Shown: positions 1 to 55,762 of the stretch, one piece after another
Layout: the number at the start of each line of letters is the position of its first letter
Numbering within the stretch: position 1 is the stretch's first letter
Source of the DNA: Cytobacillus oceanisediminis 2691
GTDB taxonomy: Bacteria > Bacillota > Bacilli > Bacillales > Cytobacillaceae
Direction: 5' to 3'
DNA: 55,762 nucleotides
NCBI RefSeq assembly: GCF_007678455.1
Contig: NZ_VEEP01000005.1
Span: 272,727-328,488 of the forward strand
Made by a program: the position numbers and the translations under genes
Notes under the pieces: model-generated
Databases searched by the model: none
Seen by the model: the letters and a program-made list of their open reading frames with translations, nothing else
What the model was told of the DNA's origin: nothing

Positions 1-97
1 AGCGGTGAAAGAGGAAAAGATGTCCGAACTCGGGCCACCTTCGGACAGCTTGGGTGGTGGAAGAGGAAAAGCTGTCCGAACTACCTCAAACCCTCCC
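1..97. repeat. Partial 52-bp-period repeat element with inverted repeats
   Basis: The motif GTCCGAACT occurs at 22-30 and 74-82, a spacing of exactly 52 bp, and GAGGAAAAG precedes both copies. Between them lies the reverse complement. TTCGGACAGCTT (40-51) and AAGCTGTCCGAA (69-80) are a perfect 12-bp inverted repeat, and TGTCCGAA (21-28) also pairs with TTCGGACA (40-47). The element is cut by the window start, so it may be longer. No gene is seen in 1-164. The period matches the arrays at 40.06 and 50.2 kb, but the sequence is only loosely similar to them. Confidence 0.7.
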
Positions 98-164
98 GGC
101 AAAATGTCTACAATCCGCTATAAAACCCGGTCACTTCAGGCGGAAAAATTCACTTGAAAATATT

Positions 165-194
165 GTTTATTCCAACACGCTCAGGGGGATACTA
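165..194 (+). promoter_or_regulatory. Probable SigF promoter of lonB
   Basis: The -35 GTTTA (165-169) fits the forespore SigF consensus GYWTA. It is followed by a 15-bp spacer and GGGGATACTA (185-194), which fits GGNNANANTR at every fixed position. The element ends 41 bp before the lonB start. In B. subtilis lonB is a SigF-dependent forespore gene, so sequence and family knowledge agree. No transcript start is available to confirm it. Confidence 0.75.
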
Positions 195-235
195 GGTGAA
201 AGCGAATAGTATCAACTTACGGGAGGGAATGTATA

Positions 236-1903
236 TTGAGTTGGACCGGAATCGCCTTATTTATACAGCTGTTTTTCGGTATCATCATCGGGCTGTATTT
301 CTGGAATCTATTAAGGAATCAGAGGACGCAAAAGGTATCAATTGATCGGGAATCCCGAAAGGAAATGGAACAGTTAAGAAAGATGAGGTCGGTGTCACTG
401 AGTGAGCCGCTTGCTGAAAAGGTCAGGCCTTCAAGCTTCAATGATATTGTCGGACAGGAAGATGGAATCAAGGCTTTGAAAGCAGCCTTGTGTGGTCCTA
501 ATCCGCAGCATGTCATCATTTACGGACCTCCTGGAGTAGGGAAAACAGCGGCAGCGAGACTGGTTTTGGAAGAGGCTAAGCAAAACCAAAAATCCCCCTT
601 CAAAAAATCATCGGTATTCGTTGAACTGGATGCTACTACTGCCAGGTTCGATGAAAGAGGGATTGCAGATCCTTTAATCGGTTCGGTGCATGACCCGATC
701 TATCAAGGAGCTGGAGCAATGGGACAGGCCGGTATCCCTCAGCCTAAGCAAGGGGCGGTCACCAATGCACACGGTGGAGTTTTATTCATCGATGAGATCG
801 GTGAACTGCATCCAATCCAGATGAACAAGCTTTTAAAAGTACTGGAAGACAGGAAGGTATTTTTAGAGAGTGCGTATTATAATGAAGAAAACACGCAAAT
901 CCCGAGTCATATCCACGACATCTTCAAAAATGGGCTCCCGGCAGACTTCCGCCTTGTAGGCGCGACGACGAGAACTCCAAGCGAAATCCCTCCGGCAATT
1001 AGGTCAAGATGCATGGAAGTATTTTTCCGTGAGCTAACTCAAGAGGAAATTTCTGAAGTAGCGAGGAATGCAGCTGAAAAAGTACAGCTGTCGATGAGTG
1101 AAAAAGCGATTGAGATTTTGTCAAACTATGCACGGAATGGCCGTGAAGCAGTCAATATGGTGCAAATCGCCGCAGGGCTTGCCATAACAGATGACCGGAC
1201 ATACATCAAGGAAGAGGAAATTGAATGGGTCGTCCATTCAAGCCAGCTGACACCGAGGATGGAAAGAAAAATTAATGAAAAGTCAGCGGTTGGTCTGGTA
1301 AATGGCCTGGCTGTATATGGACCAAACACCGGCGCTCTTCTTGAAATCGAGGTAACGGTCATCAAGGCGAAGGAAAAAGGGTCCATAAATATCACCGGCA
1401 TCGTAGATGAAGAAAGCATCGGCGGACAGGGAAAATCAATCCGCAGAAAAAGTATGGCGCGGGGTTCGATTGAAAATGTCATAACTGTCCTGAGGTCGAT
1501 GGGCGTACCGGCAGATGAGTTTGACATCCATGTGAACTTCCCTGGCGGTACACCGATTGATGGGCCATCTGCCGGAATTGCCATGGCGACTGGAATTTAT
1601 TCAGCCATCTATAAAATCCCAATGGACAATACCGTTGCGATGACTGGAGAAATCAGCATCCATGGAAATGTGAAGCCGATTGGCGGTGTCTATCCAAAAG
1701 TGAAGGCAGCGAAAAAAGCAGGCGCCACGAAGGTCATCATTCCAAAGGAAAATGTCCAGACCATCCTGAATGAGATCACGGGAATTGAAATCATTCCTGT
1801 TACCCATCTGGATGAGGTTTTTGAAATCGCTCTTTTAAAAGATCATCCGCGAGAGCAGATCATCAAGGCTGCGAGTGATCTAGCCCAAAAAGAGACTAGC
1901 TAA
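236..1903 (+). CDS. lonB: LonB, forespore ATP-dependent Lon-like protease
   Basis: This is a membrane-anchored Lon-like serine protease of the forespore that degrades regulatory proteins. The 555 residues match B. subtilis LonB (about 552) almost throughout. An N-terminal membrane segment lies at about 5-25. The AAA+ part has a Walker A GPPGVGKT at 97-104 and a Walker B LFIDEIG near 183-189. The Lon protease domain is C-terminal, with the catalytic dyad Ser445 (DGPSAG) and Lys488 (GGVYPK). Unlike LonA it lacks the large N-terminal substrate domain. The start is TTG at 236, preceded by GGGAGGG at 221-227. A SigF-type promoter lies upstream and a hairpin terminator follows, so it is probably transcribed alone. 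Confidence 0.97.
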   Translation: MSWTGIALFIQLFFGIIIGLYFWNLLRNQRTQKVSIDRESRKEMEQLRKMRSVSLSEPLAEKVRPSSFNDIVGQEDGIKALKAALCGPNPQHVIIYGPPGVGKTAAARLVLEEAKQNQKSPFKKSSVFVELDATTARFDERGIADPLIGSVHDPIYQGAGAMGQAGIPQPKQGAVTNAHGGVLFIDEIGELHPIQMNKLLKVLEDRKVFLESAYYNEENTQIPSHIHDIFKNGLPADFRLVGATTRTPSEIPPAIRSRCMEVFFRELTQEEISEVARNAAEKVQLSMSEKAIEILSNYARNGREAVNMVQIAAGLAITDDRTYIKEEEIEWVVHSSQLTPRMERKINEKSAVGLVNGLAVYGPNTGALLEIEVTVIKAKEKGSINITGIVDEESIGGQGKSIRRKSMARGSIENVITVLRSMGVPADEFDIHVNFPGGTPIDGPSAGIAMATGIYSAIYKIPMDNTVAMTGEISIHGNVKPIGGVYPKVKAAKKAGATKVIIPKENVQTILNEITGIEIIPVTHLDEVFEIALLKDHPREQIIKAASDLAQKETS

Positions 1904-1913
1904 TTGGATAATG

Positions 1914-1946
1914 AAAAAGAACGCGTGTCTGCGTTCTTTTTTTATG
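1914..1946 (+). terminator. Intrinsic terminator after lonB
   Basis: An 11-bp perfect stem, AAAAAGAACGC (1914-1924) with GCGTTCTTTTT (1931-1941), closes a 6-nt loop and runs into further T residues. It begins 11 bp after the lonB stop. Confidence 0.9.
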
Positions 1947-2226
1947 GAGCTTTTGTCTCATCATTTAAGTCTAGCAGCTAAATGTGTTTATTTTTGCCTT
2001 AAAAAGGAAAAGGTTTTGTACCAGTATTTATAGTGAAAGAAACTTCAATTTGAACCATAAAGTCAATCATGATTCGGACATATTTTAACAGGAATATCAG
2101 GATACTAATCATTAGAACTAAAACAGGGCAATCCGCTCTAGATATTAGACACTTGAAAACAAATACGATAGAATTGAACAACAAAGTATTATGGTTTGAT
2201 ACAATGCATGTTGGAGGTGCAATGTC
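1947..2226 (+). other. lonB-lonA intergenic region, no gene seen
   Basis: About 280 AT-rich bases separate the lonB terminator from lonA. I see no credible ORF. The 121-codon minus-strand frame here runs into lonA and has no start signal. I looked for the direct-repeat CtsR operator known upstream of some lonA genes and did not find a convincing copy. The lonA promoter must lie here, but no single -35/-10 pair stands out. GGAGG at 2213-2217 is the lonA ribosome binding site. Confidence 0.5.
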
Positions 2227-4554
2227 ATGGCGAACAAGAACGAGTACACAGTCCCACTCCTGCCGTTGCGCGGTCTGCTTGTGTATCCGACGATGGTCCT
2301 GCATTTGGATGTAGGGCGGGAAAAATCGGTACAGGCACTGGAGAAGGCGATGGTGGATGACCATTTGATCTATCTAACTACCCAAAAAGATATATCCATA
2401 GATGAGCCGGGAGAGGAGGACCTTTACCAGATGGGCACGCTAACCCGCGTCAAACAAATGCTGAAGCTGCCTAACGGAACAATCCGCGTACTGGTTGAGG
2501 GTTTATCCAGAGCTGAAATTATTGAGCTTTTCGACGAAAATGATCACTTCTCCTGTAAAGTCAGAACGTTTGAAGACGATGACAGCAAGGATGTCGAAGA
2601 TGAAGCATTGATGAGAACGATGCTTGAGTATTTCGAACAATACATAAAAATGTCCAAGAAGATTTCTGCGGAAACGTATGCATCCGTTTCAGATATAGAG
2701 GAGCCTGGAAGGATGGCGGATATCATTGCTTCGCATCTTCCGCTGAAGTTGAAGGAAAAGCAGGAAATCCTTGAGACGATCGACATAAAGGACCGGATGA
2801 ACCGAGTCATCGAAATCATCCACAATGAAAAAGAAGTGCTTGGCCTTGAGAAAAAAATCGGCCAGCGCGTAAAACGTTCAATGGAGCGGACCCAGAAGGA
2901 ATATTACCTTCGTGAGCAAATGAAAGCCATCCAGAAGGAGCTTGGTGATAAGGAAGGGAAAACGGGTGAAATATCCGAACTTACCGAAAAAATCGAGCTT
3001 GCCGGAATGCCTGATCATGTGAAGGAAACAGCGTTGAAGGAGCTCGACCGTTATGAAAAGGTTCCAACAACCTCTGCTGAAAGCGCAGTGATCCGGAATT
3101 ACATTGAATGGCTGGTTGCTTTGCCGTGGTCTAAATCCACAGAAGACGACCTTGATATCAGCAAGGCTGAGAAAATCCTTGATCAGGACCATTACGGACT
3201 TGAAAAAGTAAAAGAAAGAGTCCTTGAATATTTGGCTGTCCAAAAATTGACGAATTCCTTGAAAGGGCCGATCCTTTGCCTCGCTGGACCTCCAGGGGTA
3301 GGAAAAACGAGTTTGGCGAAGTCGATTGCCAAATCCCTGAATAGGAATTTTGTCCGCATCTCGCTGGGCGGAGTGCGTGATGAGTCTGAAATCCGCGGCC
3401 ATAGAAGGACCTATGTAGGTGCGATGCCGGGACGGATCATCCAGGGCATGAAAAAAGCAGGAACCATCAACCCTGTTTTTCTTCTGGATGAAATCGATAA
3501 AATGTCCAGCGATTTCCGCGGTGATCCATCTTCAGCGATGCTAGAGGTGCTGGATCCGGAGCAGAACCATAACTTCAGCGACCACTATATTGAAGAGACG
3601 TATGATCTTTCAAAGGTCATGTTCATTGCTACAGCCAATAACCTCTCCACCGTTCCAGGGCCATTGCTCGACAGGATGGAGATCATCAATATTGCTGGCT
3701 ATACCGAGCTGGAAAAGCTGCATATTGCCAAAGACCATTTGCTGCCTAGACAGATCAAAGACCATGGACTGTCAAAATCCCAGCTTCAAATAAAAGATGA
3801 AGCGATCACAAAAGTGATTCGTTATTATACCCGTGAATCCGGTGTCCGCTCTCTTGAAAGACAGCTCGCTTCAATCTGCAGGAAAACAGCTAAAATTGTA
3901 GTTTCCGGCACGAAAAAACGTGTAATTGTGAGCGAGAAGAATATAGAGGAATTCCTTGGGAAATCAAAGTTCAGGTATGGTCAGGCAGAATTGGAAGATC
4001 AGGTTGGCGTGGCAACCGGCCTCGCCTATACAACGGTCGGCGGAGATACGCTGCAGATCGAGGTTTCTTTATCTCCGGGCAAAGGAAAACTAGTGCTGAC
4101 AGGAAAGCTTGGGGATGTCATGAAGGAATCTGCGCAGGCAGCATTCAGCTATGTCCGTTCTAAAGCGAAGGATCTGGACATCGATCCGGATTTCCATGAG
4201 AAAAATGATATTCACATCCACGTCCCTGAAGGAGCAGTCCCTAAAGATGGACCTTCTGCGGGGATTACGATTGCTACTGCACTCGTTTCGGCTTTATCAG
4301 GAAAGCCGATCCGCAGGGAAGTAGGAATGACAGGAGAAATAACATTAAGAGGACGGGTTCTGCCGATTGGCGGCCTCAAGGAAAAATCTTTGAGCGCACA
4401 CAGGGCGGGTCTTACAAAAGTTATTTGTCCAAAAGATAATGAAAAAGATATTGATGATATTCCTGAAAGTGTACGTAAGGAGCTTGAATTTGTGTTAGTT
4501 TCACATGTAGATGAAGTATTGAAGCACGCTCTTGCCAGCGGTGATTATCAATGA
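2227..4554 (+). CDS. lonA: LonA, ATP-dependent Lon protease
   Basis: This cytoplasmic quality-control protease degrades misfolded and specific regulatory proteins, using ATP to unfold them. The 775 residues match the usual 774 of B. subtilis LonA. The N-terminal substrate-binding domain ([12 protein letters not shown] near the start) spans about the first 200 residues, then a coiled helical region follows. The AAA+ module has Walker A GPPGVGKT at 354-361, and the C-terminal protease domain has Ser677 (KDGPSAG) and Lys720 (GGLKEK). The start ATG at 2227 has GGAGG 9 nt upstream. The stop codon overlaps the ysxC start in ATGA, so the two genes are probably translationally coupled. Confidence 0.98.
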
Positions 4555-5135
4555 AGGTAAACAGTGCAGAAATCGTAATCAGTGCTGTAAGGCCGAACCA
4601 GTATCCGGAAGGTAATCTTCCGGAGTTCGCTCTTGCAGGACGCTCTAATGTTGGTAAATCTTCTTTTATCAATAAAATGCTGAACAGAAAGGCTCTTGCC
4701 AGGACTTCCTCGAAGCCGGGCAAGACCCAGACCTTGAATTTTTATTTGATCAATGAAATGCTGCATTTTGTTGATGTTCCAGGGTATGGGTACGCGAAAG
4801 TATCTAAATCTGAACGTGAAGCATGGGGGAAGATGATCGAAACCTACATCACATCGCGTGAGCAGCTTAAGGCTGTGCTGCTAATCGTAGACCTCAGGCA
4901 TCCGCCTTCAAAGGACGATGTCATGATGTATGATTTCCTAAAGCATTATCAAATCCCTGTCATTATCATTGCGACCAAAGCCGATAAAATCCCAAAGTCC
5001 AAGTGGCAAAAGCACTTGAAGATCACGAAAGAAACACTTGATTTAGACCCGGAGGATTCAATCATTCTTTTCTCGTCTGAAACAGGTGAAGGGAAAGACA
5101 AAGCATGGTCAGTCATGGGAAGCTTCATGAGATAA
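4551..5135 (+). CDS. ysxC: YsxC/EngB, ribosome-biogenesis GTPase
   Basis: This is an essential small GTPase of the TrmE-Era-EngA-EngB family that acts in late assembly of the 50S ribosomal subunit. All G motifs are visible: G1 GRSNVGKSS (30-38), G3 DVPG (75-78), G4 TKAD (142-145) and the G5-like SSE (175-177). The length of 194 residues is typical. The start overlaps the lonA stop by 4 bases (ATGA), the same lonA-ysxC pairing as in B. subtilis. A bidirectional terminator follows, shared with the convergent membrane-protein gene. Confidence 0.97.
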
Positions 5136-5155
5136 AGTGAATCTGAACAAAAAGA

Positions 5156-5196
5156 AAAACCCGCACCGTGATGGACCACAGTGCGGGTTTTCTTAT
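5156..5196. terminator. Bidirectional terminator between ysxC and the minus-strand membrane gene
   Basis: AAAACCCGCAC (ending at 5166) pairs with GTGCGGGTTTT (5181-5191) around a 14-nt loop. A-rich and T-rich flanks allow termination on both strands. The genes on either side converge here. Confidence 0.85.
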
Positions 5197-5678
5197 TTTT
5201 TCTTAATGAATAACAAGTACAGTCCAATCACTATTAATGCCGCAGGCCAGAATTTCCATGCCGTCGCAACCCCATTTTCCAATAAACCGAGCCATGCAGT
5301 GACTCTGTCATAAAACAGCAGCAAACCTGCTAAAATGAGAAAGAGGACTCCATGGAACAACCCATTGCCGGTTTTCTGATAACGCAGCAAGAACCCAAGG
5401 GCGATGATCAAGATAAAGGCTCCAAGATGATCGGGCCACAGCTCGAACTTATTGACCACGTGAAAATGAACACCAAAGCCAACCAGGATCACGCCTGGGA
5501 AAATCGATTCATAATCCCTGCCCCAATATCCCTGGACTAAAAAGGCGGCTCCGACGATGATCAACAGTGTCTGCCACGTATAAAACTCGTTGAACAGTGA
5601 AATATTTTCCTGCTGGAGATAGAAATAGACCCCAAAACCTATGAGGATTATTCCGGGTATGATTTTCTGATTTTTCAT
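5193..5678 (-). CDS. Membrane protein with LiaI/LiaF-like transmembrane region
   Basis: The 161-residue protein is almost entirely hydrophobic, with about six membrane segments. A repeated pattern PGIILIGFGVYF ... PGVILVGFGVHF resembles the LiaI-LiaF-like transmembrane region (DUF5668 type). It ends in a lysine-rich cytoplasmic tail. The function is unknown; relatives are linked to cell-envelope stress proteins. I chose the ATG at 5678 (MKNQKIIPG), preceded on the minus strand by a purine-rich GGTGGAAGA, over an upstream ATG that adds 20 unlike residues. It is a single convergent gene between ysxC and hemA. Confidence 0.75.
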   Translation of the reverse strand: MKNQKIIPGIILIGFGVYFYLQQENISLFNEFYTWQTLLIIVGAAFLVQGYWGRDYESIFPGVILVGFGVHFHVVNKFELWPDHLGAFILIIALGFLLRYQKTGNGLFHGVLFLILAGLLLFYDRVTAWLGLLENGVATAWKFWPAALIVIGLYLLFIKKK

Positions 5679-5884
5679 TCTTCCACCACTTCCAATAAGG
5701 CTCACTTGAATTAAAGGACAAACTTTGATAAGGTACATTAGGGAGTATGTTTATTTGCTTAGTAGATAGTATAAAAGTATAACAAACATACAGGAAAAAA
5801 TAGTTCAATTTAATCAATGCCATTATATAAATGTAATTTCAAGAGTTGTTCACATTTACAACGTTAAAAGTGGAAAAACTCATG

Positions 5885-5906
5885 TATAATTGCCTTAGCC
5901 AATTAT
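5885..5906 (+). promoter_or_regulatory. hemA promoter -10 region with inverted repeat
   Basis: TATAAT at 5885-5890 is a perfect -10 hexamer 47 bp before hemA, with only a weak -35 about 16-17 bp upstream. A 7-bp perfect inverted repeat, ATAATTG (5886-5892) and CAATTAT (5900-5906), overlaps the -10 and the probable transcription start, where a repressor would act. B. subtilis hemA is under PerR, but this site does not fit the 15-bp Per box, so the binding factor is unknown. Confidence 0.45.
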
Positions 5907-5936
5907 GCAATTTCTCTGTGGGGGTGTCAATTCATA

Positions 5937-7283
5937 ATGCATATTATCGTTGTCGGTCTTAACTATAAAACTGCCCCTGTCGAAATCCGCGAAAGGTTGA
6001 CATTCAATGAAGCGAATCTTGGAGAAGCAATGAGCGCACTCCAGCAAAAGAAAAGCATCCTTGAAAATGTTATCGTATCAACATGCAACCGTACAGAAAT
6101 ATACGCCGTCGTGGATCAGCTTCACACTGGCAGATATTATATCAAAGAGTTTTTATCTGAATGGTTCGGGATCCCTCAGGCAGAATTCACGCCATTCCTG
6201 TTCATCTACGAACAAGATGGAGCAATTGAACACTTATTCAAGGTATCATGCGGCCTGAACTCAATGGTACTAGGTGAGACCCAGATCCTTGGACAGGTAC
6301 GTTCAAGCTTCATGCTTGGACTCGAAGGAAACACGACTGGAACTGTTTTCAACCAGTTGTTCAAACAGGCTGTCACGCTCGCAAAGCGCGGCCATTCCGA
6401 AACGGATATTGGTGCGAACGCTGTGTCGGTCAGCTATGCGGCTGTTGAATTAGCCAAAAAGATTTTCGGAACTCTTGACGAGAAGCATGTGCTGATTCTC
6501 GGTGCCGGCAAAATGGGTGAACTTGCCATCCAAAACCTTCATGCAAATGGAGCGAGGAAAGTGACGGTCATCAACCGTACTTACCAGAAAGCGGAAGACC
6601 TGGCAAACCGTTTTTCTGGGGTTGCCAAAAGCTTGGATGAACTCCAGACTGCGCTGGCGGATGCGGATATCCTGATCAGTTCCACAGGAGCCAAGGATTT
6701 TGTTGTCACAAAGGAAATGGTGGCGATGGTGGAGCAAAAGCGGAAAGGGAAGCCGTTATTCATGGTGGATATTGCTGTTCCGCGTGACCTGGATCCGGAA
6801 ATCGCAACATTGGAAAATGTCTTCCTATATGATATAGATGACCTTGAAGGAATTGTCGAAGCGAACCTTCAGGAACGCCAGAAAGCAGCCGAGAAGATCC
6901 TGATCATGATTGAAGGGGAAATTGTCCAATTCAAGCAATGGCTGAACACTCTTGGTGTTGTACCGGTCATTTCCGCATTAAGAGTTAAAGCCCTCTCAAT
7001 CCAGGAAGAGACAATGAATAGCATTGAACGGAAATTGCCGCACCTATCTGAACGGGATAAAAAGGTGCTTAACAAGCATACGAAGAGTATCATCAACCAG
7101 CTTCTGAAAGACCCAATCCTGCAGGCTAAGGAGCTAGCGGCAGGGCCGGATGCGGAAGATGCGCTGGACCTTTTCGTCAAGATTTTTAATATTGAACAGC
7201 TCGTCGCAGAACAAGAAGGAATGAAAACGGCTGAGACTAAGCAGGTAAAAGTTCCTTCGCCTCAGGCTTCTTTTCAGCCATAA
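5937..7283 (+). CDS. hemA: Glutamyl-tRNA reductase
   Basis: HemA catalyses the first committed step of C5-pathway heme synthesis, NADPH-dependent reduction of glutamyl-tRNA to glutamate-1-semialdehyde. The 448 residues match the family. The nucleophile Cys50 lies in [10 protein letters not shown], the Rossmann motif GAGKMGELA is near 185-195, and the C-terminal dimerisation helices include [17 protein letters not shown]. The start ATG at 5937 follows GGGGGTG. It leads a six-gene cluster hemA-hemX-hemC-hemD-hemB-hemL with very short gaps, as in B. subtilis. HemX in that species lowers HemA protein level, so feedback at this step is likely. Confidence 0.98.
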
Positions 7284-7297
7284 GAGAGGTGTTGCCC

Positions 7298-8131
7298 ATG
7301 GGTGATCTTTATATAACGCGTCTCCATGAAATAACCATTGTGATTTATGCGGCCAGCGTGCTCTTATATTTCATCGATTTTCTTAACCGTAACCGGAGGG
7401 CGAATAAAGTTGCCTTCTGGTTACTTGCATTTGTATGGGTATTCCAGACGGTTTTCCTGGTGTTTTACATGGTCGACACAGGCCGATTCCCGGTACTGAC
7501 CCTTTTTGAGGGGCTCTACTTTTATGCATGGGTGCTGGTCACACTGTCGCTGGCAATCAATAAACTGCTGAAAGTGGATTTTATTGTTTTTTTTACGAAT
7601 ATCCTGGGGTTCATCATCATGGCGATCCATACCTTCGCACCGGTGCAATACGACTCCAATGTCATGTCTGAACAGTTGGTATCAGAGCTTCTGCTCATCC
7701 ATATCACGATGGCGATCCTGTCTTATGGGGCTTTTTCGATCTCATTCGTCTTTTCGCTGTTATATCTCATCCAATATGACCTTTTAAAGAGGAAAAAGTG
7801 GGGTAAGCTGTTATGGAGGATATCTGATTTATCACGGCTTGACTACTGGTCTTACATATTGAACGTCATTGGGGTGCCGATGCTGCTCCTTAGCCTGATC
7901 CTTGGGCTGCAATGGGCATGGATCAAGGTTCCTGATCTTGCCTGGTATGATGCCAAGCTATTAGGCTCCTTCATCGTCCTTGCAGTTTATAGCATCTACC
8001 TGTATTTGAGGGTTGGCAAGGAGATGTATGGGAAAGCGCTGGCACTATTAAATATTGCGTCTTTCCTGATCGTACTGATTAACTTCTTTCTTTCTGGGAA
8101 ATTATCATCTTTCCATTTTTGGTATCAATAA
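7298..8131 (+). CDS. hemX: HemX, cytochrome-c-assembly-like membrane protein of the hem operon
   Basis: This 277-residue protein has about eight membrane segments and belongs to the CcsA/CcmC-like cytochrome c assembly family. The family motif region WILVTLSLAIN-like and the conserved HITMAILSYGAF are visible. In B. subtilis HemX negatively affects HemA abundance and is not itself a heme enzyme. I place the start at ATG 7298 (MGDLYITRLHEI). The in-frame GTG at 7289 lies inside the AGAGAGGTG ribosome binding site and cannot be the start. It lies 14 bp after hemA and 13 bp before hemC, within the hem operon. Confidence 0.92.
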   Translation: MGDLYITRLHEITIVIYAASVLLYFIDFLNRNRRANKVAFWLLAFVWVFQTVFLVFYMVDTGRFPVLTLFEGLYFYAWVLVTLSLAINKLLKVDFIVFFTNILGFIIMAIHTFAPVQYDSNVMSEQLVSELLLIHITMAILSYGAFSISFVFSLLYLIQYDLLKRKKWGKLLWRISDLSRLDYWSYILNVIGVPMLLLSLILGLQWAWIKVPDLAWYDAKLLGSFIVLAVYSIYLYLRVGKEMYGKALALLNIASFLIVLINFFLSGKLSSFHFWYQ

Positions 8132-8144
8132 ATAGGAGGCTGTC

Positions 8145-9080
8145 ATGAGAAAAATTATCGTTGGCTCCAGACGGAGTAAGCTGGCATTGACACAAACAAA
8201 CTGGGTAATACAGCAGTTGAAAAATTTGGGTGCTCCTTTTGAATTTGAAGTGAAGGAAATCGTGACCAAAGGAGATAAAATCCTTGATGTCACTCTTTCT
8301 AAAGTCGGAGGAAAAGGGCTTTTCGTAAAAGAGATCGAGCAGGCCATGCTTGATAAAGAGATTGATATGGCTGTACATAGCATGAAAGACATGCCTGCAG
8401 TATTGCCAGAAGGACTTGTCATCGGTTCTATCCCCGAGAGAGAGGATCACCGTGATGTCTTGATTTCAAACGGCCATGTTCCTTTCAAAGAATTAAAACC
8501 AGGTTCGGTCATCGGAACAAGCAGCCTTCGCAGGAGTGCCCAGCTTTTAGCTCAGCGTCCTGATCTTGAAATGAAATGGATTCGCGGAAATATCGACACA
8601 AGAATTTCAAAGCTGGAAACAGATGACTATGATGGCATCATCCTCGCAGCTGCTGGATTAAAACGGATGGGATGGGCAAGTGATGTCGTCACTGAATTCA
8701 TCGATCCGGAAATCTGTGTGCCGGCAGTCGGCCAGGGAGCGCTTTCGATTGAGTGCCGCGGCGATGATACAGAACTTCTTGAGCTTCTTGAAAAATTCAC
8801 TTCCGCAGAAACAAATGCGACAGTGAGAGCAGAAAGGTCATTCCTTCACAAGATGGAGGGCGGCTGCCAGGTTCCGATTGCAGGATATGCGCACATCAAT
8901 GACAAGGAAGAAATCGTCCTGACAGCCCTAGTTGGATCTCCTGATGGAAAGACAATCTTCAAAGAGCAGGTAACTGGAACGAATCCAGAGGAGCTTGGAG
9001 AACTTGCTGCAGAAAAATTGATCAGCCAGGGTGCGAAAGAGCTGATCGACAAGGTAAAACAGGAGCTTGATAGTGAATGA
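8145..9080 (+). CDS. hemC: Hydroxymethylbilane synthase (porphobilinogen deaminase)
   Basis: HemC joins four porphobilinogen molecules into hydroxymethylbilane using a dipyrromethane cofactor. The 311 residues are typical. The N-terminal strand [15 protein letters not shown], the central VKDMP-type motif ([12 protein letters not shown]), and the cofactor-binding cysteine Cys241 in [12 protein letters not shown] are all present. The start ATG at 8145 follows GGAGG. The stop overlaps the hemD start in ATGA, so hemC and hemD are coupled. Confidence 0.98.
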
Positions 9081-9853
9081 TAGCACCTTTTTCGCTGCAA
9101 AATAGAACAGTAATGATTCCAAGGGGAAAGGCACATTCTAAGCCTTTCTCCGAATTGGTTGCTAGAAATGGAGGGATTCCTGTGGAAATCCCTCTTATTG
9201 CCTTTCAGCCGGTTGCAGCTTCGGAAAAATTGGTTCATGCACTTGCAGGATTACATAATTATGATTGGATCATCTTCACCAGCAATGTAACGGTTGAAAC
9301 CTTTTTTTCCTTTTTTGAAAAAAATAGGCCGTCCCTTCCTAAAATAGCGGTAATTGGTGACCAAACGAAAGCTTCCCTTGAAGAAAGGGGAGAACAGGTG
9401 GAGTTTACGCCTGAAGAGTATGTCGCAGAAGGATTCGTGGAAGAGTTTTTGCCTTATGTGAAAGCTGGCGACAAAATCCTCATCCCAAAAGGGAACCTTG
9501 CCAGGGACTATATCTCTAAGTCCTTGAAAGAAAAGGGAGCCATTGTCGAAGAACTCATTATCTATGAAACCTATCTTCCAGGAGAAAGCCGGGACAAGCT
9601 CGTTCAGATGCTAAGTGATGAAAGACTTGATATACTTACATTTACAAGCCCTTCTACCATTAATCATTTTATGGGAATCGTAGAAGAACATAATTTAAGA
9701 GGCAAGCTGGAACGTTGCCTCATTGCCTGCATCGGCCCTGTGTCTAAAAGGAAAGCAGAGCAATGGGGATTGACGGTCCATGCTATGCCTGAGAAATACA
9801 CTGTAGAAGAGATGCTGAAAAGCGTTGCCGAGTATATACAAATTGGAGGGTAA
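9077..9853 (+). CDS. hemD: Uroporphyrinogen-III synthase
   Basis: HemD cyclises hydroxymethylbilane to uroporphyrinogen III with inversion of ring D. The family is poorly conserved. Recognition here rests on length (258 residues), the two-lobed pattern, motifs such as [15 protein letters not shown] and [12 protein letters not shown], and position between hemC and hemB. The ATG at 9077 overlaps the hemC stop by 4 bases. GGAGGG at its 3' end serves as the ribosome binding site for hemB. Confidence 0.95.
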
Positions 9854-9856
9854 ATG

Positions 9857-10837
9857 ATGAAACACCTTGAATTCAGCCGCCATCGCCGTCTTCGCCAGTC
9901 AGCGAATATGCGCGCACTAGTACGTGAAAACTATCTTCGAACTGAAGACCTGATCTACCCGCTTTTCGTCGTTGAAGGAGAGAATGTGAAAAACGAAGTA
10001 TCTTCAATGCCGGGAGTCTATCAATTATCTCTTGATAATTTAAAAGAAGAAATGACTGAAGTGGATTCTTTGGGCATTAAGTCAGTGCTGCTTTTCGGCG
10101 TTCCTGACGAAAAAGATGAAGTAGGCTGTCAGGCGTATCATGACCACGGTATTTTGCAGGAAGCAATCCGGGTCATCAAAAAAGATTTTCCTGAGATGAT
10201 TGTCATTGCGGATACATGCCTTTGTGAATACACAAGCCATGGCCACTGCGGCGTCATCGAGGATGGCAAGGTTTTGAACGATCCATCTTTGGAGCTGCTT
10301 GGAAAGACAGCTGTCAGCCAGGCGAAGGCCGGAGCAGATATCATCGCACCATCAAACATGATGGACGGATTCGTTGCCGCGATTCGCTTTGCTCTTGATG
10401 AGGCAGGATTCCAGGATGTGCCCATCATGTCCTATGCAGTAAAATATTCTTCTGCATTCTATGGTCCATTCCGCGAAGCAGCAGAAAGCACACCGCAGTT
10501 TGGTGACCGCAAATCCTACCAGATGGATCCAGCAAATCGCATCGAAGCAATGCGCGAAGCTGAATCCGATGTAGTGGAAGGCGCTGACTTCCTGATCGTG
10601 AAGCCGGGCATGCCATACCTTGATATCGTCCGTGACGTGAAAAACAACTTCAACCTTCCAGTTGTCATCTATAATGTCAGCGGGGAATATTCCATGGTCA
10701 AAGCAGCAGCACAAAACGGCTGGATTGATGAGAAGAGCATCGTCATGGAAATGCTGACAGGAATGAAGCGTGCCGGGTCTGACCTGATCATTACTTACCA
10801 TGCGAAGGATGCAGCGCGCTGGCTGAAAGAACAGTAA
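9857..10837 (+). CDS. hemB: Delta-aminolevulinic acid dehydratase (porphobilinogen synthase)
   Basis: HemB condenses two 5-aminolevulinate molecules into porphobilinogen. The zinc-binding cysteine cluster is seen in [15 protein letters not shown]. The two active-site lysines are in YAVKYSS and [10 protein letters not shown], the latter forming the Schiff base. The length is about 326 residues. Two adjacent ATGs are possible. The second at 9857 sits 6 nt after GGAGGG, while the first at 9854 is only 3 nt away, so I prefer the second. It directly follows the hemD stop. Confidence 0.97.
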
Positions 10838-10915
10838 TCAAGCTTCTTGCTGCAGGACATCAGATTAGCTGATGCTGTAAAAAAAGAGGCACAATCAAAA
10901 GAAATGAGGGATATT

Positions 10916-12208
10916 ATGCGCTCATATAATAAATCGATTGAAGCTTTCAAAGAAGCAAAGGAACTTTTGCCAGGCGGGGTGAACAGCCCGGTCCGCGCGT
11001 TTAAATCTGTCGATATGGATCCAATTTTCATGGAAAAAGGCAAGGGTTCAAAAATCTATGATATTGACGGCAATGAATATATTGACTATGTATTATCATG
11101 GGGACCACTGATCCTTGGCCACACAAATGATAGGGTCGTGGAAGGAATCAAGAAGGTAGCTGAGCTTGGTACAAGCTTCGGTGCACCAACTGTTGTCGAG
11201 AATGAGCTTGCACAGCTTGTCATTGACCGTGTGCCATCGATCGAAATGGTCCGGATGGTATCATCGGGAACTGAGGCAACGATGAGTGCATTGCGCCTTG
11301 CGCGTGGATATACAGGCCGTAACAAAATCCTGAAATTTGAAGGATGCTACCACGGCCATGGCGACTCGCTGCTCATCAAAGCTGGCTCAGGGGTTGCTAC
11401 ACTTGGTTTGCCTGACAGCCCAGGTGTTCCTGAGGGTGTTGCTAAAAACACGATTACAGTGCCTTATAACGATCTTGAGAGCGTTCGTTACGCATTCGAA
11501 CAGTACGGAGATGACATCGCCGGCGTCATCGTAGAACCAGTAGCGGGAAATATGGGTGTCGTGCCGCCAGTGGGAGGCTTCCTTGAAGGCTTGCGCGAAA
11601 TCACTAGCCAGTACGGAACAGTATTGATCTTTGATGAGGTCATGACAGGCTTCCGTGTAGGCTATAACTGTGCTCAGGGATACTTCAATGTAACGCCTGA
11701 CCTGACCTGCCTTGGAAAGGTAATCGGCGGAGGGCTTCCAGTAGGAGCTTACGGCGGAAAGCGGGAAATCATGGAGCAAATCGCCCCGAGCGGACCGATT
11801 TACCAGGCGGGTACACTATCTGGTAACCCGCTGGCCATGACAGCCGGACTCGAGACTTTAAAGCAGTTGACTCCAGAATCTTACAAGGAATTTGAGCGCA
11901 AAGCCGATATTCTTGAAACAGGACTAAAAGCAGCGGCAGAAAAATACGGAATTCCGCATACCATAAATCGCGCAGGCTCGATGATCGGCATTTTCTTCAC
12001 CAACGAAAATGTCATCAACTACGAAATTGCCAGGACATCGAATCTGGAATTCTTCGCGGCCTACTACCGTGAAATGGCAAACGAAGGAGTATTCCTGCCG
12101 CCATCACAATTTGAAGGCCTGTTCCTGTCAACAGCACACACAGACGAAGACCTGCAAAAAACAATCGAAGCAGCCGAAAAAGCATTTGCCAAGCTGCAGA
12201 ATAAATAA
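10916..12208 (+). CDS. hemL: Glutamate-1-semialdehyde 2,1-aminomutase
   Basis: HemL converts glutamate-1-semialdehyde to 5-aminolevulinate with pyridoxal phosphate, the step after HemA. The 430 residues from the ATG at 10916 ([11 protein letters not shown]) match B. subtilis HemL in length and sequence. The PLP lysine is Lys268 in [17 protein letters not shown], and the [11 protein letters not shown] phosphate-binding loop is near 115-125. A longer in-frame TTG start at 10847 adds 23 residues unlike the family. GAGGG lies 5 nt before the chosen ATG. It ends the hem operon and is followed by a terminator. Confidence 0.97.
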
Positions 12209-12215
12209 GCTCATT

Positions 12216-12246
12216 AGACACCTTTCAATTGAAGGGTGTCTTTTTC
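12216..12246 (+). terminator. Intrinsic terminator of the hem operon
   Basis: GACACC (12217-12222) pairs with GGTGTC (12235-12240), with further pairing inside, and five T residues follow. It begins 9 bp after the hemL stop. Confidence 0.85.
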
Positions 12247-12270
12247 ATTTTGCAGTAAAATTGAGGGGTT

Positions 12271-12381
12271 AGGAATATATTTTATTTTTAAGGAATATAA
12301 TCGGTTTCTAAGGAATATATTTATTTTTTAAGGAATAAATTATCGGTTTTAAGGAATATATCATTACTTTTTAGGAATATA
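12271..12381. repeat. Six phased AGGAATATA direct repeats, 20-21-bp period
   Basis: AGGAATA(T/A)A occurs at 12271, 12291, 12311, 12331, 12352 and 12373, spaced 20, 20, 20, 21 and 21 bp. The rest of each unit is T-rich, partly alternating TTTATTTTT and ATCGGTTT. The array lies between the hemL terminator and the spoVID promoter. No ORF with a ribosome binding site is present. The spacing is about two helical turns, so the AT tracts face the same side of the DNA. Confidence 0.85.
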
Positions 12382-12467
12382 GCATTCTGCGTTATAAATT
12401 GGACCATATTCTTTCGAGATAGCAGTGTGGCTACGGCCACTACATCTCATTTTTATGTTCTAAATTA

Positions 12468-12496
12468 TCATAAAAGCAAATACAGACTCATAAAGT
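12468..12496 (+). promoter_or_regulatory. Probable SigE promoter of spoVID
   Basis: TCATAAA (12468-12474), a 14-bp spacer and CATAAAGT (12489-12496) fit the mother-cell SigE pattern KMATATT-N14-CATACANT with two and one mismatches. It ends 49 bp before the spoVID start. SpoVID is a SigE gene in B. subtilis. Confidence 0.6.
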
Positions 12497-12545
12497 GTTA
12501 ATGACATAGTGATTTTACGTTTAAGGAATGAAAGGAGGAGTCGCT

Positions 12546-13715
12546 TTGTCTCAGGGGAATCAATCGTGCCTGCGATTTTCACTAGAGGAGTCAGTGTGGT
12601 TTCAAAGAGGACAGGAAGTCGCGGAGCTTGTCTCGATTTCACTCGATCCCAATATAACGATCCAGGAAAATGAGCAATATGTATCCATTCGCGGATCTCT
12701 GGAATTGACAGGGGAATATACTTGCTATGAACAGCAGCATGAGGAAGATGGGGAGGATCAGCTATCGACTCTAAAGTACGTCCATTCTGTCATGGAGAGG
12801 GATGAAGGAGTTTATGAATTCCTTCACCGGTTTCCGGTGGATATCACCATTCCGAAAAACCGGATTGAAAGCATCTATGACATCGATATCCAGGTAGAGG
12901 CTTTCGACTATGTTTTTCCGGAAAAGGAGCGTCTGAAGCTGAATGCCGATCTGGCGATTACCGGTCTGTACGGGGATCAGCAGCTTGAAGCAGAACAGGA
13001 CGGTGTTAACGAAGAAGCCCGGGAACTGGAAATCAGTTACCGGGAAGAAGCTACAGCAGAGTTGGCGGGAACAGCCGCAGAGACAGACAATGATTATTCA
13101 GGAGAAGCAGTTGAACAGGATTTCCCGGATCCTCCGGCGTATTCCTTCGTTCAGCAGAATGAAACCTTGAATCATCAAGAAGAAGATTCCTATGAAGAAG
13201 AATTGTATGCACCGTTCAGGGCTGAAGCGAAGAAAACAGCTGCAGCGGAAGAGGCATCACAACCGGAACTGCAGGCCCAAAGGGAGCCCGAGCCAGAGTA
13301 TGCTTTCAGTGATTTTAGAGGCGAGCAAGAGCCGGTTGCGGAGGTCGAGGTTGAGCAAGAGGAAGCAGAAGTGGAGGTCGAGCTGGAGGCTGAAGAAAAG
13401 GCCGTACCAGAAAGTATGCCTGCTGAAGTGGAAGAATCTCCTGAAAGCTCATCTTCTCCTTTACTGAAAAAGAAAAAGCCGAACATGAAAAAAGGGATTT
13501 CCATTGCCGAATTTTTAGCGCGGAAGGAAGAGGTTTCGGAGGTTGCCAAAATAAGAGTGTGCATCGTCCAGCAGGGAGATTCGCTTCAATCGATTTCGGA
13601 ACGCTATGATGTGCCGGTACAGCAGCTTTTGAGAGTAAACCATCTGAGCATCGACCATGAAGTACATGAAGGCCAGGTATTATATGTTCCCGGTGTGGCT
13701 ATTCACCAATCATAA
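12546..13715 (+). CDS. spoVID: SpoVID, spore coat encasement protein
   Basis: SpoVID is made in the mother cell, binds SafA and SpoIVA, and drives encasement of the spore by coat layers. The N-terminal region (LRFSLEESVWFQRGQEVAEL, then SIRGSLELTGEY and RFPVDITIPKNRI) matches the conserved SpoVID domain. The middle (about 150-310) is a low-complexity, Glu-rich linker. A LysM domain is C-terminal (about 340-385, IRVCIVQQGDSLQSISE). The start is TTG at 12546, 5 nt after GGAGGAG; the upstream ATG at 12528 lies within that ribosome binding site. The length is 389 residues. ysxE follows, as in B. subtilis. Confidence 0.95.
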   Translation: MSQGNQSCLRFSLEESVWFQRGQEVAELVSISLDPNITIQENEQYVSIRGSLELTGEYTCYEQQHEEDGEDQLSTLKYVHSVMERDEGVYEFLHRFPVDITIPKNRIESIYDIDIQVEAFDYVFPEKERLKLNADLAITGLYGDQQLEAEQDGVNEEARELEISYREEATAELAGTAAETDNDYSGEAVEQDFPDPPAYSFVQQNETLNHQEEDSYEEELYAPFRAEAKKTAAAEEASQPELQAQREPEPEYAFSDFRGEQEPVAEVEVEQEEAEVEVELEAEEKAVPESMPAEVEESPESSSSPLLKKKKPNMKKGISIAEFLARKEEVSEVAKIRVCIVQQGDSLQSISERYDVPVQQLLRVNHLSIDHEVHEGQVLYVPGVAIHQS

Positions 13716-13805
13716 TCTTTAAAATGGAGCAATGCCTTGTCCAAAAGGAAGCTGGTTGTCAGGGCTGGCTTGGCTGCTGGCTGGGATTGTGACAGCACTA
13801 AGTAT

Positions 13806-13831
13806 GGGCAGGTGTTTACAAGCACCTGCCC
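13806..13831. other. Hairpin between spoVID and ysxE
   Basis: GGGCAGGTG (13806-13814) and CACCTGCCC (13823-13831) are a perfect 9-bp inverted repeat with an 8-nt loop. No T tract follows, so it is more likely an mRNA-stabilising or attenuating structure than a full terminator. It is the only distinct feature in the 162-bp gap. Confidence 0.6.
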
Positions 13832-13877
13832 AACTCTATTCATGCATACGAGTTCCAGAAAGTAGGCGAGTGTTCCG

Positions 13878-14915
13878 ATGGATGATCGCAATTTTTTAAA
13901 AGAAGAATCGGCAGTGTTGAAGCATTATCCAATCGAGCCGTATTTTGCGGAAGACTTTGGAAAAATAAAAAAGGTCTATACCAAATCAGGACCCTTTGCA
14001 TTGAAGAAAATCCATCCATATGAAGGGACGGATTTTATCAAACATATCCAGACTCTTTATCAAAAAGGCTATAACAGGATTGTTCCCGTCTATCCGGCAA
14101 ACGACGGCCGCTATGGAATTTTGCATAATAATTCACTGTATTATTTAATGCCCTGGATGCCAAATGCCATAAGGGAGGACCAATCTGAAAGGCATAAGCA
14201 GCTGTTCAGGGAGCTGGCAAGAATGCATACCCTGTCAGCCAAGGAGCTGGAAATCAGCCAGGAAGTTAAACAGGAGCATTATGAACAGACTTTGAAGGAA
14301 TGGGAAAAAGAAGAAGAGTTTGTCAATGGTTTCCTTGAAAGCTGTGAGAACAGGGTATATATGTCCCCATTTGAACTGACTTTCTGTCTGTATTACATCC
14401 AGATTCGGCAGGCGATGCAGTTTGCCAGACAAAAGCTTGAGGCGTGGAGTGAAAAAACGAAAGATCAGAAGAAAACGAGGACTGTGACGCTTCATGGCAA
14501 AGTCTCGCCTGAGCATTTTCTGTTCGATGAAAGGGGATACGGTTATTTCATCAACTTTGAAAAGGCAAGGAAAGGTTCTCCAATTCAGGATTTGCTGCCG
14601 TTTCTGGCCAGGTCATTAAAAACACAGCCGAAGTATGGTGATGAAATCATAGACTGGATTTATGTATACCTGAAGCATTTCCCCTTCCGTGATGATGAAA
14701 TGCAGTTATTCATGAGTTATCTTGCCTTTCCGTCAGGCATTATCCGTGTCGCAGAAACCTATCATCAACGCAAGAAAGAAGTGGATGAAAGGAAATTTGT
14801 GCAAAAGCTTCAGCGCCAGTATTGGCTTTTGAGCAATACAGGTTATGTAGTTACCAAGATGGACGAACTCGAAAGGCAGAAGGAGCAGGCCAAACAAGAG
14901 GGAGCCCAGAGCTGA
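13878..14915 (+). CDS. ysxE: YsxE, CotS-family spore coat kinase-like protein
   Basis: This 345-residue protein resembles the CotS/YutH family of aminoglycoside-phosphotransferase-fold proteins found in the spore coat. Visible kinase-fold parts are FALKKIHPYEG (lysine strand), RELARMHTLS, and a degenerate catalytic loop LHGKVSPEHFLFDE, where the usual HGD has become HGK. The family is thought to be structural or to have lost normal catalysis. In B. subtilis YsxE depends on SpoVID for coat assembly, which fits its position after spoVID. The start ATG at 13878 has a weak ribosome binding site (AGGCGAG). Confidence 0.88.
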   Translation: MDDRNFLKEESAVLKHYPIEPYFAEDFGKIKKVYTKSGPFALKKIHPYEGTDFIKHIQTLYQKGYNRIVPVYPANDGRYGILHNNSLYYLMPWMPNAIREDQSERHKQLFRELARMHTLSAKELEISQEVKQEHYEQTLKEWEKEEEFVNGFLESCENRVYMSPFELTFCLYYIQIRQAMQFARQKLEAWSEKTKDQKKTRTVTLHGKVSPEHFLFDERGYGYFINFEKARKGSPIQDLLPFLARSLKTQPKYGDEIIDWIYVYLKHFPFRDDEMQLFMSYLAFPSGIIRVAETYHQRKKEVDERKFVQKLQRQYWLLSNTGYVVTKMDELERQKEQAKQEGAQS

Positions 14916-14934
14916 AAGCGGCTCTAAGGCTCCC
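14900..14934. terminator. Bidirectional terminator at ysxE 3' end
   Basis: GGGAGCC (14900-14906) pairs with GGCTCCC (14928-14934). An inner stem AGAGC/GCTCT lies within. The left arm lies inside the last codons of ysxE, and the right arm touches the stop codon of the convergent small gene. T runs are short on both sides. Confidence 0.6.
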
Positions 14935-15128
14935 TAAAATATTTCGAATTTTATTGCCAAAGCGATCAGGATGAAAATCGTTAACAGAAAGACATCGAAG
15001 GTCGACGGGAAGAAAAGGGTTCGTATTCCTTGAAATACACAAAAAGGAATGATCAGCTGTGCGCACACCGCCCTCGCCGTCCTCGCCCATCTGGGGAGTG
15101 AATACGGATTATACCTCTTTCTTTTCAT
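14934..15128 (-). CDS. Small two-helix membrane protein of unknown function
   Basis: The 64-residue protein has a basic N-terminus (MKRKRYNPYSLPRWARTARAV) and two likely membrane segments, AQLIIPFCVFQGIRTLFF and FDVFLLTIFILIALAIKF. I chose the ATG at 15128 because GGAGGG lies 6 nt upstream on the minus strand; an ATG two codons earlier directly abuts that site. It converges on ysxE and diverges from valS. B. subtilis also has a small ORF in the ysxE-valS gap, and this may be its counterpart, but I cannot confirm it. Confidence 0.7.
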   Translation of the reverse strand: MKRKRYNPYSLPRWARTARAVCAQLIIPFCVFQGIRTLFFPSTFDVFLLTIFILIALAIKFEIF

Positions 15129-15247
15129 TACCATCCCTCCAAGCAAGTAAGATATCCCTTTTTTATTCTATGAGACATGGGCCTAAAATGTGCTGATTAT
15201 TGTCACAGGATGTGGCATGAAGTATAAAATAATGAAAAATAGGAAAT

Positions 15248-15282
15248 GATGATTGACGTCAATCATCTTTTTTAGGTAGTAT
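15248..15282 (+). promoter_or_regulatory. valS promoter overlapping a 20-bp perfect palindrome
   Basis: GATGATTGACGTCAATCATC (15248-15267) is a perfect 20-bp palindrome. TTGACG (15253-15258) within it could be a -35, with TAGTAT (15277-15282) as -10 after 18 bp. Transcription would then begin just before T-box stem I. The palindrome is followed by six T residues, so it could instead terminate transcripts from upstream. A second candidate promoter, TTGTCA-N17-TATAAA, lies at 15200-15228. Confidence 0.5.
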
Positions 15283-15289
15283 AACTAAT

Positions 15290-15575
15290 ATACAAAAACC
15301 AAAAATAAAGCAAAGCATTGACAGGGAAGAGTACATGAGCAGCCAGCTTGAAGAGAGGAAGTCCAATTGCTGGGAGGACTTCTAAGCGGGAACCATGGAA
15401 GGTCGCCCTTGAGCATCGCCTGGGAACGGGATACTCTCAGTAACAGGCGACGGTGAAGAGCCGTTATCCATATTTGAGCCAGCAGCTGATCTCTGTTTTT
15501 TACCGTTGCTGGGAAAAAAGGTGGTACCGCGAACATACTCCATTCGTCCTTTTATGGCGAATGGAGTTTTTTATT
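15290..15575 (+). ncRNA. T-box riboswitch controlling valS (Val specifier)
   Basis: The leader contains the hallmark T-box sequence AAGGTGGTACCGCG at 15518-15531. Its UGGU (15522-15525) would pair with the NCCA end of uncharged tRNA having discriminator A. A long stem I lies upstream, and a GTC triplet at 15402-15404, in the context GAAGGTCGCC, sits where the specifier is expected and codes valine. The terminator stem ACTCCATTCG (15537-15546) with CGAATGGAGT (15558-15567), followed by T residues, competes with the antiterminator. Low Val-tRNA charging would favour read-through into valS. Confidence 0.95.
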
Positions 15576-15608
15576 TTTCCAAAGAAAAGCATTTGAATGG
15601 AGGAAAAA

Positions 15609-18251
15609 ATGATGGAAGAGAATTTGTCGATGCCGACCAAATATGATCCTTCTTCGATTGAGCAGGGACGCTATGAATGGTGGGTCAAGGGGAAGTTTTT
15701 TGAAGCAAAAGATGATGAAACAAAGAAACCTTATACAATCGTGATTCCGCCGCCAAACGTAACCGGGAAGCTGCACCTTGGCCATGCGTGGGACACAGCT
15801 CTCCAGGATATCCTTACGCGAATGAAGCGTATGCAGGGCTATGATGTTCTTTGGCTTCCAGGAATGGACCATGCCGGGATTGCCACCCAGGCAAAGGTTG
15901 ACGAGAAGCTGCGCAGCCAGGGCATCAACCGCTACGAGCTTGGCCGCGAAAAGTTTTTAGAAGAAGCATGGAAATGGAAAGAGGAATATGCTCAGCATAT
16001 CCGCAAGCAATGGTCAAAGCTTGGACTTGGACTTGATTACAGCCGCGAGCGCTTCACATTGGACGAAGGACTATCAAAGGCTGTTAAAGAAGTATTCGTT
16101 TCTTTATACCGCAAAGGATTGATTTATCGCGGCGAATACATCATCAACTGGGACCCGGCTGCTAAAACAGCTTTATCGGATATTGAGGTTATCCACAAAG
16201 ACGTCCAGGGTGCTTTCTATCATATGAGATACCCTCTGGCTGATGGCAGCGGCCATATTGAAATCGCTACGACAAGACCGGAAACAATGCTTGGTGATAC
16301 GGCAGTTGCTGTCCATCCGGAAGATGACCGTTACAAGCATCTGATCGGCAAGACGGTAATCCTGCCAATCGTGGGACGCGAGATTCCGATCGTCGGTGAT
16401 GATTATGTTGATATGGAATTCGGTTCTGGTGCTGTAAAAATCACGCCTGCACATGACCCTAATGACTTTGAAATCGGCAACCGCCACAATCTTGAAAGAG
16501 TCCTTGTCATGAACGAAGATGGCTCAATGAACGCAAAAGCGGGCAAGTATCAGGGCATGGACCGCTTCGAGTGCCGCAAGCAAATCGTCAAGGACCTTCA
16601 GGATGCTGGCGTTTTGTTCAAAATTGAAGAACATATGCATTCAGTAGGACATTCTGAGCGCAGCGGGGCTGTAGTCGAGCCATATCTATCGACTCAATGG
16701 TTCGTTAAAATGCAGCCGCTTGCTGATGAAGCTATCGCACTTCAAGGCAAGGAAGACAAAGTAAACTTCGTTCCTGAGCGCTTTGAAAACACCTATATGC
16801 GCTGGATGGAAAATATCCGCGACTGGTGTATTTCCCGTCAGCTCTGGTGGGGCCACCGCATTCCAGCCTGGTACCATAAAGAAACAGGCGAAGTATACGT
16901 TGACCACGAGCCGCCAGCAGACCCTGAAAATTGGGAACAGGACAACGATGTTCTTGATACATGGTTCAGCTCTGCGCTATGGCCTTTCTCAACTATGGGC
17001 TGGCCGAACGAGGAAGCAGCTGACTATAAGCGCTATTATCCGACAGCTGCATTAGTAACAGGCTATGATATTATCTTCTTCTGGGTTTCAAGGATGATTT
17101 TCCAGGGACTAGAGTTCACGGAACAGAGGCCATTCGAGGATGTATTGATTCACGGACTCGTTCGTGCCGAAGATGGCCGGAAGATGAGTAAGTCACTTGG
17201 AAACGGTGTGGATCCAATGGATGTCATCGACCAGTATGGTGCCGACTCACTCCGCTACTTCCTGACAACAGGAAGCTCTCCAGGTCAGGACCTTCGTTAC
17301 AGCACTGAAAAGGTTGAGGCAACATGGAACTTCGCGAATAAAATCTGGAATGCATCTCGTTTTGCGTTGATGAACATGAACGGCCTGAAATATGAGGAAA
17401 TCGATTTGAGCGGTGAAAAATCTGTTGCCGACAAATGGATTTTGACAAGGCTGAATGAAACAATCGAGACGGTTACAAGACTTTCAGACCGATATGAGTT
17501 TGGCGAGGTTGGCCGTGCCCTTTACAACTTCATCTGGGATGATTTTTGTGACTGGTATATTGAAATGGCGAAACTGCCGCTTTACGGCGAAGATGAAGCA
17601 GCCAAGAAGACGACAAGATCCATACTTGCATATGTACTTGATAACACGATGCGCCTGCTTCACCCATTCATGCCATTCATTACAGAAGAAATCTGGCAGA
17701 ACCTGCCTCATGAAGGTGAATCCATCACGGTTGCAAGCTGGCCACAGGTTGATGCAGCTCTTACAGACCAACAGGCTGCAGAAGATATGAAGCTGCTCGT
17801 TGAAGTCATCCGTTCTGTAAGGAATATCCGCTCTGAGGTGAACACGCCGCTCAGCAAAAAGGTTGATATGTTCCTGAAGGTGAAGGATGAAAAAACATTA
17901 AGCATGCTAGAAAACAACCGTGGTTACATTGTCCGTTTCTGTAATCCAGAGAACCTGGAAATCGGGCTTGAAGTCAACGCTCCTGAAAAAGCGATGACAG
18001 CGGTCGCTACAGGACTCGAAATCATCATGCCGCTTGAAGGCCTGATCAATATCGATGAAGAAATCGCCCGTCTTCAGAAGGAAAAAGAAAAGCTGGATAA
18101 AGAAGTAGAACGTGTCCAGAAGAAGCTTTCCAACGAAGGCTTCGTTAAAAAGGCTCCTGAGAAAGTCATTGAAGAAGAGCGCGCGAAGGAAAAAGACTAC
18201 GTTGAAAAGCGTGCGGCAGTGGAAGCTCGCATCAATGAATTGAGAAGCTAA
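15609..18251 (+). CDS. valS: Valyl-tRNA synthetase
   Basis: This class I aminoacyl-tRNA synthetase charges tRNA-Val and edits mis-activated threonine. The nucleotide-binding HIGH-type motif is in [16 protein letters not shown], and KMSKS is in [14 protein letters not shown]. The editing domain carries [20 protein letters not shown]-terminal coiled coil (about 810-880, [20 protein letters not shown]) is the tRNA-binding arm. Starting at ATG 15609 gives 880 residues, the same as B. subtilis. The earlier ATG at 15597 overlaps the GGAGG site at 15599-15603. Expression is controlled by the T-box just upstream. Confidence 0.98.
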
Positions 18252-18264
18252 TAAATGAAATACT

Positions 18265-18292
18265 GAAGACGAACCATTTTTGGTTCGTCTTC
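18265..18292 (+). terminator. Hairpin between valS and folC
   Basis: GAAGACGAACC (18265-18275) pairs perfectly with GGTTCGTCTTC (18282-18292) around a 6-nt loop. A T-tract does not follow, so it may only attenuate read-through into folC. Confidence 0.65.
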
Positions 18293-18314
18293 ATCATGAA
18301 TTGAGGTGTTTTCC

Positions 18315-19625
18315 ATGTTTGAAACATATGAGCAAGCGATAAATTGGATCCATGCAAGACTGCGTCTGGGCATGAAGCCAGGACTATCAAGGATGGAATG
18401 GATGCTTGAGAGACTGGAGCATCCTGAAAGAAGGATCAAGACAATCCATGTCGGCGGTACGAACGGAAAAGGCTCTACTGTCACCTTCCTTCGTTCGATT
18501 CTGCAGATAGCAGGCTACCGTGTCGGCACCTTTACCTCGCCCTATTTCGAACAATTCAATGAGCGGATCAGCATCAACGGGCAGCCTATCAGTGATGATG
18601 AACTGGTTGAATTGACGAATGTGATCAAGCCGCTCGCAGACGAACTGGACCAGACGGAATTGGGCGGACCGACTGAATTTGAAGTAATCACCGCCATGTC
18701 GATCTATTATTTTGCAAAAATGTCTCCCGTTGACGTTGTCATTTATGAAGTGGGGCTTGGCGGACGTTTTGATTCGACGAATGTCATCCATCCGCTGTTG
18801 TCGATTATCACAAGCATCGGGTTGGACCATACAGCGATACTGGGTGATACATATGAACAAATCGCTTTTGAAAAGGCGGGCATCATCAAGAACGGTGTGA
18901 GTGTCATTACGGGAGTGAAACAGCCGGAAGCGCTCGAAGTGATCAAGAAAAAAGCGCAAGAAGGAAAATCACCGCTGTATGTGCTGGAAAAAGATTTTTC
19001 AACAAGTTCCAGGGAATCTCTGCAGCAAGGCGAGCGATTTTCCTTCTCAAGCATGTTCGGCCAGTTTAAAAATCTGGAAACTTCCATGATTGGTTCTCAT
19101 CAGGTCGACAATGCGGCATGTGCTGTCATGGCGGCCCAGGTTCTTGCAAACTACTACTCCTTCATTATTGAGGGAAATGATGTCCGGGAGGGACTCACCA
19201 AAGCTTACTGGCCGGGACGTCTCGAAATCCTTAGTGAGGCACCATATGTCTTGATTGATGGTGCGCATAATGAGGAAGGAATAAATGCCCTTGCCAGTGA
19301 AATAAAATCTCGCTATGCCGATAAAAAGATTACCATCTTATTCGCGGCTCTCAAAGACAAGAAGTTCGACAAGATGATTGCAACACTGGAAGATGCAGCG
19401 GACTCGCTGGTATTCACAACATTCGATTTTCCGCGGGCAGCGTCTGCTGAAGAGCTAATAGAGGTTGGAAACAGCAAGAACCTTAGCATTGCTCCAGATT
19501 ATCCTGACTTCCTTCATGAGAAAATAAATGAGATAAAAACCGATGAAATCTTAATCGTGACAGGCTCTCTGTATTTTCTTTCAGACGCAAAGCCCAGGAT
19601 TATCAACCTGCTGAAAAATAAATAA
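18315..19625 (+). CDS. folC: Folylpolyglutamate synthase / dihydrofolate synthase
   Basis: FolC adds glutamate to dihydropteroate or folates in an ATP-dependent, Mur-ligase-like reaction. The P-loop region HVGGTNGKGSTVTFLRS is near residues 45-60. The second conserved block is GLGGRFDSTNVI, with GLDHTAILGDT following. The C-terminal domain contains LIDGAHNEEG. The length from ATG 18315 is 436 residues. The in-frame GTG at 18306 lies within the GAGGTG ribosome binding site. In B. subtilis comC and spoIIB follow folC; here a diguanylate cyclase and a pilus locus do. Confidence 0.97.
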   Translation: MFETYEQAINWIHARLRLGMKPGLSRMEWMLERLEHPERRIKTIHVGGTNGKGSTVTFLRSILQIAGYRVGTFTSPYFEQFNERISINGQPISDDELVELTNVIKPLADELDQTELGGPTEFEVITAMSIYYFAKMSPVDVVIYEVGLGGRFDSTNVIHPLLSIITSIGLDHTAILGDTYEQIAFEKAGIIKNGVSVITGVKQPEALEVIKKKAQEGKSPLYVLEKDFSTSSRESLQQGERFSFSSMFGQFKNLETSMIGSHQVDNAACAVMAAQVLANYYSFIIEGNDVREGLTKAYWPGRLEILSEAPYVLIDGAHNEEGINALASEIKSRYADKKITILFAALKDKKFDKMIATLEDAADSLVFTTFDFPRAASAEELIEVGNSKNLSIAPDYPDFLHEKINEIKTDEILIVTGSLYFLSDAKPRIINLLKNK

Positions 19626-19707
19626 GAAAATTATGACATTCGACAAAAAGTTTGCTAAAATATTTAAAAAGTGAGACTTTTTACCCAGGGAGAAAGGAGG
19701 TGGATAG

Positions 19708-21426
19708 ATGAAAATAACCCCTATGTTCAAAAACTCAATATGGTTTGCATGGCTGATGGCCGTTCCAGTCGGAATCTGGGTGATTTATCAAGTCTATCCA
19801 CCTCCCAATGTGAGCATCTGGGAAGTCATTCCCTTTCTTGTTCTGATGGCCGTGGTGGCTTCCATGCCGATGGTCGTCAACAATACGCCAATCTTCCTGA
19901 TCCAATGGGTTTCACTCGCGGTATTCCTGAACTATGGAATTTTCATCGAAATGGTGCTAATGCAAATTTCGGTCTTGATCCTTCTAATGAGGCTGCGTGT
20001 ACAAAAATCAGATATATACAGGTTTCCACTAAACTCGTTAATGTTCTTTATTGTATCATTGGTGAGCGGCCTGCTGTTTTATGCGCTTGGTGGTCGTGAA
20101 GGTGTTGATCTGGCAAAGAACCCATACACTTATGTCCTCGGAACTGTTTATGGCATTAGTAATTACGGGGTAAACACCCTATTCCTGTTATTTTTGCAAG
20201 CGGTAATCTTTAAACAGAAGGGTCAATATTTCGGGAAAGACTTCATATGGGAAACAGTCACAACATTTATTACATTCCCGATTGGCTTCGTGCTATATGA
20301 GCTGTATTTAAGTGAAATGGGACATTATTCGTTATTGTTCGTAGGGATTCCGTTCGCAAGCCTGTCTATCATTCTCAGTCTCTATTACTCCAGCGGCAAG
20401 GTGAACCAATTTTTACAGAATGCGGCGGAAATCGGACATCAGCTGGCAGAAAGATTAAAGGCGGATGAAGTGCTTGATCTTTTCGTCAAAAAGCTGATTG
20501 AAATGCTGCCGGTAGACTATGCTTACATATTGGATGTAGTGGAAGATAAGGAATTGAAACTGATCCATAAGGTTGAATTCGGGGAAGTACTGGAACCGAT
20601 TGCGGAACCGCTTGAAAAAGGCAAAGGAATCAGCGGACTCGTCTGGGCAGGGAAAAAACCTATGCTCTTCCATTCCAGAAAAGAATGGAGCCACATAAAT
20701 TCCGGCTACGTCCCAGCGGGAGCTGAAAGCATACTTGGCGTTCCCATTGTCCGGAACAACCAGGTTGTCGGTGTACTCGTCCTCGCCGCAAACAAAAAAA
20801 GAGCATTTGAAAAATCACAATTGATGATTGTCGACATCCTCTGCTCCCACTTCGCGATTGCCGTGGAAAATGCAAGGCATCACGAAAAAACGAAGGAAAA
20901 CAGCGAGCGATGCGCGCTCACTGGATTGTATAATTACCGTTACTTCGAAAATAGGCTTACAACCGAATTCGAAAAATTGCAATTAGGCCAAAGGGAACTC
21001 TTATCCCTCATTCTCCTAGACATCGACCATTTCAAATCCGTAAATGATACATACGGTCATCAAAGCGGAAACGAAATCTTAATACAACTAGGGGAACGAC
21101 TCAGGAAAAAAATCGGCAAAATCGGAACCCTTGCACGTTACGGCGGGGAAGAGTTCGTCATCCTGCTGCCCGACATGATGAAAGGTGATGCACTTAAACT
21201 CGCAGAACAAATCAGGCTGCTGATTGCCGATGAGGCTTTTATCCTCCTGCAATCAATGGATGAAGAAGGAAAGCAGCTGCATGTCAATATCACCGCCTCA
21301 ATCGGCGTGGCAACAGCACCACAGGACGCCGATGATTCACTGGCATTGATCAGGCATGCAGACAGGGCCTTATATGTTGGAGCCAAGCGGTCCGGACGGA
21401 ATCGGGTTGCGGAATATGTGAAATGA
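19708..21426 (+). CDS. Membrane GAF-GGDEF diguanylate cyclase
   Basis: The 572-residue protein has about seven N-terminal membrane segments (residues about 8-230), a GAF-like sensor domain (about 250-390, GISGLVWAGKKPMLF, ILGVPIV), and a C-terminal GGDEF domain. The active-site loop is ARYGGEEF, with GGEEF at 479-483, so catalysis of c-di-GMP synthesis is likely. The usual RxxD product-inhibition site five residues upstream is absent. A strong GGAGG site precedes the ATG at 19708. It lies between folC and the pilus locus and converges on the minor-pilin operon. A role in controlling pili through c-di-GMP is an inference from position. Confidence 0.9.
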   Translation: MKITPMFKNSIWFAWLMAVPVGIWVIYQVYPPPNVSIWEVIPFLVLMAVVASMPMVVNNTPIFLIQWVSLAVFLNYGIFIEMVLMQISVLILLMRLRVQKSDIYRFPLNSLMFFIVSLVSGLLFYALGGREGVDLAKNPYTYVLGTVYGISNYGVNTLFLLFLQAVIFKQKGQYFGKDFIWETVTTFITFPIGFVLYELYLSEMGHYSLLFVGIPFASLSIILSLYYSSGKVNQFLQNAAEIGHQLAERLKADEVLDLFVKKLIEMLPVDYAYILDVVEDKELKLIHKVEFGEVLEPIAEPLEKGKGISGLVWAGKKPMLFHSRKEWSHINSGYVPAGAESILGVPIVRNNQVVGVLVLAANKKRAFEKSQLMIVDILCSHFAIAVENARHHEKTKENSERCALTGLYNYRYFENRLTTEFEKLQLGQRELLSLILLDIDHFKSVNDTYGHQSGNEILIQLGERLRKKIGKIGTLARYGGEEFVILLPDMMKGDALKLAEQIRLLIADEAFILLQSMDEEGKQLHVNITASIGVATAPQDADDSLALIRHADRALYVGAKRSGRNRVAEYVK

Positions 21427-21430
21427 AGAA

Positions 21431-21457
21431 GGCTGATCCCCGTGGGATCAGCCTTTT
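21431..21457. terminator. Bidirectional terminator between diguanylate cyclase and minor pilin genes
   Basis: GGCTGATCCC (21431-21440) pairs perfectly with GGGATCAGCC (21444-21453) around a 3-nt loop. TTTT follows on the plus side and A residues flank the minus side. Confidence 0.88.
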
Positions 21458-22430
21458 AGTATTTTACATCTATACCTTCGTCAGGGTTGATGTACCATTG
21501 ATCGTCATTTGGTCTTGGGCAGGATTTGTTTTGGCCTGAAGGGAAATCTGTGTATTCAATGAGTTTATTATTTTCGTCAATTTTATAGATGTTGCCGTAA
21601 ATGCAAAATAAATAAGCATTACCATTAAATTCAGGTGGGACAGCGAAAATTGCATCTCCGAATACTAAAATGTCTGCTGTACCAGAGAAGAGAACTTTTT
21701 CTTTAAAGTAGGCATTACCATTCACTTTGATAGCACGGTTACCTTGTATTTCAATTTTCTTTTCAAAGTAAGTGGATTGGTCAAAGGTCAGATGCTTATC
21801 CTGTCCTTTTAAGTTGATTTCCGTTGAATTCACGATTTTATAATCGGTTGGCAATGGTTTAGTTTCCCCAACCAGACTTTCGCCGTTCTTTTCAATAGTA
21901 ATCATACTTTCCAAAACTTTAGTTTCTGTCTTAGTTTTGCCATAACTTTTAAAGTTAACTGCGATAGTATCATCCGCCTTAATGTCTGAAATAGTAATAT
22001 CCTTGACCTCGTATACATTATCTCCTTCAACGGTTCTTAAAAGAGAATTGTTGAGTGCATCAATTCTGAGTTTCAGATCTTTCAGGAAGTATTCATCATA
22101 TTCGACAGTACATCGAATTGTGTTTTTCTTACACGTTTTTACTTTGCCCAGAGGGTGAGGTTTTTTGTTCCCGTTGTTGTTCTTAATTGCTGTATCAGCC
22201 TGGGATTCCGCGTAGATGTTTGCCCGGCTAACAGCATTTGCAAGCCATGCTTCATAGTGGGCAACACCCATTTCTGCAATGTCGGTGGCCTTATTGGTCT
22301 CGTCTGTCTTATTAAATTGTTTGCGGGCAGACAGTGCCATTCCACTCAATGAAAGAGCCAGGGTAAAGGTGATGGTGATAATCACCAGGACAAGGACAAG
22401 TGCATACCCTTTTTGATTTTCCACTTTCAA
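21456..22430 (-). CDS. PilX/GspK-like minor pilin lacking Glu5
   Basis: The N-terminus MKVENQKG followed by YALVLVLVIITITFTLALS is a type IV prepilin signal with cleavage after Gly8. The mature residue 5 is Leu, not the usual Glu, as in PilX/GspK tip pilins. The rest (324 residues in all) is a hydrophilic, probably extracellular region rich in beta-strand patterns, with two Cys (CKKNTIRC) that could form a disulfide. The start is TTG at 22430 with GGGAGG 7 nt upstream. It is the last gene of a three-gene minus-strand operon. Confidence 0.75.
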   Translation of the reverse strand: MKVENQKGYALVLVLVIITITFTLALSLSGMALSARKQFNKTDETNKATDIAEMGVAHYEAWLANAVSRANIYAESQADTAIKNNNGNKKPHPLGKVKTCKKNTIRCTVEYDEYFLKDLKLRIDALNNSLLRTVEGDNVYEVKDITISDIKADDTIAVNFKSYGKTKTETKVLESMITIEKNGESLVGETKPLPTDYKIVNSTEINLKGQDKHLTFDQSTYFEKKIEIQGNRAIKVNGNAYFKEKVLFSGTADILVFGDAIFAVPPEFNGNAYLFCIYGNIYKIDENNKLIEYTDFPSGQNKSCPRPNDDQWYINPDEGIDVKY

Positions 22431-22442
22431 AACGAGACCTCC

Positions 22443-22871
22443 CTAATATCTTTTTACGGTCGTTTCAACTTCATATGTCTGCCCTTTTTTATCGGTTAAG
22501 TTTAGATGAACTGTAAGTGGTTGATGAGCGTCTACTTTTATATTATCTATGGAAGCTGGTGCAGGATAGCCTGCCTTTAATTCAAGATCATAATTGGTTT
22601 CGCCAAGCAGGGTATCTGCAGAATCTTTGCCAATGTAGGCTCTCTTGTCTGAATCATCATAATTTATCCAATAGGAATCATTTTTCTGGTGATACTCCTT
22701 AATAGTTGCCAGGATCAGATTGGCTGTCTGACCCATGCTATTTTTATCGGAGATTTGATCGTAATTATTATTAAAACTGAAAAACACTCCGTATATTACT
22801 CCTGATATGATGAAAAGCACAGTAATTGCAGCGAGAAGTTCTACCAATGACAATCCCTTTTGGTTATTCAT
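22443..22871 (-). CDS. PilW/PilJ-like minor pilin
   Basis: MNNQKG followed by LSLVELLAAITVLFIISG is a class III prepilin signal with the conserved Glu5 of the mature protein. The 142-residue protein has a short globular part ending QTYEVETTVKRY. The ATG at 22871 lies 4 nt after the stop of the upstream pilin gene, and its AAGGTGAG site overlaps that stop, suggesting translational coupling. It probably assembles with the two neighbouring minor pilins at the pilus tip to prime assembly. Confidence 0.78.
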   Translation of the reverse strand: MNNQKGLSLVELLAAITVLFIISGVIYGVFFSFNNNYDQISDKNSMGQTANLILATIKEYHQKNDSYWINYDDSDKRAYIGKDSADTLLGETNYDLELKAGYPAPASIDNIKVDAHQPLTVHLNLTDKKGQTYEVETTVKRY

Positions 22872-22875
22872 GTAC

Positions 22876-23292
22876 TCACCTTCTTATATACGTATATGTT
22901 TCAGAGGAACTTTCAGGATCATCGTTGTCAAAGATTGTTACTTTGGTTTTAATCAAATTTTCTTCACCAGGCTTAAAAATTGCCGATATAGTATATGCAC
23001 TATTGATAGCTTGGCCGGAAAGTGCTTCCAAGCTTTCTTTATTTAAGACACAATCAAAATCAACACAATCAGTTACCGTTTGCAACCTACTCTTAGATAT
23101 ATATACTTCGATTAAATTTACAATTTGCTGGGCAGTCTGAGATGTTGATAGTTTCTCTTCATTTTTTTTGACGAATAATGCTGATTGGCTGAAGAAGCCA
23201 GCAAAAGAAGTAAGAACTATTGTAAGAATTACGATTGACAATAAGACCTCTAGCAACGTCAAACCACGCTGGTCATCCAACTTTTTTACCAA
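22876..23292 (-). CDS. PilV-like minor pilin
   Basis: The 138-residue protein begins MVKKLDDQRG, then LTLLEVLLSIVILTIVLTS, a prepilin signal with Glu5. Two cysteines (DCVDFDC) may be linked. I chose the TTG at 23292, 9 nt after GGAGG on the minus strand; the longer frame starting at 23388 has no ribosome binding site and adds sequence unlike a leader peptide. It is the first gene of the minor-pilin operon and is divergent from the main pilus operon. Confidence 0.78.
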   Translation of the reverse strand: MVKKLDDQRGLTLLEVLLSIVILTIVLTSFAGFFSQSALFVKKNEEKLSTSQTAQQIVNLIEVYISKSRLQTVTDCVDFDCVLNKESLEALSGQAINSAYTISAIFKPGEENLIKTKVTIFDNDDPESSSETYTYIRR

Positions 23293-23621
23293 GACTTTCT
23301 TCCTCCATCTTCTAAATCTAGTAATTTTATTATACAATATTACTATGTGAAAATTGTCTAATTTTGAGAATCCAAGCAGAATATTCATATGAAATTTGTT
23401 GTAATCAGCGATTTATAGAAAAAAAGAAAATAATAGCATGTTTTTTTATAGGTATTTTGGTTCATAGTCATTCCAGGGATGATTAAGCTTCCGAGATAGC
23501 TACCTGGTTTGAAGGCAATAAACCCTTTAGGTATGAGATCTCCTGCTTCAATCAAAAATCGGAAATACATAAGATTACACTCTTTAAATCTATTAAATTA
23601 ATCTGCGGGGAGAAAAAATAC
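23293..23621. other. Divergent control region of the two pilus operons, with nested hairpin
   Basis: These 329 bp separate the minus-strand minor-pilin operon from the plus-strand vanW-pilB operon, so both promoters should lie here. TATAAT on the minus strand lies near 23330. At 23493-23542 nested stems can form: GAGAT/ATCTC, ACCT/AGGT and GGTTT/AAACC. A 61-codon minus-strand frame at 23385-23570 (MYFRFLIEAGDLIPKGF...) covers the same stretch but has only a weak AAAGAG site and no family I recognise. No known riboswitch consensus fits. Confidence 0.4.
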
Positions 23622-24974
23622 ATGAGAAAGCAGCAAATCATTAAATTTTCGCTAATCCTCTCTGTTTTTTCTGTGTTTATATTTAGTTTCGCCTATTATG
23701 GAATACCCGCATTCGGATTCCGCGCATCCAGTAACCAGGCATTCTCTGAAAAAACATACATAGGCACCGTGGACGTATCTAATAAAACACATGAGCAGGC
23801 AAAGGCAGCGGTTGAAGCGAAAGTGAACGAGTGGGCAGCAGCGACCAGAATCAGTCTGGTATTTAAAAGTGATACCTTTGCTGTTGATCCATCACAATTC
23901 ATTTACTTAGTTGATGAATCGGTTGCTGACGCTAAAAGCGGAACTCAAAATGAGCTTTATGTAGAAATGAACGAAGGTATTCTAAGCAGGTTGACCCTGC
24001 CTGAAACTATAGTCAGGCATATAGAAAAAGAAATGCTTATGAATGAATTGCGTGCAGCCGGTCAACGGTTTTTACCATCATTGGAGATCAGCCTGGAAAA
24101 CTTTCTTCCGGAAGAGGAGCCAGTAACGATATCAAAAACTTCCATTGATCTTCCTGATGAGAGCAATGAAATTAAAGAACTCGTGGAAGTGATTCAAAAA
24201 ATAGAAATAGCTTCCGAATCTCCAGTCTCTTTAGTTAAAACTGCGTATGAAAAAGGGCTGATCGAAAAGTCTTCTTTTGCTTACAGTCAAATTGCATCTG
24301 TGATCTATAAAGCGGTATTGCCAACAAATTTTACAATTACAGAGAGACATATCAGTTCTGTATTGGCAGATAATATTGAGCTTGGTTTCGAGTCAAAGGT
24401 TGATTTTGCGAAAAGCCTTGATTTGAAATTTTATAACCCCAACAAAACACCCTACAGGATAGAGCTTACTATTGTTAATGAAGAATTGCAGGTAATGATT
24501 AAAGGAGCTCCTCTACTATATGAATATAAGGTTACAGCATCTGGGAAGCAGGAGTTCAAACCAAGAACAATAAAACAGTACTCCCCACTTTTACAGCCGG
24601 GTCAAAAGTCGGTAGAGAAAAAAGGTAAAGCAGGATACCTGATTACAGTCAACCGTGAAAAGTACGGGCAAAAAGGAGAGCTCCTTGAGTCCCAATTCCT
24701 TTCAGAAGATTTTTACCGGCCTGAACACAGAGTGGAAATACTGCCGGTGGCCCCTGCAGTTCAGCCTGCTAGCCCAGACAATAACAGCATTGGCACTGTA
24801 GCAGGACCGGCTGAAAACAAAACAACTACAACTGTTCTGCCCGGTGTTCCAGCAGGAGCGGACAGCACCGCACCAACTCAAGATCACAGCAATGACTCTC
24901 CAGGACAGGATACAAGCGCCGAAGTGGAAGACGATAGCAGTCTCTGGGGAAAGCCGAATGAGGAGCCAAAATAA
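23622..24974 (+). CDS. VanW/G5-type surface protein of the pilus operon
   Basis: The 450-residue protein has one N-terminal membrane anchor or signal (about 7-30). A repeat-like segment resembling the peptidoglycan-binding module found before VanW domains follows (YIGTVDVSNKTHEQAKAAVE). A VanW-like middle contains NKTPYRIELTIVNEELQVMI. A G5-like end contains VEKKGKAGYLITVNREKYGQ. The tail (about 385-450) is Pro/Thr/Asp-rich and disordered. It is probably exported and cell-wall associated; its role in pilus passage through the wall is inferred from position 25 bp before pilB. GGGGAG precedes the ATG. Confidence 0.65.
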   Translation: MRKQQIIKFSLILSVFSVFIFSFAYYGIPAFGFRASSNQAFSEKTYIGTVDVSNKTHEQAKAAVEAKVNEWAAATRISLVFKSDTFAVDPSQFIYLVDESVADAKSGTQNELYVEMNEGILSRLTLPETIVRHIEKEMLMNELRAAGQRFLPSLEISLENFLPEEEPVTISKTSIDLPDESNEIKELVEVIQKIEIASESPVSLVKTAYEKGLIEKSSFAYSQIASVIYKAVLPTNFTITERHISSVLADNIELGFESKVDFAKSLDLKFYNPNKTPYRIELTIVNEELQVMIKGAPLLYEYKVTASGKQEFKPRTIKQYSPLLQPGQKSVEKKGKAGYLITVNREKYGQKGELLESQFLSEDFYRPEHRVEILPVAPAVQPASPDNNSIGTVAGPAENKTTTTVLPGVPAGADSTAPTQDHSNDSPGQDTSAEVEDDSSLWGKPNEEPK

Positions 24975-24999
24975 TCAGTAGGACCGGGAGCGAAAGAAG

Positions 25000-26661
25000 A
25001 TGAGACAAACACGTAAGCGGCTTGGTGATTTATTAGTCGAAACAGGGATGCTTACAGCTGAACAGCTGCAGGCAGCCCTTGCTGAAAAAGCTGATGGCCA
25101 GAAGCTTGGTGATGCATTGCTCCAACAGGGCCTTATCACCGAACAGCAGCTGATTGAAGTACTGGAATTCCAGCTAGGCATCCCGCATATCAGCTTATAT
25201 CGCTATCCGTTTGATACCAAATTGTTTACCCTCGTGCCAAAAGAATTGGCGACAAGGAAATTGGTCATTCCGCTGAAAAAAGAAGGCGATAAATTATTTG
25301 TCGCGATGGCAGATCCAATGGACTTTTTTACAGTAGACGATCTCCGGCTTTCGACAGGCTTTCAAGTCGAAACTGCTATTGCAACAAAGGACGATATCCT
25401 CAGGGCAATCAATAAGTACTACGATAGCAATGAAGGGTTTGAAGAGTTCATGGAGCTCAATGCTCCGGTTGAAATGATAAAGGAAGAAGTGCTGACTGAA
25501 GCAGATTCGCCGATCATCCGGCTGGTCAACCAGCTGCTTTCTGGTGCTTCCACTCTAAAAGCGAGTGATATTCATATAGATCCTCAGGAAACAAGAATAG
25601 TCGTCCGTTATCGAGTTGATGGAATACTCAGAGTTCAAAGAGTATTGCCTAAGCATATGCAAAATGTGCTGATTGCCAGGATTAAAATCATGGCGAACCT
25701 GGACATTACAGAGAATCGCATTCCGCAGGACGGGCGCATCAAGGTGAATATTGACTTCCATCCTGTTGATTTGAGGGTTTCGACAATGCCGACTGTATTT
25801 GGTGAAAAGGTTGTCATGCGGATCCTTGATATGGGAAGCACATTGAATGATATAGAAAAGCTTGGATTCAACAAGCAGAACGTTGATCGGTTCTTGAAGA
25901 TGATTACTAAGCCAAATGGAATCGTATTAATTACGGGTCCAACAGGATCAGGAAAATCATCGACATTATATGCAGCTCTTAACAAGCTAAACAGCGAGGA
26001 AGTCAATATCATCACGATTGAAGACCCGGTAGAATACCAGCTTGAAGGCATAAACCAGATCCAGGTGAACCAGAATGTTGGAATGACATTTGCAGCAGGG
26101 TTAAGATCCATTCTCCGGCAGGATCCTGACATCATCATGGTTGGGGAAATACGGGACAAGGAAACCGTTGAGGTATCTGTTAGAGCATCCCTGACAGGGC
26201 ATCTTGTTTTAAGTACGCTCCATACGAATGATGCACTAAGTTCAGTGACACGAATGCTTGATATGGGTGTAGAGCCTTTCCTGGTTGCATCATCTTTAAG
26301 TGGAGTAGTCGCCCAGAGACTTGTCAGAAAGGTCTGTCGGGATTGCGCCAAAGCACAAGAGCCAACAAAGCGGGAAATCGATATTTTCGCAAAAAGAGGA
26401 ATTCAAATCGATACCGTCTGGAAAGGCAGTGGCTGCTCTTCCTGTAATATGACAGGATATCGCGGCCGGATTGCCATCCATGAGGTATTGGACATTAATG
26501 AAGAACTTCGTAAAGCTATCATGAATGAGGAGCCTGTCACCGTTCTTCGTGAAATTGCCGTTAAAAACGAGACCATCTTTCTTATTGACGATGGCTTGCT
26601 GAAGGTAAAGCAAGGTCTTACGACTACTGAGGAAGTATTAAGGGTGGCAATTACAGAGTAA
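25000..26661 (+). CDS. pilB: PilB/GspE-type pilus assembly ATPase
   Basis: This hexameric ATPase powers type IV pilus extension at the inner face of the membrane. The N-terminal MshEN-like domain (RLGDLLVETGMLTAEQL, KLGDALLQQGLITEQQL) is of the kind that binds c-di-GMP in some PilB proteins. The ATPase core has Walker A GPTGSGKSS (313-321), an Asp box ITIEDPVEYQ, Walker B DPDIIMVGEIRD and a His box LVLSTLHTND. A zinc-binding tetracysteine uses Cys446, 449, 479 and 482. The length of 553 residues is typical. It leads the run pilB-pilT-pilC. Confidence 0.96.
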   Translation: MRQTRKRLGDLLVETGMLTAEQLQAALAEKADGQKLGDALLQQGLITEQQLIEVLEFQLGIPHISLYRYPFDTKLFTLVPKELATRKLVIPLKKEGDKLFVAMADPMDFFTVDDLRLSTGFQVETAIATKDDILRAINKYYDSNEGFEEFMELNAPVEMIKEEVLTEADSPIIRLVNQLLSGASTLKASDIHIDPQETRIVVRYRVDGILRVQRVLPKHMQNVLIARIKIMANLDITENRIPQDGRIKVNIDFHPVDLRVSTMPTVFGEKVVMRILDMGSTLNDIEKLGFNKQNVDRFLKMITKPNGIVLITGPTGSGKSSTLYAALNKLNSEEVNIITIEDPVEYQLEGINQIQVNQNVGMTFAAGLRSILRQDPDIIMVGEIRDKETVEVSVRASLTGHLVLSTLHTNDALSSVTRMLDMGVEPFLVASSLSGVVAQRLVRKVCRDCAKAQEPTKREIDIFAKRGIQIDTVWKGSGCSSCNMTGYRGRIAIHEVLDINEELRKAIMNEEPVTVLREIAVKNETIFLIDDGLLKVKQGLTTTEEVLRVAITE

Positions 26662-26674
26662 GCGGGGATCGAAA

Positions 26675-27715
26675 ATGAAAGAAAAAATCGAACATTTGCT
26701 GAGTACCGGATTTGAACGTAAGGCCTCTGACATCCACATTACAGTCGGTGTGCCACCCATATTGAGAATCAACGGTGAATTACAAAGATTTGGCACAGAG
26801 GCGATTTTGCCTGAAGATACAGAGGGAATGGCAAAAGCAATCATTCCTGCAAAACTATGGGACGACTTCAAGTCCAAGGGGGAACTGGATTTCTCCTACG
26901 GCATACCTGGCATATCGAGATTCAGGGTCAATGCTTATCACCAGAGGGGATGTGTCTCCCTCGCAGCACGTGTTGTCCCAACCACAATTCCTACTCTTGA
27001 GGAACTGGAACTCCCCTCGGTCTTGAAGAAGATTGCCGAGAAGCCACAGGGACTTGTACTCGTTACCGGGCCAACAGGAAGCGGGAAGTCAACAACACTG
27101 GCAGCAATGATACAGTACATAAATAAAAATATGTCGAAGCACATAGTCACACTAGAGGACCCAATTGAGTATTTGCATAAGCATGGGAACAGCATCATAG
27201 ACCAGCGTGAAGTGGGCTTCGATACTAACAACTTTGCCAACGGATTGCGTGCCGCGCTCAGACAGGATCCTGACGTAATCCTGGTAGGGGAAATGCGTGA
27301 CCTTGATACAATCCAGACGGCTATTACTGCTGCTGAAACAGGCCATCTCGTGCTGGGTACATTGCATACATCAAGTGCGCCGGCAACCATCAACCGGATT
27401 ATCGATGTGTTTCCATCCGCCCAGCAAGCGCAAATCCGGATCCAGCTGGCTTCAGTCCTGGTTGCTGTTGTTTCACAGCGATTGTTTCCGACGGTTGATA
27501 AAAGAAGCCGCCGCGGAGCAACTGAAATCCTGATCAATAATGCGGCAGTGGCCAATTTGATCCGGAATGAAAAAATCCACCAAATCATCAGCATTATGCA
27601 AACATCAAAAGCATTTGGCATGCACACGCTTGAGATGAGCATTAAGGAACTGGTCATGCAGGGGATTATCTCGAGGGAATCAGCTGAACCATACTTACTG
27701 GAGAAGTTGGTGTAA
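26675..27715 (+). CDS. pilT: PilT pilus retraction ATPase
   Basis: PilT disassembles the pilus and powers retraction and twitching motility. The 346 residues are usual for PilT. Walker A is GPTGSGKST at 132-140, Walker B is DPDVILVGEMRD, and the His box is HLVLGTLHTSSA. The hallmark PilT motif AIRNLIRE is represented by AVANLIRNEK near the C-terminus. It starts 13 bp after pilB and ends 2 bp before pilC. B. subtilis com loci have no PilT, so its presence indicates a true retractable pilus. Confidence 0.95.
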   Translation: MKEKIEHLLSTGFERKASDIHITVGVPPILRINGELQRFGTEAILPEDTEGMAKAIIPAKLWDDFKSKGELDFSYGIPGISRFRVNAYHQRGCVSLAARVVPTTIPTLEELELPSVLKKIAEKPQGLVLVTGPTGSGKSTTLAAMIQYINKNMSKHIVTLEDPIEYLHKHGNSIIDQREVGFDTNNFANGLRAALRQDPDVILVGEMRDLDTIQTAITAAETGHLVLGTLHTSSAPATINRIIDVFPSAQQAQIRIQLASVLVAVVSQRLFPTVDKRSRRGATEILINNAAVANLIRNEKIHQIISIMQTSKAFGMHTLEMSIKELVMQGIISRESAEPYLLEKLV

Positions 27716-27717
27716 GA

Positions 27718-28923
27718 ATGGCGAGATTTAAATATTCCGGACGTGACCGGACAAAAAAACGCTCAGGGACCATTACTGCTGGCTCCAAAAGAGAAGCGCT
27801 CGAGAAGTTGCGGGCAGAAGGAATCCGCACTACAGATATCATCGAGGTTCCCGAGACACTGCTGACTAAGGAAATTTCATTTGGTAATCCTGTCAAACTC
27901 CAGCATCTAGTCATTTTTTTGCGCCAGTTCGCCACTTTGCTTAAAGCAGGAGTATCGGTTGTCGAATCGACGAAGATTCTTGCCCACCAGACAGACAGCA
28001 AAGCATTAAGGAAAGCACTGTTAGATATTGAAGCAGAGTTAAGAGAAGGAAACCAGTTATCCCAGGCTTCTAGCAGACATAGCAAAATTTTCTCTCCTAT
28101 GTATATAAATATGATCAAAGCTGGTGAGGCCGGCGGCAATATGGATGAGACACTTGAACGTCTTGCCGATCATTATGAAAAACAGCATAGCACCAGGCAG
28201 AAGATTGTAGCCGCATTGACATATCCTGCAGTGATCGGCCTGATCGCTGTTGGCGTCGTAATCTTCCTGCTTGTTTCAGTAGTCCCAACATTTGTAGGGA
28301 TGTTTGAAGATTTTGGTGGGGAACTTCCAGCTATCACAATGTTCGTACTTAAGGCAAGTGAGTTCATGCAAAGTTTTTGGTGGTTGCTCCTTCTGTTTTT
28401 TATTGGGTGTACTGTTTCACTAGTTTTAGCGAAGAAAAATAAGAAAAGTAAATATTACCTTGATTACGCCATGTTAAGAATGCCGATTTTTGGGAAGCTG
28501 ATGCAAAAAGCAGTGCTTGCAAGGATGACCCGTACACTAAGTTCATTGTTCACAAGCTCAGTACCGATCCTGCAAGCGTTGTCCATTGTAGAAAATGTCG
28601 TCGAGAATGAAGTGATTGCCCGTGTCGTACGCGATTCCCGTGACGCTATGGAAGTCGGAGAATCCATGACTGGACCAATGCGCAGGCACTGGGCTTTTCC
28701 GCCACTCGTCACCCAGATGATTGCAATCGGAGAAGAAACCGGTTCACTTGACGGCATGCTCGGAAAAGTCGCAGATTTCTATGAAAAGGAAGTAGAGACA
28801 AGCACCGACCAGCTAAAGTCACTAATCGAGCCGATCATGATTGTCTTACTCGCTGGACTCGTCGGAACGATTGTCACCTCCATCATGGTCCCAATGTTCG
28901 ACATATTCAATCATGTGAACTAG
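27718..28923 (+). CDS. pilC: PilC/GspF-type inner membrane platform protein
   Basis: PilC is the polytopic platform on which PilB and PilT act. The 401 residues contain two GspF domains (about 65-190 and 270-390). Motifs are QLVIFLRQFATLLKAG-like and IKAGEAGGNMDETLERLADHYE in the first, and IGEETGSLDGMLGKVADFYE in the second. Three membrane segments are visible, including a C-terminal VLLAGLVGTIVTSIM. It directly follows pilT with 2 bp between. Confidence 0.95.
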   Translation: MARFKYSGRDRTKKRSGTITAGSKREALEKLRAEGIRTTDIIEVPETLLTKEISFGNPVKLQHLVIFLRQFATLLKAGVSVVESTKILAHQTDSKALRKALLDIEAELREGNQLSQASSRHSKIFSPMYINMIKAGEAGGNMDETLERLADHYEKQHSTRQKIVAALTYPAVIGLIAVGVVIFLLVSVVPTFVGMFEDFGGELPAITMFVLKASEFMQSFWWLLLLFFIGCTVSLVLAKKNKKSKYYLDYAMLRMPIFGKLMQKAVLARMTRTLSSLFTSSVPILQALSIVENVVENEVIARVVRDSRDAMEVGESMTGPMRRHWAFPPLVTQMIAIGEETGSLDGMLGKVADFYEKEVETSTDQLKSLIEPIMIVLLAGLVGTIVTSIMVPMFDIFNHVN

Positions 28924-29049
28924 GAATTGGCAAATAAAGACAAAAAACAACCTAATTTATATATTAATTTAAAAGTCAATCAATTATAATACTGGTAGAT
29001 ACATAGTTCTTTTGTACCGGGAAAATAAAACTAAAAAGGAGAGGTTCGA

Positions 29050-29514
29050 ATGTTAAAAGCGATTAAGAAAAAAATGAAAGATCAAAGAGGTTTGACACTT
29101 GTCGAACTTTTGGCGGTTATTGTTATTTTGGGGATTATTGCTGCGATTGCTGTGCCGAGTGTAGGTAGTATTATAGAAAATTCTAAAAAAGATGCTCACA
29201 TCGCTAATGCTAAACAAATGGCAAATGCTGCTAGGTTGGCAGTAACTAATGGCACTATTACTGTCCCAAGTAGTGGATCAGTGAATATTGATTTAGGAGA
29301 CTTGAAAACCGGTGGCTACATTGAGAATATTAAAAACCCTAGTAATAAAAGTGTAAATTACAATGACGATGCGAGTCTTGTAACCATTACCAAGGTTACT
29401 GGAGGATATAAATATAGAGTAACTTTAAAAAGTGGTTCTGATGCTAGTTTAATAAACCACATTACTGATGATGTAGACGCAAGCGAACTTGAAAGAACAA
29501 ACGTTTCTTTATAA
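29050..29514 (+). CDS. Major type IV pilin
   Basis: The prepilin leader MLKAIKKKMKDQRG is cut after Gly14, leaving LTLVELLAVIVILGIIAAIAVPS with the conserved Glu5. The mature protein is about 140 residues, with a central alpha-helix (AKQMANAARLAVTNGT) and a C-terminal beta region. Its neighbour PilD would cleave and methylate it. The gene is more AT-rich than its neighbours. It follows a 126-bp gap with TATAAT at 28985-28990, so it may have its own promoter for high expression. AAAGGAGAGG precedes the ATG. It also resembles ComGC. Confidence 0.9.
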   Translation: MLKAIKKKMKDQRGLTLVELLAVIVILGIIAAIAVPSVGSIIENSKKDAHIANAKQMANAARLAVTNGTITVPSSGSVNIDLGDLKTGGYIENIKNPSNKSVNYNDDASLVTITKVTGGYKYRVTLKSGSDASLINHITDDVDASELERTNVSL

Positions 29515-29518
29515 TAAT

Positions 29519-30271
29519 ATGTATATTTTCTTATTTAGTTACGGCCTCCTTCTAGGCTCCTTCTACAACGTTGTAGGACTGCGAGTGCCGGAAGGCAAAT
29601 CCATCGTAGCACCGCGCTCTTCCTGTCCGAAATGCGGGCACCAGTTGATGGCACTTGAGTTAATTCCTGTTCTATCATATCTATTCCAAAGGGGGAAGTG
29701 CCGCCAGTGCAAGGTCGGCATTTCTCCCGTTTATCCTTTCTTCGAGCTTTTGACGGGCTTGCTTTTTGCCGGAGCATTTCTGTTAAAGGGCTGGAACTAT
29801 GAGCTTTTGATCGCTCTTACGCTCATCTCTTTGTTTATTATTATTACGGTCTCTGATCTGGCTTATATGATCATCCCTGATAGGGTGCTGCTGGTGTTCG
29901 CAGGGATTTTTGCTCTCGAGCGAATCTATCAGCCTCTTATGCCTTGGTGGGCTTCTCTTATCGGTGCAGCTGCTGGATTCATTCTCCTCCTATTAATCGC
30001 TTTCGCAAGTAAGGGTGGCATGGGCGGCGGTGATATCAAGCTTTTTGCGTTGATTGGTTTCGCTGTTGGTTTTAAATCGATGCTGCTCTCCTTCTTTTTT
30101 TCCACCTTCTTTGGGGCTTTTTTCGGAATCATCGGCCTGCTATTTGGTCTGGTAAAGAAGAAGCAGCCCATTCCATTCGGGCCATTCATCGGCATTGGCA
30201 CGCTGACTGCATATTTTTTCGGAGAGAAAATAATAGATTGGTATCTGAATCTATTGCTTACAGTTTTTTAA
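29519..30271 (+). CDS. comC: Prepilin peptidase/N-methyltransferase (PilD/ComC)
   Basis: This membrane aspartic protease cleaves prepilin leaders and N-methylates the new N-terminus. The 250 residues begin MYIFLFSYGLLLGSFYN. The cytoplasmic domain has the CPKC/CRQC tetracysteine (Cys36, 39, 61, 64). The catalytic aspartates are probably Asp113 (VSD) and Asp172 in GGGDIK. I chose the ATG at 29519, 4 bp after the pilin stop. The upstream TTG at 29489 lies in the pilin frame and neither has a good ribosome binding site, so coupling to pilin translation is likely. It is the positional equivalent of B. subtilis comC. Confidence 0.93.
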   Translation: MYIFLFSYGLLLGSFYNVVGLRVPEGKSIVAPRSSCPKCGHQLMALELIPVLSYLFQRGKCRQCKVGISPVYPFFELLTGLLFAGAFLLKGWNYELLIALTLISLFIIITVSDLAYMIIPDRVLLVFAGIFALERIYQPLMPWWASLIGAAAGFILLLLIAFASKGGMGGGDIKLFALIGFAVGFKSMLLSFFFSTFFGAFFGIIGLLFGLVKKKQPIPFGPFIGIGTLTAYFFGEKIIDWYLNLLLTVF

Positions 30272-30287
30272 TAAGGAGTTTTTTGAA

Positions 30288-31283
30288 ATGGCATTTCCTT
30301 TTTTTTCTGGCAGAAGCAAAGTTGTCAATATTGTCATCAATGACCATGCTATTCGTTATGTTGAATTAAAACAGAAGAATCCAGCCATTCCGCTTCATTA
30401 TGGACAGCGCTTTTTGCCTCCGGGTGTCATTTCGGACGGAAAGATTCAAGATTTTGATACATTGGAGAATATCCTTGACGAATGCATTGAAGATTGGAAG
30501 ATTGCTAAAAGGGAAGTTCGGTTCATAGTACCCGATTCCCTGGTGATGATCAGAAAGGTTTCTATTCCCTCTGATGTGAAAGAGGATGAAATCCATGGTT
30601 ACTTATATTTGGAGTTAGGGACTTCAATCCACCTGCCTTTTGAGGATCCGGTGTTCGATATTGTAACCCTTGGCTCTGAGGGCAAACAACAAGAAGTTCT
30701 AGTTTTTGCTTCTCCTGAAAAATATGTGACTGAATACGCAGATTTGTTCAAAGCTGCCAGACTTAAACCGATTGCTGCCGATATCTCCCCGCTGGCGATA
30801 TACAGGCTATATCACCAATCTGATTTATTCCGCAAACATGATGTCCTGCTGTCGGTCCGGTTTGACCTTGATGTTATCAGCATGTGTGTATTTGAGGAAC
30901 ATATCCCTGTTTTTATGCGTCATATCCCTGGTGACTTGAAAGATAACTGGAAGGTCAAGTTGAGTAAAGGTGAAGTTTCTGAACAGACAATGGTGTATGA
31001 AGGAGAAATTTCCGAGCTATCCTTTCAGCTTGAGGATATTTACCGCGATATCATAAAGTTGATGGATTTTTACCGTTATTCACTTACCCAGGGTAAAAAA
31101 GAAGTAACAAAAATCCTGGTAACTGGGGACCATCCAATGCTTGAACGTGTAATTGCAGACATGAAGGAACAATTTGAAGTCCATGTGGATACCTTGAGTA
31201 TCAATTTACCTGGAAGTGAGCAGGGTATCTTCCCTGATTCTTTTCATCTGGCGCTGGGCCTTGGATTAAAAGAGGTGCAATGA
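30288..31283 (+). CDS. pilM: PilM actin-like pilus assembly protein
   Basis: PilM is a cytoplasmic actin-like protein that binds the N-terminus of PilN and joins the inner membrane alignment complex. The 331 residues show the early strands VVNIVINDHAIRYVELK, PDSLVMIRKVSIP, and a late nucleotide-binding-like segment KILVTGDHPMLERV. The N-terminal region before VVNIVI is hydrophobic and short. AAGGAG precedes the ATG. The stop shares a base with the pilN start. Confidence 0.88.
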   Translation: MAFPFFSGRSKVVNIVINDHAIRYVELKQKNPAIPLHYGQRFLPPGVISDGKIQDFDTLENILDECIEDWKIAKREVRFIVPDSLVMIRKVSIPSDVKEDEIHGYLYLELGTSIHLPFEDPVFDIVTLGSEGKQQEVLVFASPEKYVTEYADLFKAARLKPIAADISPLAIYRLYHQSDLFRKHDVLLSVRFDLDVISMCVFEEHIPVFMRHIPGDLKDNWKVKLSKGEVSEQTMVYEGEISELSFQLEDIYRDIIKLMDFYRYSLTQGKKEVTKILVTGDHPMLERVIADMKEQFEVHVDTLSINLPGSEQGIFPDSFHLALGLGLKEVQ

Positions 31284-31921
31284 TGCTTGTAGAGATTAAT
31301 CTTTTACCTAAAAAAGAACATAAGAAATCCTCCGTACTCTTTATGGCACTGGCAGGAATTCTTTTAGTATCGGTAAGTGCCTCGGTTATTTTTTTTCAGG
31401 GAAGCAGCTACGAGGACAGGATGGCTTCTCTTGATCAACAGATTGTGAATGTTCAAAAGCTGAATGAAGTCCAACAGGCAAAATTAGCTGATGGAGATAC
31501 AGGCAGTTCTGCTGCGATGCTTCAGCAAGCGGTGGAGTGGGCAGAACAATACCCAGTTGAAACGGTTCCGCTTCTGCAGAGGGTCATCGGACTTTTGCCG
31601 GAGCGAGGATTTATCCAGGAACTTGAATACGGTAATGCAAACTCTGTAGTGATTAAGATTCAGTTTGATGCCTCAAGAGATGCGGCATTTTATTTGAGTT
31701 CATTAAAAGACTCGGAGTGGGTTGAGAAAGTGATACTTTTGAATATTGTGGCAGAAACTGATGACCAAGTAACAAGTACCGCAGGAGCAACACTTTCTTC
31801 TTCTCAAGCGAGAGAAGAGGAAACCCTTCCGCGCTATAGTGCGGAATACGAAATCTTTTTCAAGCCTGAACAATTCAAAGGGCACAAGGGAATTGCTTCT
31901 AAAGAAGGAAGTGGCACATGA
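31283..31921 (+). CDS. pilN: PilN pilus alignment protein
   Basis: The N-terminal MLVEINLLPKKE is the PilM-binding motif typical of PilN (INLLP). One membrane helix follows (about 19-40), then a coiled periplasm-side helix (DQQIVNVQKLNEVQQAKL) and a ferredoxin-like fold (about 100-160). The length is 212 residues. GAGGTG sits 5 nt before the ATG at 31283; the ATG at 31280 is 2 nt from it and is less likely. It overlaps pilM by one base and pilO by four. Confidence 0.88.
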   Translation: MLVEINLLPKKEHKKSSVLFMALAGILLVSVSASVIFFQGSSYEDRMASLDQQIVNVQKLNEVQQAKLADGDTGSSAAMLQQAVEWAEQYPVETVPLLQRVIGLLPERGFIQELEYGNANSVVIKIQFDASRDAAFYLSSLKDSEWVEKVILLNIVAETDDQVTSTAGATLSSSQAREEETLPRYSAEYEIFFKPEQFKGHKGIASKEGSGT

Positions 31922-32739
31922 ACCTCCAACTTGAAAAGAAACATATCATGACAATGCTTGCTATAGGATTGTTGGCAATATTGATCTATTTAGGTGGTTT
32001 TGTTCTTTACATATCTCCTTTGAAAGGCAGCATCGCATTAAAAGAAAGCCAGCTTAAAACAGAGCAAAAGCTGAGCAAGACATTGGAGAGCCGTATATCC
32101 ACAGCTAGTGGGAGTGATTTTAATAGTACTGTTGAACTTCAGAAAAAGCTCCCCGTCGACCCGATGACCGAACAGCTCGTGTTAGACCTTGAGAAGGCGG
32201 AGGTCATATCTGATAGTTATATCACTTCGATGGAATTCAATCATGACGGAGAAATCGCCAGTCACGAACAGGCTAGTAACAGCGGGAAGCAAAGTTCAGA
32301 GGAGGAAACTGCCAATGGCCAAAACCAGGGGGTGGAAACCATTTCTGCAAACAATGCGCCGCAGGTAAATCTTCCTAAAGGGGTTTCTAAATCCTCTGTG
32401 ACGGTTACAGTTGAGTCCCACGGCTATTTTTCCCTCGAAAAATTCCTGGCCACTATGGAGGACTTACAGCGAATTGTTATGATTGAAGCCATGTCATTCA
32501 GCGGTCCTGAGGAAATTACTTCTCTTTCGGATAAAAATAGTAAAATTACGATGACCGTTACAATAAACACGTTCTATCTGTCAGGTGTTGATGACTTAAA
32601 GGCTGAAAGCACTAAGATCGAAACCCCAGCCCCGGCCAACAAGCGCAATCCGTTCCCGACTTTCGGAGATTATTCAGAAGATAATCTTATAGAGTCAGAA
32701 AAGTCTATTGATGAAACTAGTGAAATGGATGGCAACTAA
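31918..32739 (+). CDS. pilO: PilO-like pilus alignment protein
   Basis: The 273-residue bitopic protein has an N-terminal helix at about 12-32 (LLAILIYLGGFVLYI), a coiled-coil segment (ALKESQLKTEQKLSKTLE), then a ferredoxin-like region near 165-230. Between them (about 105-145) is a Ser/Glu/Gln-rich linker. PilO pairs with PilN in the inner membrane. Identification rests on order and topology more than on sequence. It overlaps pilN in ATGA and ends the operon before a strong terminator. Confidence 0.8.
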   Translation: MNLQLEKKHIMTMLAIGLLAILIYLGGFVLYISPLKGSIALKESQLKTEQKLSKTLESRISTASGSDFNSTVELQKKLPVDPMTEQLVLDLEKAEVISDSYITSMEFNHDGEIASHEQASNSGKQSSEEETANGQNQGVETISANNAPQVNLPKGVSKSSVTVTVESHGYFSLEKFLATMEDLQRIVMIEAMSFSGPEEITSLSDKNSKITMTVTINTFYLSGVDDLKAESTKIETPAPANKRNPFPTFGDYSEDNLIESEKSIDETSEMDGN

Positions 32740-32768
32740 TCTAGTAAAAAAATTGACGAAAGCATTCT

Positions 32769-32803
32769 ATAACAAGACGACAAAAGTCTTGTTATTTTTT
32801 TTT
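32769..32803 (+). terminator. Intrinsic terminator of the pilus operon
   Basis: ATAACAAGAC (32769-32778) pairs perfectly with GTCTTGTTAT (32786-32795) around a 7-nt loop, followed by eight T residues. Confidence 0.95.
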
Positions 32804-32856
32804 GTCTGTGTGATAGGATGAAGCAAAACAGGAACGGGCAGGGGGAGGTACAAGCT

Positions 32857-33978
32857 TTGGACAAGCATGGCAAAACGATTACAATCAAGATTAATGGCAA
32901 GAACCGTCCGGTTCAGGAAGACAGGCAGGATCACCAAAACGGCATCGAAAAAAAGAAGCAGAAAGAAGATAAGGTTGAAAATAGTAAAATTGAAAAAGAA
33001 AATAGCGGCAAGTTCCCGATTAATGATCTTCGTGATGATCGGGGCAAGGTATATCCACTGGATAATGAAGCAGCGTTAAATGAAACTGCGGCTGCCCAGG
33101 AAAAGACTGAGGAAGACTTTGACTGGATTTTACCTGATCCCGTCGAACAGGAGATTGTCAAAGAATATAAAATCGCGCCAAAGCAGCAGAAGAAGAAAAA
33201 GAAAAGTCTGGGGATATCGGTTTGGAACACAAAAACAAAACGTAGCAACCGGTTTTACACGACAATTTTTGTGACGGTCTTTTTGGCGGTGTTGCTGGGA
33301 ACGGCGTTTGGGATTACTTTCCTTAAGTTTGTCGCATCTGAACAAGACACGACTGCACTACCGACTGTGAGTGCCCCGAAAGAAGGCTCTCCAGCGAAAA
33401 ATCCGGCGAGCGGCGGGGAAGAGCTAAAACTAAAACCAATTCCAGTGTTCATCGTCCAGAACGGAATTTTCACGACCGAGGATGGTGCGAAGGAACGAGT
33501 GAAGCTGCTTGCAGATAAAGGAGTCACGGCTGAGCAGTTTTCTGTAAATGGCCAATTCGCTGTCTATTTAGGAACAGCCGGCAGCATCGAGGCGGCGAAA
33601 CAACAGGCTGAGGCCCTCAAAGCCAAAGGTGTGGAGGTTTTTGCGAAGCCATTCGAAATTCCGGGAGGAACAGCCGCCGGTTTGAACGCAAATGAGGCAA
33701 AGTTCCTCCAACAAGCTCCGGAACTGTATTCAATCATGGTGAGCGGATCACAAGCTTCACCAGAGGAAGTGAAAAAGGCAGAAGATTTTAACGCACTCCT
33801 CGGAAAAATTGCGGACAAAAATATAAAGGATCAAAATATCTTAAAAGCGAAGGCCAGTATGGAGAAGGCAAGTGCTTCTTTCGCCAGCTACCAGAAGTCG
33901 AAGGACGCCAACCAGCTTGAGGAAATGGAGAAAAGCCTACTCTCATTCCTATCTGCCTATCAGGCCATTGGAAAATAA
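32857..33978 (+). CDS. spoIIB: SpoIIB, sporulation SPOR-domain protein
   Basis: SpoIIB localises to the sporulation septum and helps engulfment in B. subtilis. The 373 residues begin MDKHGKTITIKINGKNRPVQED, and KVTINGK-like starts are shared with B. subtilis SpoIIB. A charged cytoplasmic part, one membrane helix (about 130-155), and an outer SPOR-type region (VFIVQNGIFTTEDGAKERVK) follow. The start is TTG at 32857, with AGGGGGAGG upstream. The ATG at 32818 has no usable ribosome binding site. It lies between comC-pilMNO and maf, matching comC-spoIIB-maf in B. subtilis. Only about 50 bp separate it from the terminator, leaving little room for a promoter. Confidence 0.85.
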   Translation: MDKHGKTITIKINGKNRPVQEDRQDHQNGIEKKKQKEDKVENSKIEKENSGKFPINDLRDDRGKVYPLDNEAALNETAAAQEKTEEDFDWILPDPVEQEIVKEYKIAPKQQKKKKKSLGISVWNTKTKRSNRFYTTIFVTVFLAVLLGTAFGITFLKFVASEQDTTALPTVSAPKEGSPAKNPASGGEELKLKPIPVFIVQNGIFTTEDGAKERVKLLADKGVTAEQFSVNGQFAVYLGTAGSIEAAKQQAEALKAKGVEVFAKPFEIPGGTAAGLNANEAKFLQQAPELYSIMVSGSQASPEEVKKAEDFNALLGKIADKNIKDQNILKAKASMEKASASFASYQKSKDANQLEEMEKSLLSFLSAYQAIGK

Positions 33979-34034
33979 GCCATAGTAGTAACGAAGCCCC
34001 AAAAGAATATTTTCCGGGAAATTGTACAAATTAA

Positions 34035-34074
34035 CAGAGCCTTCGCCATTTTGCGGCAGGCTCTGATTTTTTTT
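34035..34074 (+). terminator. Intrinsic terminator after spoIIB
   Basis: CAGAGCC (34035-34041) pairs with GGCTCTG (34059-34065), with an inner CGCC/GCGG-type stem, and is followed by about eight T residues. Confidence 0.92.
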
Positions 34075-34094
34075 GCCAATTACTTGGCTAATTA

Positions 34095-34123
34095 TTGTCG
34101 CAAATGGTGAACTCTGATAGTAT
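34095..34123 (+). promoter_or_regulatory. Probable SigA promoter of maf-radC
   Basis: TTGTCG (34095-34100), a 17-bp spacer and TAGTAT (34118-34123) form a good housekeeping promoter 47 bp before maf and just after a terminator. Confidence 0.65.
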
Positions 34124-34169
34124 TAGCTTGTGTCTCCCTTTGACGCAATAAGAAAAGAAAGGTGATTTT

Positions 34170-34742
34170 ATGCAACGCCTCATTTTAGCCTCTTCTTCTC
34201 CACGGCGAAAAGAACTTCTTGAAAACCTCCGCTTGGAATTCGAAATCTCGAGCAGTGATGCAGATGAAAGTTTCAGTGAGACCCTAAGCCCATCTGAAGC
34301 AGTGATGGAGCTTGCTTCAAGGAAGTCAGGGACAGTAGCTCAACATTTTCCGGATTGTTTTGTGATTGGCTCAGACACTGTTGTGGTCCATGATGGAATG
34401 ATTCTTGGAAAACCTGAAAGCGGACAAGAAGCTTCAAAGATGCTCAAAACGCTGTCTGGGAATACTCATTCAGTCTACACCGGAGTATCAATCATCTCCC
34501 CTGAGAAGGAAACGCGTTTTTATGAAAAAACAGATGTGACATTCTGGGATCTGTCAGATGAAGAAATCGACACCTATATAAAGAGCGGTGAACCATTCGA
34601 TAAGGCGGGCGGCTATGGAATCCAGGGATTCGGCAGCATGCTTGTCAGGGAAATCAGTGGAGATTACTACACAGTTGTTGGACTGCCTGTATCAAGATTG
34701 ATCAGGGAGTTAAGAAAAATCGGTTACAACCTTCCTTATTAA
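34170..34742 (+). CDS. maf: Maf nucleotide pyrophosphatase
   Basis: Maf-family enzymes hydrolyse noncanonical or canonical nucleoside triphosphates (dTTP/UTP type) to monophosphates and can affect septum formation. The 190 residues start with the family signature LILASSSPRRKELLENL. The catalytic region is VIGSDTVVVHDG, and the motif SGEPFDKAGGYGIQG matches the dTTP/UTP subfamily. AAAGGTG precedes the ATG. The maf-radC-mreBCD order matches B. subtilis. Confidence 0.95.
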   Translation: MQRLILASSSPRRKELLENLRLEFEISSSDADESFSETLSPSEAVMELASRKSGTVAQHFPDCFVIGSDTVVVHDGMILGKPESGQEASKMLKTLSGNTHSVYTGVSIISPEKETRFYEKTDVTFWDLSDEEIDTYIKSGEPFDKAGGYGIQGFGSMLVREISGDYYTVVGLPVSRLIRELRKIGYNLPY

Positions 34743-34806
34743 AAGAAAACCACAGAAACTTCTTCTACACTTCCCTCGTCATAATCATGACCGGGAGGAA
34801 AATGTA

Positions 34807-35496
34807 TTGTCTACACATTCATTAATGATCAGAGATTATCCGCAAAATGAGCGGCCGAGGGAGCGCTTTGTCCAGAATGGCCCCCAGAGCCTTTCCAACC
34901 ATGAATTACTTGCCCTGTTATTAGGCACGGGATCGCGGGATGAATCGGTCCTCCAGCTTGCGAACCGGATGCTTTCCCAGTTTGAGGGGCTGCGCCTGTT
35001 AAAGGACGCGACCCTCGAAGAACTGACCCAGATTAAAGGGATCGGCCAGGCAAAAGCGATCCATGTTCTCGCTGCCGTTGAAATCGGCAGGCGTATCGCC
35101 AATCATACCCTTGATGAACGCTATGTCATCCGCTCCCCGGAGGACGGTGCAAAATACCTCATGAATGATATGCGCTTTTTGACCCAAGAGCATTTCGTCT
35201 GCCTGTATTTGAATACGAAAAATCAGGTGATACACAGACAGACAATATTCATCGGCAGTCTTAACGCTTCGATTGTCCATCCGAGAGAAGTGTTCAAGGA
35301 GGCAGTCCGCAGGTCGGCGGCTTCAGTCATTTGCGTCCACAATCATCCATCCGGCGACCCGACCCCGAGCAGGGAGGATATCGAAGTCACCAAGCGGCTT
35401 AGTGAGTCGGGGAAAATAGTCGGAATTGAATTGCTAGACCATTTGATAATTGGGGAAAATAAATATGTTAGTTTGAAGGAAAAAGGGTATGTATGA
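34807..35496 (+). CDS. radC: RadC-family JAB-domain protein
   Basis: The 229-residue protein has an N-terminal helix-hairpin-helix segment (LTQIKGIGQAKAIH) and a C-terminal JAB/MPN metalloprotease-like domain. The zinc ligands are in VHNHPSGDPTPSREDIE. The role of RadC is unclear, and the old DNA-repair assignment is not supported. The start is TTG at 34807, 8 nt after GGGAGG; this fits B. subtilis RadC, which also has residues before the IKDLP-like motif. It lies between maf and mreB. Confidence 0.93.
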   Translation: MSTHSLMIRDYPQNERPRERFVQNGPQSLSNHELLALLLGTGSRDESVLQLANRMLSQFEGLRLLKDATLEELTQIKGIGQAKAIHVLAAVEIGRRIANHTLDERYVIRSPEDGAKYLMNDMRFLTQEHFVCLYLNTKNQVIHRQTIFIGSLNASIVHPREVFKEAVRRSAASVICVHNHPSGDPTPSREDIEVTKRLSESGKIVGIELLDHLIIGENKYVSLKEKGYV

Positions 35497-35657
35497 TACT
35501 AGGATTTTGATTGACGTTACGATATAATATAATTTATGATTTTTGCGGACGAGCTTAAAAACTCGTCGGAAAATCCGCCTATGAACATTCAACTAATTTT
35601 GTTATAGATTGCCTGTTCTTTTATTGCATTTTTTTGTTAAGAAAGGGAGATACAAAT

Positions 35658-36680
35658 ATGTTTGGGATTGGAACAAGAGACCTGGGAATCGATCTCGGTA
35701 CTGCGAATACGCTTGTTTTTGTTAAAGGAAAAGGGATTGTTTTAAGAGAGCCATCCGTTGTGGCCCTGCAGACAGATACAAAAAACATCGTCGCAGTGGG
35801 AAATGACGCTAAGAACATGATCGGACGTACGCCTGGTAACGTCGTAGCATTAAGGCCGATGAAGGACGGCGTCATCGCGGATTATGAAACAACAGCGACA
35901 ATGATGAAGTATTATATCAAGCAGGCTACGAAAAACAAAGGTTGGTTTGCCGGCAAGCCTTATGTAATGGTCTGTGTTCCATCAGGAATCACTGCGGTTG
36001 AAGAGCGCGCGGTAATCGACGCAACTCGACAGGCTGGCGCAAGGGATGCGTTCACGATTGAGGAACCGTTTGCAGCGGCCATCGGTGCCAACCTTCCAGT
36101 TTGGGAACCGACAGGAAGCATGGTGGTTGATATCGGGGGTGGAACAACAGAAGTCGCGATTATTTCCCTCGGCGGAATTGTTACATCCCAGTCTGTCCGC
36201 ATTGCCGGTGATGAGATGGACGACGCAATCATCAACTATATCCGTAAAACGTATAACCTTATGATTGGTGAGAGAACGGCAGAAACGATTAAGATGGAAG
36301 TAGGTTCAGCAGGTGACGCCGAAGGAATCGAAAACATGGAAATCCGCGGCCGTGATTTGTTGACCGGTTTGCCGAAAACAATTGAAATCACTGCAGAAGA
36401 AATTGCTAAAGCACTTCACGATACAGTATACGCGATTGTCGATGCTGTTAAGCTGACACTTGAAAAAACACCGCCGGAACTTGCTTCCGATATCATGGAC
36501 CGCGGAATTGTCCTGACAGGCGGAGGCGCATTGCTCCGTAACCTGGATAAAGTCATCAGTGAAGAAACAAAAATGCCAGTATTGATTGCTGAGGATCCTC
36601 TGGATTGTGTCGCTGCCGGAACAGGCAAGGCGTTGGATCATATCGATCTATTCAAGAGCAAAGCAAAAGAATCAAGATAA
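35658..36680 (+). CDS. mreB: MreB, actin-like cell-shape protein
   Basis: MreB forms membrane-bound filaments that orient lateral cell-wall synthesis. The 340 residues start [27 protein letters not shown], with the phosphate 1 motif, and contain the second ATP motif [31 protein letters not shown] is the adenosine motif. The ATG at 35658 follows AAGGGAGA; the in-frame TTG at 35634 adds eight unlike residues. A 161-bp upstream gap contains overlapping TATAAT boxes near 35523-35533 that may be its promoter. mreC follows after 76 bp containing an imperfect hairpin. Confidence 0.98.
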
Positions 36681-36756
36681 TTTGAAGAAGGGAAGCGGAA
36701 ATCATCCACTTCCCTCATCTTCTGTCATCCATATTTTTAGATTAGAGGTGTGAATC

Positions 36757-37647
36757 ATGCCACAGTTCTTTTTTAATAAACGCCTGATAATGCTTCTTGT
36801 GAGCATTATAGTCCTCGTGGCATTGATTGGTTTTTCTTTGAGGGAAAGAGAAGAATTAACATGGCCGGAGCAATTTGTCAAAGACTCGACCAGCTGGGTG
36901 CAATCCATTGTATCCAGACCAGTTAATTATGTTGCAGGCTTTATTGAAAACCTTCAAGACTTGCAAAATACATATCAGGAAAACAAAGAGTTGAAGAAAC
37001 GCGTTGATGATATGGCCCGCCTTGAAGCCAAAGTATACTCCCTTGAAAAAGAAAACGAGGAGCTTCAGGAAATTTTAGATAAAAAAGAATCGCTTGCAGA
37101 CTATGAACCAATCCAGGCCGTCAGGATTGCCAGAAGCCCTGAACGCTGGAATGAATTAATCATCATCAATAAAGGTGCGTCCAACGGTGTGGAAAAAAAC
37201 ATGGCTGTCATCACGTCTAAGGGGCTGATTGGCAAAGTAAAGAGCACAACGCCGTTTTCAGCCACAGTCCAATTGGTCAGCTCGATCGATCCTACCAACA
37301 GGATATCCGCCATCCTTCAGGCAGATAAGCCGCTTTACGGCACAATTGAAGGATATGACAAGAAAAAAGAACTGCTTTTACTGAAAGGCCTTCCGTACAA
37401 TGCCAAAATCGAAAAAGGGCAAAACGTCGTTACGACAGGAATGGGTGGTATCTTTCCAAAAGACTTGCCGATTGGCAAGGTCGTCGATGTCGTCCCTGAT
37501 CAATTTGGCTTGAATCAAACAGCCTATATAAAACCGGAAGCAAATCTCTATGATTTGGAACATGTCATGGTTGTCAAGAAATCCATGGTCTCTGTAGACC
37601 TTGAAGAAAGCTTGGAAGATAGCGAAGGTGAGGAGGAAGGCAATTGA
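36757..37647 (+). CDS. mreC: MreC, cell-shape protein
   Basis: MreC is a bitopic membrane protein that links MreB to the elongasome. The 296 residues have a short cytoplasmic end, a membrane helix at about 9-27 and a long coiled coil (about 65-115, ELKKRVDDMARLEAKVYSLE). The double beta-barrel domain follows (about 120-275, VITSKGLIGKV, VVTTGMGGIFPKDLPIGKV). An acidic tail ends the protein. The stop overlaps the mreD start in TTGA. Confidence 0.96.
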   Translation: MPQFFFNKRLIMLLVSIIVLVALIGFSLREREELTWPEQFVKDSTSWVQSIVSRPVNYVAGFIENLQDLQNTYQENKELKKRVDDMARLEAKVYSLEKENEELQEILDKKESLADYEPIQAVRIARSPERWNELIIINKGASNGVEKNMAVITSKGLIGKVKSTTPFSATVQLVSSIDPTNRISAILQADKPLYGTIEGYDKKKELLLLKGLPYNAKIEKGQNVVTTGMGGIFPKDLPIGKVVDVVPDQFGLNQTAYIKPEANLYDLEHVMVVKKSMVSVDLEESLEDSEGEEEGN

Positions 37648-38162
37648 TCCGTTTCCTGCTCCCCGCGCTTTTCGTTTTCTTATTCATTCTGGAAAGTTTG
37701 TTTGTTGAACTGCTGCCAGCTGAATTATTTAATAGTGACCGTATCCTCGTGCCGCATTTCCTGATGGCTGGGATTTTGTTTCTTACCGCATATCTGAGTC
37801 CGAAACATGGAATTCTGTACGGAATCATTTTTGGACTGCTTTTTGATCTAGTATACACAGAAATTATCGGGATTTATCTTTTCATGTTTCCGGTCATTGC
37901 CTATTTGTTCACATACATGATCAGGATTCTTCAAACCAATGTGCTGGTTGTTTCCATCCTGTCTCTTCTGGGGATTGCGTTATTGGAACTCGGGGTCTAT
38001 GAGATGATGCTGTTAATAAAAATTACTGACCTGGACTTTTCGACCTATGTTAAAATAAGACTAGTCCCTACCTTGATTTTGAATCTGGCCTTTATCATTT
38101 TGGCTGCCTATCCGTTCAAAAAGCAATTCGAGAACGCCGCAGACAGACTCAGGCATGATTAA
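37644..38162 (+). CDS. mreD: MreD, cell-shape membrane protein
   Basis: MreD is a small polytopic protein of the elongasome. The 172 residues have about five membrane segments (FLLPALFVFLFILESLF, LMAGILFLTAYLSP, GIIFGLLFDLVYTEIIGIY). The start is TTG at 37644, overlapping the mreC stop, with GGAGG 8 nt upstream. A hairpin and a 330-bp gap separate it from minC. That gap is longer than in B. subtilis, where mreBCD and minCD are co-transcribed. Confidence 0.93.
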   Translation: MIRFLLPALFVFLFILESLFVELLPAELFNSDRILVPHFLMAGILFLTAYLSPKHGILYGIIFGLLFDLVYTEIIGIYLFMFPVIAYLFTYMIRILQTNVLVVSILSLLGIALLELGVYEMMLLIKITDLDFSTYVKIRLVPTLILNLAFIILAAYPFKKQFENAADRLRHD

Positions 38163-38243
38163 GGGATCCATACGGAGATTTCAAAGGGACTTTACCATGG
38201 AATAGAAGCATTATGAAGAAAAAAGCAATCATGGATATGGAAA

Positions 38244-38282
38244 TAAAGGAATTTGGCAGGCGATTGTCGAATTCCTTTTAGG
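38244..38282 (+). terminator. Terminator-like hairpin after mreD
   Basis: AAAGGAATT (38245-38253) pairs perfectly with AATTCCTTT (38270-38278) and is followed by TT. It would limit read-through from mreBCD to minCD. A 12-bp palindrome AGACAATTGTCT follows at 38309-38320. Confidence 0.65.
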
Positions 38283-38352
38283 TACTATATGAAATTTATT
38301 TTTTTAGCAGACAATTGTCTTGCGCTTTAAGTTTTACTTTTACACTTAGATT

Positions 38353-38472
38353 AGTGTCTAGCTCCAGCGCCTAGCCCTTCGAGACGTTTCAATCCAATCA
38401 TTGAAGTCAAAGAACGACTTCAGTGGTAGGCCTTCTAACACTCATCGAGGTACCAAGGTGCTTGCGCTTTTC
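38353..38472. repeat. Intergenic repeat-like element between mreD and minC
   Basis: The segment starts AGTGTCTAGCTCCAGCGCC and ends GGTGCTTGCGCTTTT. From memory, these ends resemble an interspersed noncoding element seen in many Bacillaceae genomes, but I cannot search for other copies. AGCGC (38366-38370) can pair with GCGCT (38464-38468), and the middle has a 7-bp hairpin, TGAAGTC/GACTTCA (38402-38422). No ORF is present. Only one copy lies in this window. Confidence 0.5.
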
Positions 38473-38492
38473 GTTTGAGGTGAACATCCAGT

Positions 38493-39173
38493 ATGAAGAA
38501 AACACAAAATGTGACAATTAAAGGGACAAAAGACGGTCTTACGCTCCATTTGGATGATACTTGTTCTTATGACGACTTGAAAAAAGAGTTGGAGAGGAAG
38601 TTATCGAATTCCACTCGTGTCCAGGAGGAGCAGCAGCTGCTTTCTGTTAAGGTGAAGGTAGGGAACAGATACCTTACGAAGACCCAGGAAGAAGAGCTGA
38701 AAGACTTGATCCGGCAAAAGAGGAATTTGATCGTTGATGACCTTGAGACGAATGTCATTTCCAGGGATGAAGCCGAAAAACTTCGCCAGGAAACGGAAAT
38801 CGTTCCGGTTGCCAAGGTAATCCGCTCAGGCCAGGTCCTTGAAATAACGGGTGACTTGCTGCTCATTGGTGATGTTAATCCCGGGGGAACAGTCAAGGCT
38901 ACCGGAAATATATTTGTCATGGGTGCGTTAAAAGGGATTGCACATGCAGGTTCGGCCGGCAATGATGAAGCAGTGATTGCTGCTTCTGTCATGAAGCCTT
39001 CGCAGCTTAGGATCAGTGACTGCATAAATCGCGCTCCGGACGAGGTGCCTGAGGACGAAAATCGTGCAATGGAATGTGCGTACATATCAGATACAAAGCA
39101 AATCGTTGTTGATAGATTGCAAGTTTTAATGAAAAAAAGACCTAATTTAACTAGATTCGAAGGAGGCCTTTAA
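38493..39173 (+). CDS. minC: MinC septum-site inhibitor
   Basis: MinC blocks FtsZ ring formation away from midcell when recruited by MinD. The 226 residues have an N-terminal domain ([16 protein letters not shown]) and a C-terminal beta-helix. Beta-helix motifs are [20 protein letters not shown] and [14 protein letters not shown]. The ATG at 38493 has a somewhat distant GAGGTG. minD follows after 2 bp. Confidence 0.96.
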
Positions 39174-39175
39174 AA

Positions 39176-39979
39176 GTGGGAGAAGCGATTGTAATTACAT
39201 CCGGAAAAGGCGGGGTCGGCAAAACGACAACCTCTGCCAATATAGGTACAGCTTTGGCCCTTCAAGGCAAAAGAGTCTGTCTGATTGACACAGATATTGG
39301 GTTGCGCAACCTGGACGTTGTCATGGGACTTGAAAACCGCATCATTTATGATCTTGTCGATGTCATTGAGGGCAGATGTAAAATCCATCAGGCACTTGTA
39401 AAAGACAAGCGCTTCGATGATCACCTTTATTTGCTTCCAGCTGCACAGACAAGTGACAAAACAGCGGTCCAGCCTGAGCAAATGAGGAAATTGGTCAATG
39501 AACTTAAGCAAGATTATGATTATATCGTCATCGACTGCCCGGCTGGAATCGAGCAAGGCTATAAGAATGCTGTTGCCGGTGCAGACAAGGCAATCGTTGT
39601 CACTACACCTGAAGTTTCGGCTGTAAGGGACGCTGACAGGATCATCGGCCTGCTAGAAAAAGAAGAGAATGTTGAATCGCCGAAACTGGTCATCAACAGG
39701 ATCCGCAGCCATATGATGAAAAATGGCGACATGCTTGATGTCGATGAAATCACCACACATTTATCCATCGATCTCATAGGGATCGTAGCGGATGATGATG
39801 AAGTCATCAAAGCATCCAATCACGGCGAACCAATCGCACTGAATCCAAACAGCAAAGCTTCCATCGCTTACAGGAACATTGCCCGAAGGATCCTCGGCGA
39901 ATCCGTACCATTGCAACAGCTTGATACTGAAAGCAAAGGCGTATTTTCGAAGATCAAGAAATTCTTTGGTGTACGCTAA
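39176..39979 (+). CDS. minD: MinD septum-site ATPase
   Basis: MinD is a membrane-binding ParA-like ATPase that positions MinC. The deviant Walker A SGKGGVGKTT has Lys11 and Lys16; DTDIGLRNLDVVMG and DYDYIVIDCPAGIEQG follow. The C-terminal amphipathic helix VFSKIKKFFGVR is the membrane-targeting sequence. The 267 residues match B. subtilis MinD. The start is GTG at 39176 after AAGGAGG. A terminator follows. Confidence 0.98.
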   Translation: MGEAIVITSGKGGVGKTTTSANIGTALALQGKRVCLIDTDIGLRNLDVVMGLENRIIYDLVDVIEGRCKIHQALVKDKRFDDHLYLLPAAQTSDKTAVQPEQMRKLVNELKQDYDYIVIDCPAGIEQGYKNAVAGADKAIVVTTPEVSAVRDADRIIGLLEKEENVESPKLVINRIRSHMMKNGDMLDVDEITTHLSIDLIGIVADDDEVIKASNHGEPIALNPNSKASIAYRNIARRILGESVPLQQLDTESKGVFSKIKKFFGVR

Positions 39980-39983
39980 ATAT

Positions 39984-40030
39984 AAAGCACCTGCTTCCTC
40001 CCGGCTATCACGGGACAGTAGGTGCTTTTT
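39984..40030 (+). terminator. Terminator after minD
   Basis: AAAGCACCT (39984-39992) pairs with AGGTGCTTT (40020-40028), with an inner TCCCG/CGGGA stem, followed by T residues. Confidence 0.85.
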
Positions 40031-40060
40031 ACTTTTGTGGGGAGTAGTCCTCAGCTAGAA

Positions 40061-40424
40061 CCAGTTCTCCCCCCGAAAAAGGACAAGTGGCCGGAATACG
40101 GTCGCAGCACAACCAATTCTCCGCCCGAAAAAAGACAAGTGGTGGAAATATGGTAGAAGCACAACCAATTCTCCGCCCGAAAAAAGACAAGTGGTGGAAA
40201 TATGGTAGCAGCACAACCAGTTCTCCGCCTGAAAAAAGGAAAGTGGGAGGAATACGGTCGCAGCTCAACGAGTTCTCCGCCCGAAAAAAGGAAAGTGGGA
40301 GGAATACGGTCGCAGCTCAACGAGTTCTCCGCCCGAAAAAAGGCAAGTGGCCGGAATACGGTCGCAGCACAACCAGTACTCCGCCCAAAAGAGAGCAAGT
40401 GGCTGGATTACGGTAGCAACCATA
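40061..40424. repeat. Seven 52-bp tandem repeats between minD and spoIVFA
   Basis: Units begin at 40061, 40113, 40165, 40217, 40269, 40321 and 40373, each exactly 52 bp with no spacers. The conserved core is TTCTCCGCCCGAAAAAA; a short part after AAGTGG varies, then GGAATACGGTCGCAGC (or GGAAATATGGTA) closes the unit. Open frames cross the array on both strands, but 52 is not a multiple of three, so each frame cycles through three peptide versions, which argues against coding. Nothing else is seen between the minD terminator and the spoIVFA promoter. Confidence 0.95.
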
Positions 40425-40548
40425 ATGGTTTCTATTGTGAAAAGTGTCAGAGTCAACCCACTTTTCTTACCCAAAGGGTCTCCAGCAGAAAAACTGTGAA
40501 TTGATATTGGTTATTGAATTTTCTAAGCCTTCCACTCCCCCAAAAATG

Positions 40549-40577
40549 TCATACTCTTGTGGGACAGGTCATAAACT
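40549..40577 (+). promoter_or_regulatory. Probable SigE promoter of spoIVFAB
   Basis: TCATACT (40549-40555), a 14-bp spacer and CATAAACT (40570-40577) fit SigE KMATATT-N14-CATACANT with one mismatch each. It ends 39 bp before spoIVFA, which is SigE-dependent in B. subtilis. Confidence 0.7.
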
Positions 40578-40616
40578 TGTACTAACATTGAGTACAAGGG
40601 GATTGGTGGGGATTGG

Positions 40617-41393
40617 ATGAACTCGAGAGCTGACGATATACGAAGAAGGATGATGAAGCGGAAACGGGAGCGGGAGAGGATGGAGAAAACGAACCATAAC
40701 CGTTTTTTCTCTACGGAGGAAGAACGGCATGGTTTTGACAGGCTCCCATCCTATGATATGGGGCCAGGGGAAGGGGGCCATCCGTTATTCAAGAAGGAAG
40801 TGTTTTTGTTCAAGGTGCTTGCATCTGCTTGCCTTGTTTTGATTGTGGCGATTATTTACCGGAGCCCTTCTGAAAAAGCTGTGTCGGTCCAGCAATACGT
40901 GAATCATACGATGGAGCAGGAGTTCCAGTTTGCTGCTGTTTCAGATTGGTATGAGGATCAATTTGGCAAGCCATTGGCACTTCTTCCGGCAAAAAATACT
41001 GACGAAGGTAGCGAGAATGAGGTTGCATCTGGCAGCCAATATGCGCTTCCTGCCTCTGGGAAGATTCTTGAGGATTTTGGCGACAATGGACAGAGGATCA
41101 TGATTGAAATTGGCAAGGGTGCGGGTGTTGAGGCGATGAATGAAGGCCTTGTCCATTTTGTCGGCATGAAAGAGGGATTTGGTAAAACGGTGATTGTCCA
41201 ACATGGGGACAAGAGTGAAACCTGGTATGGGAACCTGGACAAAATTGATGTGAATCTTTATGAGTACATTTCCAAAGGTGCGAAGGTGGGAACAGCGATG
41301 GACAGCGAAGACGGTCTTAAAGGTTCATTTTATTTCGCTATTAAAAAAGGGGATGATTTCGTCGATCCCGTCCAGGTGATCAAGTTTGAATAA
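40617..41393 (+). CDS. spoIVFA: SpoIVFA, regulator of pro-SigmaK processing
   Basis: SpoIVFA sits in the mother-cell membrane around the forespore and holds SpoIVFB inactive with BofA until the SpoIVB signal. The 258 residues have a basic cytoplasmic head (RRRMMKRKRERERM), one membrane helix (about 64-82), and an outer M23/LytM-like fold (IMIEIGKGAGVEAMNEGLVHFVG ... ). The metal ligands of active M23 peptidases are not evident, consistent with a non-enzymatic role. Its 3' end overlaps spoIVFB. Confidence 0.94.
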   Translation: MNSRADDIRRRMMKRKRERERMEKTNHNRFFSTEEERHGFDRLPSYDMGPGEGGHPLFKKEVFLFKVLASACLVLIVAIIYRSPSEKAVSVQQYVNHTMEQEFQFAAVSDWYEDQFGKPLALLPAKNTDEGSENEVASGSQYALPASGKILEDFGDNGQRIMIEIGKGAGVEAMNEGLVHFVGMKEGFGKTVIVQHGDKSETWYGNLDKIDVNLYEYISKGAKVGTAMDSEDGLKGSFYFAIKKGDDFVDPVQVIKFE

Positions 41394-42252
41394 AAACTTT
41401 GAATTATTGCGGAAAGTACAGATTCATCCTTTACTCTGGGTGGTCATCGCCCTTGCTGTTGCGACTGCGCATTTTATAGAGCTGATGATGGTGCTGCTGA
41501 TAATTTTTGTTCATGAAATGGGACATGGTGCTGCAGCCTCTTTTTTTTCGTGGAGAATCAAGAAAATCGCCTTGCTGCCATTTGGCGGTGTCGCTGAGGT
41601 GGATGAGCATGGGAACAGGCCGCTAAAAGAAGAACTGGTTGTCGTGCTCGCAGGACCATTACAGCATGTCTGGATGTTGGGGCTTTCCTATTTGTTCTTC
41701 ATCGCAGGGGTTTTCCCCGAAAAATGGCATACGTTGTTCATGGAGTATAATCTGATGATCCTGGTCTTCAACCTCATACCGATTTGGCCTTTGGACGGCG
41801 GGAAGCTGATGTTCATTCTGCTATCGATGAACACCTCTTTCCAGGAAGCCCATCTGCGTACCTTATATGGTTCAGTTGCAGCGCTGCTGATCTTTTCTGC
41901 TTCCCTGCTGTTCATCGCACCGCAGACGTTGAATGTCTGGGTCATCATAGGCTTCCTGGCATTTTCGCTGTATTTTGAATGGAAGCAGCGGCGCTTTACA
42001 TTCATGCGCTTCTTGATCGAAAGACACTATGGCAAGCAAGTGGATTTGCGCGAGCTGAAACCCATCAATACCAGTGAGAATGAAATGGTCGGCCATGTGC
42101 TCGAAAGGTTCCAGCGCGGCTGCAAGCATCCGATCATCGTCAAGCAGCAGAATGGAAAGGAAATGGTGATTGACGAGAATGAATTGCTCCATGCTTTCTT
42201 CAGTGAAAAATTACTGACCGCCAAAATAGGAGATTTGCTTTACACCTATTAA
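41386..42252 (+). CDS. spoIVFB: SpoIVFB, intramembrane protease for pro-SigmaK
   Basis: SpoIVFB is a site-2-type zinc metalloprotease that cleaves pro-SigmaK in the mother cell. The 288 residues have six membrane segments and a C-terminal CBS-like domain. The zinc site is HEMGH with His43, Glu44 and His47, and Asp137 is in IWPLDGGK; the positions equal those of B. subtilis. The start is TTG at 41386, overlapping spoIVFA by 8 bases, with AGGTG upstream. A terminator lies downstream. Confidence 0.97.
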   Translation: MNKNFELLRKVQIHPLLWVVIALAVATAHFIELMMVLLIIFVHEMGHGAAASFFSWRIKKIALLPFGGVAEVDEHGNRPLKEELVVVLAGPLQHVWMLGLSYLFFIAGVFPEKWHTLFMEYNLMILVFNLIPIWPLDGGKLMFILLSMNTSFQEAHLRTLYGSVAALLIFSASLLFIAPQTLNVWVIIGFLAFSLYFEWKQRRFTFMRFLIERHYGKQVDLRELKPINTSENEMVGHVLERFQRGCKHPIIVKQQNGKEMVIDENELLHAFFSEKLLTAKIGDLLYTY

Positions 42253-42268
42253 AATAGGATAATGAATG

Positions 42269-42299
42269 CAGCGCAGACACCTTTTGCGCTGTATTTTTT
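42269..42299 (+). terminator. Terminator between spoIVFB and rng
   Basis: CAGCGCA (42269-42275) pairs with TGCGCTG (42285-42291), followed by TATTTTTT. Confidence 0.88.
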
Positions 42300-42316
42300 G
42301 TGAGTAGGGAGAAACG

Positions 42317-43789
42317 ATGGACCAGTTAATCATCAATGCAAATTTAAGAGAGAAGCGCTTCGCTTTGGTTAAAAATGGTGAAATTGAAAAAATATATATC
42401 GAGCAGCCGGGCCAGCAATCGCTGGTCGGAAATATTTATCTTGGTATTGTCGAAAAAGTGATTCCGGGAATGAATGCGGCGTTCGTCAACTTTGGCGAAG
42501 GAACAAGCGGATTTTTACAAAAAGACAAGCTATCTTCCTATGTTCTGTCAGACAAGGAAAACAAAGCGAATATCCCGCTTGGATCTTATGTCCATCAGGG
42601 CGAAAAGCTGCTAGTGCAGGTGGAAAAGGATGCGGCCGGGACCAAAGGAGCAAGACTGACAGGGGTCATCGAACTGCCGGGAGAGAATATTGTCTATATG
42701 CCGAGGGGCAAATACATAGCTGTTTCCAAAAAGGCAGATTCCAGTGAAACGAGAGCCAGATGGAAAGAATTTGCGAACCAGGTAAAAACGGATGAAGAAG
42801 GACTCATTTTCCGGACTGAAAGCCTGAACCAGCAAGAAGAAGTGATAATCAGGGAGCTCGATCAGCAGCGAAGCCTGTATGCTGAATTAGAAAAGTCTGC
42901 TTCAGGAATGAAAAAGCCAGGTCTTGTTTTTAGCCGGGATTATTTTTTTGAACAGGCATTGTCCGCACTGGCAGCTGTTAAAAATGGAACTGTCATCGTG
43001 GACTGTCTTGAATTCAAGAAGAAAATTGACCTCCATGTTCCAGAAGGGGTTGAGCTTGAATTTTATAATGGAAAAGAACCTGTTTTTTCTTTTTATAAAA
43101 TCGAGCCGGAGATTGAGCGGCTGCTGAAGCGAGTCGTCTGGCTGGATAAAGGCGCCTACATGGTTATCGACCAGGGTGAGGCGCTGACGATGATTGATGT
43201 GAACACGGGGAAGTTTTCAGGAAAAACGGATTTGCGTGACACGGTCATAAAAACGAATATAAAGGCGGCAGTGGAAGCAGCACGACAGATCAGGCTCCGG
43301 GATCTGGCTGGCATCATTCTGATTGATTTCATCGATATGAAGAATAGCGGAGAGCGTGACAAGGTGTTGAAAGCCATTCAGAAAGAACTGATCCATGATG
43401 ATCGCCGCAGCCGGATTGTCGGTTTTACTGAACTTGGCATCCTTCAGCTGACAAGGAAGAAGACAAAGCAGTCAGTGGCCGAGACACTGACGGAAAAATG
43501 CGGGACATGCGGAGGAACGGGGCAGGTGCTCAGCTCGGAAACAGTGGCTTACAAGCTTGAGCGTGAGCTGTGGGAATATAAAAATTCCGATTACGAAGAA
43601 ATGCTTATTTCCGCTACTGATGAAGTGATTCGCCATTTTTCCGGTGAAGCTGATATCCATAAATTGAGGCTTGAAAAAGCGCTTGGTTATAAGATAAAAT
43701 TCTCGGTGTCAGACGCGGCGAGACCTTTTTTTGAAATTCTTCAGGCTGGTGCTTCGACAGAACAGGATCGAACCAAAGCTGGCCATTAA
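42317..43789 (+). CDS. rng: Ribonuclease E/G family endoribonuclease
   Basis: This single-strand-specific endonuclease acts in rRNA maturation and mRNA decay in other bacteria. The 490-residue catalytic core has an S1 domain (NIYLGIVEKVIPGMNAAFVNFG, about 35-120), a DNase I-like part with Asp294 (IDVNTGKFSG) and Asp337 (LIDFIDM), and a zinc-link Cys395-Cys398 (EKCGTCGGTG). The two aspartates are 43 residues apart, as in E. coli RNase E. There is no long RNase E C-terminal scaffold, so it is RNase G-like. B. subtilis 168 has none. AGGGAG precedes the ATG. It lies upstream of the rplU promoter. Confidence 0.94.
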   Translation: MDQLIINANLREKRFALVKNGEIEKIYIEQPGQQSLVGNIYLGIVEKVIPGMNAAFVNFGEGTSGFLQKDKLSSYVLSDKENKANIPLGSYVHQGEKLLVQVEKDAAGTKGARLTGVIELPGENIVYMPRGKYIAVSKKADSSETRARWKEFANQVKTDEEGLIFRTESLNQQEEVIIRELDQQRSLYAELEKSASGMKKPGLVFSRDYFFEQALSALAAVKNGTVIVDCLEFKKKIDLHVPEGVELEFYNGKEPVFSFYKIEPEIERLLKRVVWLDKGAYMVIDQGEALTMIDVNTGKFSGKTDLRDTVIKTNIKAAVEAARQIRLRDLAGIILIDFIDMKNSGERDKVLKAIQKELIHDDRRSRIVGFTELGILQLTRKKTKQSVAETLTEKCGTCGGTGQVLSSETVAYKLERELWEYKNSDYEEMLISATDEVIRHFSGEADIHKLRLEKALGYKIKFSVSDAARPFFEILQAGASTEQDRTKAGH

Positions 43790-43807
43790 AAGAACATGGA
43801 TTATATG

Positions 43808-43837
43808 TTGACACTTTTGCTCGGCATATGATAGTAT
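43808..43837 (+). promoter_or_regulatory. SigA promoter of rplU-ysxB-rpmA
   Basis: A perfect TTGACA (43808-43813), an 18-bp spacer and TAGTAT (43832-43837) form a strong promoter, as expected for ribosomal protein genes. It starts 19 bp after the rng stop. Confidence 0.82.
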
Positions 43838-43844
43838 TTTAATG

Positions 43845-43954
43845 TTATTGTTTGTAGCACCCGTGCTACAACCGCTCACAACAGGTAATTAAGCTTTGCA
43901 ATCTGCAAACGCCTGCTGATGGCGAGTCTGAGTCTAATGAGGAGGTGCACTGGA
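43845..43954 (+). ncRNA. L21 leader RNA
   Basis: The 5' untranslated region holds a perfect stem TTGTAGCAC (43852-43860) with GTGCTACAA (43863-43871), then a second structured part with AGCTTTGCAATCTGCAAACG and GAGGAGGTG just before rplU. This layout is the L21 leader known in Bacillaceae, thought to mediate autogenous control by L21 or L27. The longer in-frame start at 43919 falls in this leader and is not used. Confidence 0.8.
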
Positions 43955-44263
43955 ATGTACGCAATTATCGAAACTGGCGGCAAGCAAGTAAAGGTAGAAG
44001 AAGGACAAGCAATCTACATTGAAAAGCTAAACGCTGCTGAAGGCGAAACTGTAACTTTTGACAAGGTTCTTTTTGTTGGTGGCGAGAACGTTAAAGTTGG
44101 AAGCCCTGTAGTTGAAGGCGCAACTGTAACTGCTAAAGTTGAAAAGAATGGCCGTCAAAAGAAAATCATCGTTTTCAAGTACAAAGCGAAAAAGAACAAT
44201 CGTAAGAAGCAAGGTCATCGTCAGCCTTACACTAAAGTAGTTATCGAAAAGATCAACGCTTAA
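43955..44263 (+). CDS. rplU: 50S ribosomal protein L21
   Basis: L21 binds 23S rRNA with L20. The 102 residues begin [18 protein letters not shown] and end in the basic, Lys/Arg-rich tail ([19 protein letters not shown]), both typical. GAGGAGGTG sits before the ATG at 43955. It is the first gene of the rplU-ysxB-rpmA operon. Confidence 0.99.
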
Positions 44264-44279
44264 TTAAAGGCGGATTTCT

Positions 44280-44612
44280 ATGATTCGTGCAACGATTAAT
44301 CGTACAAAATCCGGACGCATCCAGTCGTTTACAATCAGCGGCCACGCTGGATATGCTGCCCATGGCAGCGACATTGTCTGTGCAGGTGTTTCCACCATCT
44401 CGATTGGGACAGTCAATTCCATCATTGGATTGACAGGTGTCACCCCAGACATTGAACAAGGTGCCGATGGTTTTCTCCGCTGTGAAATTCCCGACAATTT
44501 GCCGGAGGAGACACAGGAGAAAATCCAATTACTCCTTGAAAGCATGGTCATTACATTGCAATCGATGGAACAAGAGTACGGAAAGCACATAAAATTAACC
44601 TTCAAAAAGTAG
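44280..44612 (+). CDS. prp: Prp, L27-processing cysteine protease
   Basis: Prp (YsxB) removes the N-terminal extension of ribosomal protein L27 in Firmicutes that carry such an extension. The 110 residues contain the catalytic pair His22 (SGHAGYA) and Cys34 (DIVCAGVS), the positions of S. aureus Prp. It lies between rplU and its substrate gene rpmA, as throughout the Firmicutes. The substrate motif is present in the adjacent RpmA. Confidence 0.96.
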   Translation: MIRATINRTKSGRIQSFTISGHAGYAAHGSDIVCAGVSTISIGTVNSIIGLTGVTPDIEQGADGFLRCEIPDNLPEETQEKIQLLLESMVITLQSMEQEYGKHIKLTFKK

Positions 44613-44915
<303 letters not shown>

Positions 44916-44925
44916 GCTAAAGAGA

Positions 44926-44952
44926 AGCCCTAACCACTTCGGTTAGGGTTTT
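44926..44952 (+). terminator. Terminator after rpmA
   Basis: CCCTAACC (44928-44935) pairs perfectly with GGTTAGGG (44941-44948) around 5 nt, followed by TTTTC. Confidence 0.9.
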
Positions 44953-45083
44953 CTTTCGTTTTATGGCTTAGTGCTCTATAAATAAAAAAGGATCCAACTA
45001 ACTTAAATACATAATTAGCTTACGCAGAATGGCTTTTTTGTTATACTTACACCAAGCAAGTCTTATGAGTAGGGAGTATGTGT

Positions 45084-45623
45084 ATGAAAAAAGAGTGGGA
45101 TACAATCGAGGTTTTGCGCCATGAGCGCCATGATTGGATGAACAAGCTTCAATTAATTAAAGGGAATTTATCGCTGAATAAAGTGGACCGGGCTAAAGAG
45201 ATCATTGAAGAAATCATCATGGAAGCCAGGCAGGATGCAAAGCTATCAAATTTACGTCTTCCCCAGTTTGCCTCTACATTGTTAACCTGCAATTGGGAGA
45301 GTAATCATTTCCAGCTGGAATACGAGGTTATGGACTCCCAAAACTTCCACAGATTAGATGACCAGCTTTTGACAGACTGGACTAAGCAGCTTTTTGAAAC
45401 ATTGAATTCTTCAATTGAACCATATCAGGAAAATCATCTCTCCGTTACAATTGAACCGCAGGAGAAAGGAATCGGGTTCTTTTTTGATTTTAGCGGAATA
45501 ATAAAGGATAAAAATCGCTTAGAAAGCTTCCTTGACCAGAAGCCGGGAAACAAGATAAAAATCATTTCCGATGGCGTGGTTGAAGGAGAACTGACAATCG
45601 AAGTTTTCGTGGAAACACTCTAG
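45084..45623 (+). CDS. spo0B: Spo0B, sporulation phosphotransferase
   Basis: Spo0B passes phosphate from Spo0F to Spo0A in the sporulation phosphorelay. The 179 residues begin MKKEWDTIEVLRHERHDWMNKLQLIKGNL, and the phospho-accepting His16 is in HDWMNKLQL, the family signature. The C-terminal part is a degenerate kinase fold (LEYEVMDSQ, GIGFFFDFSG). I chose the ATG at 45084, 7 nt after AGGGAG; the ATG at 45078 is 1 nt from it. obgE follows, as in B. subtilis. Confidence 0.95.
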   Translation: MKKEWDTIEVLRHERHDWMNKLQLIKGNLSLNKVDRAKEIIEEIIMEARQDAKLSNLRLPQFASTLLTCNWESNHFQLEYEVMDSQNFHRLDDQLLTDWTKQLFETLNSSIEPYQENHLSVTIEPQEKGIGFFFDFSGIIKDKNRLESFLDQKPGNKIKIISDGVVEGELTIEVFVETL

Positions 45624-45672
45624 GGAAACATAAAAAGCGAATAACAAATTTCAGACAGGTGGTAATGACATA

Positions 45673-46965
45673 ATGTTTGTCGATCAGGTTAAGATTTATG
45701 TAAAAGGCGGCGACGGCGGCGATGGCATGGTCGCGTTCCGACGCGAAAAATATGTGCCGAAGGGCGGCCCGGCTGGCGGCGACGGCGGTAACGGCGCAAA
45801 TGTAGTCTTCCAGGTGGAAGAAGGGCTGCGCACGCTGATGGACTTCAGGTACCAGCGCCATTTCAAGGCACCGCGCGGCGAGCACGGAATGTCCAAGAAC
45901 CAGCATGGCAAAAACTCCAAGGATATGATTGTCAAGGTTCCTCCAGGGACAATCGTATCTGATGCTGAAACTGGCGCGATCATTGCTGACCTGGTGGAGC
46001 ATGGCCAGCAGGCTGTCATCGCTAAAGGCGGACGCGGCGGACGTGGCAACTCACGTTTCGCTACACCTGCCAATCCGGCTCCTGAACTTTCCGAAAAAGG
46101 GGAGCCAGGCCAGGAACGCGAAATCATCATGGAATTAAAGCTGCTTGCTGACGTAGGGCTTGTAGGTTTTCCAAGTGTAGGGAAGTCGACATTATTATCC
46201 GTTGTGTCAGCAGCCAGGCCGAAGATCGCTGAATATCATTTCACGACGATCGCTCCAAACCTGGGCATGGTTGAAACAGAAGACGGAAGAAGCTTTGTTT
46301 TAGCTGATTTGCCAGGTCTTATAGAGGGAGCACACTCCGGTGTGGGCCTTGGACATCAATTTCTGCGTCATATCGAACGTACAAGGGTAATCATCCACGT
46401 AATTGATATGGCAGCGACTGAAGGCCGTGATCCTTACGAGGATTATCTGACAATCAATAATGAGTTGAAGGAATATAATTTAAGGCTGACGGAAAGACCG
46501 CAAGTCATCGTCGCCAATAAAATGGACATGCCAGATGCGGAAGAGAACCTTAAAGTGTTCAAGGAAAAAGTCGGGGATGAACATCCTGTTTTCCCAATTT
46601 CAGCTGTGACGAGGGAAGGCCTGCGTGAATTGTTATTCGCAGTAGCTGACCTGATTGAAAAGACGCCGGAGTTCCCTCTCATTGATGAAGAGGTATTGGA
46701 AAAAGACGAAAACCGCGTTATGTACAAGCATGAAAAAGCAGAACAGGAATTCCAGATTACCCGCGAACCGGATGGAACATTTGTTATCTCGGGTGACAGT
46801 ATAGAAAGGCTGTTCAAGATGACTGATTTTTCAAGGGATGAATCTGTACAAAGGTTTGCCCGCCAGATGCGCGGCATGGGTATTGATGATGCTCTCCGTG
46901 AAAGAGGAGCAAAAGATGGAGATACGGTCAAGCTTCTGGAATATGAATTTGAATTCGTAGAGTAG
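45673..46965 (+). CDS. obg: Obg/CgtA, ribosome-associated GTPase
   Basis: Obg acts in 50S assembly and in stress and sporulation signalling. The 430 residues have the Gly-rich Obg fold (about 1-158, [19 protein letters not shown]) and a G domain (GFPSVGKST for G1, [10 protein letters not shown] for G3, NKMD for G4). A C-terminal OCT domain follows about 350. AGGTGG precedes the ATG. It lies after spo0B, the pair B. subtilis co-transcribes. Confidence 0.98.
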
Positions 46966-46987
46966 GCCTCAGGTGGTGACAGGGAGT

Positions 46988-47016
46988 CGATTAGCCAAAA
47001 GGTTAATCGGCTTTCC
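46988..47016 (+). terminator. Weak terminator-like hairpin after obg
   Basis: CGATTAGCC (46988-46996) pairs with GGTTAATCG (47001-47009), one G-U pair, around AAAA. A short pyrimidine run follows. Confidence 0.6.
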
Positions 47017-47054
47017 TCTTTAAAGTAGGAAGCATTCTGATGGGGTGATTTGAG

Positions 47055-47507
47055 ATGAAGGAAAATCAAGATAAAAAATTCTATCTCGTTCGGGAAGATG
47101 TCCTGCCGGAAGCAATGAAAAAAACGCTTGAGGCAAAGGAAATGATTGAACGGGGCAAAGCGGAGTCGGTCTGGGATGCAGTCCAGAGGGTCGACTTGAG
47201 CCGGAGTGCCTTTTACAAATACCGTGATACTGTTTTTCCGTTCCATACGGTTGTGAAAGAGCGGATCATTTCACTGTTTTTTCAGCTTGAAGACCGATCT
47301 GGCACACTATCGGAATTGCTGAGCACTGTTGCGGCTACTGGCTGCAATGTTTTGACCATCCATCAGACCATTCCTCTGCAGGGAAGGGCGAATGTGACGC
47401 TAAGCTTGAATATCACCGAAATGAGAGTCGAAATGGACGAGATGCTGACAAGGCTGAGAAAAATGGAATTTGTAGAAAAAGTTGAAGTGCTGGGAACAGG
47501 CGCTTAA
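47055..47507 (+). CDS. pheB: PheB, ACT-domain protein
   Basis: The 150 residues consist of an N-terminal helix-turn-helix-like part ([21 protein letters not shown], about 35-60) and a C-terminal ACT domain ([20 protein letters not shown], about 72-145). In B. subtilis pheB lies directly before pheA; its exact role is unknown, but ACT domains bind amino acids, so a role in phenylalanine sensing is plausible. GGGGTG precedes the ATG. It ends 26 bp before pheA. Confidence 0.92.
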
Positions 47508-47533
47508 AGATAACAGCAGGGGGAGGTATGGAT

Positions 47534-48379
47534 TTGAAAGTAGGATATCTTGGACCAGAAGCGACGTTTACAGATTATGCAGCCAGGCAGTTGTTTCATG
47601 AAGCGGAGCGGATTCCGTTCGTCAGCATACCAGAATGCATGGATGCGGCCACAGAAGGGGAGATTGACGCAGCGATTGTCCCATTGGAAAATTCAATCGA
47701 AGGTTCTGTTAACTTAACAGTCGATTACCTTGTCCATGAAACAGATCTCCAGATTGTTGGTGAAGCGGTGGTGCCAATCAGGCAGCATTTGCTGGTACAC
47801 CAGGACAATTTGGAAAACTGGAGAAATGCGGAGCTAATTTGCAGCCATCCGCACGCACTTGCACAGTGCCATAAGTTTTTACATAAAGAATTTAAAAAAG
47901 TACCGCACGAACATATGGCTTCAACAGCCGCAGCGGCCAAATTTGTCAAAGATCATCCGGAACGGAATATCGCGGCGATCGCAAACAGTCTTGCTGCACA
48001 AGAATATGAAGGACTGGCCATGGCTCAGCAAAATATCCATGATTATAGTTATAACCATACTGTCTTCGCAGTTCTCACAAAGCCGGAAAACAAGCTTCAA
48101 CTCGACAAGGGCGAAGATTTCAAGACCAGCTTGATGATCACCCTGCCTTCAGATCAGGCAGGAGCATTGCATCAGGTCCTGTCGGCATTTTCATGGAGGA
48201 AGCTCAATCTTTCCAAAATTGAATCCCGCCCGATGAAAACCGGTCTCGGAAAATATTTTTTCATTATTGATATCAATTTTAAAATGGATGACGTCTTGAT
48301 TCCAGGGGCCATAGCCGAACTGGAGGCACTGGGCTGCACCGTTAAAATGCTCGGAAGCTATTCCAGCCATAAAATATAA
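47534..48379 (+). CDS. pheA: Prephenate dehydratase
   Basis: PheA converts prephenate to phenylpyruvate in phenylalanine synthesis. The catalytic domain has PLENSIEGSVNLTVDYL and STAAAAKFV, and a C-terminal regulatory ACT domain has LHQVLSAFSWRKLNLSKIESRP. The start is TTG at 47534, giving MKVGYLGPEATF as in B. subtilis; GGGAGG is 7 nt upstream. The ATG at 47528 is only 1 nt from that site. The length is 281 residues. Confidence 0.95.
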   Translation: MKVGYLGPEATFTDYAARQLFHEAERIPFVSIPECMDAATEGEIDAAIVPLENSIEGSVNLTVDYLVHETDLQIVGEAVVPIRQHLLVHQDNLENWRNAELICSHPHALAQCHKFLHKEFKKVPHEHMASTAAAAKFVKDHPERNIAAIANSLAAQEYEGLAMAQQNIHDYSYNHTVFAVLTKPENKLQLDKGEDFKTSLMITLPSDQAGALHQVLSAFSWRKLNLSKIESRPMKTGLGKYFFIIDINFKMDDVLIPGAIAELEALGCTVKMLGSYSSHKI

Positions 48380-48412
48380 AAAGATCCATCAGCCACTGAT
48401 GGATCTTTTGCA
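48379..48412. terminator. Bidirectional terminator between pheA and niaR
   Basis: AAAAGATCCATCAG (48379-48392) pairs perfectly with CTGATGGATCTTTT (48396-48409) around a 3-nt loop. The two flanking genes converge on it. Confidence 0.92.
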
Positions 48413-48415
48413 TTT

Positions 48416-48958
48416 CTACTGTTCTAAATCAATAAGGAAATTTGCTTTTCTAAGCGTTTCTTCCGCTTCATCCAGTGCTTTTTCCGTCGGGGCTGAAATG
48501 CTGTGCAAGTGGATGCCGTCGGTCAATTCTGATAAATAGGAAGCATTGGTGGATTTTATTTTTTCCATGAACTGCTTCACTTCGTAACGGTTCGAGACCA
48601 TGATGGAAGCGGTCAGGTCGCCATACACAGGATGCTCGATTTTCACGTCTTTTACCGTTACACCATGATCGACAAGGAGCAAAAGTTCTTCTTCAGTCCT
48701 TTCAGGGCCGTGTGAGCAGGCAATGATCCGTTCCGCCTCTGTTGGCCGGGAGGCGTGCATGTATAAATAACCCTGGCTTGTAGCGATGATAGGTTCATTT
48801 TTGGCTTTTAGCAGGGTGATATCACCGACAATGACTTGTCTGCTTACGTTCGTAATGGCTGCCAGCTCGCCGCCGGTAATCGGCTCACGGCTTTCCTGCA
48901 GGCGCTTCAGGATGAATTCCCGGCGTTCATCCCCAAGGATTTTCGTAGGTTCCTTCAT
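48416..48958 (-). CDS. niaR: NiaR, nicotinate-responsive repressor of NAD synthesis
   Basis: NiaR (YrxA) binds nicotinic acid and represses NAD-biosynthesis genes such as nadBCA and nifS. The 180 residues have an N-terminal winged helix (REFILKRLQESREPITGGEL, NVSRQVIVGDI) and a C-terminal 3H domain with three conserved His regions (ACSHG, VDHGVTVKDVKIEHPVYG, IHLHSIS). I chose the ATG at 48958, with AAGGAGAG 7 nt upstream; the upstream ATG at 48985 adds nine residues. It is followed on the same strand by no other gene and lies 3' of nifS. Confidence 0.93.
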   Translation of the reverse strand: MKEPTKILGDERREFILKRLQESREPITGGELAAITNVSRQVIVGDITLLKAKNEPIIATSQGYLYMHASRPTEAERIIACSHGPERTEEELLLLVDHGVTVKDVKIEHPVYGDLTASIMVSNRYEVKQFMEKIKSTNASYLSELTDGIHLHSISAPTEKALDEAEETLRKANFLIDLEQ

Positions 48959-49015
48959 AACCGATCTCTCCTTCGACTTCTTCATTCGTGAATTTTACCA
49001 TAAATCAGCCTGAAG

Positions 49016-50155
49016 TTAAACGGCTGCGACCTTTCCAGAGATGACCGCCAGGAGTTTCCCAAGTTCGACCACATCATCGGCTGCAGTAGTCCGCCCGAAT
49101 GAAATCCTGAAAAATTCCTTTGCTTCTTTGCCATTGATGCCCATTGCCGTCATGGTTCTGGCAGGGCTTAATAGTCCTGTGTGACAGGCTGTCCCGGTTG
49201 AAATCGCGAATCCCCTACGGTCACATTCCAGCAGGACAAATTGCCCCTCCACGCCTTTTATGGCCATTCCCACGATTCCTGGCAGCTGATCGTCCCCTTC
49301 TACGCCAAATAACTTATATGGGCTTTTTGATCCTGTAAGAAGATCAACAAGAATAGTCCTTAACTCTTTAAGTCGATCATTCTCTGTTTTGATCAGTGAG
49401 TGCGCTTTATGGGCAGCAGCGGTCATGGCGGCTATTCCCGGGACATTGACAGTGCCGGGCCTGAAGCCTTTTTCATGCACGGTACCATCAATATATGGCT
49501 TCCAGGCAAGCTTCGGATTGACATAGGCGACTCCAGTTCCTTTTGGTCCGTAAAACTTGTGGCCCGAAATAGACAGGGCATCCACCGAACGTGCAAGAGA
49601 GTCCATTGGTATCTTTCCAAAGGTTTGCACGCAATCTGTGTGGATCAGGATTCCATTGGTCCTGCAGTATTCAGCGATGTTTTTGACCGGCTGGAGGGTT
49701 CCGATTTCCGGGTTGCCATGCTGAATGGAAACGAGCACTGTTTCAGGCCGAACAGCTTTGATAAAGGTGTCAATCTTAATTCTTCCGTCCTCGTCCAATG
49801 GCAGGAATGTGATTTCCCAGCCTTCTCCCTCCAGCTTTTTCATCAAATTATAAACCGAGGAATGTTCAGCAGCACCGGTAATAATGTGGCGGCCGTTTTT
49901 TCTTTTTGCAGAGAGAAGCGCCATAATCCCAAGAAAATTCCCTTCAGACCCTCCGCTTGTAAAATAAATCCCTGCTTCTTCGACATCAAGCAACCTGGCA
50001 AATTCCTGTCTGCAGCTCTCAAGGAGATTAGCCGCTGCAGAGCCCGCTTCGTGAAGACTCTGGCTGTTTCCAAAGTACTCTGCCGATGCTTTGATAAAAA
50101 TATCTGCAGCATCCCGGTCAAGCGGGCATGTAGCAGCATAATCGAAATATTTCAT
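49016..50155 (-). CDS. nifS: NifS/IscS-type cysteine desulfurase
   Basis: This PLP enzyme supplies sulfur for the [4Fe-4S] cluster of NadA in B. subtilis, where it is encoded next to nadBCA. The 379 residues have the PLP lysine Lys200 (SISGHKFYGPKGTG), the pair GGSEGN and TDCVQTFGK, and the catalytic Cys324 in STGTACHTG. The start is ATG 50155 (MKYFDYAATC), with GGAGG 8 nt upstream. A frame extending to 50323 adds 56 residues derived from the 52-bp repeats and is not real. Confidence 0.95.
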   Translation of the reverse strand: MKYFDYAATCPLDRDAADIFIKASAEYFGNSQSLHEAGSAAANLLESCRQEFARLLDVEEAGIYFTSGGSEGNFLGIMALLSAKRKNGRHIITGAAEHSSVYNLMKKLEGEGWEITFLPLDEDGRIKIDTFIKAVRPETVLVSIQHGNPEIGTLQPVKNIAEYCRTNGILIHTDCVQTFGKIPMDSLARSVDALSISGHKFYGPKGTGVAYVNPKLAWKPYIDGTVHEKGFRPGTVNVPGIAAMTAAAHKAHSLIKTENDRLKELRTILVDLLTGSKSPYKLFGVEGDDQLPGIVGMAIKGVEGQFVLLECDRRGFAISTGTACHTGLLSPARTMTAMGINGKEAKEFFRISFGRTTAADDVVELGKLLAVISGKVAAV

Positions 50156-50216
50156 AGGTTCGCTCCTCCGATTTGTTTTAATGATCATTCCCAGGGTCTG
50201 TTTCCAGGAAAGTGAA

Positions 50217-50582
50217 ACATGTGCCCCCAAAAAAAAATCCCCGGCATTTCGGTCACAAAAAGCCGGAACATGTGCCCGAAAAGGAAAAATCCCCGGCATT
50301 TCGGTAACAAGAAGCCGGAACATGTGCCCGAAAAAGAGAAATCCCCGGCATTATGGTCACAAGAAGCTGGAACATGTGCCCGAAAAAGAAAAATACCAGG
50401 CATTTCGGTCACAAGAAGCCGGAACATGTGCCCGAAAAAGAGAAATCCCCGGCATTATGGTCACAAGAAGCTGGAACATGTGCCCGAAAAAGAAAAATCC
50501 TCGGCATTACGGTCACAAGAAGCTGGAACATGTGCCCGAAAAAGCGGTATCCTCAGCTATACGGTCACAAGCTGATAACACG
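50217..50582. repeat. Seven 52-bp tandem repeats between nifS and nadB
   Basis: Units start at 50217 (51 bp), 50268, 50320, 50372, 50424, 50476 and 50528, all 52 bp after the first. Each reads ACATGTGCCCGAAAAAG, then AAATCCCCGGCATT, then GGTCACAAGAAGC and GGA. Long open frames cross the array on both strands with a 52-residue cycle, as expected from a 52-bp period read in three frames, so it is not a gene. It aligns without gaps with the array at 40.06 kb at GCCCGAAAAA and GGTC-CA. It fills most of the 550-bp nifS-nadB gap. Confidence 0.95.
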
Positions 50583-50665
50583 TGAACTGCTTTGCCCCTT
50601 TTGCTTTCCTGTATTAGTTTCAAAGAATAAAAGTTCTTGTCAATAGTGTAAAACTGTGTAAATAT

Positions 50666-50681
50666 AGATGTCAAGACACCT
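50666..50681 (+). promoter_or_regulatory. Probable NiaR operator upstream of nadB
   Basis: AGATGTCAAGACACCT is a 16-bp near-perfect palindrome (one mismatch) 25 bp before the nadB start and just before GGAGG. Its TGTC-AA-GACA core agrees with the NiaR-type box I recall for Bacillaceae nad genes. TTGTCA at 50637-50642 may be the -35. No similar box is visible in the 60 bp directly upstream of nifS. Confidence 0.65.
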
Positions 50682-50705
50682 GTTAATCCAGGAGGCTATC
50701 AATCT

Positions 50706-52289
50706 ATGAAACAATATGATGTGATTATTATTGGCAGCGGCATTGCCGCACTGCAATTGGCCAATAAGTTAACGAAGGATTTAAATGTGATGATTCTCAC
50801 AAAAGAAAATCTGACAAAAGGAAATTCCTATCTTGCACAAGGCGGGGTGGCCGCAGCCGTTGCTCCGGGGGACGATCCTTACTTACATTATCTCGACACA
50901 ATGGAAGCGGGAGCGCACCACAATAATGCCAAAGCTGTATTGGAAATGACGAAAAAGGCTCCTGAGCTGATCAATGGTTTATGGCAGTCAGGTTGCCGTT
51001 TTGATGAAGATGAAAATGGTAATCTGCTTTTGGGAATGGAAGGAGCACACAGTGAAAAGAGGATTGTCCACAGCGGGGGTGACGAGACAGGCAGGCATAT
51101 GGTCGAGTTTCTGATTTCTGATCTGGCCTCCAATATAACCGTTGAACAATCGACTTTTGTTTATGACCTTATTTTAAATCAGGAAAAATCAAGATGTATC
51201 GGGGTGAAGGCGAAGCTGCCAGATGGATCAAATGAGATTTACCTTGCTCCACATGTGGTGCTGGCAACGGGCGGTTGTGGCCAGATTTTCTCTTTTACTT
51301 CCAATGCAGAAACGGCAAGCGGTGATGGAATTGCCCTTGCCTATAGAGCAGGGGTTGAATTGGCGGATATGGAGTTTGTCCAGTTCCACCCGACACTGTT
51401 ATATGTGGATGGAAAGACGAGGGGGCTTATTTCGGAAGCAGTCAGGGGCGAAGGTGCGCTGCTGGTCACTGAAGATGGCAAACAAATCATGGCAGGCATT
51501 CATCCTTTAAAGGACCTGGCACCGAGGCATATTGTTTCGCAAACAATCTATGATTATTCTCGAAGAGGAATTCAAATTTATTTGGATATATCCTACATTG
51601 AGGATTTCAGCTCGAGGTTTCCAACGATCAGCAAGCTATGCACTCAGCATGGGATAGACATGGAAAAAGGTCTGATTCCTGTCGTTCCCGGCAGTCATTT
51701 TATCATGGGAGGAATTAAGACAGATTTGCAGGGACGAACAAGCATCCCAGGATTGTATGCAATCGGTGAGGCAGCGTGTACCGGCATCCACGGGGCGAAT
51801 AGACTGGCAAGCAATTCTCTATTGGAAGGAATGTTTGTCGGCGGCAATCTCGCTGATTGGATCAACAGCCAACGGGCTGACAAGGAGACTGGCAACAATC
51901 TGCCTGTTCATGTAAAAACCTTTTTCGTTGGTAAACTGCCGGTTCCTGACATGCTAAAACAAACCATGATGGACAGAGCCGGGATTGTAAGGACTAAGGA
52001 ACAGCTCACCCTTCAGGCTGAATGGCTTGCTCAATTTAATCACGATAAGTGGCTGGACGCTGACCTGGACCACTTATCGCCAGCACAATTAACCAGCCTG
52101 TTTATGTATATTACCGCCACCTTGGTCACCCAGTCTGCATTGGAGCGGACAGAGAGCAGGGGCGGTCATTATCGTGAAGATTTTCCATATGAAGATAATG
52201 CCAATTGGATGAAAAAACAAATCATCCATCAGCGAAAAAACCGAAAGGATGGTAAGCATGAATTCAATCAAACTGCGCTTGCTACTTGA
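50706..52289 (+). CDS. nadB: L-aspartate oxidase
   Basis: NadB oxidises L-aspartate to iminoaspartate, the first step of de novo NAD synthesis. The 527 residues have the FAD Rossmann motif GSGIAA at 10-15, the family block YLAQGGVAAAVAPGDDP, the substrate-loop GGDETGRH, and ASNSLLEGMFVG near 385. GGAGG precedes the ATG. nadC starts before its stop codon. Confidence 0.96.
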   Translation: MKQYDVIIIGSGIAALQLANKLTKDLNVMILTKENLTKGNSYLAQGGVAAAVAPGDDPYLHYLDTMEAGAHHNNAKAVLEMTKKAPELINGLWQSGCRFDEDENGNLLLGMEGAHSEKRIVHSGGDETGRHMVEFLISDLASNITVEQSTFVYDLILNQEKSRCIGVKAKLPDGSNEIYLAPHVVLATGGCGQIFSFTSNAETASGDGIALAYRAGVELADMEFVQFHPTLLYVDGKTRGLISEAVRGEGALLVTEDGKQIMAGIHPLKDLAPRHIVSQTIYDYSRRGIQIYLDISYIEDFSSRFPTISKLCTQHGIDMEKGLIPVVPGSHFIMGGIKTDLQGRTSIPGLYAIGEAACTGIHGANRLASNSLLEGMFVGGNLADWINSQRADKETGNNLPVHVKTFFVGKLPVPDMLKQTMMDRAGIVRTKEQLTLQAEWLAQFNHDKWLDADLDHLSPAQLTSLFMYITATLVTQSALERTESRGGHYREDFPYEDNANWMKKQIIHQRKNRKDGKHEFNQTALAT

Positions 52290-53139
52290 ACAATTTTTCA
52301 TTGAAGATATCGGCGAGCGTGACGTCACCAGTGAATTGATTTTCGGAAATGAAAGTAAGGGAATCCTGGTGTTCATTGCGAAGGATGAAGGGGTTTTCTG
52401 CGGAGAGCAGATTATCGATCTTGGTTTCAGGCTGATGGATGAGAACAGCCAGGTTACCATGAAGGTAAAGGATGGCGAAAAGGTTGGCAAAGGTCAGGAA
52501 CTGGCGTTGATTACCGGCAAGGTTTCCGCACTATTAAAAGCGGAAAGAGTCGTTTTGAACCTCGTGCAGCGAATGAGCGGAATAGCCACAAAAACAAACG
52601 AAGCTGTAAAAGCATTGGACAGCACGAAGACAAGGATTTGTGATACACGAAAAACAACCCCCGGCCTGCGGATGCTTGAAAAATATGCAGTTCGATGCGG
52701 TGGCGGGTTCAATCATCGTTACGGCTTGTATGACGCGGTTATGATCAAGGACAACCATATCTCTTTTGCGGGCTCGATCAGCAAGGCAGTGGAAGCAGTC
52801 AGGTCAAACCTTGGACATATGGTGAAAGTAGAGGTGGAAATCGAAACAAAGGAGCAGCTGCTTGAAGCGATTGAAGCGAAAGCAGATTGCATCATGTTCG
52901 ATAACCGCACGCCGGAACAAATTGAAGAATGGATTGGCTATGTACCGGAAGGAATAGCAACCGAGGCCTCCGGCGGCATCACGCTCGATACACTGCATAG
53001 CTACAGGAGTTGCGGAGTTGATTATATATCACTGGGATTCCTCACGCACTCTGTAAAATCATTGGATATTAGCGCAAAGGTCATGGCTGAAACGAAAGGG
53101 GATGTACAATATGAATATATTGGAGGCGCTCGAAGCTAA
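52258..53139 (+). CDS. nadC: Nicotinate-nucleotide diphosphorylase (quinolinate phosphoribosyltransferase)
   Basis: NadC converts quinolinate to nicotinate mononucleotide. The 293 residues contain the conserved [39 protein letters not shown] and [11 protein letters not shown] blocks. The start ATG at 52258 has AAAGGATGG upstream; the ATG at 52249 lies inside that site. It overlaps nadB by 32 bases and nadA by 29, so the three genes are coupled. Confidence 0.95.
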
Positions 53140-54217
53140 ATCAAAAATGCTCCCTGAGAAATACCGGAACATGTCGGTTCAGGAGCTTGAGGGCATGATT
53201 AAGGACATTAAGGGGAAAATGGGCAAAAAGCTGTTCATACCTGGTCATCATTATCAAAAAGATGAAGTCATCAAATTTGCCGATGCGACAGGCGATTCAC
53301 TGAAACTTGCCCAGCTGTCTGCCGATAACAGGGAAGCGGAGCATATTGTTTTTTGCGGAGTTCATTTCATGGCCGAGACGGCTGACATTTTAACCACTGA
53401 AAATCAGAAGGTCTACCTGCCGGATATGAGAGCCGGATGTTCAATGGCAGATATGGCTGATATTTACCAGACAGAACGCGCCTGGGATTACCTGCAGGTG
53501 CTGTTTGGAGATACGATTTTGCCATTGACCTATGTCAATTCTACTGCAGCAATTAAATCATTTGTCGGCGCTAATGGCGGAGCTACCGTTACATCCTCAA
53601 ACGCCGAGAAGATGGTTCGCTGGGCTTTTTCAAAAAAAGAGCGTCTGCTTTTCCTTCCAGATCAGCACTTGGGCCGGAATACGGCTTTTAACATTGGAAT
53701 TGGGCTTGATGAAATGGCCGTTTACAATCCGATTGAAAATATTCTTGAGTATGATGGCCCTCTTGAAAAGGTAAAAGTGATTCTTTGGAAAGGACATTGT
53801 TCGGTACATGAAAATTTCACGGTGGAAAATATCGCGGATGTTCGGGCAACATATCCTGATATGAAAGTCATTGTCCATCCAGAATGCCGTCATGAGGTAG
53901 TGGCATTGTCAGACATGGCAGGATCAACGAATTATATTATTGAGGCAATTGAAGCGTCGCTTGCAGGCTCATCGTGGGCGATTGGTACCGAAATGAATCT
54001 GGTAAACCGGCTGATTTCCCAGCATCCAGATAAAAAAATCATTTCATTGAATCCTCATATGTGTCCGTGCTTGACGATGAACAGGATTGACCTCCAGCAC
54101 CTTGCCTGGAGTCTGGAATCGGCTATCCAGGGTCAGGAAATCAACCTCATAAAAGTCGATGAAGAAACAGCATTCAACGCAAAGCTTGCCCTGAATCGCA
54201 TGCTTGTGCAATCATAA
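53111..54217 (+). CDS. nadA: Quinolinate synthase, [4Fe-4S] enzyme
   Basis: NadA condenses iminoaspartate with dihydroxyacetone phosphate to quinolinate using a [4Fe-4S] cluster. The 368 residues equal B. subtilis NadA. Cluster-type cysteines are in [22 protein letters not shown] and HMCPCLTMN. The start ATG at 53111 follows AAAGGGG; the ATG at 53102 is too close to it. It overlaps the end of nadC. The nearby nifS product would build its cluster. A terminator follows. Confidence 0.96.
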
Positions 54218-54223
54218 TTGAAG

Positions 54224-54252
54224 TCCTTCCCATATCGGGAAGGATTTTTTTT
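54224..54252 (+). terminator. Terminator after nadA
   Basis: TCCTTCCC (54224-54231) pairs perfectly with GGGAAGGA (54237-54244) around 5 nt, followed by eight T residues. Confidence 0.92.
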
Positions 54253-54281
54253 ATGGGAAAAGCTTAATCTTACGGCGAAAA

Positions 54282-54310
54282 ACATATTTATTTACATAGA
54301 AGCATAAGTT
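54282..54310 (+). promoter_or_regulatory. Candidate SigE promoter of safA
   Basis: ACATATT (54282-54288), a 14-bp spacer and CATAAGTT (54303-54310) partly fit SigE KMATATT-N14-CATACANT; the -35 has one mismatch, the -10 two or three. A second -10-like CATAGAAT lies at 54345-54352 without a good -35. SafA is SigE-dependent in B. subtilis. Confidence 0.45.
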
Positions 54311-54383
54311 TTTTTGAAGATTGTTAGCAATTTGCCCACACCAACATAGAATATATGGACTTATGCCATAGGAGGGAATCAGA

Positions 54384-55762
54384 GTGAAAATCCATATCGT
54401 ACAGAAAGGGGATACTCTTTGGAAGATCGCCAAAAAGTACGGCGTGAACTTTGAAGAGCTGAAACAGATGAACGCCCAGCTCAGCAACCCTGATATGATT
54501 ATGCCCGGTATGAAAATAAAAGTTCCAACTGGTGGAGGCACAATAAAGAAAGAAGCTCCCATCGCAGGTGGAACGCCTCAAGCAAAAATCAATATGGGTG
54601 GCAAAAAGGAAATGCCGATTGCCAAAGAGAAACCAATGCCAATTCCAGAAGTAAAGAAAGAAGCACCAAAAGAGGCTCCTGTTAAGGAACAGCCGAAGGT
54701 GGAAATGCCTAAACCTGCTCCAAAGGAAGAGCCAGTTAAACCATATAAACCTAAAATGCCTGTACAAATCAAGCCGGAAATTGATATTAACAATTACTAT
54801 ATGATGAATATGGCTAATATGCAGCTCCCGCCACAGCCAAAACCACAGCCAAAACCACAGCCAAAGCCACTGCCAAAAGCCCAGCCAAAAGCGGAGCCGC
54901 AGCTCCCGCCAAAACCAACTAACATTTTCCCGGAAGTTAAACCAGAGGCTAAGCAAATCAAACCACAGGTAAAATCGGAACTTAAGCCCCTGCCTCCAAA
55001 AGCAGAGGTAAAGCCAAATGTAAAATCAGAAATTAAACCAGATATAAAAATTGAAAAGAATGCTTACATGGATGAATCACCATCAATGATGCCATTCGTT
55101 CAAGGAGGTTACCAGCAGCCTATGATCCCATACCCATATAATTGTTATCCAGGTGCACCTTCAATGTCAGGTCCTGCTTATGGTTATCCAGGAACCCAAC
55201 AAATGCCATACCCTCAGGTGCAGGGAATTTCCCAGTATCCAGATATGATGCCTAACATGGCATTGCCGGCAGAGGACATGGAATCCTCATCTTTCGCAAA
55301 TATGCAGAGCCCGGTAATGGGTGAAAACATGCCACATTATGCTCCACCGCAGATGACTGGACCGACTTTTTATGGGGTGCCTATTTCACCTGTTATGCCT
55401 GGCCCAGGCTACATCCCTCAGCCGCAACAAATGCCATATATGCCGCAGGTCGGCGGAATGATGGATAATCAGCCAATGCCACAAGTAGGCGGCATGATGG
55501 AGGATGAATCATCTGAAATGCCAATGATGCCTCAGATGCCGCAAGTCGGCGGGATGATGCAGGGTCAGATGCCGATGATGCCGCAGGTCGGTGGAATGAT
55601 GGAAAACCAAATGCCGCAGGTCGGCGGGATGATGCAGGGTCAGATGCCGATGATGCCGCAGGTCGGTGGAATGATGGAAAACCAAATGCCGCAAGTCGGC
55701 GGGATGATGCAGGGTCAGATGCCGATGATGCCGCAGGTCGGTGGAATGATGGAAAACCAAAT
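54384..55762 (+). CDS. safA: SafA, spore morphogenetic LysM protein (5' part)
   Basis: SafA is a coat morphogenetic protein that works with SpoVID to build the inner coat. The N-terminal LysM domain (MKIHIVQKGDTLWKIAKKYG, about 1-48) binds peptidoglycan. A Lys/Pro/Glu-rich linker follows, including the PKPQPKPQPKPLPK stretch, then a Met/Gln/Pro/Gly-rich region. From 55536 the protein enters identical 25-residue repeats. The start is GTG at 54384, 7 nt after GGAGGG. No stop occurs before the window end, so the C-terminus is missing. In B. subtilis safA also follows nadA. Confidence 0.93.
   Translation, partial: MKIHIVQKGDTLWKIAKKYGVNFEELKQMNAQLSNPDMIMPGMKIKVPTGGGTIKKEAPIAGGTPQAKINMGGKKEMPIAKEKPMPIPEVKKEAPKEAPVKEQPKVEMPKPAPKEEPVKPYKPKMPVQIKPEIDINNYYMMNMANMQLPPQPKPQPKPQPKPLPKAQPKAEPQLPPKPTNIFPEVKPEAKQIKPQVKSELKPLPPKAEVKPNVKSEIKPDIKIEKNAYMDESPSMMPFVQGGYQQPMIPYPYNCYPGAPSMSGPAYGYPGTQQMPYPQVQGISQYPDMMPNMALPAEDMESSSFANMQSPVMGENMPHYAPPQMTGPTFYGVPISPVMPGPGYIPQPQQMPYMPQVGGMMDNQPMPQVGGMMEDESSEMPMMPQMPQVGGMMQGQMPMMPQVGGMMENQMPQVGGMMQGQMPMMPQVGGMMENQMPQVGGMMQGQMPMMPQVGGMMENQ
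55536..55760 (+). repeat. 75-bp tandem repeat inside safA
   Basis: Three complete 75-bp units at 55536, 55611 and 55686, with a fourth beginning at 55761, encode MPQVGGMMQGQMPMMPQVGG-type 25-residue repeats. The units differ only at one synonymous base (GCA/GCG context), so they are very recent copies. 75 is a multiple of three, so the frame is kept. The array is cut by the window end. Confidence 0.95.

Follow-up and report, generated by a model that had tools for sequence, protein, structure and literature searches.

A 52-bp tandem repeat of Cytobacillus oceanisediminis is an imperfect palindrome whose placed arrays point with the replication fork

The array of seven 52-bp units that lies behind minD in a 55,762-nucleotide stretch of the genome of Cytobacillus oceanisediminis 2691 (hereafter the window) falls within the 52-nt tandem-repeat class already known from Bacillaceae. 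New with respect to that class are the imperfect palindrome formed by each unit and the direction of the placed arrays of this family, which is that of the replication fork. Such repeats of Bacillus and Firmicutes were described by Subirana and Messeguer, their function being left unexplained (PMC8161180), and the view of an earlier note on this DNA that the array is not a described element does not therefore hold; the same note also missed both the inverted-repeat design and the replication orientation. The 52-nt repeats have been a standing puzzle, in that their length is constant while their sequence changes. Their orientation ties them to chromosome replication and makes their function testable and, together with the mismatched, co-varying palindromes, narrows the options to the biology of the fork, of single strands or of segregation, rather than to the regulation of neighbouring genes.

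Two arrays in the window and their relation to the 52-nt class

The array behind minD (array 1) is recovered by TRF with a period of 52, 6.9 copies, 88% matches and no indels over 40059-40418, and a second array (array 2), flanked by nadB and by a gene for a NifS/IscS-type cysteine desulfurase, with a period of 52 and 6.3 copies over 50216-50544. Cutting in register gives seven units in each, unit 1 of array 2 being longer by one base, which together with TRF bears out the seven contiguous units that had been reported behind minD. From synteny with the equivalent site in a single-contig genome of the same species (G006), the + strand of array 1 is the leading-sense strand. With regard to the flanking gene names given earlier, minD stands on its TIGR01968 match, while the gene at 40617, which we take to be spoIVFA from its position alone, has a name that no equivalog model confirms. 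By eye, a hairpin and T run comparable to those behind minD in the window follow the gene in G006 and in most of the other genus genomes compared.

Table 1. Features of array 1, its flanks and array 2, in window coordinates
Feature	Position	Strand	Remarks
Tandem array 1, seven 52-bp units	40059..40426	+	Register starts at 40063; last unit degenerate
Array 2, second member of the family, seven 52-bp units	50214..50577	+	
Box 1 of unit 1, TSYGCCCGAAAA type	40067..40078	+	Recurs at 52-bp steps
Box 2 of unit 1, TTACGGTCRCA type	40096..40108	+	Box 1 in inverted form, save for one conserved mismatch
Candidate hairpin over the unit border, pairing box 2 with box 1 of the following unit around a 9-nt loop	40096..40130	+	Weak in array 1
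minD	39176..39979	+	TIGR01968, 422 bits against a cut-off of 213
Terminator-like hairpin and T run 3' of minD	39985..40035	+	Array 1 starts behind it
Gene in spoIVFA position, M23-like C-terminal region	40617..41393	+	No equivalog above cut-off

The likeness to the published class is a close one, extending to the constant 52-nt unit of variable sequence, the several families per genome, the short sequences that often occur with their own reverse inside the repeat, and the partial conservation between strains (PMC8161180). Mesobacillus-type species are also in Table 1 of that work, where selenatarsenatis is listed, with boroniphilus and subterraneus named as sharing its repeats. With seven 52-bp units each, the window arrays fall within the limits of the class (51-53 nt, at least four copies), and they are non-coding, with a length that is not a multiple of three; overlap with flanking ORFs (at least 100 aa, those lying mostly inside an array having been removed before the count) is at most 60 bp in 83 of the 87 arrays from six single-contig genomes that are considered below. 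Several sequence families of the one length occur in G006, where a survey of 1.6 Mb (five stretches, one of them around the terminus; arrays of at least 2.8 copies) gave 76 arrays, 47 with a period of 52 or 53 and several unrelated consensuses, 10 with periods of 40-42 and eight with periods of 20-21. Another family of the class is seen in the 53-bp arrays with CATAAGGGTA/TACCCTTATG arms at G006:C1 1664563, 2583032, 3696129 and 3736594. Between strains, conservation is partial and copy number variable. The published 52-nt consensuses of other species also hold inverted repeats (median z 4.4, with p >0.05 in five of 17), the 17 being the 52-nt ones among the 27 of PMC8161180 Table 1, with one left out as the reverse complement of another.

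The differences lie in conservation and direction. PMC8161180 reports no sequence conservation, and no rule of orientation was found in it; in the present family a single scaffold spans genera, the arms show co-variation, and the arrays run with the fork. In its main text, the word 'orientation' occurs 0 times and 'replication' once, unrelated to chromosome arrangement (PMC7549362, 2020 J. Bacteriol., was outside the scope), and at the level of the listings of a literature search no report on the replication orientation of such repeats was recognised. The roles proposed in PMC8161180 are small RNAs or binding of a nucleoid protein.

Extent of the family

The earlier note had taken the alignment of the two window arrays as a sign of a shared scaffold. 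Alone, this alignment is no proof, as the best rotation of the two consensuses agrees at 26 of 52 positions, which is reached by 100 of 3000 dinucleotide shuffles. The scaffold itself is real, being found in the same register in 12 more arrays when the window's own genome (G000, 477 contigs) is searched with each window array; together with the two in the window this gives 14 scaffold-sharing arrays. The 47 units taken from these 14 arrays align without gaps over 52 columns, their order being box 1 (TGYGCCCGAAAA), 17 nt of purine-rich linker, box 2 (TTACGGTCRCA) and, last, another short linker.

A covariance model built from the 47 aligned units (R1, match limit E 0.01, up to 150 candidates scored per genome) has matches in 19 of 21 genus genomes, the window's own included, at one to at least 150 units each, the latter being the value for G020. 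G009, which is 66% complete, has a single borderline match, and at this limit no match was obtained in G011 or G018. Beyond the genus, an exact two-unit pattern run against a named genome collection gave 32 stretches, with carriers in Mesobacillus, Neobacillus, Heyndrickxia, Evansella, Siminovitchia, Bacillus marasmi and further Bacillus. Bacillaceae-type 52-nt arrays are also carried by records titled Chryseobacterium sp. ISL-80 (L078, L086, L094, L096 and L099), which likely stem from an assembly that is mislabelled or contaminated. Exact patterns probe the family poorly, because the scaffold pattern with one mismatch gave no match in G000, where R1 gave 99 units; a first pattern scan of genome contigs also gave no match. 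The array behind minD matches none of 50,697 phage and 72,556 plasmid records at E 1e-5, nor was the exact two-unit pattern found in viral contigs, from which a phage- or plasmid-borne repeat is rejected.

Orientation with respect to replication

In six single-contig genomes, all of the 87 arrays (87/87) have leading-strand sense. These arrays represent 46 distinct sites, and it is to the sites that weight is given, since they are partly common to several species. G006 starts at dnaA (TIGR00362), and its R1 matches are all on the + strand up to 2.448 Mb and all on the - strand from 3.459 Mb, with a dif-like site, located with a motif that we take to be that of dif, at 2,548,034, where the GC skew flips sign. 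The strand pattern is as in G006 in G005, G008 and G010. In G003 and G020, which do not start at dnaA, the first strand change brackets dif and the second brackets dnaA (4.46 and 4.41 Mb). A dif was located in five of the six genomes; the search in G010 found none, and there an assumed terminus anywhere in 2.289-2.632 Mb gives the identical count. Six weak matches below the matrix threshold (G003 534009 and 2343109; G005 1310719; G008 727447; G010 1024869 and 1728241) are likewise all oriented with the fork.

The orientation calls are independent of the purine-rich linkers: scored by the box columns alone, 479 of 483 units favour the leading strand and four fail to do so; columns 9/39 on their own favour the leading strand in 454 units and the opposite strand in 0, with 29 ties. 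Neither are gene direction and transcription the cause. Taking as genes the long ORFs of our own caller rather than the annotation, both neighbours run with the fork for 48 arrays, one of each for 24, and both against the fork for 15 (nine sites), and these 15 still follow the fork. That the arrays act on the flanking genes, as promoter, terminator or regulatory element, is disfavoured on account of this ORF-independent orientation and of the 17 of 20 genus genomes with no 52-bp array at minD.

In named genomes of other genera, local GC skew is used as a proxy and not as a placement on the chromosome. By this proxy, the array strand has positive skew in 24 of 26 arrays; in this set, seven of the 32 loci have no array above threshold (L079, L084, L090, L092, L095, L102 and L105). 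The two exceptions are L076, a locus of only 1.5 kb, and an Evansella array with a mixed strand call. A second 52-nt family (GACAGGT / AAAGYTGTC) within the 1.6 Mb of G006 points with the fork in 15 of 16 arrays, the motif having been picked after viewing the arrays. The 16 are those of the 21 listed arrays that carry GACAGGT/ACCTGTC; those at 1713120, 1738330, 2306560, 2345485 and 2523330, which carry GACARCTTT instead and look near-symmetric, were left out, their strand being undecidable.

The one array that runs the other way is that at G006:C1:525532 (L269), with 13.5 copies (GACAGGT/AAAGCTGTC family); local GC skew around it is normal and the ORFs there are co-directional. As the only clear exception seen, it truly contradicts an absolute rule, and it argues for a polarity that is a strong bias and not a necessity. 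Comparing the arrays of all 52-nt families pair by pair for rotation identity gives agreement with replication in 77 of 102 pairs (margin 0.10), which is not counted as proof; many of the disagreements are in near-symmetric families of uncallable strand, and eight involve the array at 525532.

Inverted-repeat design of the unit

Box 1 and box 2 are inverted copies around one dyad axis, and this axis ranks first in a mutual-information scan of all column pairs of the 87 array consensuses, made with no structure assumed. On the axis, pairs 4-44, 6-42, 7-41, 13-35 and 14-34 change together and mostly stay complementary, while off-axis pairs also rank high (3-44 second, 1-5 fifth and 5-42 sixth). 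In the 47-unit alignment, compensatory change is seen in 45 cells, where shuffles give 21.7 +/- 6.3, and the signal is lost in slid registers, but two of the five covariation measures are not above shuffles (pairs changed on both sides, 6 and 5.1 in shuffles; further pair types, 15 and 15.0). Arms of other sequence, with the pairing kept, occur in other genera, as in TACGTG/CACGTA of B. marasmi and TATGCG/CGCATA of N. rhizophilus. One dyad position is held mismatched, as C/T in 443 of 483 units, and position 8/40 is a non-pair in about half of the units.

As DNA, the hairpin over the unit border has a mean predicted energy of -5.2 kcal/mol and a mean z of -2.2 over the 46 sites, a modest degree of folding; the hairpin of the bottom strand is a little more stable, at -5.9 kcal/mol. 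At several sites z is close to 0 or higher, and the array at minD, as it stands in G006, gives a poor fold (z +0.5, -1.4 kcal/mol). For single units no structure is predicted by RNAalifold, and an Rfam search of the arrays gave no family match.

Rigid length and turnover of sequence and site

Unit length is close to invariant. In the 483 units that a position matrix finds in the 87 arrays, adjacent spacings are 52 bp in 377 of 385 cases, 51 in four and 53 in four, nine double spacings (103-104 bp, with a missed unit between) having been excluded. Between adjacent units there are 2385 substitutions and eight length changes, against 49 substitutions and seven indel events over 5971 positions of non-coding flanks in two strains of the species. 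The ratios differ with a Fisher p of about 1e-8, the units within an array not being independent; the flank comparison replaces a first non-coding yardstick that was too sparse (six substitutions, one indel). A length of 52 bp corresponds to about five helical turns.

Sequence, copy number and site all turn over. Arrays at different sites of one genome are more alike than arrays at different sites of different genomes, with a difference of 0.031 over the 72 arrays of at least two units, where the maximum of 300 label shuffles is 0.019; this supports the earlier proposal of one dispersed family that is homogenised locally. By contrast, the significance that had been attached to the equal copy number of the two window arrays is lost, the number of units per array ranging from one to 23 across the six single-contig genomes. 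The polymorphism between strains that had been suggested as a check is also found: the minD-spoIVFA site has seven units in G000 against three in G006, and array 1 occurs only in these two of 20 genus genomes (G010 left out); of the other 18, one has a different array and 17 have no 52-bp array. In 15 of the 17, the distance from minD to a conserved promoter-like motif is 79-176 bp. That different array, of 52-53 bp with GACCAT...ATGGTC arms and 3.5 copies, fills the gap in G014 (L141) and suggests a hot spot or a replacement. In G008 (L136) and G019 (L145) the gap holds about 200 bp of unrelated inserted sequence (GCAGACTCCTGCGGGATC...), which is probably a further dispersed repeat, and in G020 the gene in spoIVFA position (L152, G020:C1:904504-905281) is matched as two overlapping pieces, as if frame-shifted. 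The counterpart of array 2 in G006 has four to five units (3459185-3459444). Among the G006 loci compared, 14 of 15 distinct G000 arrays have a counterpart (L008 has no match), and at some sites the array persists across as many as six genomes, its unit sequence having changed.

Relation to other repeat systems

REP sequences are mismatched palindromes dispersed between genes, with a GTAG-type tetranucleotide at the foot of the hairpin. The 52-bp units share with the REP/RAYT system an imperfect palindrome with a conserved mismatch. GTAG does not rank with the commonest hairpin feet of the 87 arrays, ATTT/ATTA and AAAA/TGAA; on their leading-sense strand GTAG occurs 63 times and CTAC five times, a strong strand bias. 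KOPS, SRS and Ter are short fixed sequences that are read as duplex and oriented by replichore. Replichore orientation is thus a common property, but the arms of the 52-bp units vary, and the SRS octamer of SpoIIIE, a polar sequence which we take to be GAGAAGGG, is absent from the arrays, with 0 occurrences on both strands of 25,785 array bases where about 0.4 are expected. Identity with SRS is rejected for this reason. CRISPR arrays consist of identical repeats with unique spacers, and are rejected since here whole units are homogenised and there are no unique spacers. Sites like that of RacA, presumably GTGACCCGGGTCAC, come to mind as box 2 contains GGTCAC, and are set aside since the half-sites are separated and other subfamilies have no GGTCAC.

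With regard to mobile elements, IS608 and ISDra2 are described as targeting the lagging-strand template and recognising hairpins (PMC6006769). Unlike REP/RAYT and IS200/IS605, the 52-bp arrays are tandem and of fixed length. The BRE repeats of Betaproteobacteria, from the portion of PMC3110155 seen, resemble the 52-bp arrays in being mostly intergenic with a tandem copy number that varies between strains, and differ in being about 90 bp long and in that this portion mentions no replication orientation.

Possible mechanisms

What is observed is a strict unit length, mismatched and co-varying inverted repeats, an intergenic place, turnover of copy number and site, and a single orientation to the fork. 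The explanation that we favour, tentatively, is one of strand-specific hairpin arrays on the lagging-strand template, in the manner of REP sequences or IS200/IS605 ends. The recognised feature would be the shape of one strand and not a fixed double-strand sequence, and shape recognition looks the likelier of the two because unrelated arms coexist in one genome and stay complementary. The leading-sense strand is the lagging-strand template, single-stranded at the fork, where the units could fold as mismatched hairpins with purine-rich linkers between them. The conserved mismatch (C.T here, A.G on the other strand) would make the hairpins of the two strands unequal, and a putative strand-specific hairpin reader, be it an HUH/REP-type enzyme or a host fork factor, would act on one orientation only, coupling the birth, spread or upkeep of arrays to fork direction; local unequal exchange may then homogenise and resize the arrays. 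Array periods lie near whole helical turns (20-21, 40-42 and 52), and this phasing counts against the hairpin model, because whole-turn periods suit double-stranded DNA better. Also against it are the weakness of the hairpins, that of array 1 in G006 included, the two covariation measures at the level of shuffles, the high-ranking off-axis pairs, the frequent non-pair at 8/40, the lack of GTAG at the hairpin base and the reversed array at 525532. It is somewhat doubtful that the idea extends to the whole 52-nt class as a replication-polarity element of Bacillaceae, made of shape-defined hairpins of the lagging template with free arms, fixed length and a direction-setting mismatch; if true, this would add to the oriented elements of chromosomes a class different from KOPS, Chi and Ter.

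The same phasing, at periods near two, four and five turns, speaks for a polar array read as duplex, in which each unit would bind a dimeric nucleoid or segregation protein, 52 bp would keep the sites on one face of the helix, and the polarity would serve chromosome organisation or directional translocation as with KOPS, SRS and Ter. The near-constant spacing (377/385), the contrast of 2385:8 in arrays with 49:7 in flanks, the presence of arrays on both replichores and the inclusion of a nucleoid protein among the proposals of PMC8161180 are all in its favour. We nevertheless regard it as unlikely, since one sequence-specific protein could hardly read the several unrelated arms of one genome, and complementary co-variation of arms is unexpected for independent half-sites; the lack of SRS in all 87 arrays says only that they are not built of SRS. 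Improbable, too, is a neutral satellite with no host function, generated by slippage at quasi-palindromes, with only one orientation of the arrays arising often or surviving replication through orientation-dependent instability. Site and copy-number turnover would be natural to it, the less stable hairpin strand is indeed the lagging template, and the reversed array of 13.5 copies shows that the other orientation is viable. Against this, 87/87 is extreme for a difference of about 0.7 kcal/mol, and the 52-bp length is rigid, with some sites kept in up to six genomes. Moreover, templated quasi-palindrome repair erases mismatches, such that the conserved C/T mismatch should vanish. A transcribed small RNA or RNA sponge, as Subirana and Messeguer proposed for B. 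coagulans, draws on RNA-seq reads over 52-nt repeats reported in PMC8161180 and PMC8625621, and is very improbable here, given an orientation independent of neighbouring ORFs, a single-unit consensus with no predicted RNA fold and arrays with no Rfam match.

Other repeats and leaders in the window

An A/T-rich repeat of 20 and 40 bp (AGGAATATATTTTATTTTTA) lies at 12271-12381, after an ORF ending at 12208, with a period in keeping with the 20-21-nt class. The tandem repeats at 54830-54917 and 55532-55762 (12, 36, 42 and 75 bp), the second stretch truncated by the window end, are probably coding, their periods being multiples of three. Rfam matches in the window are a T-box leader (15309-15554) and a ribosomal protein L21 leader (43860-43939).
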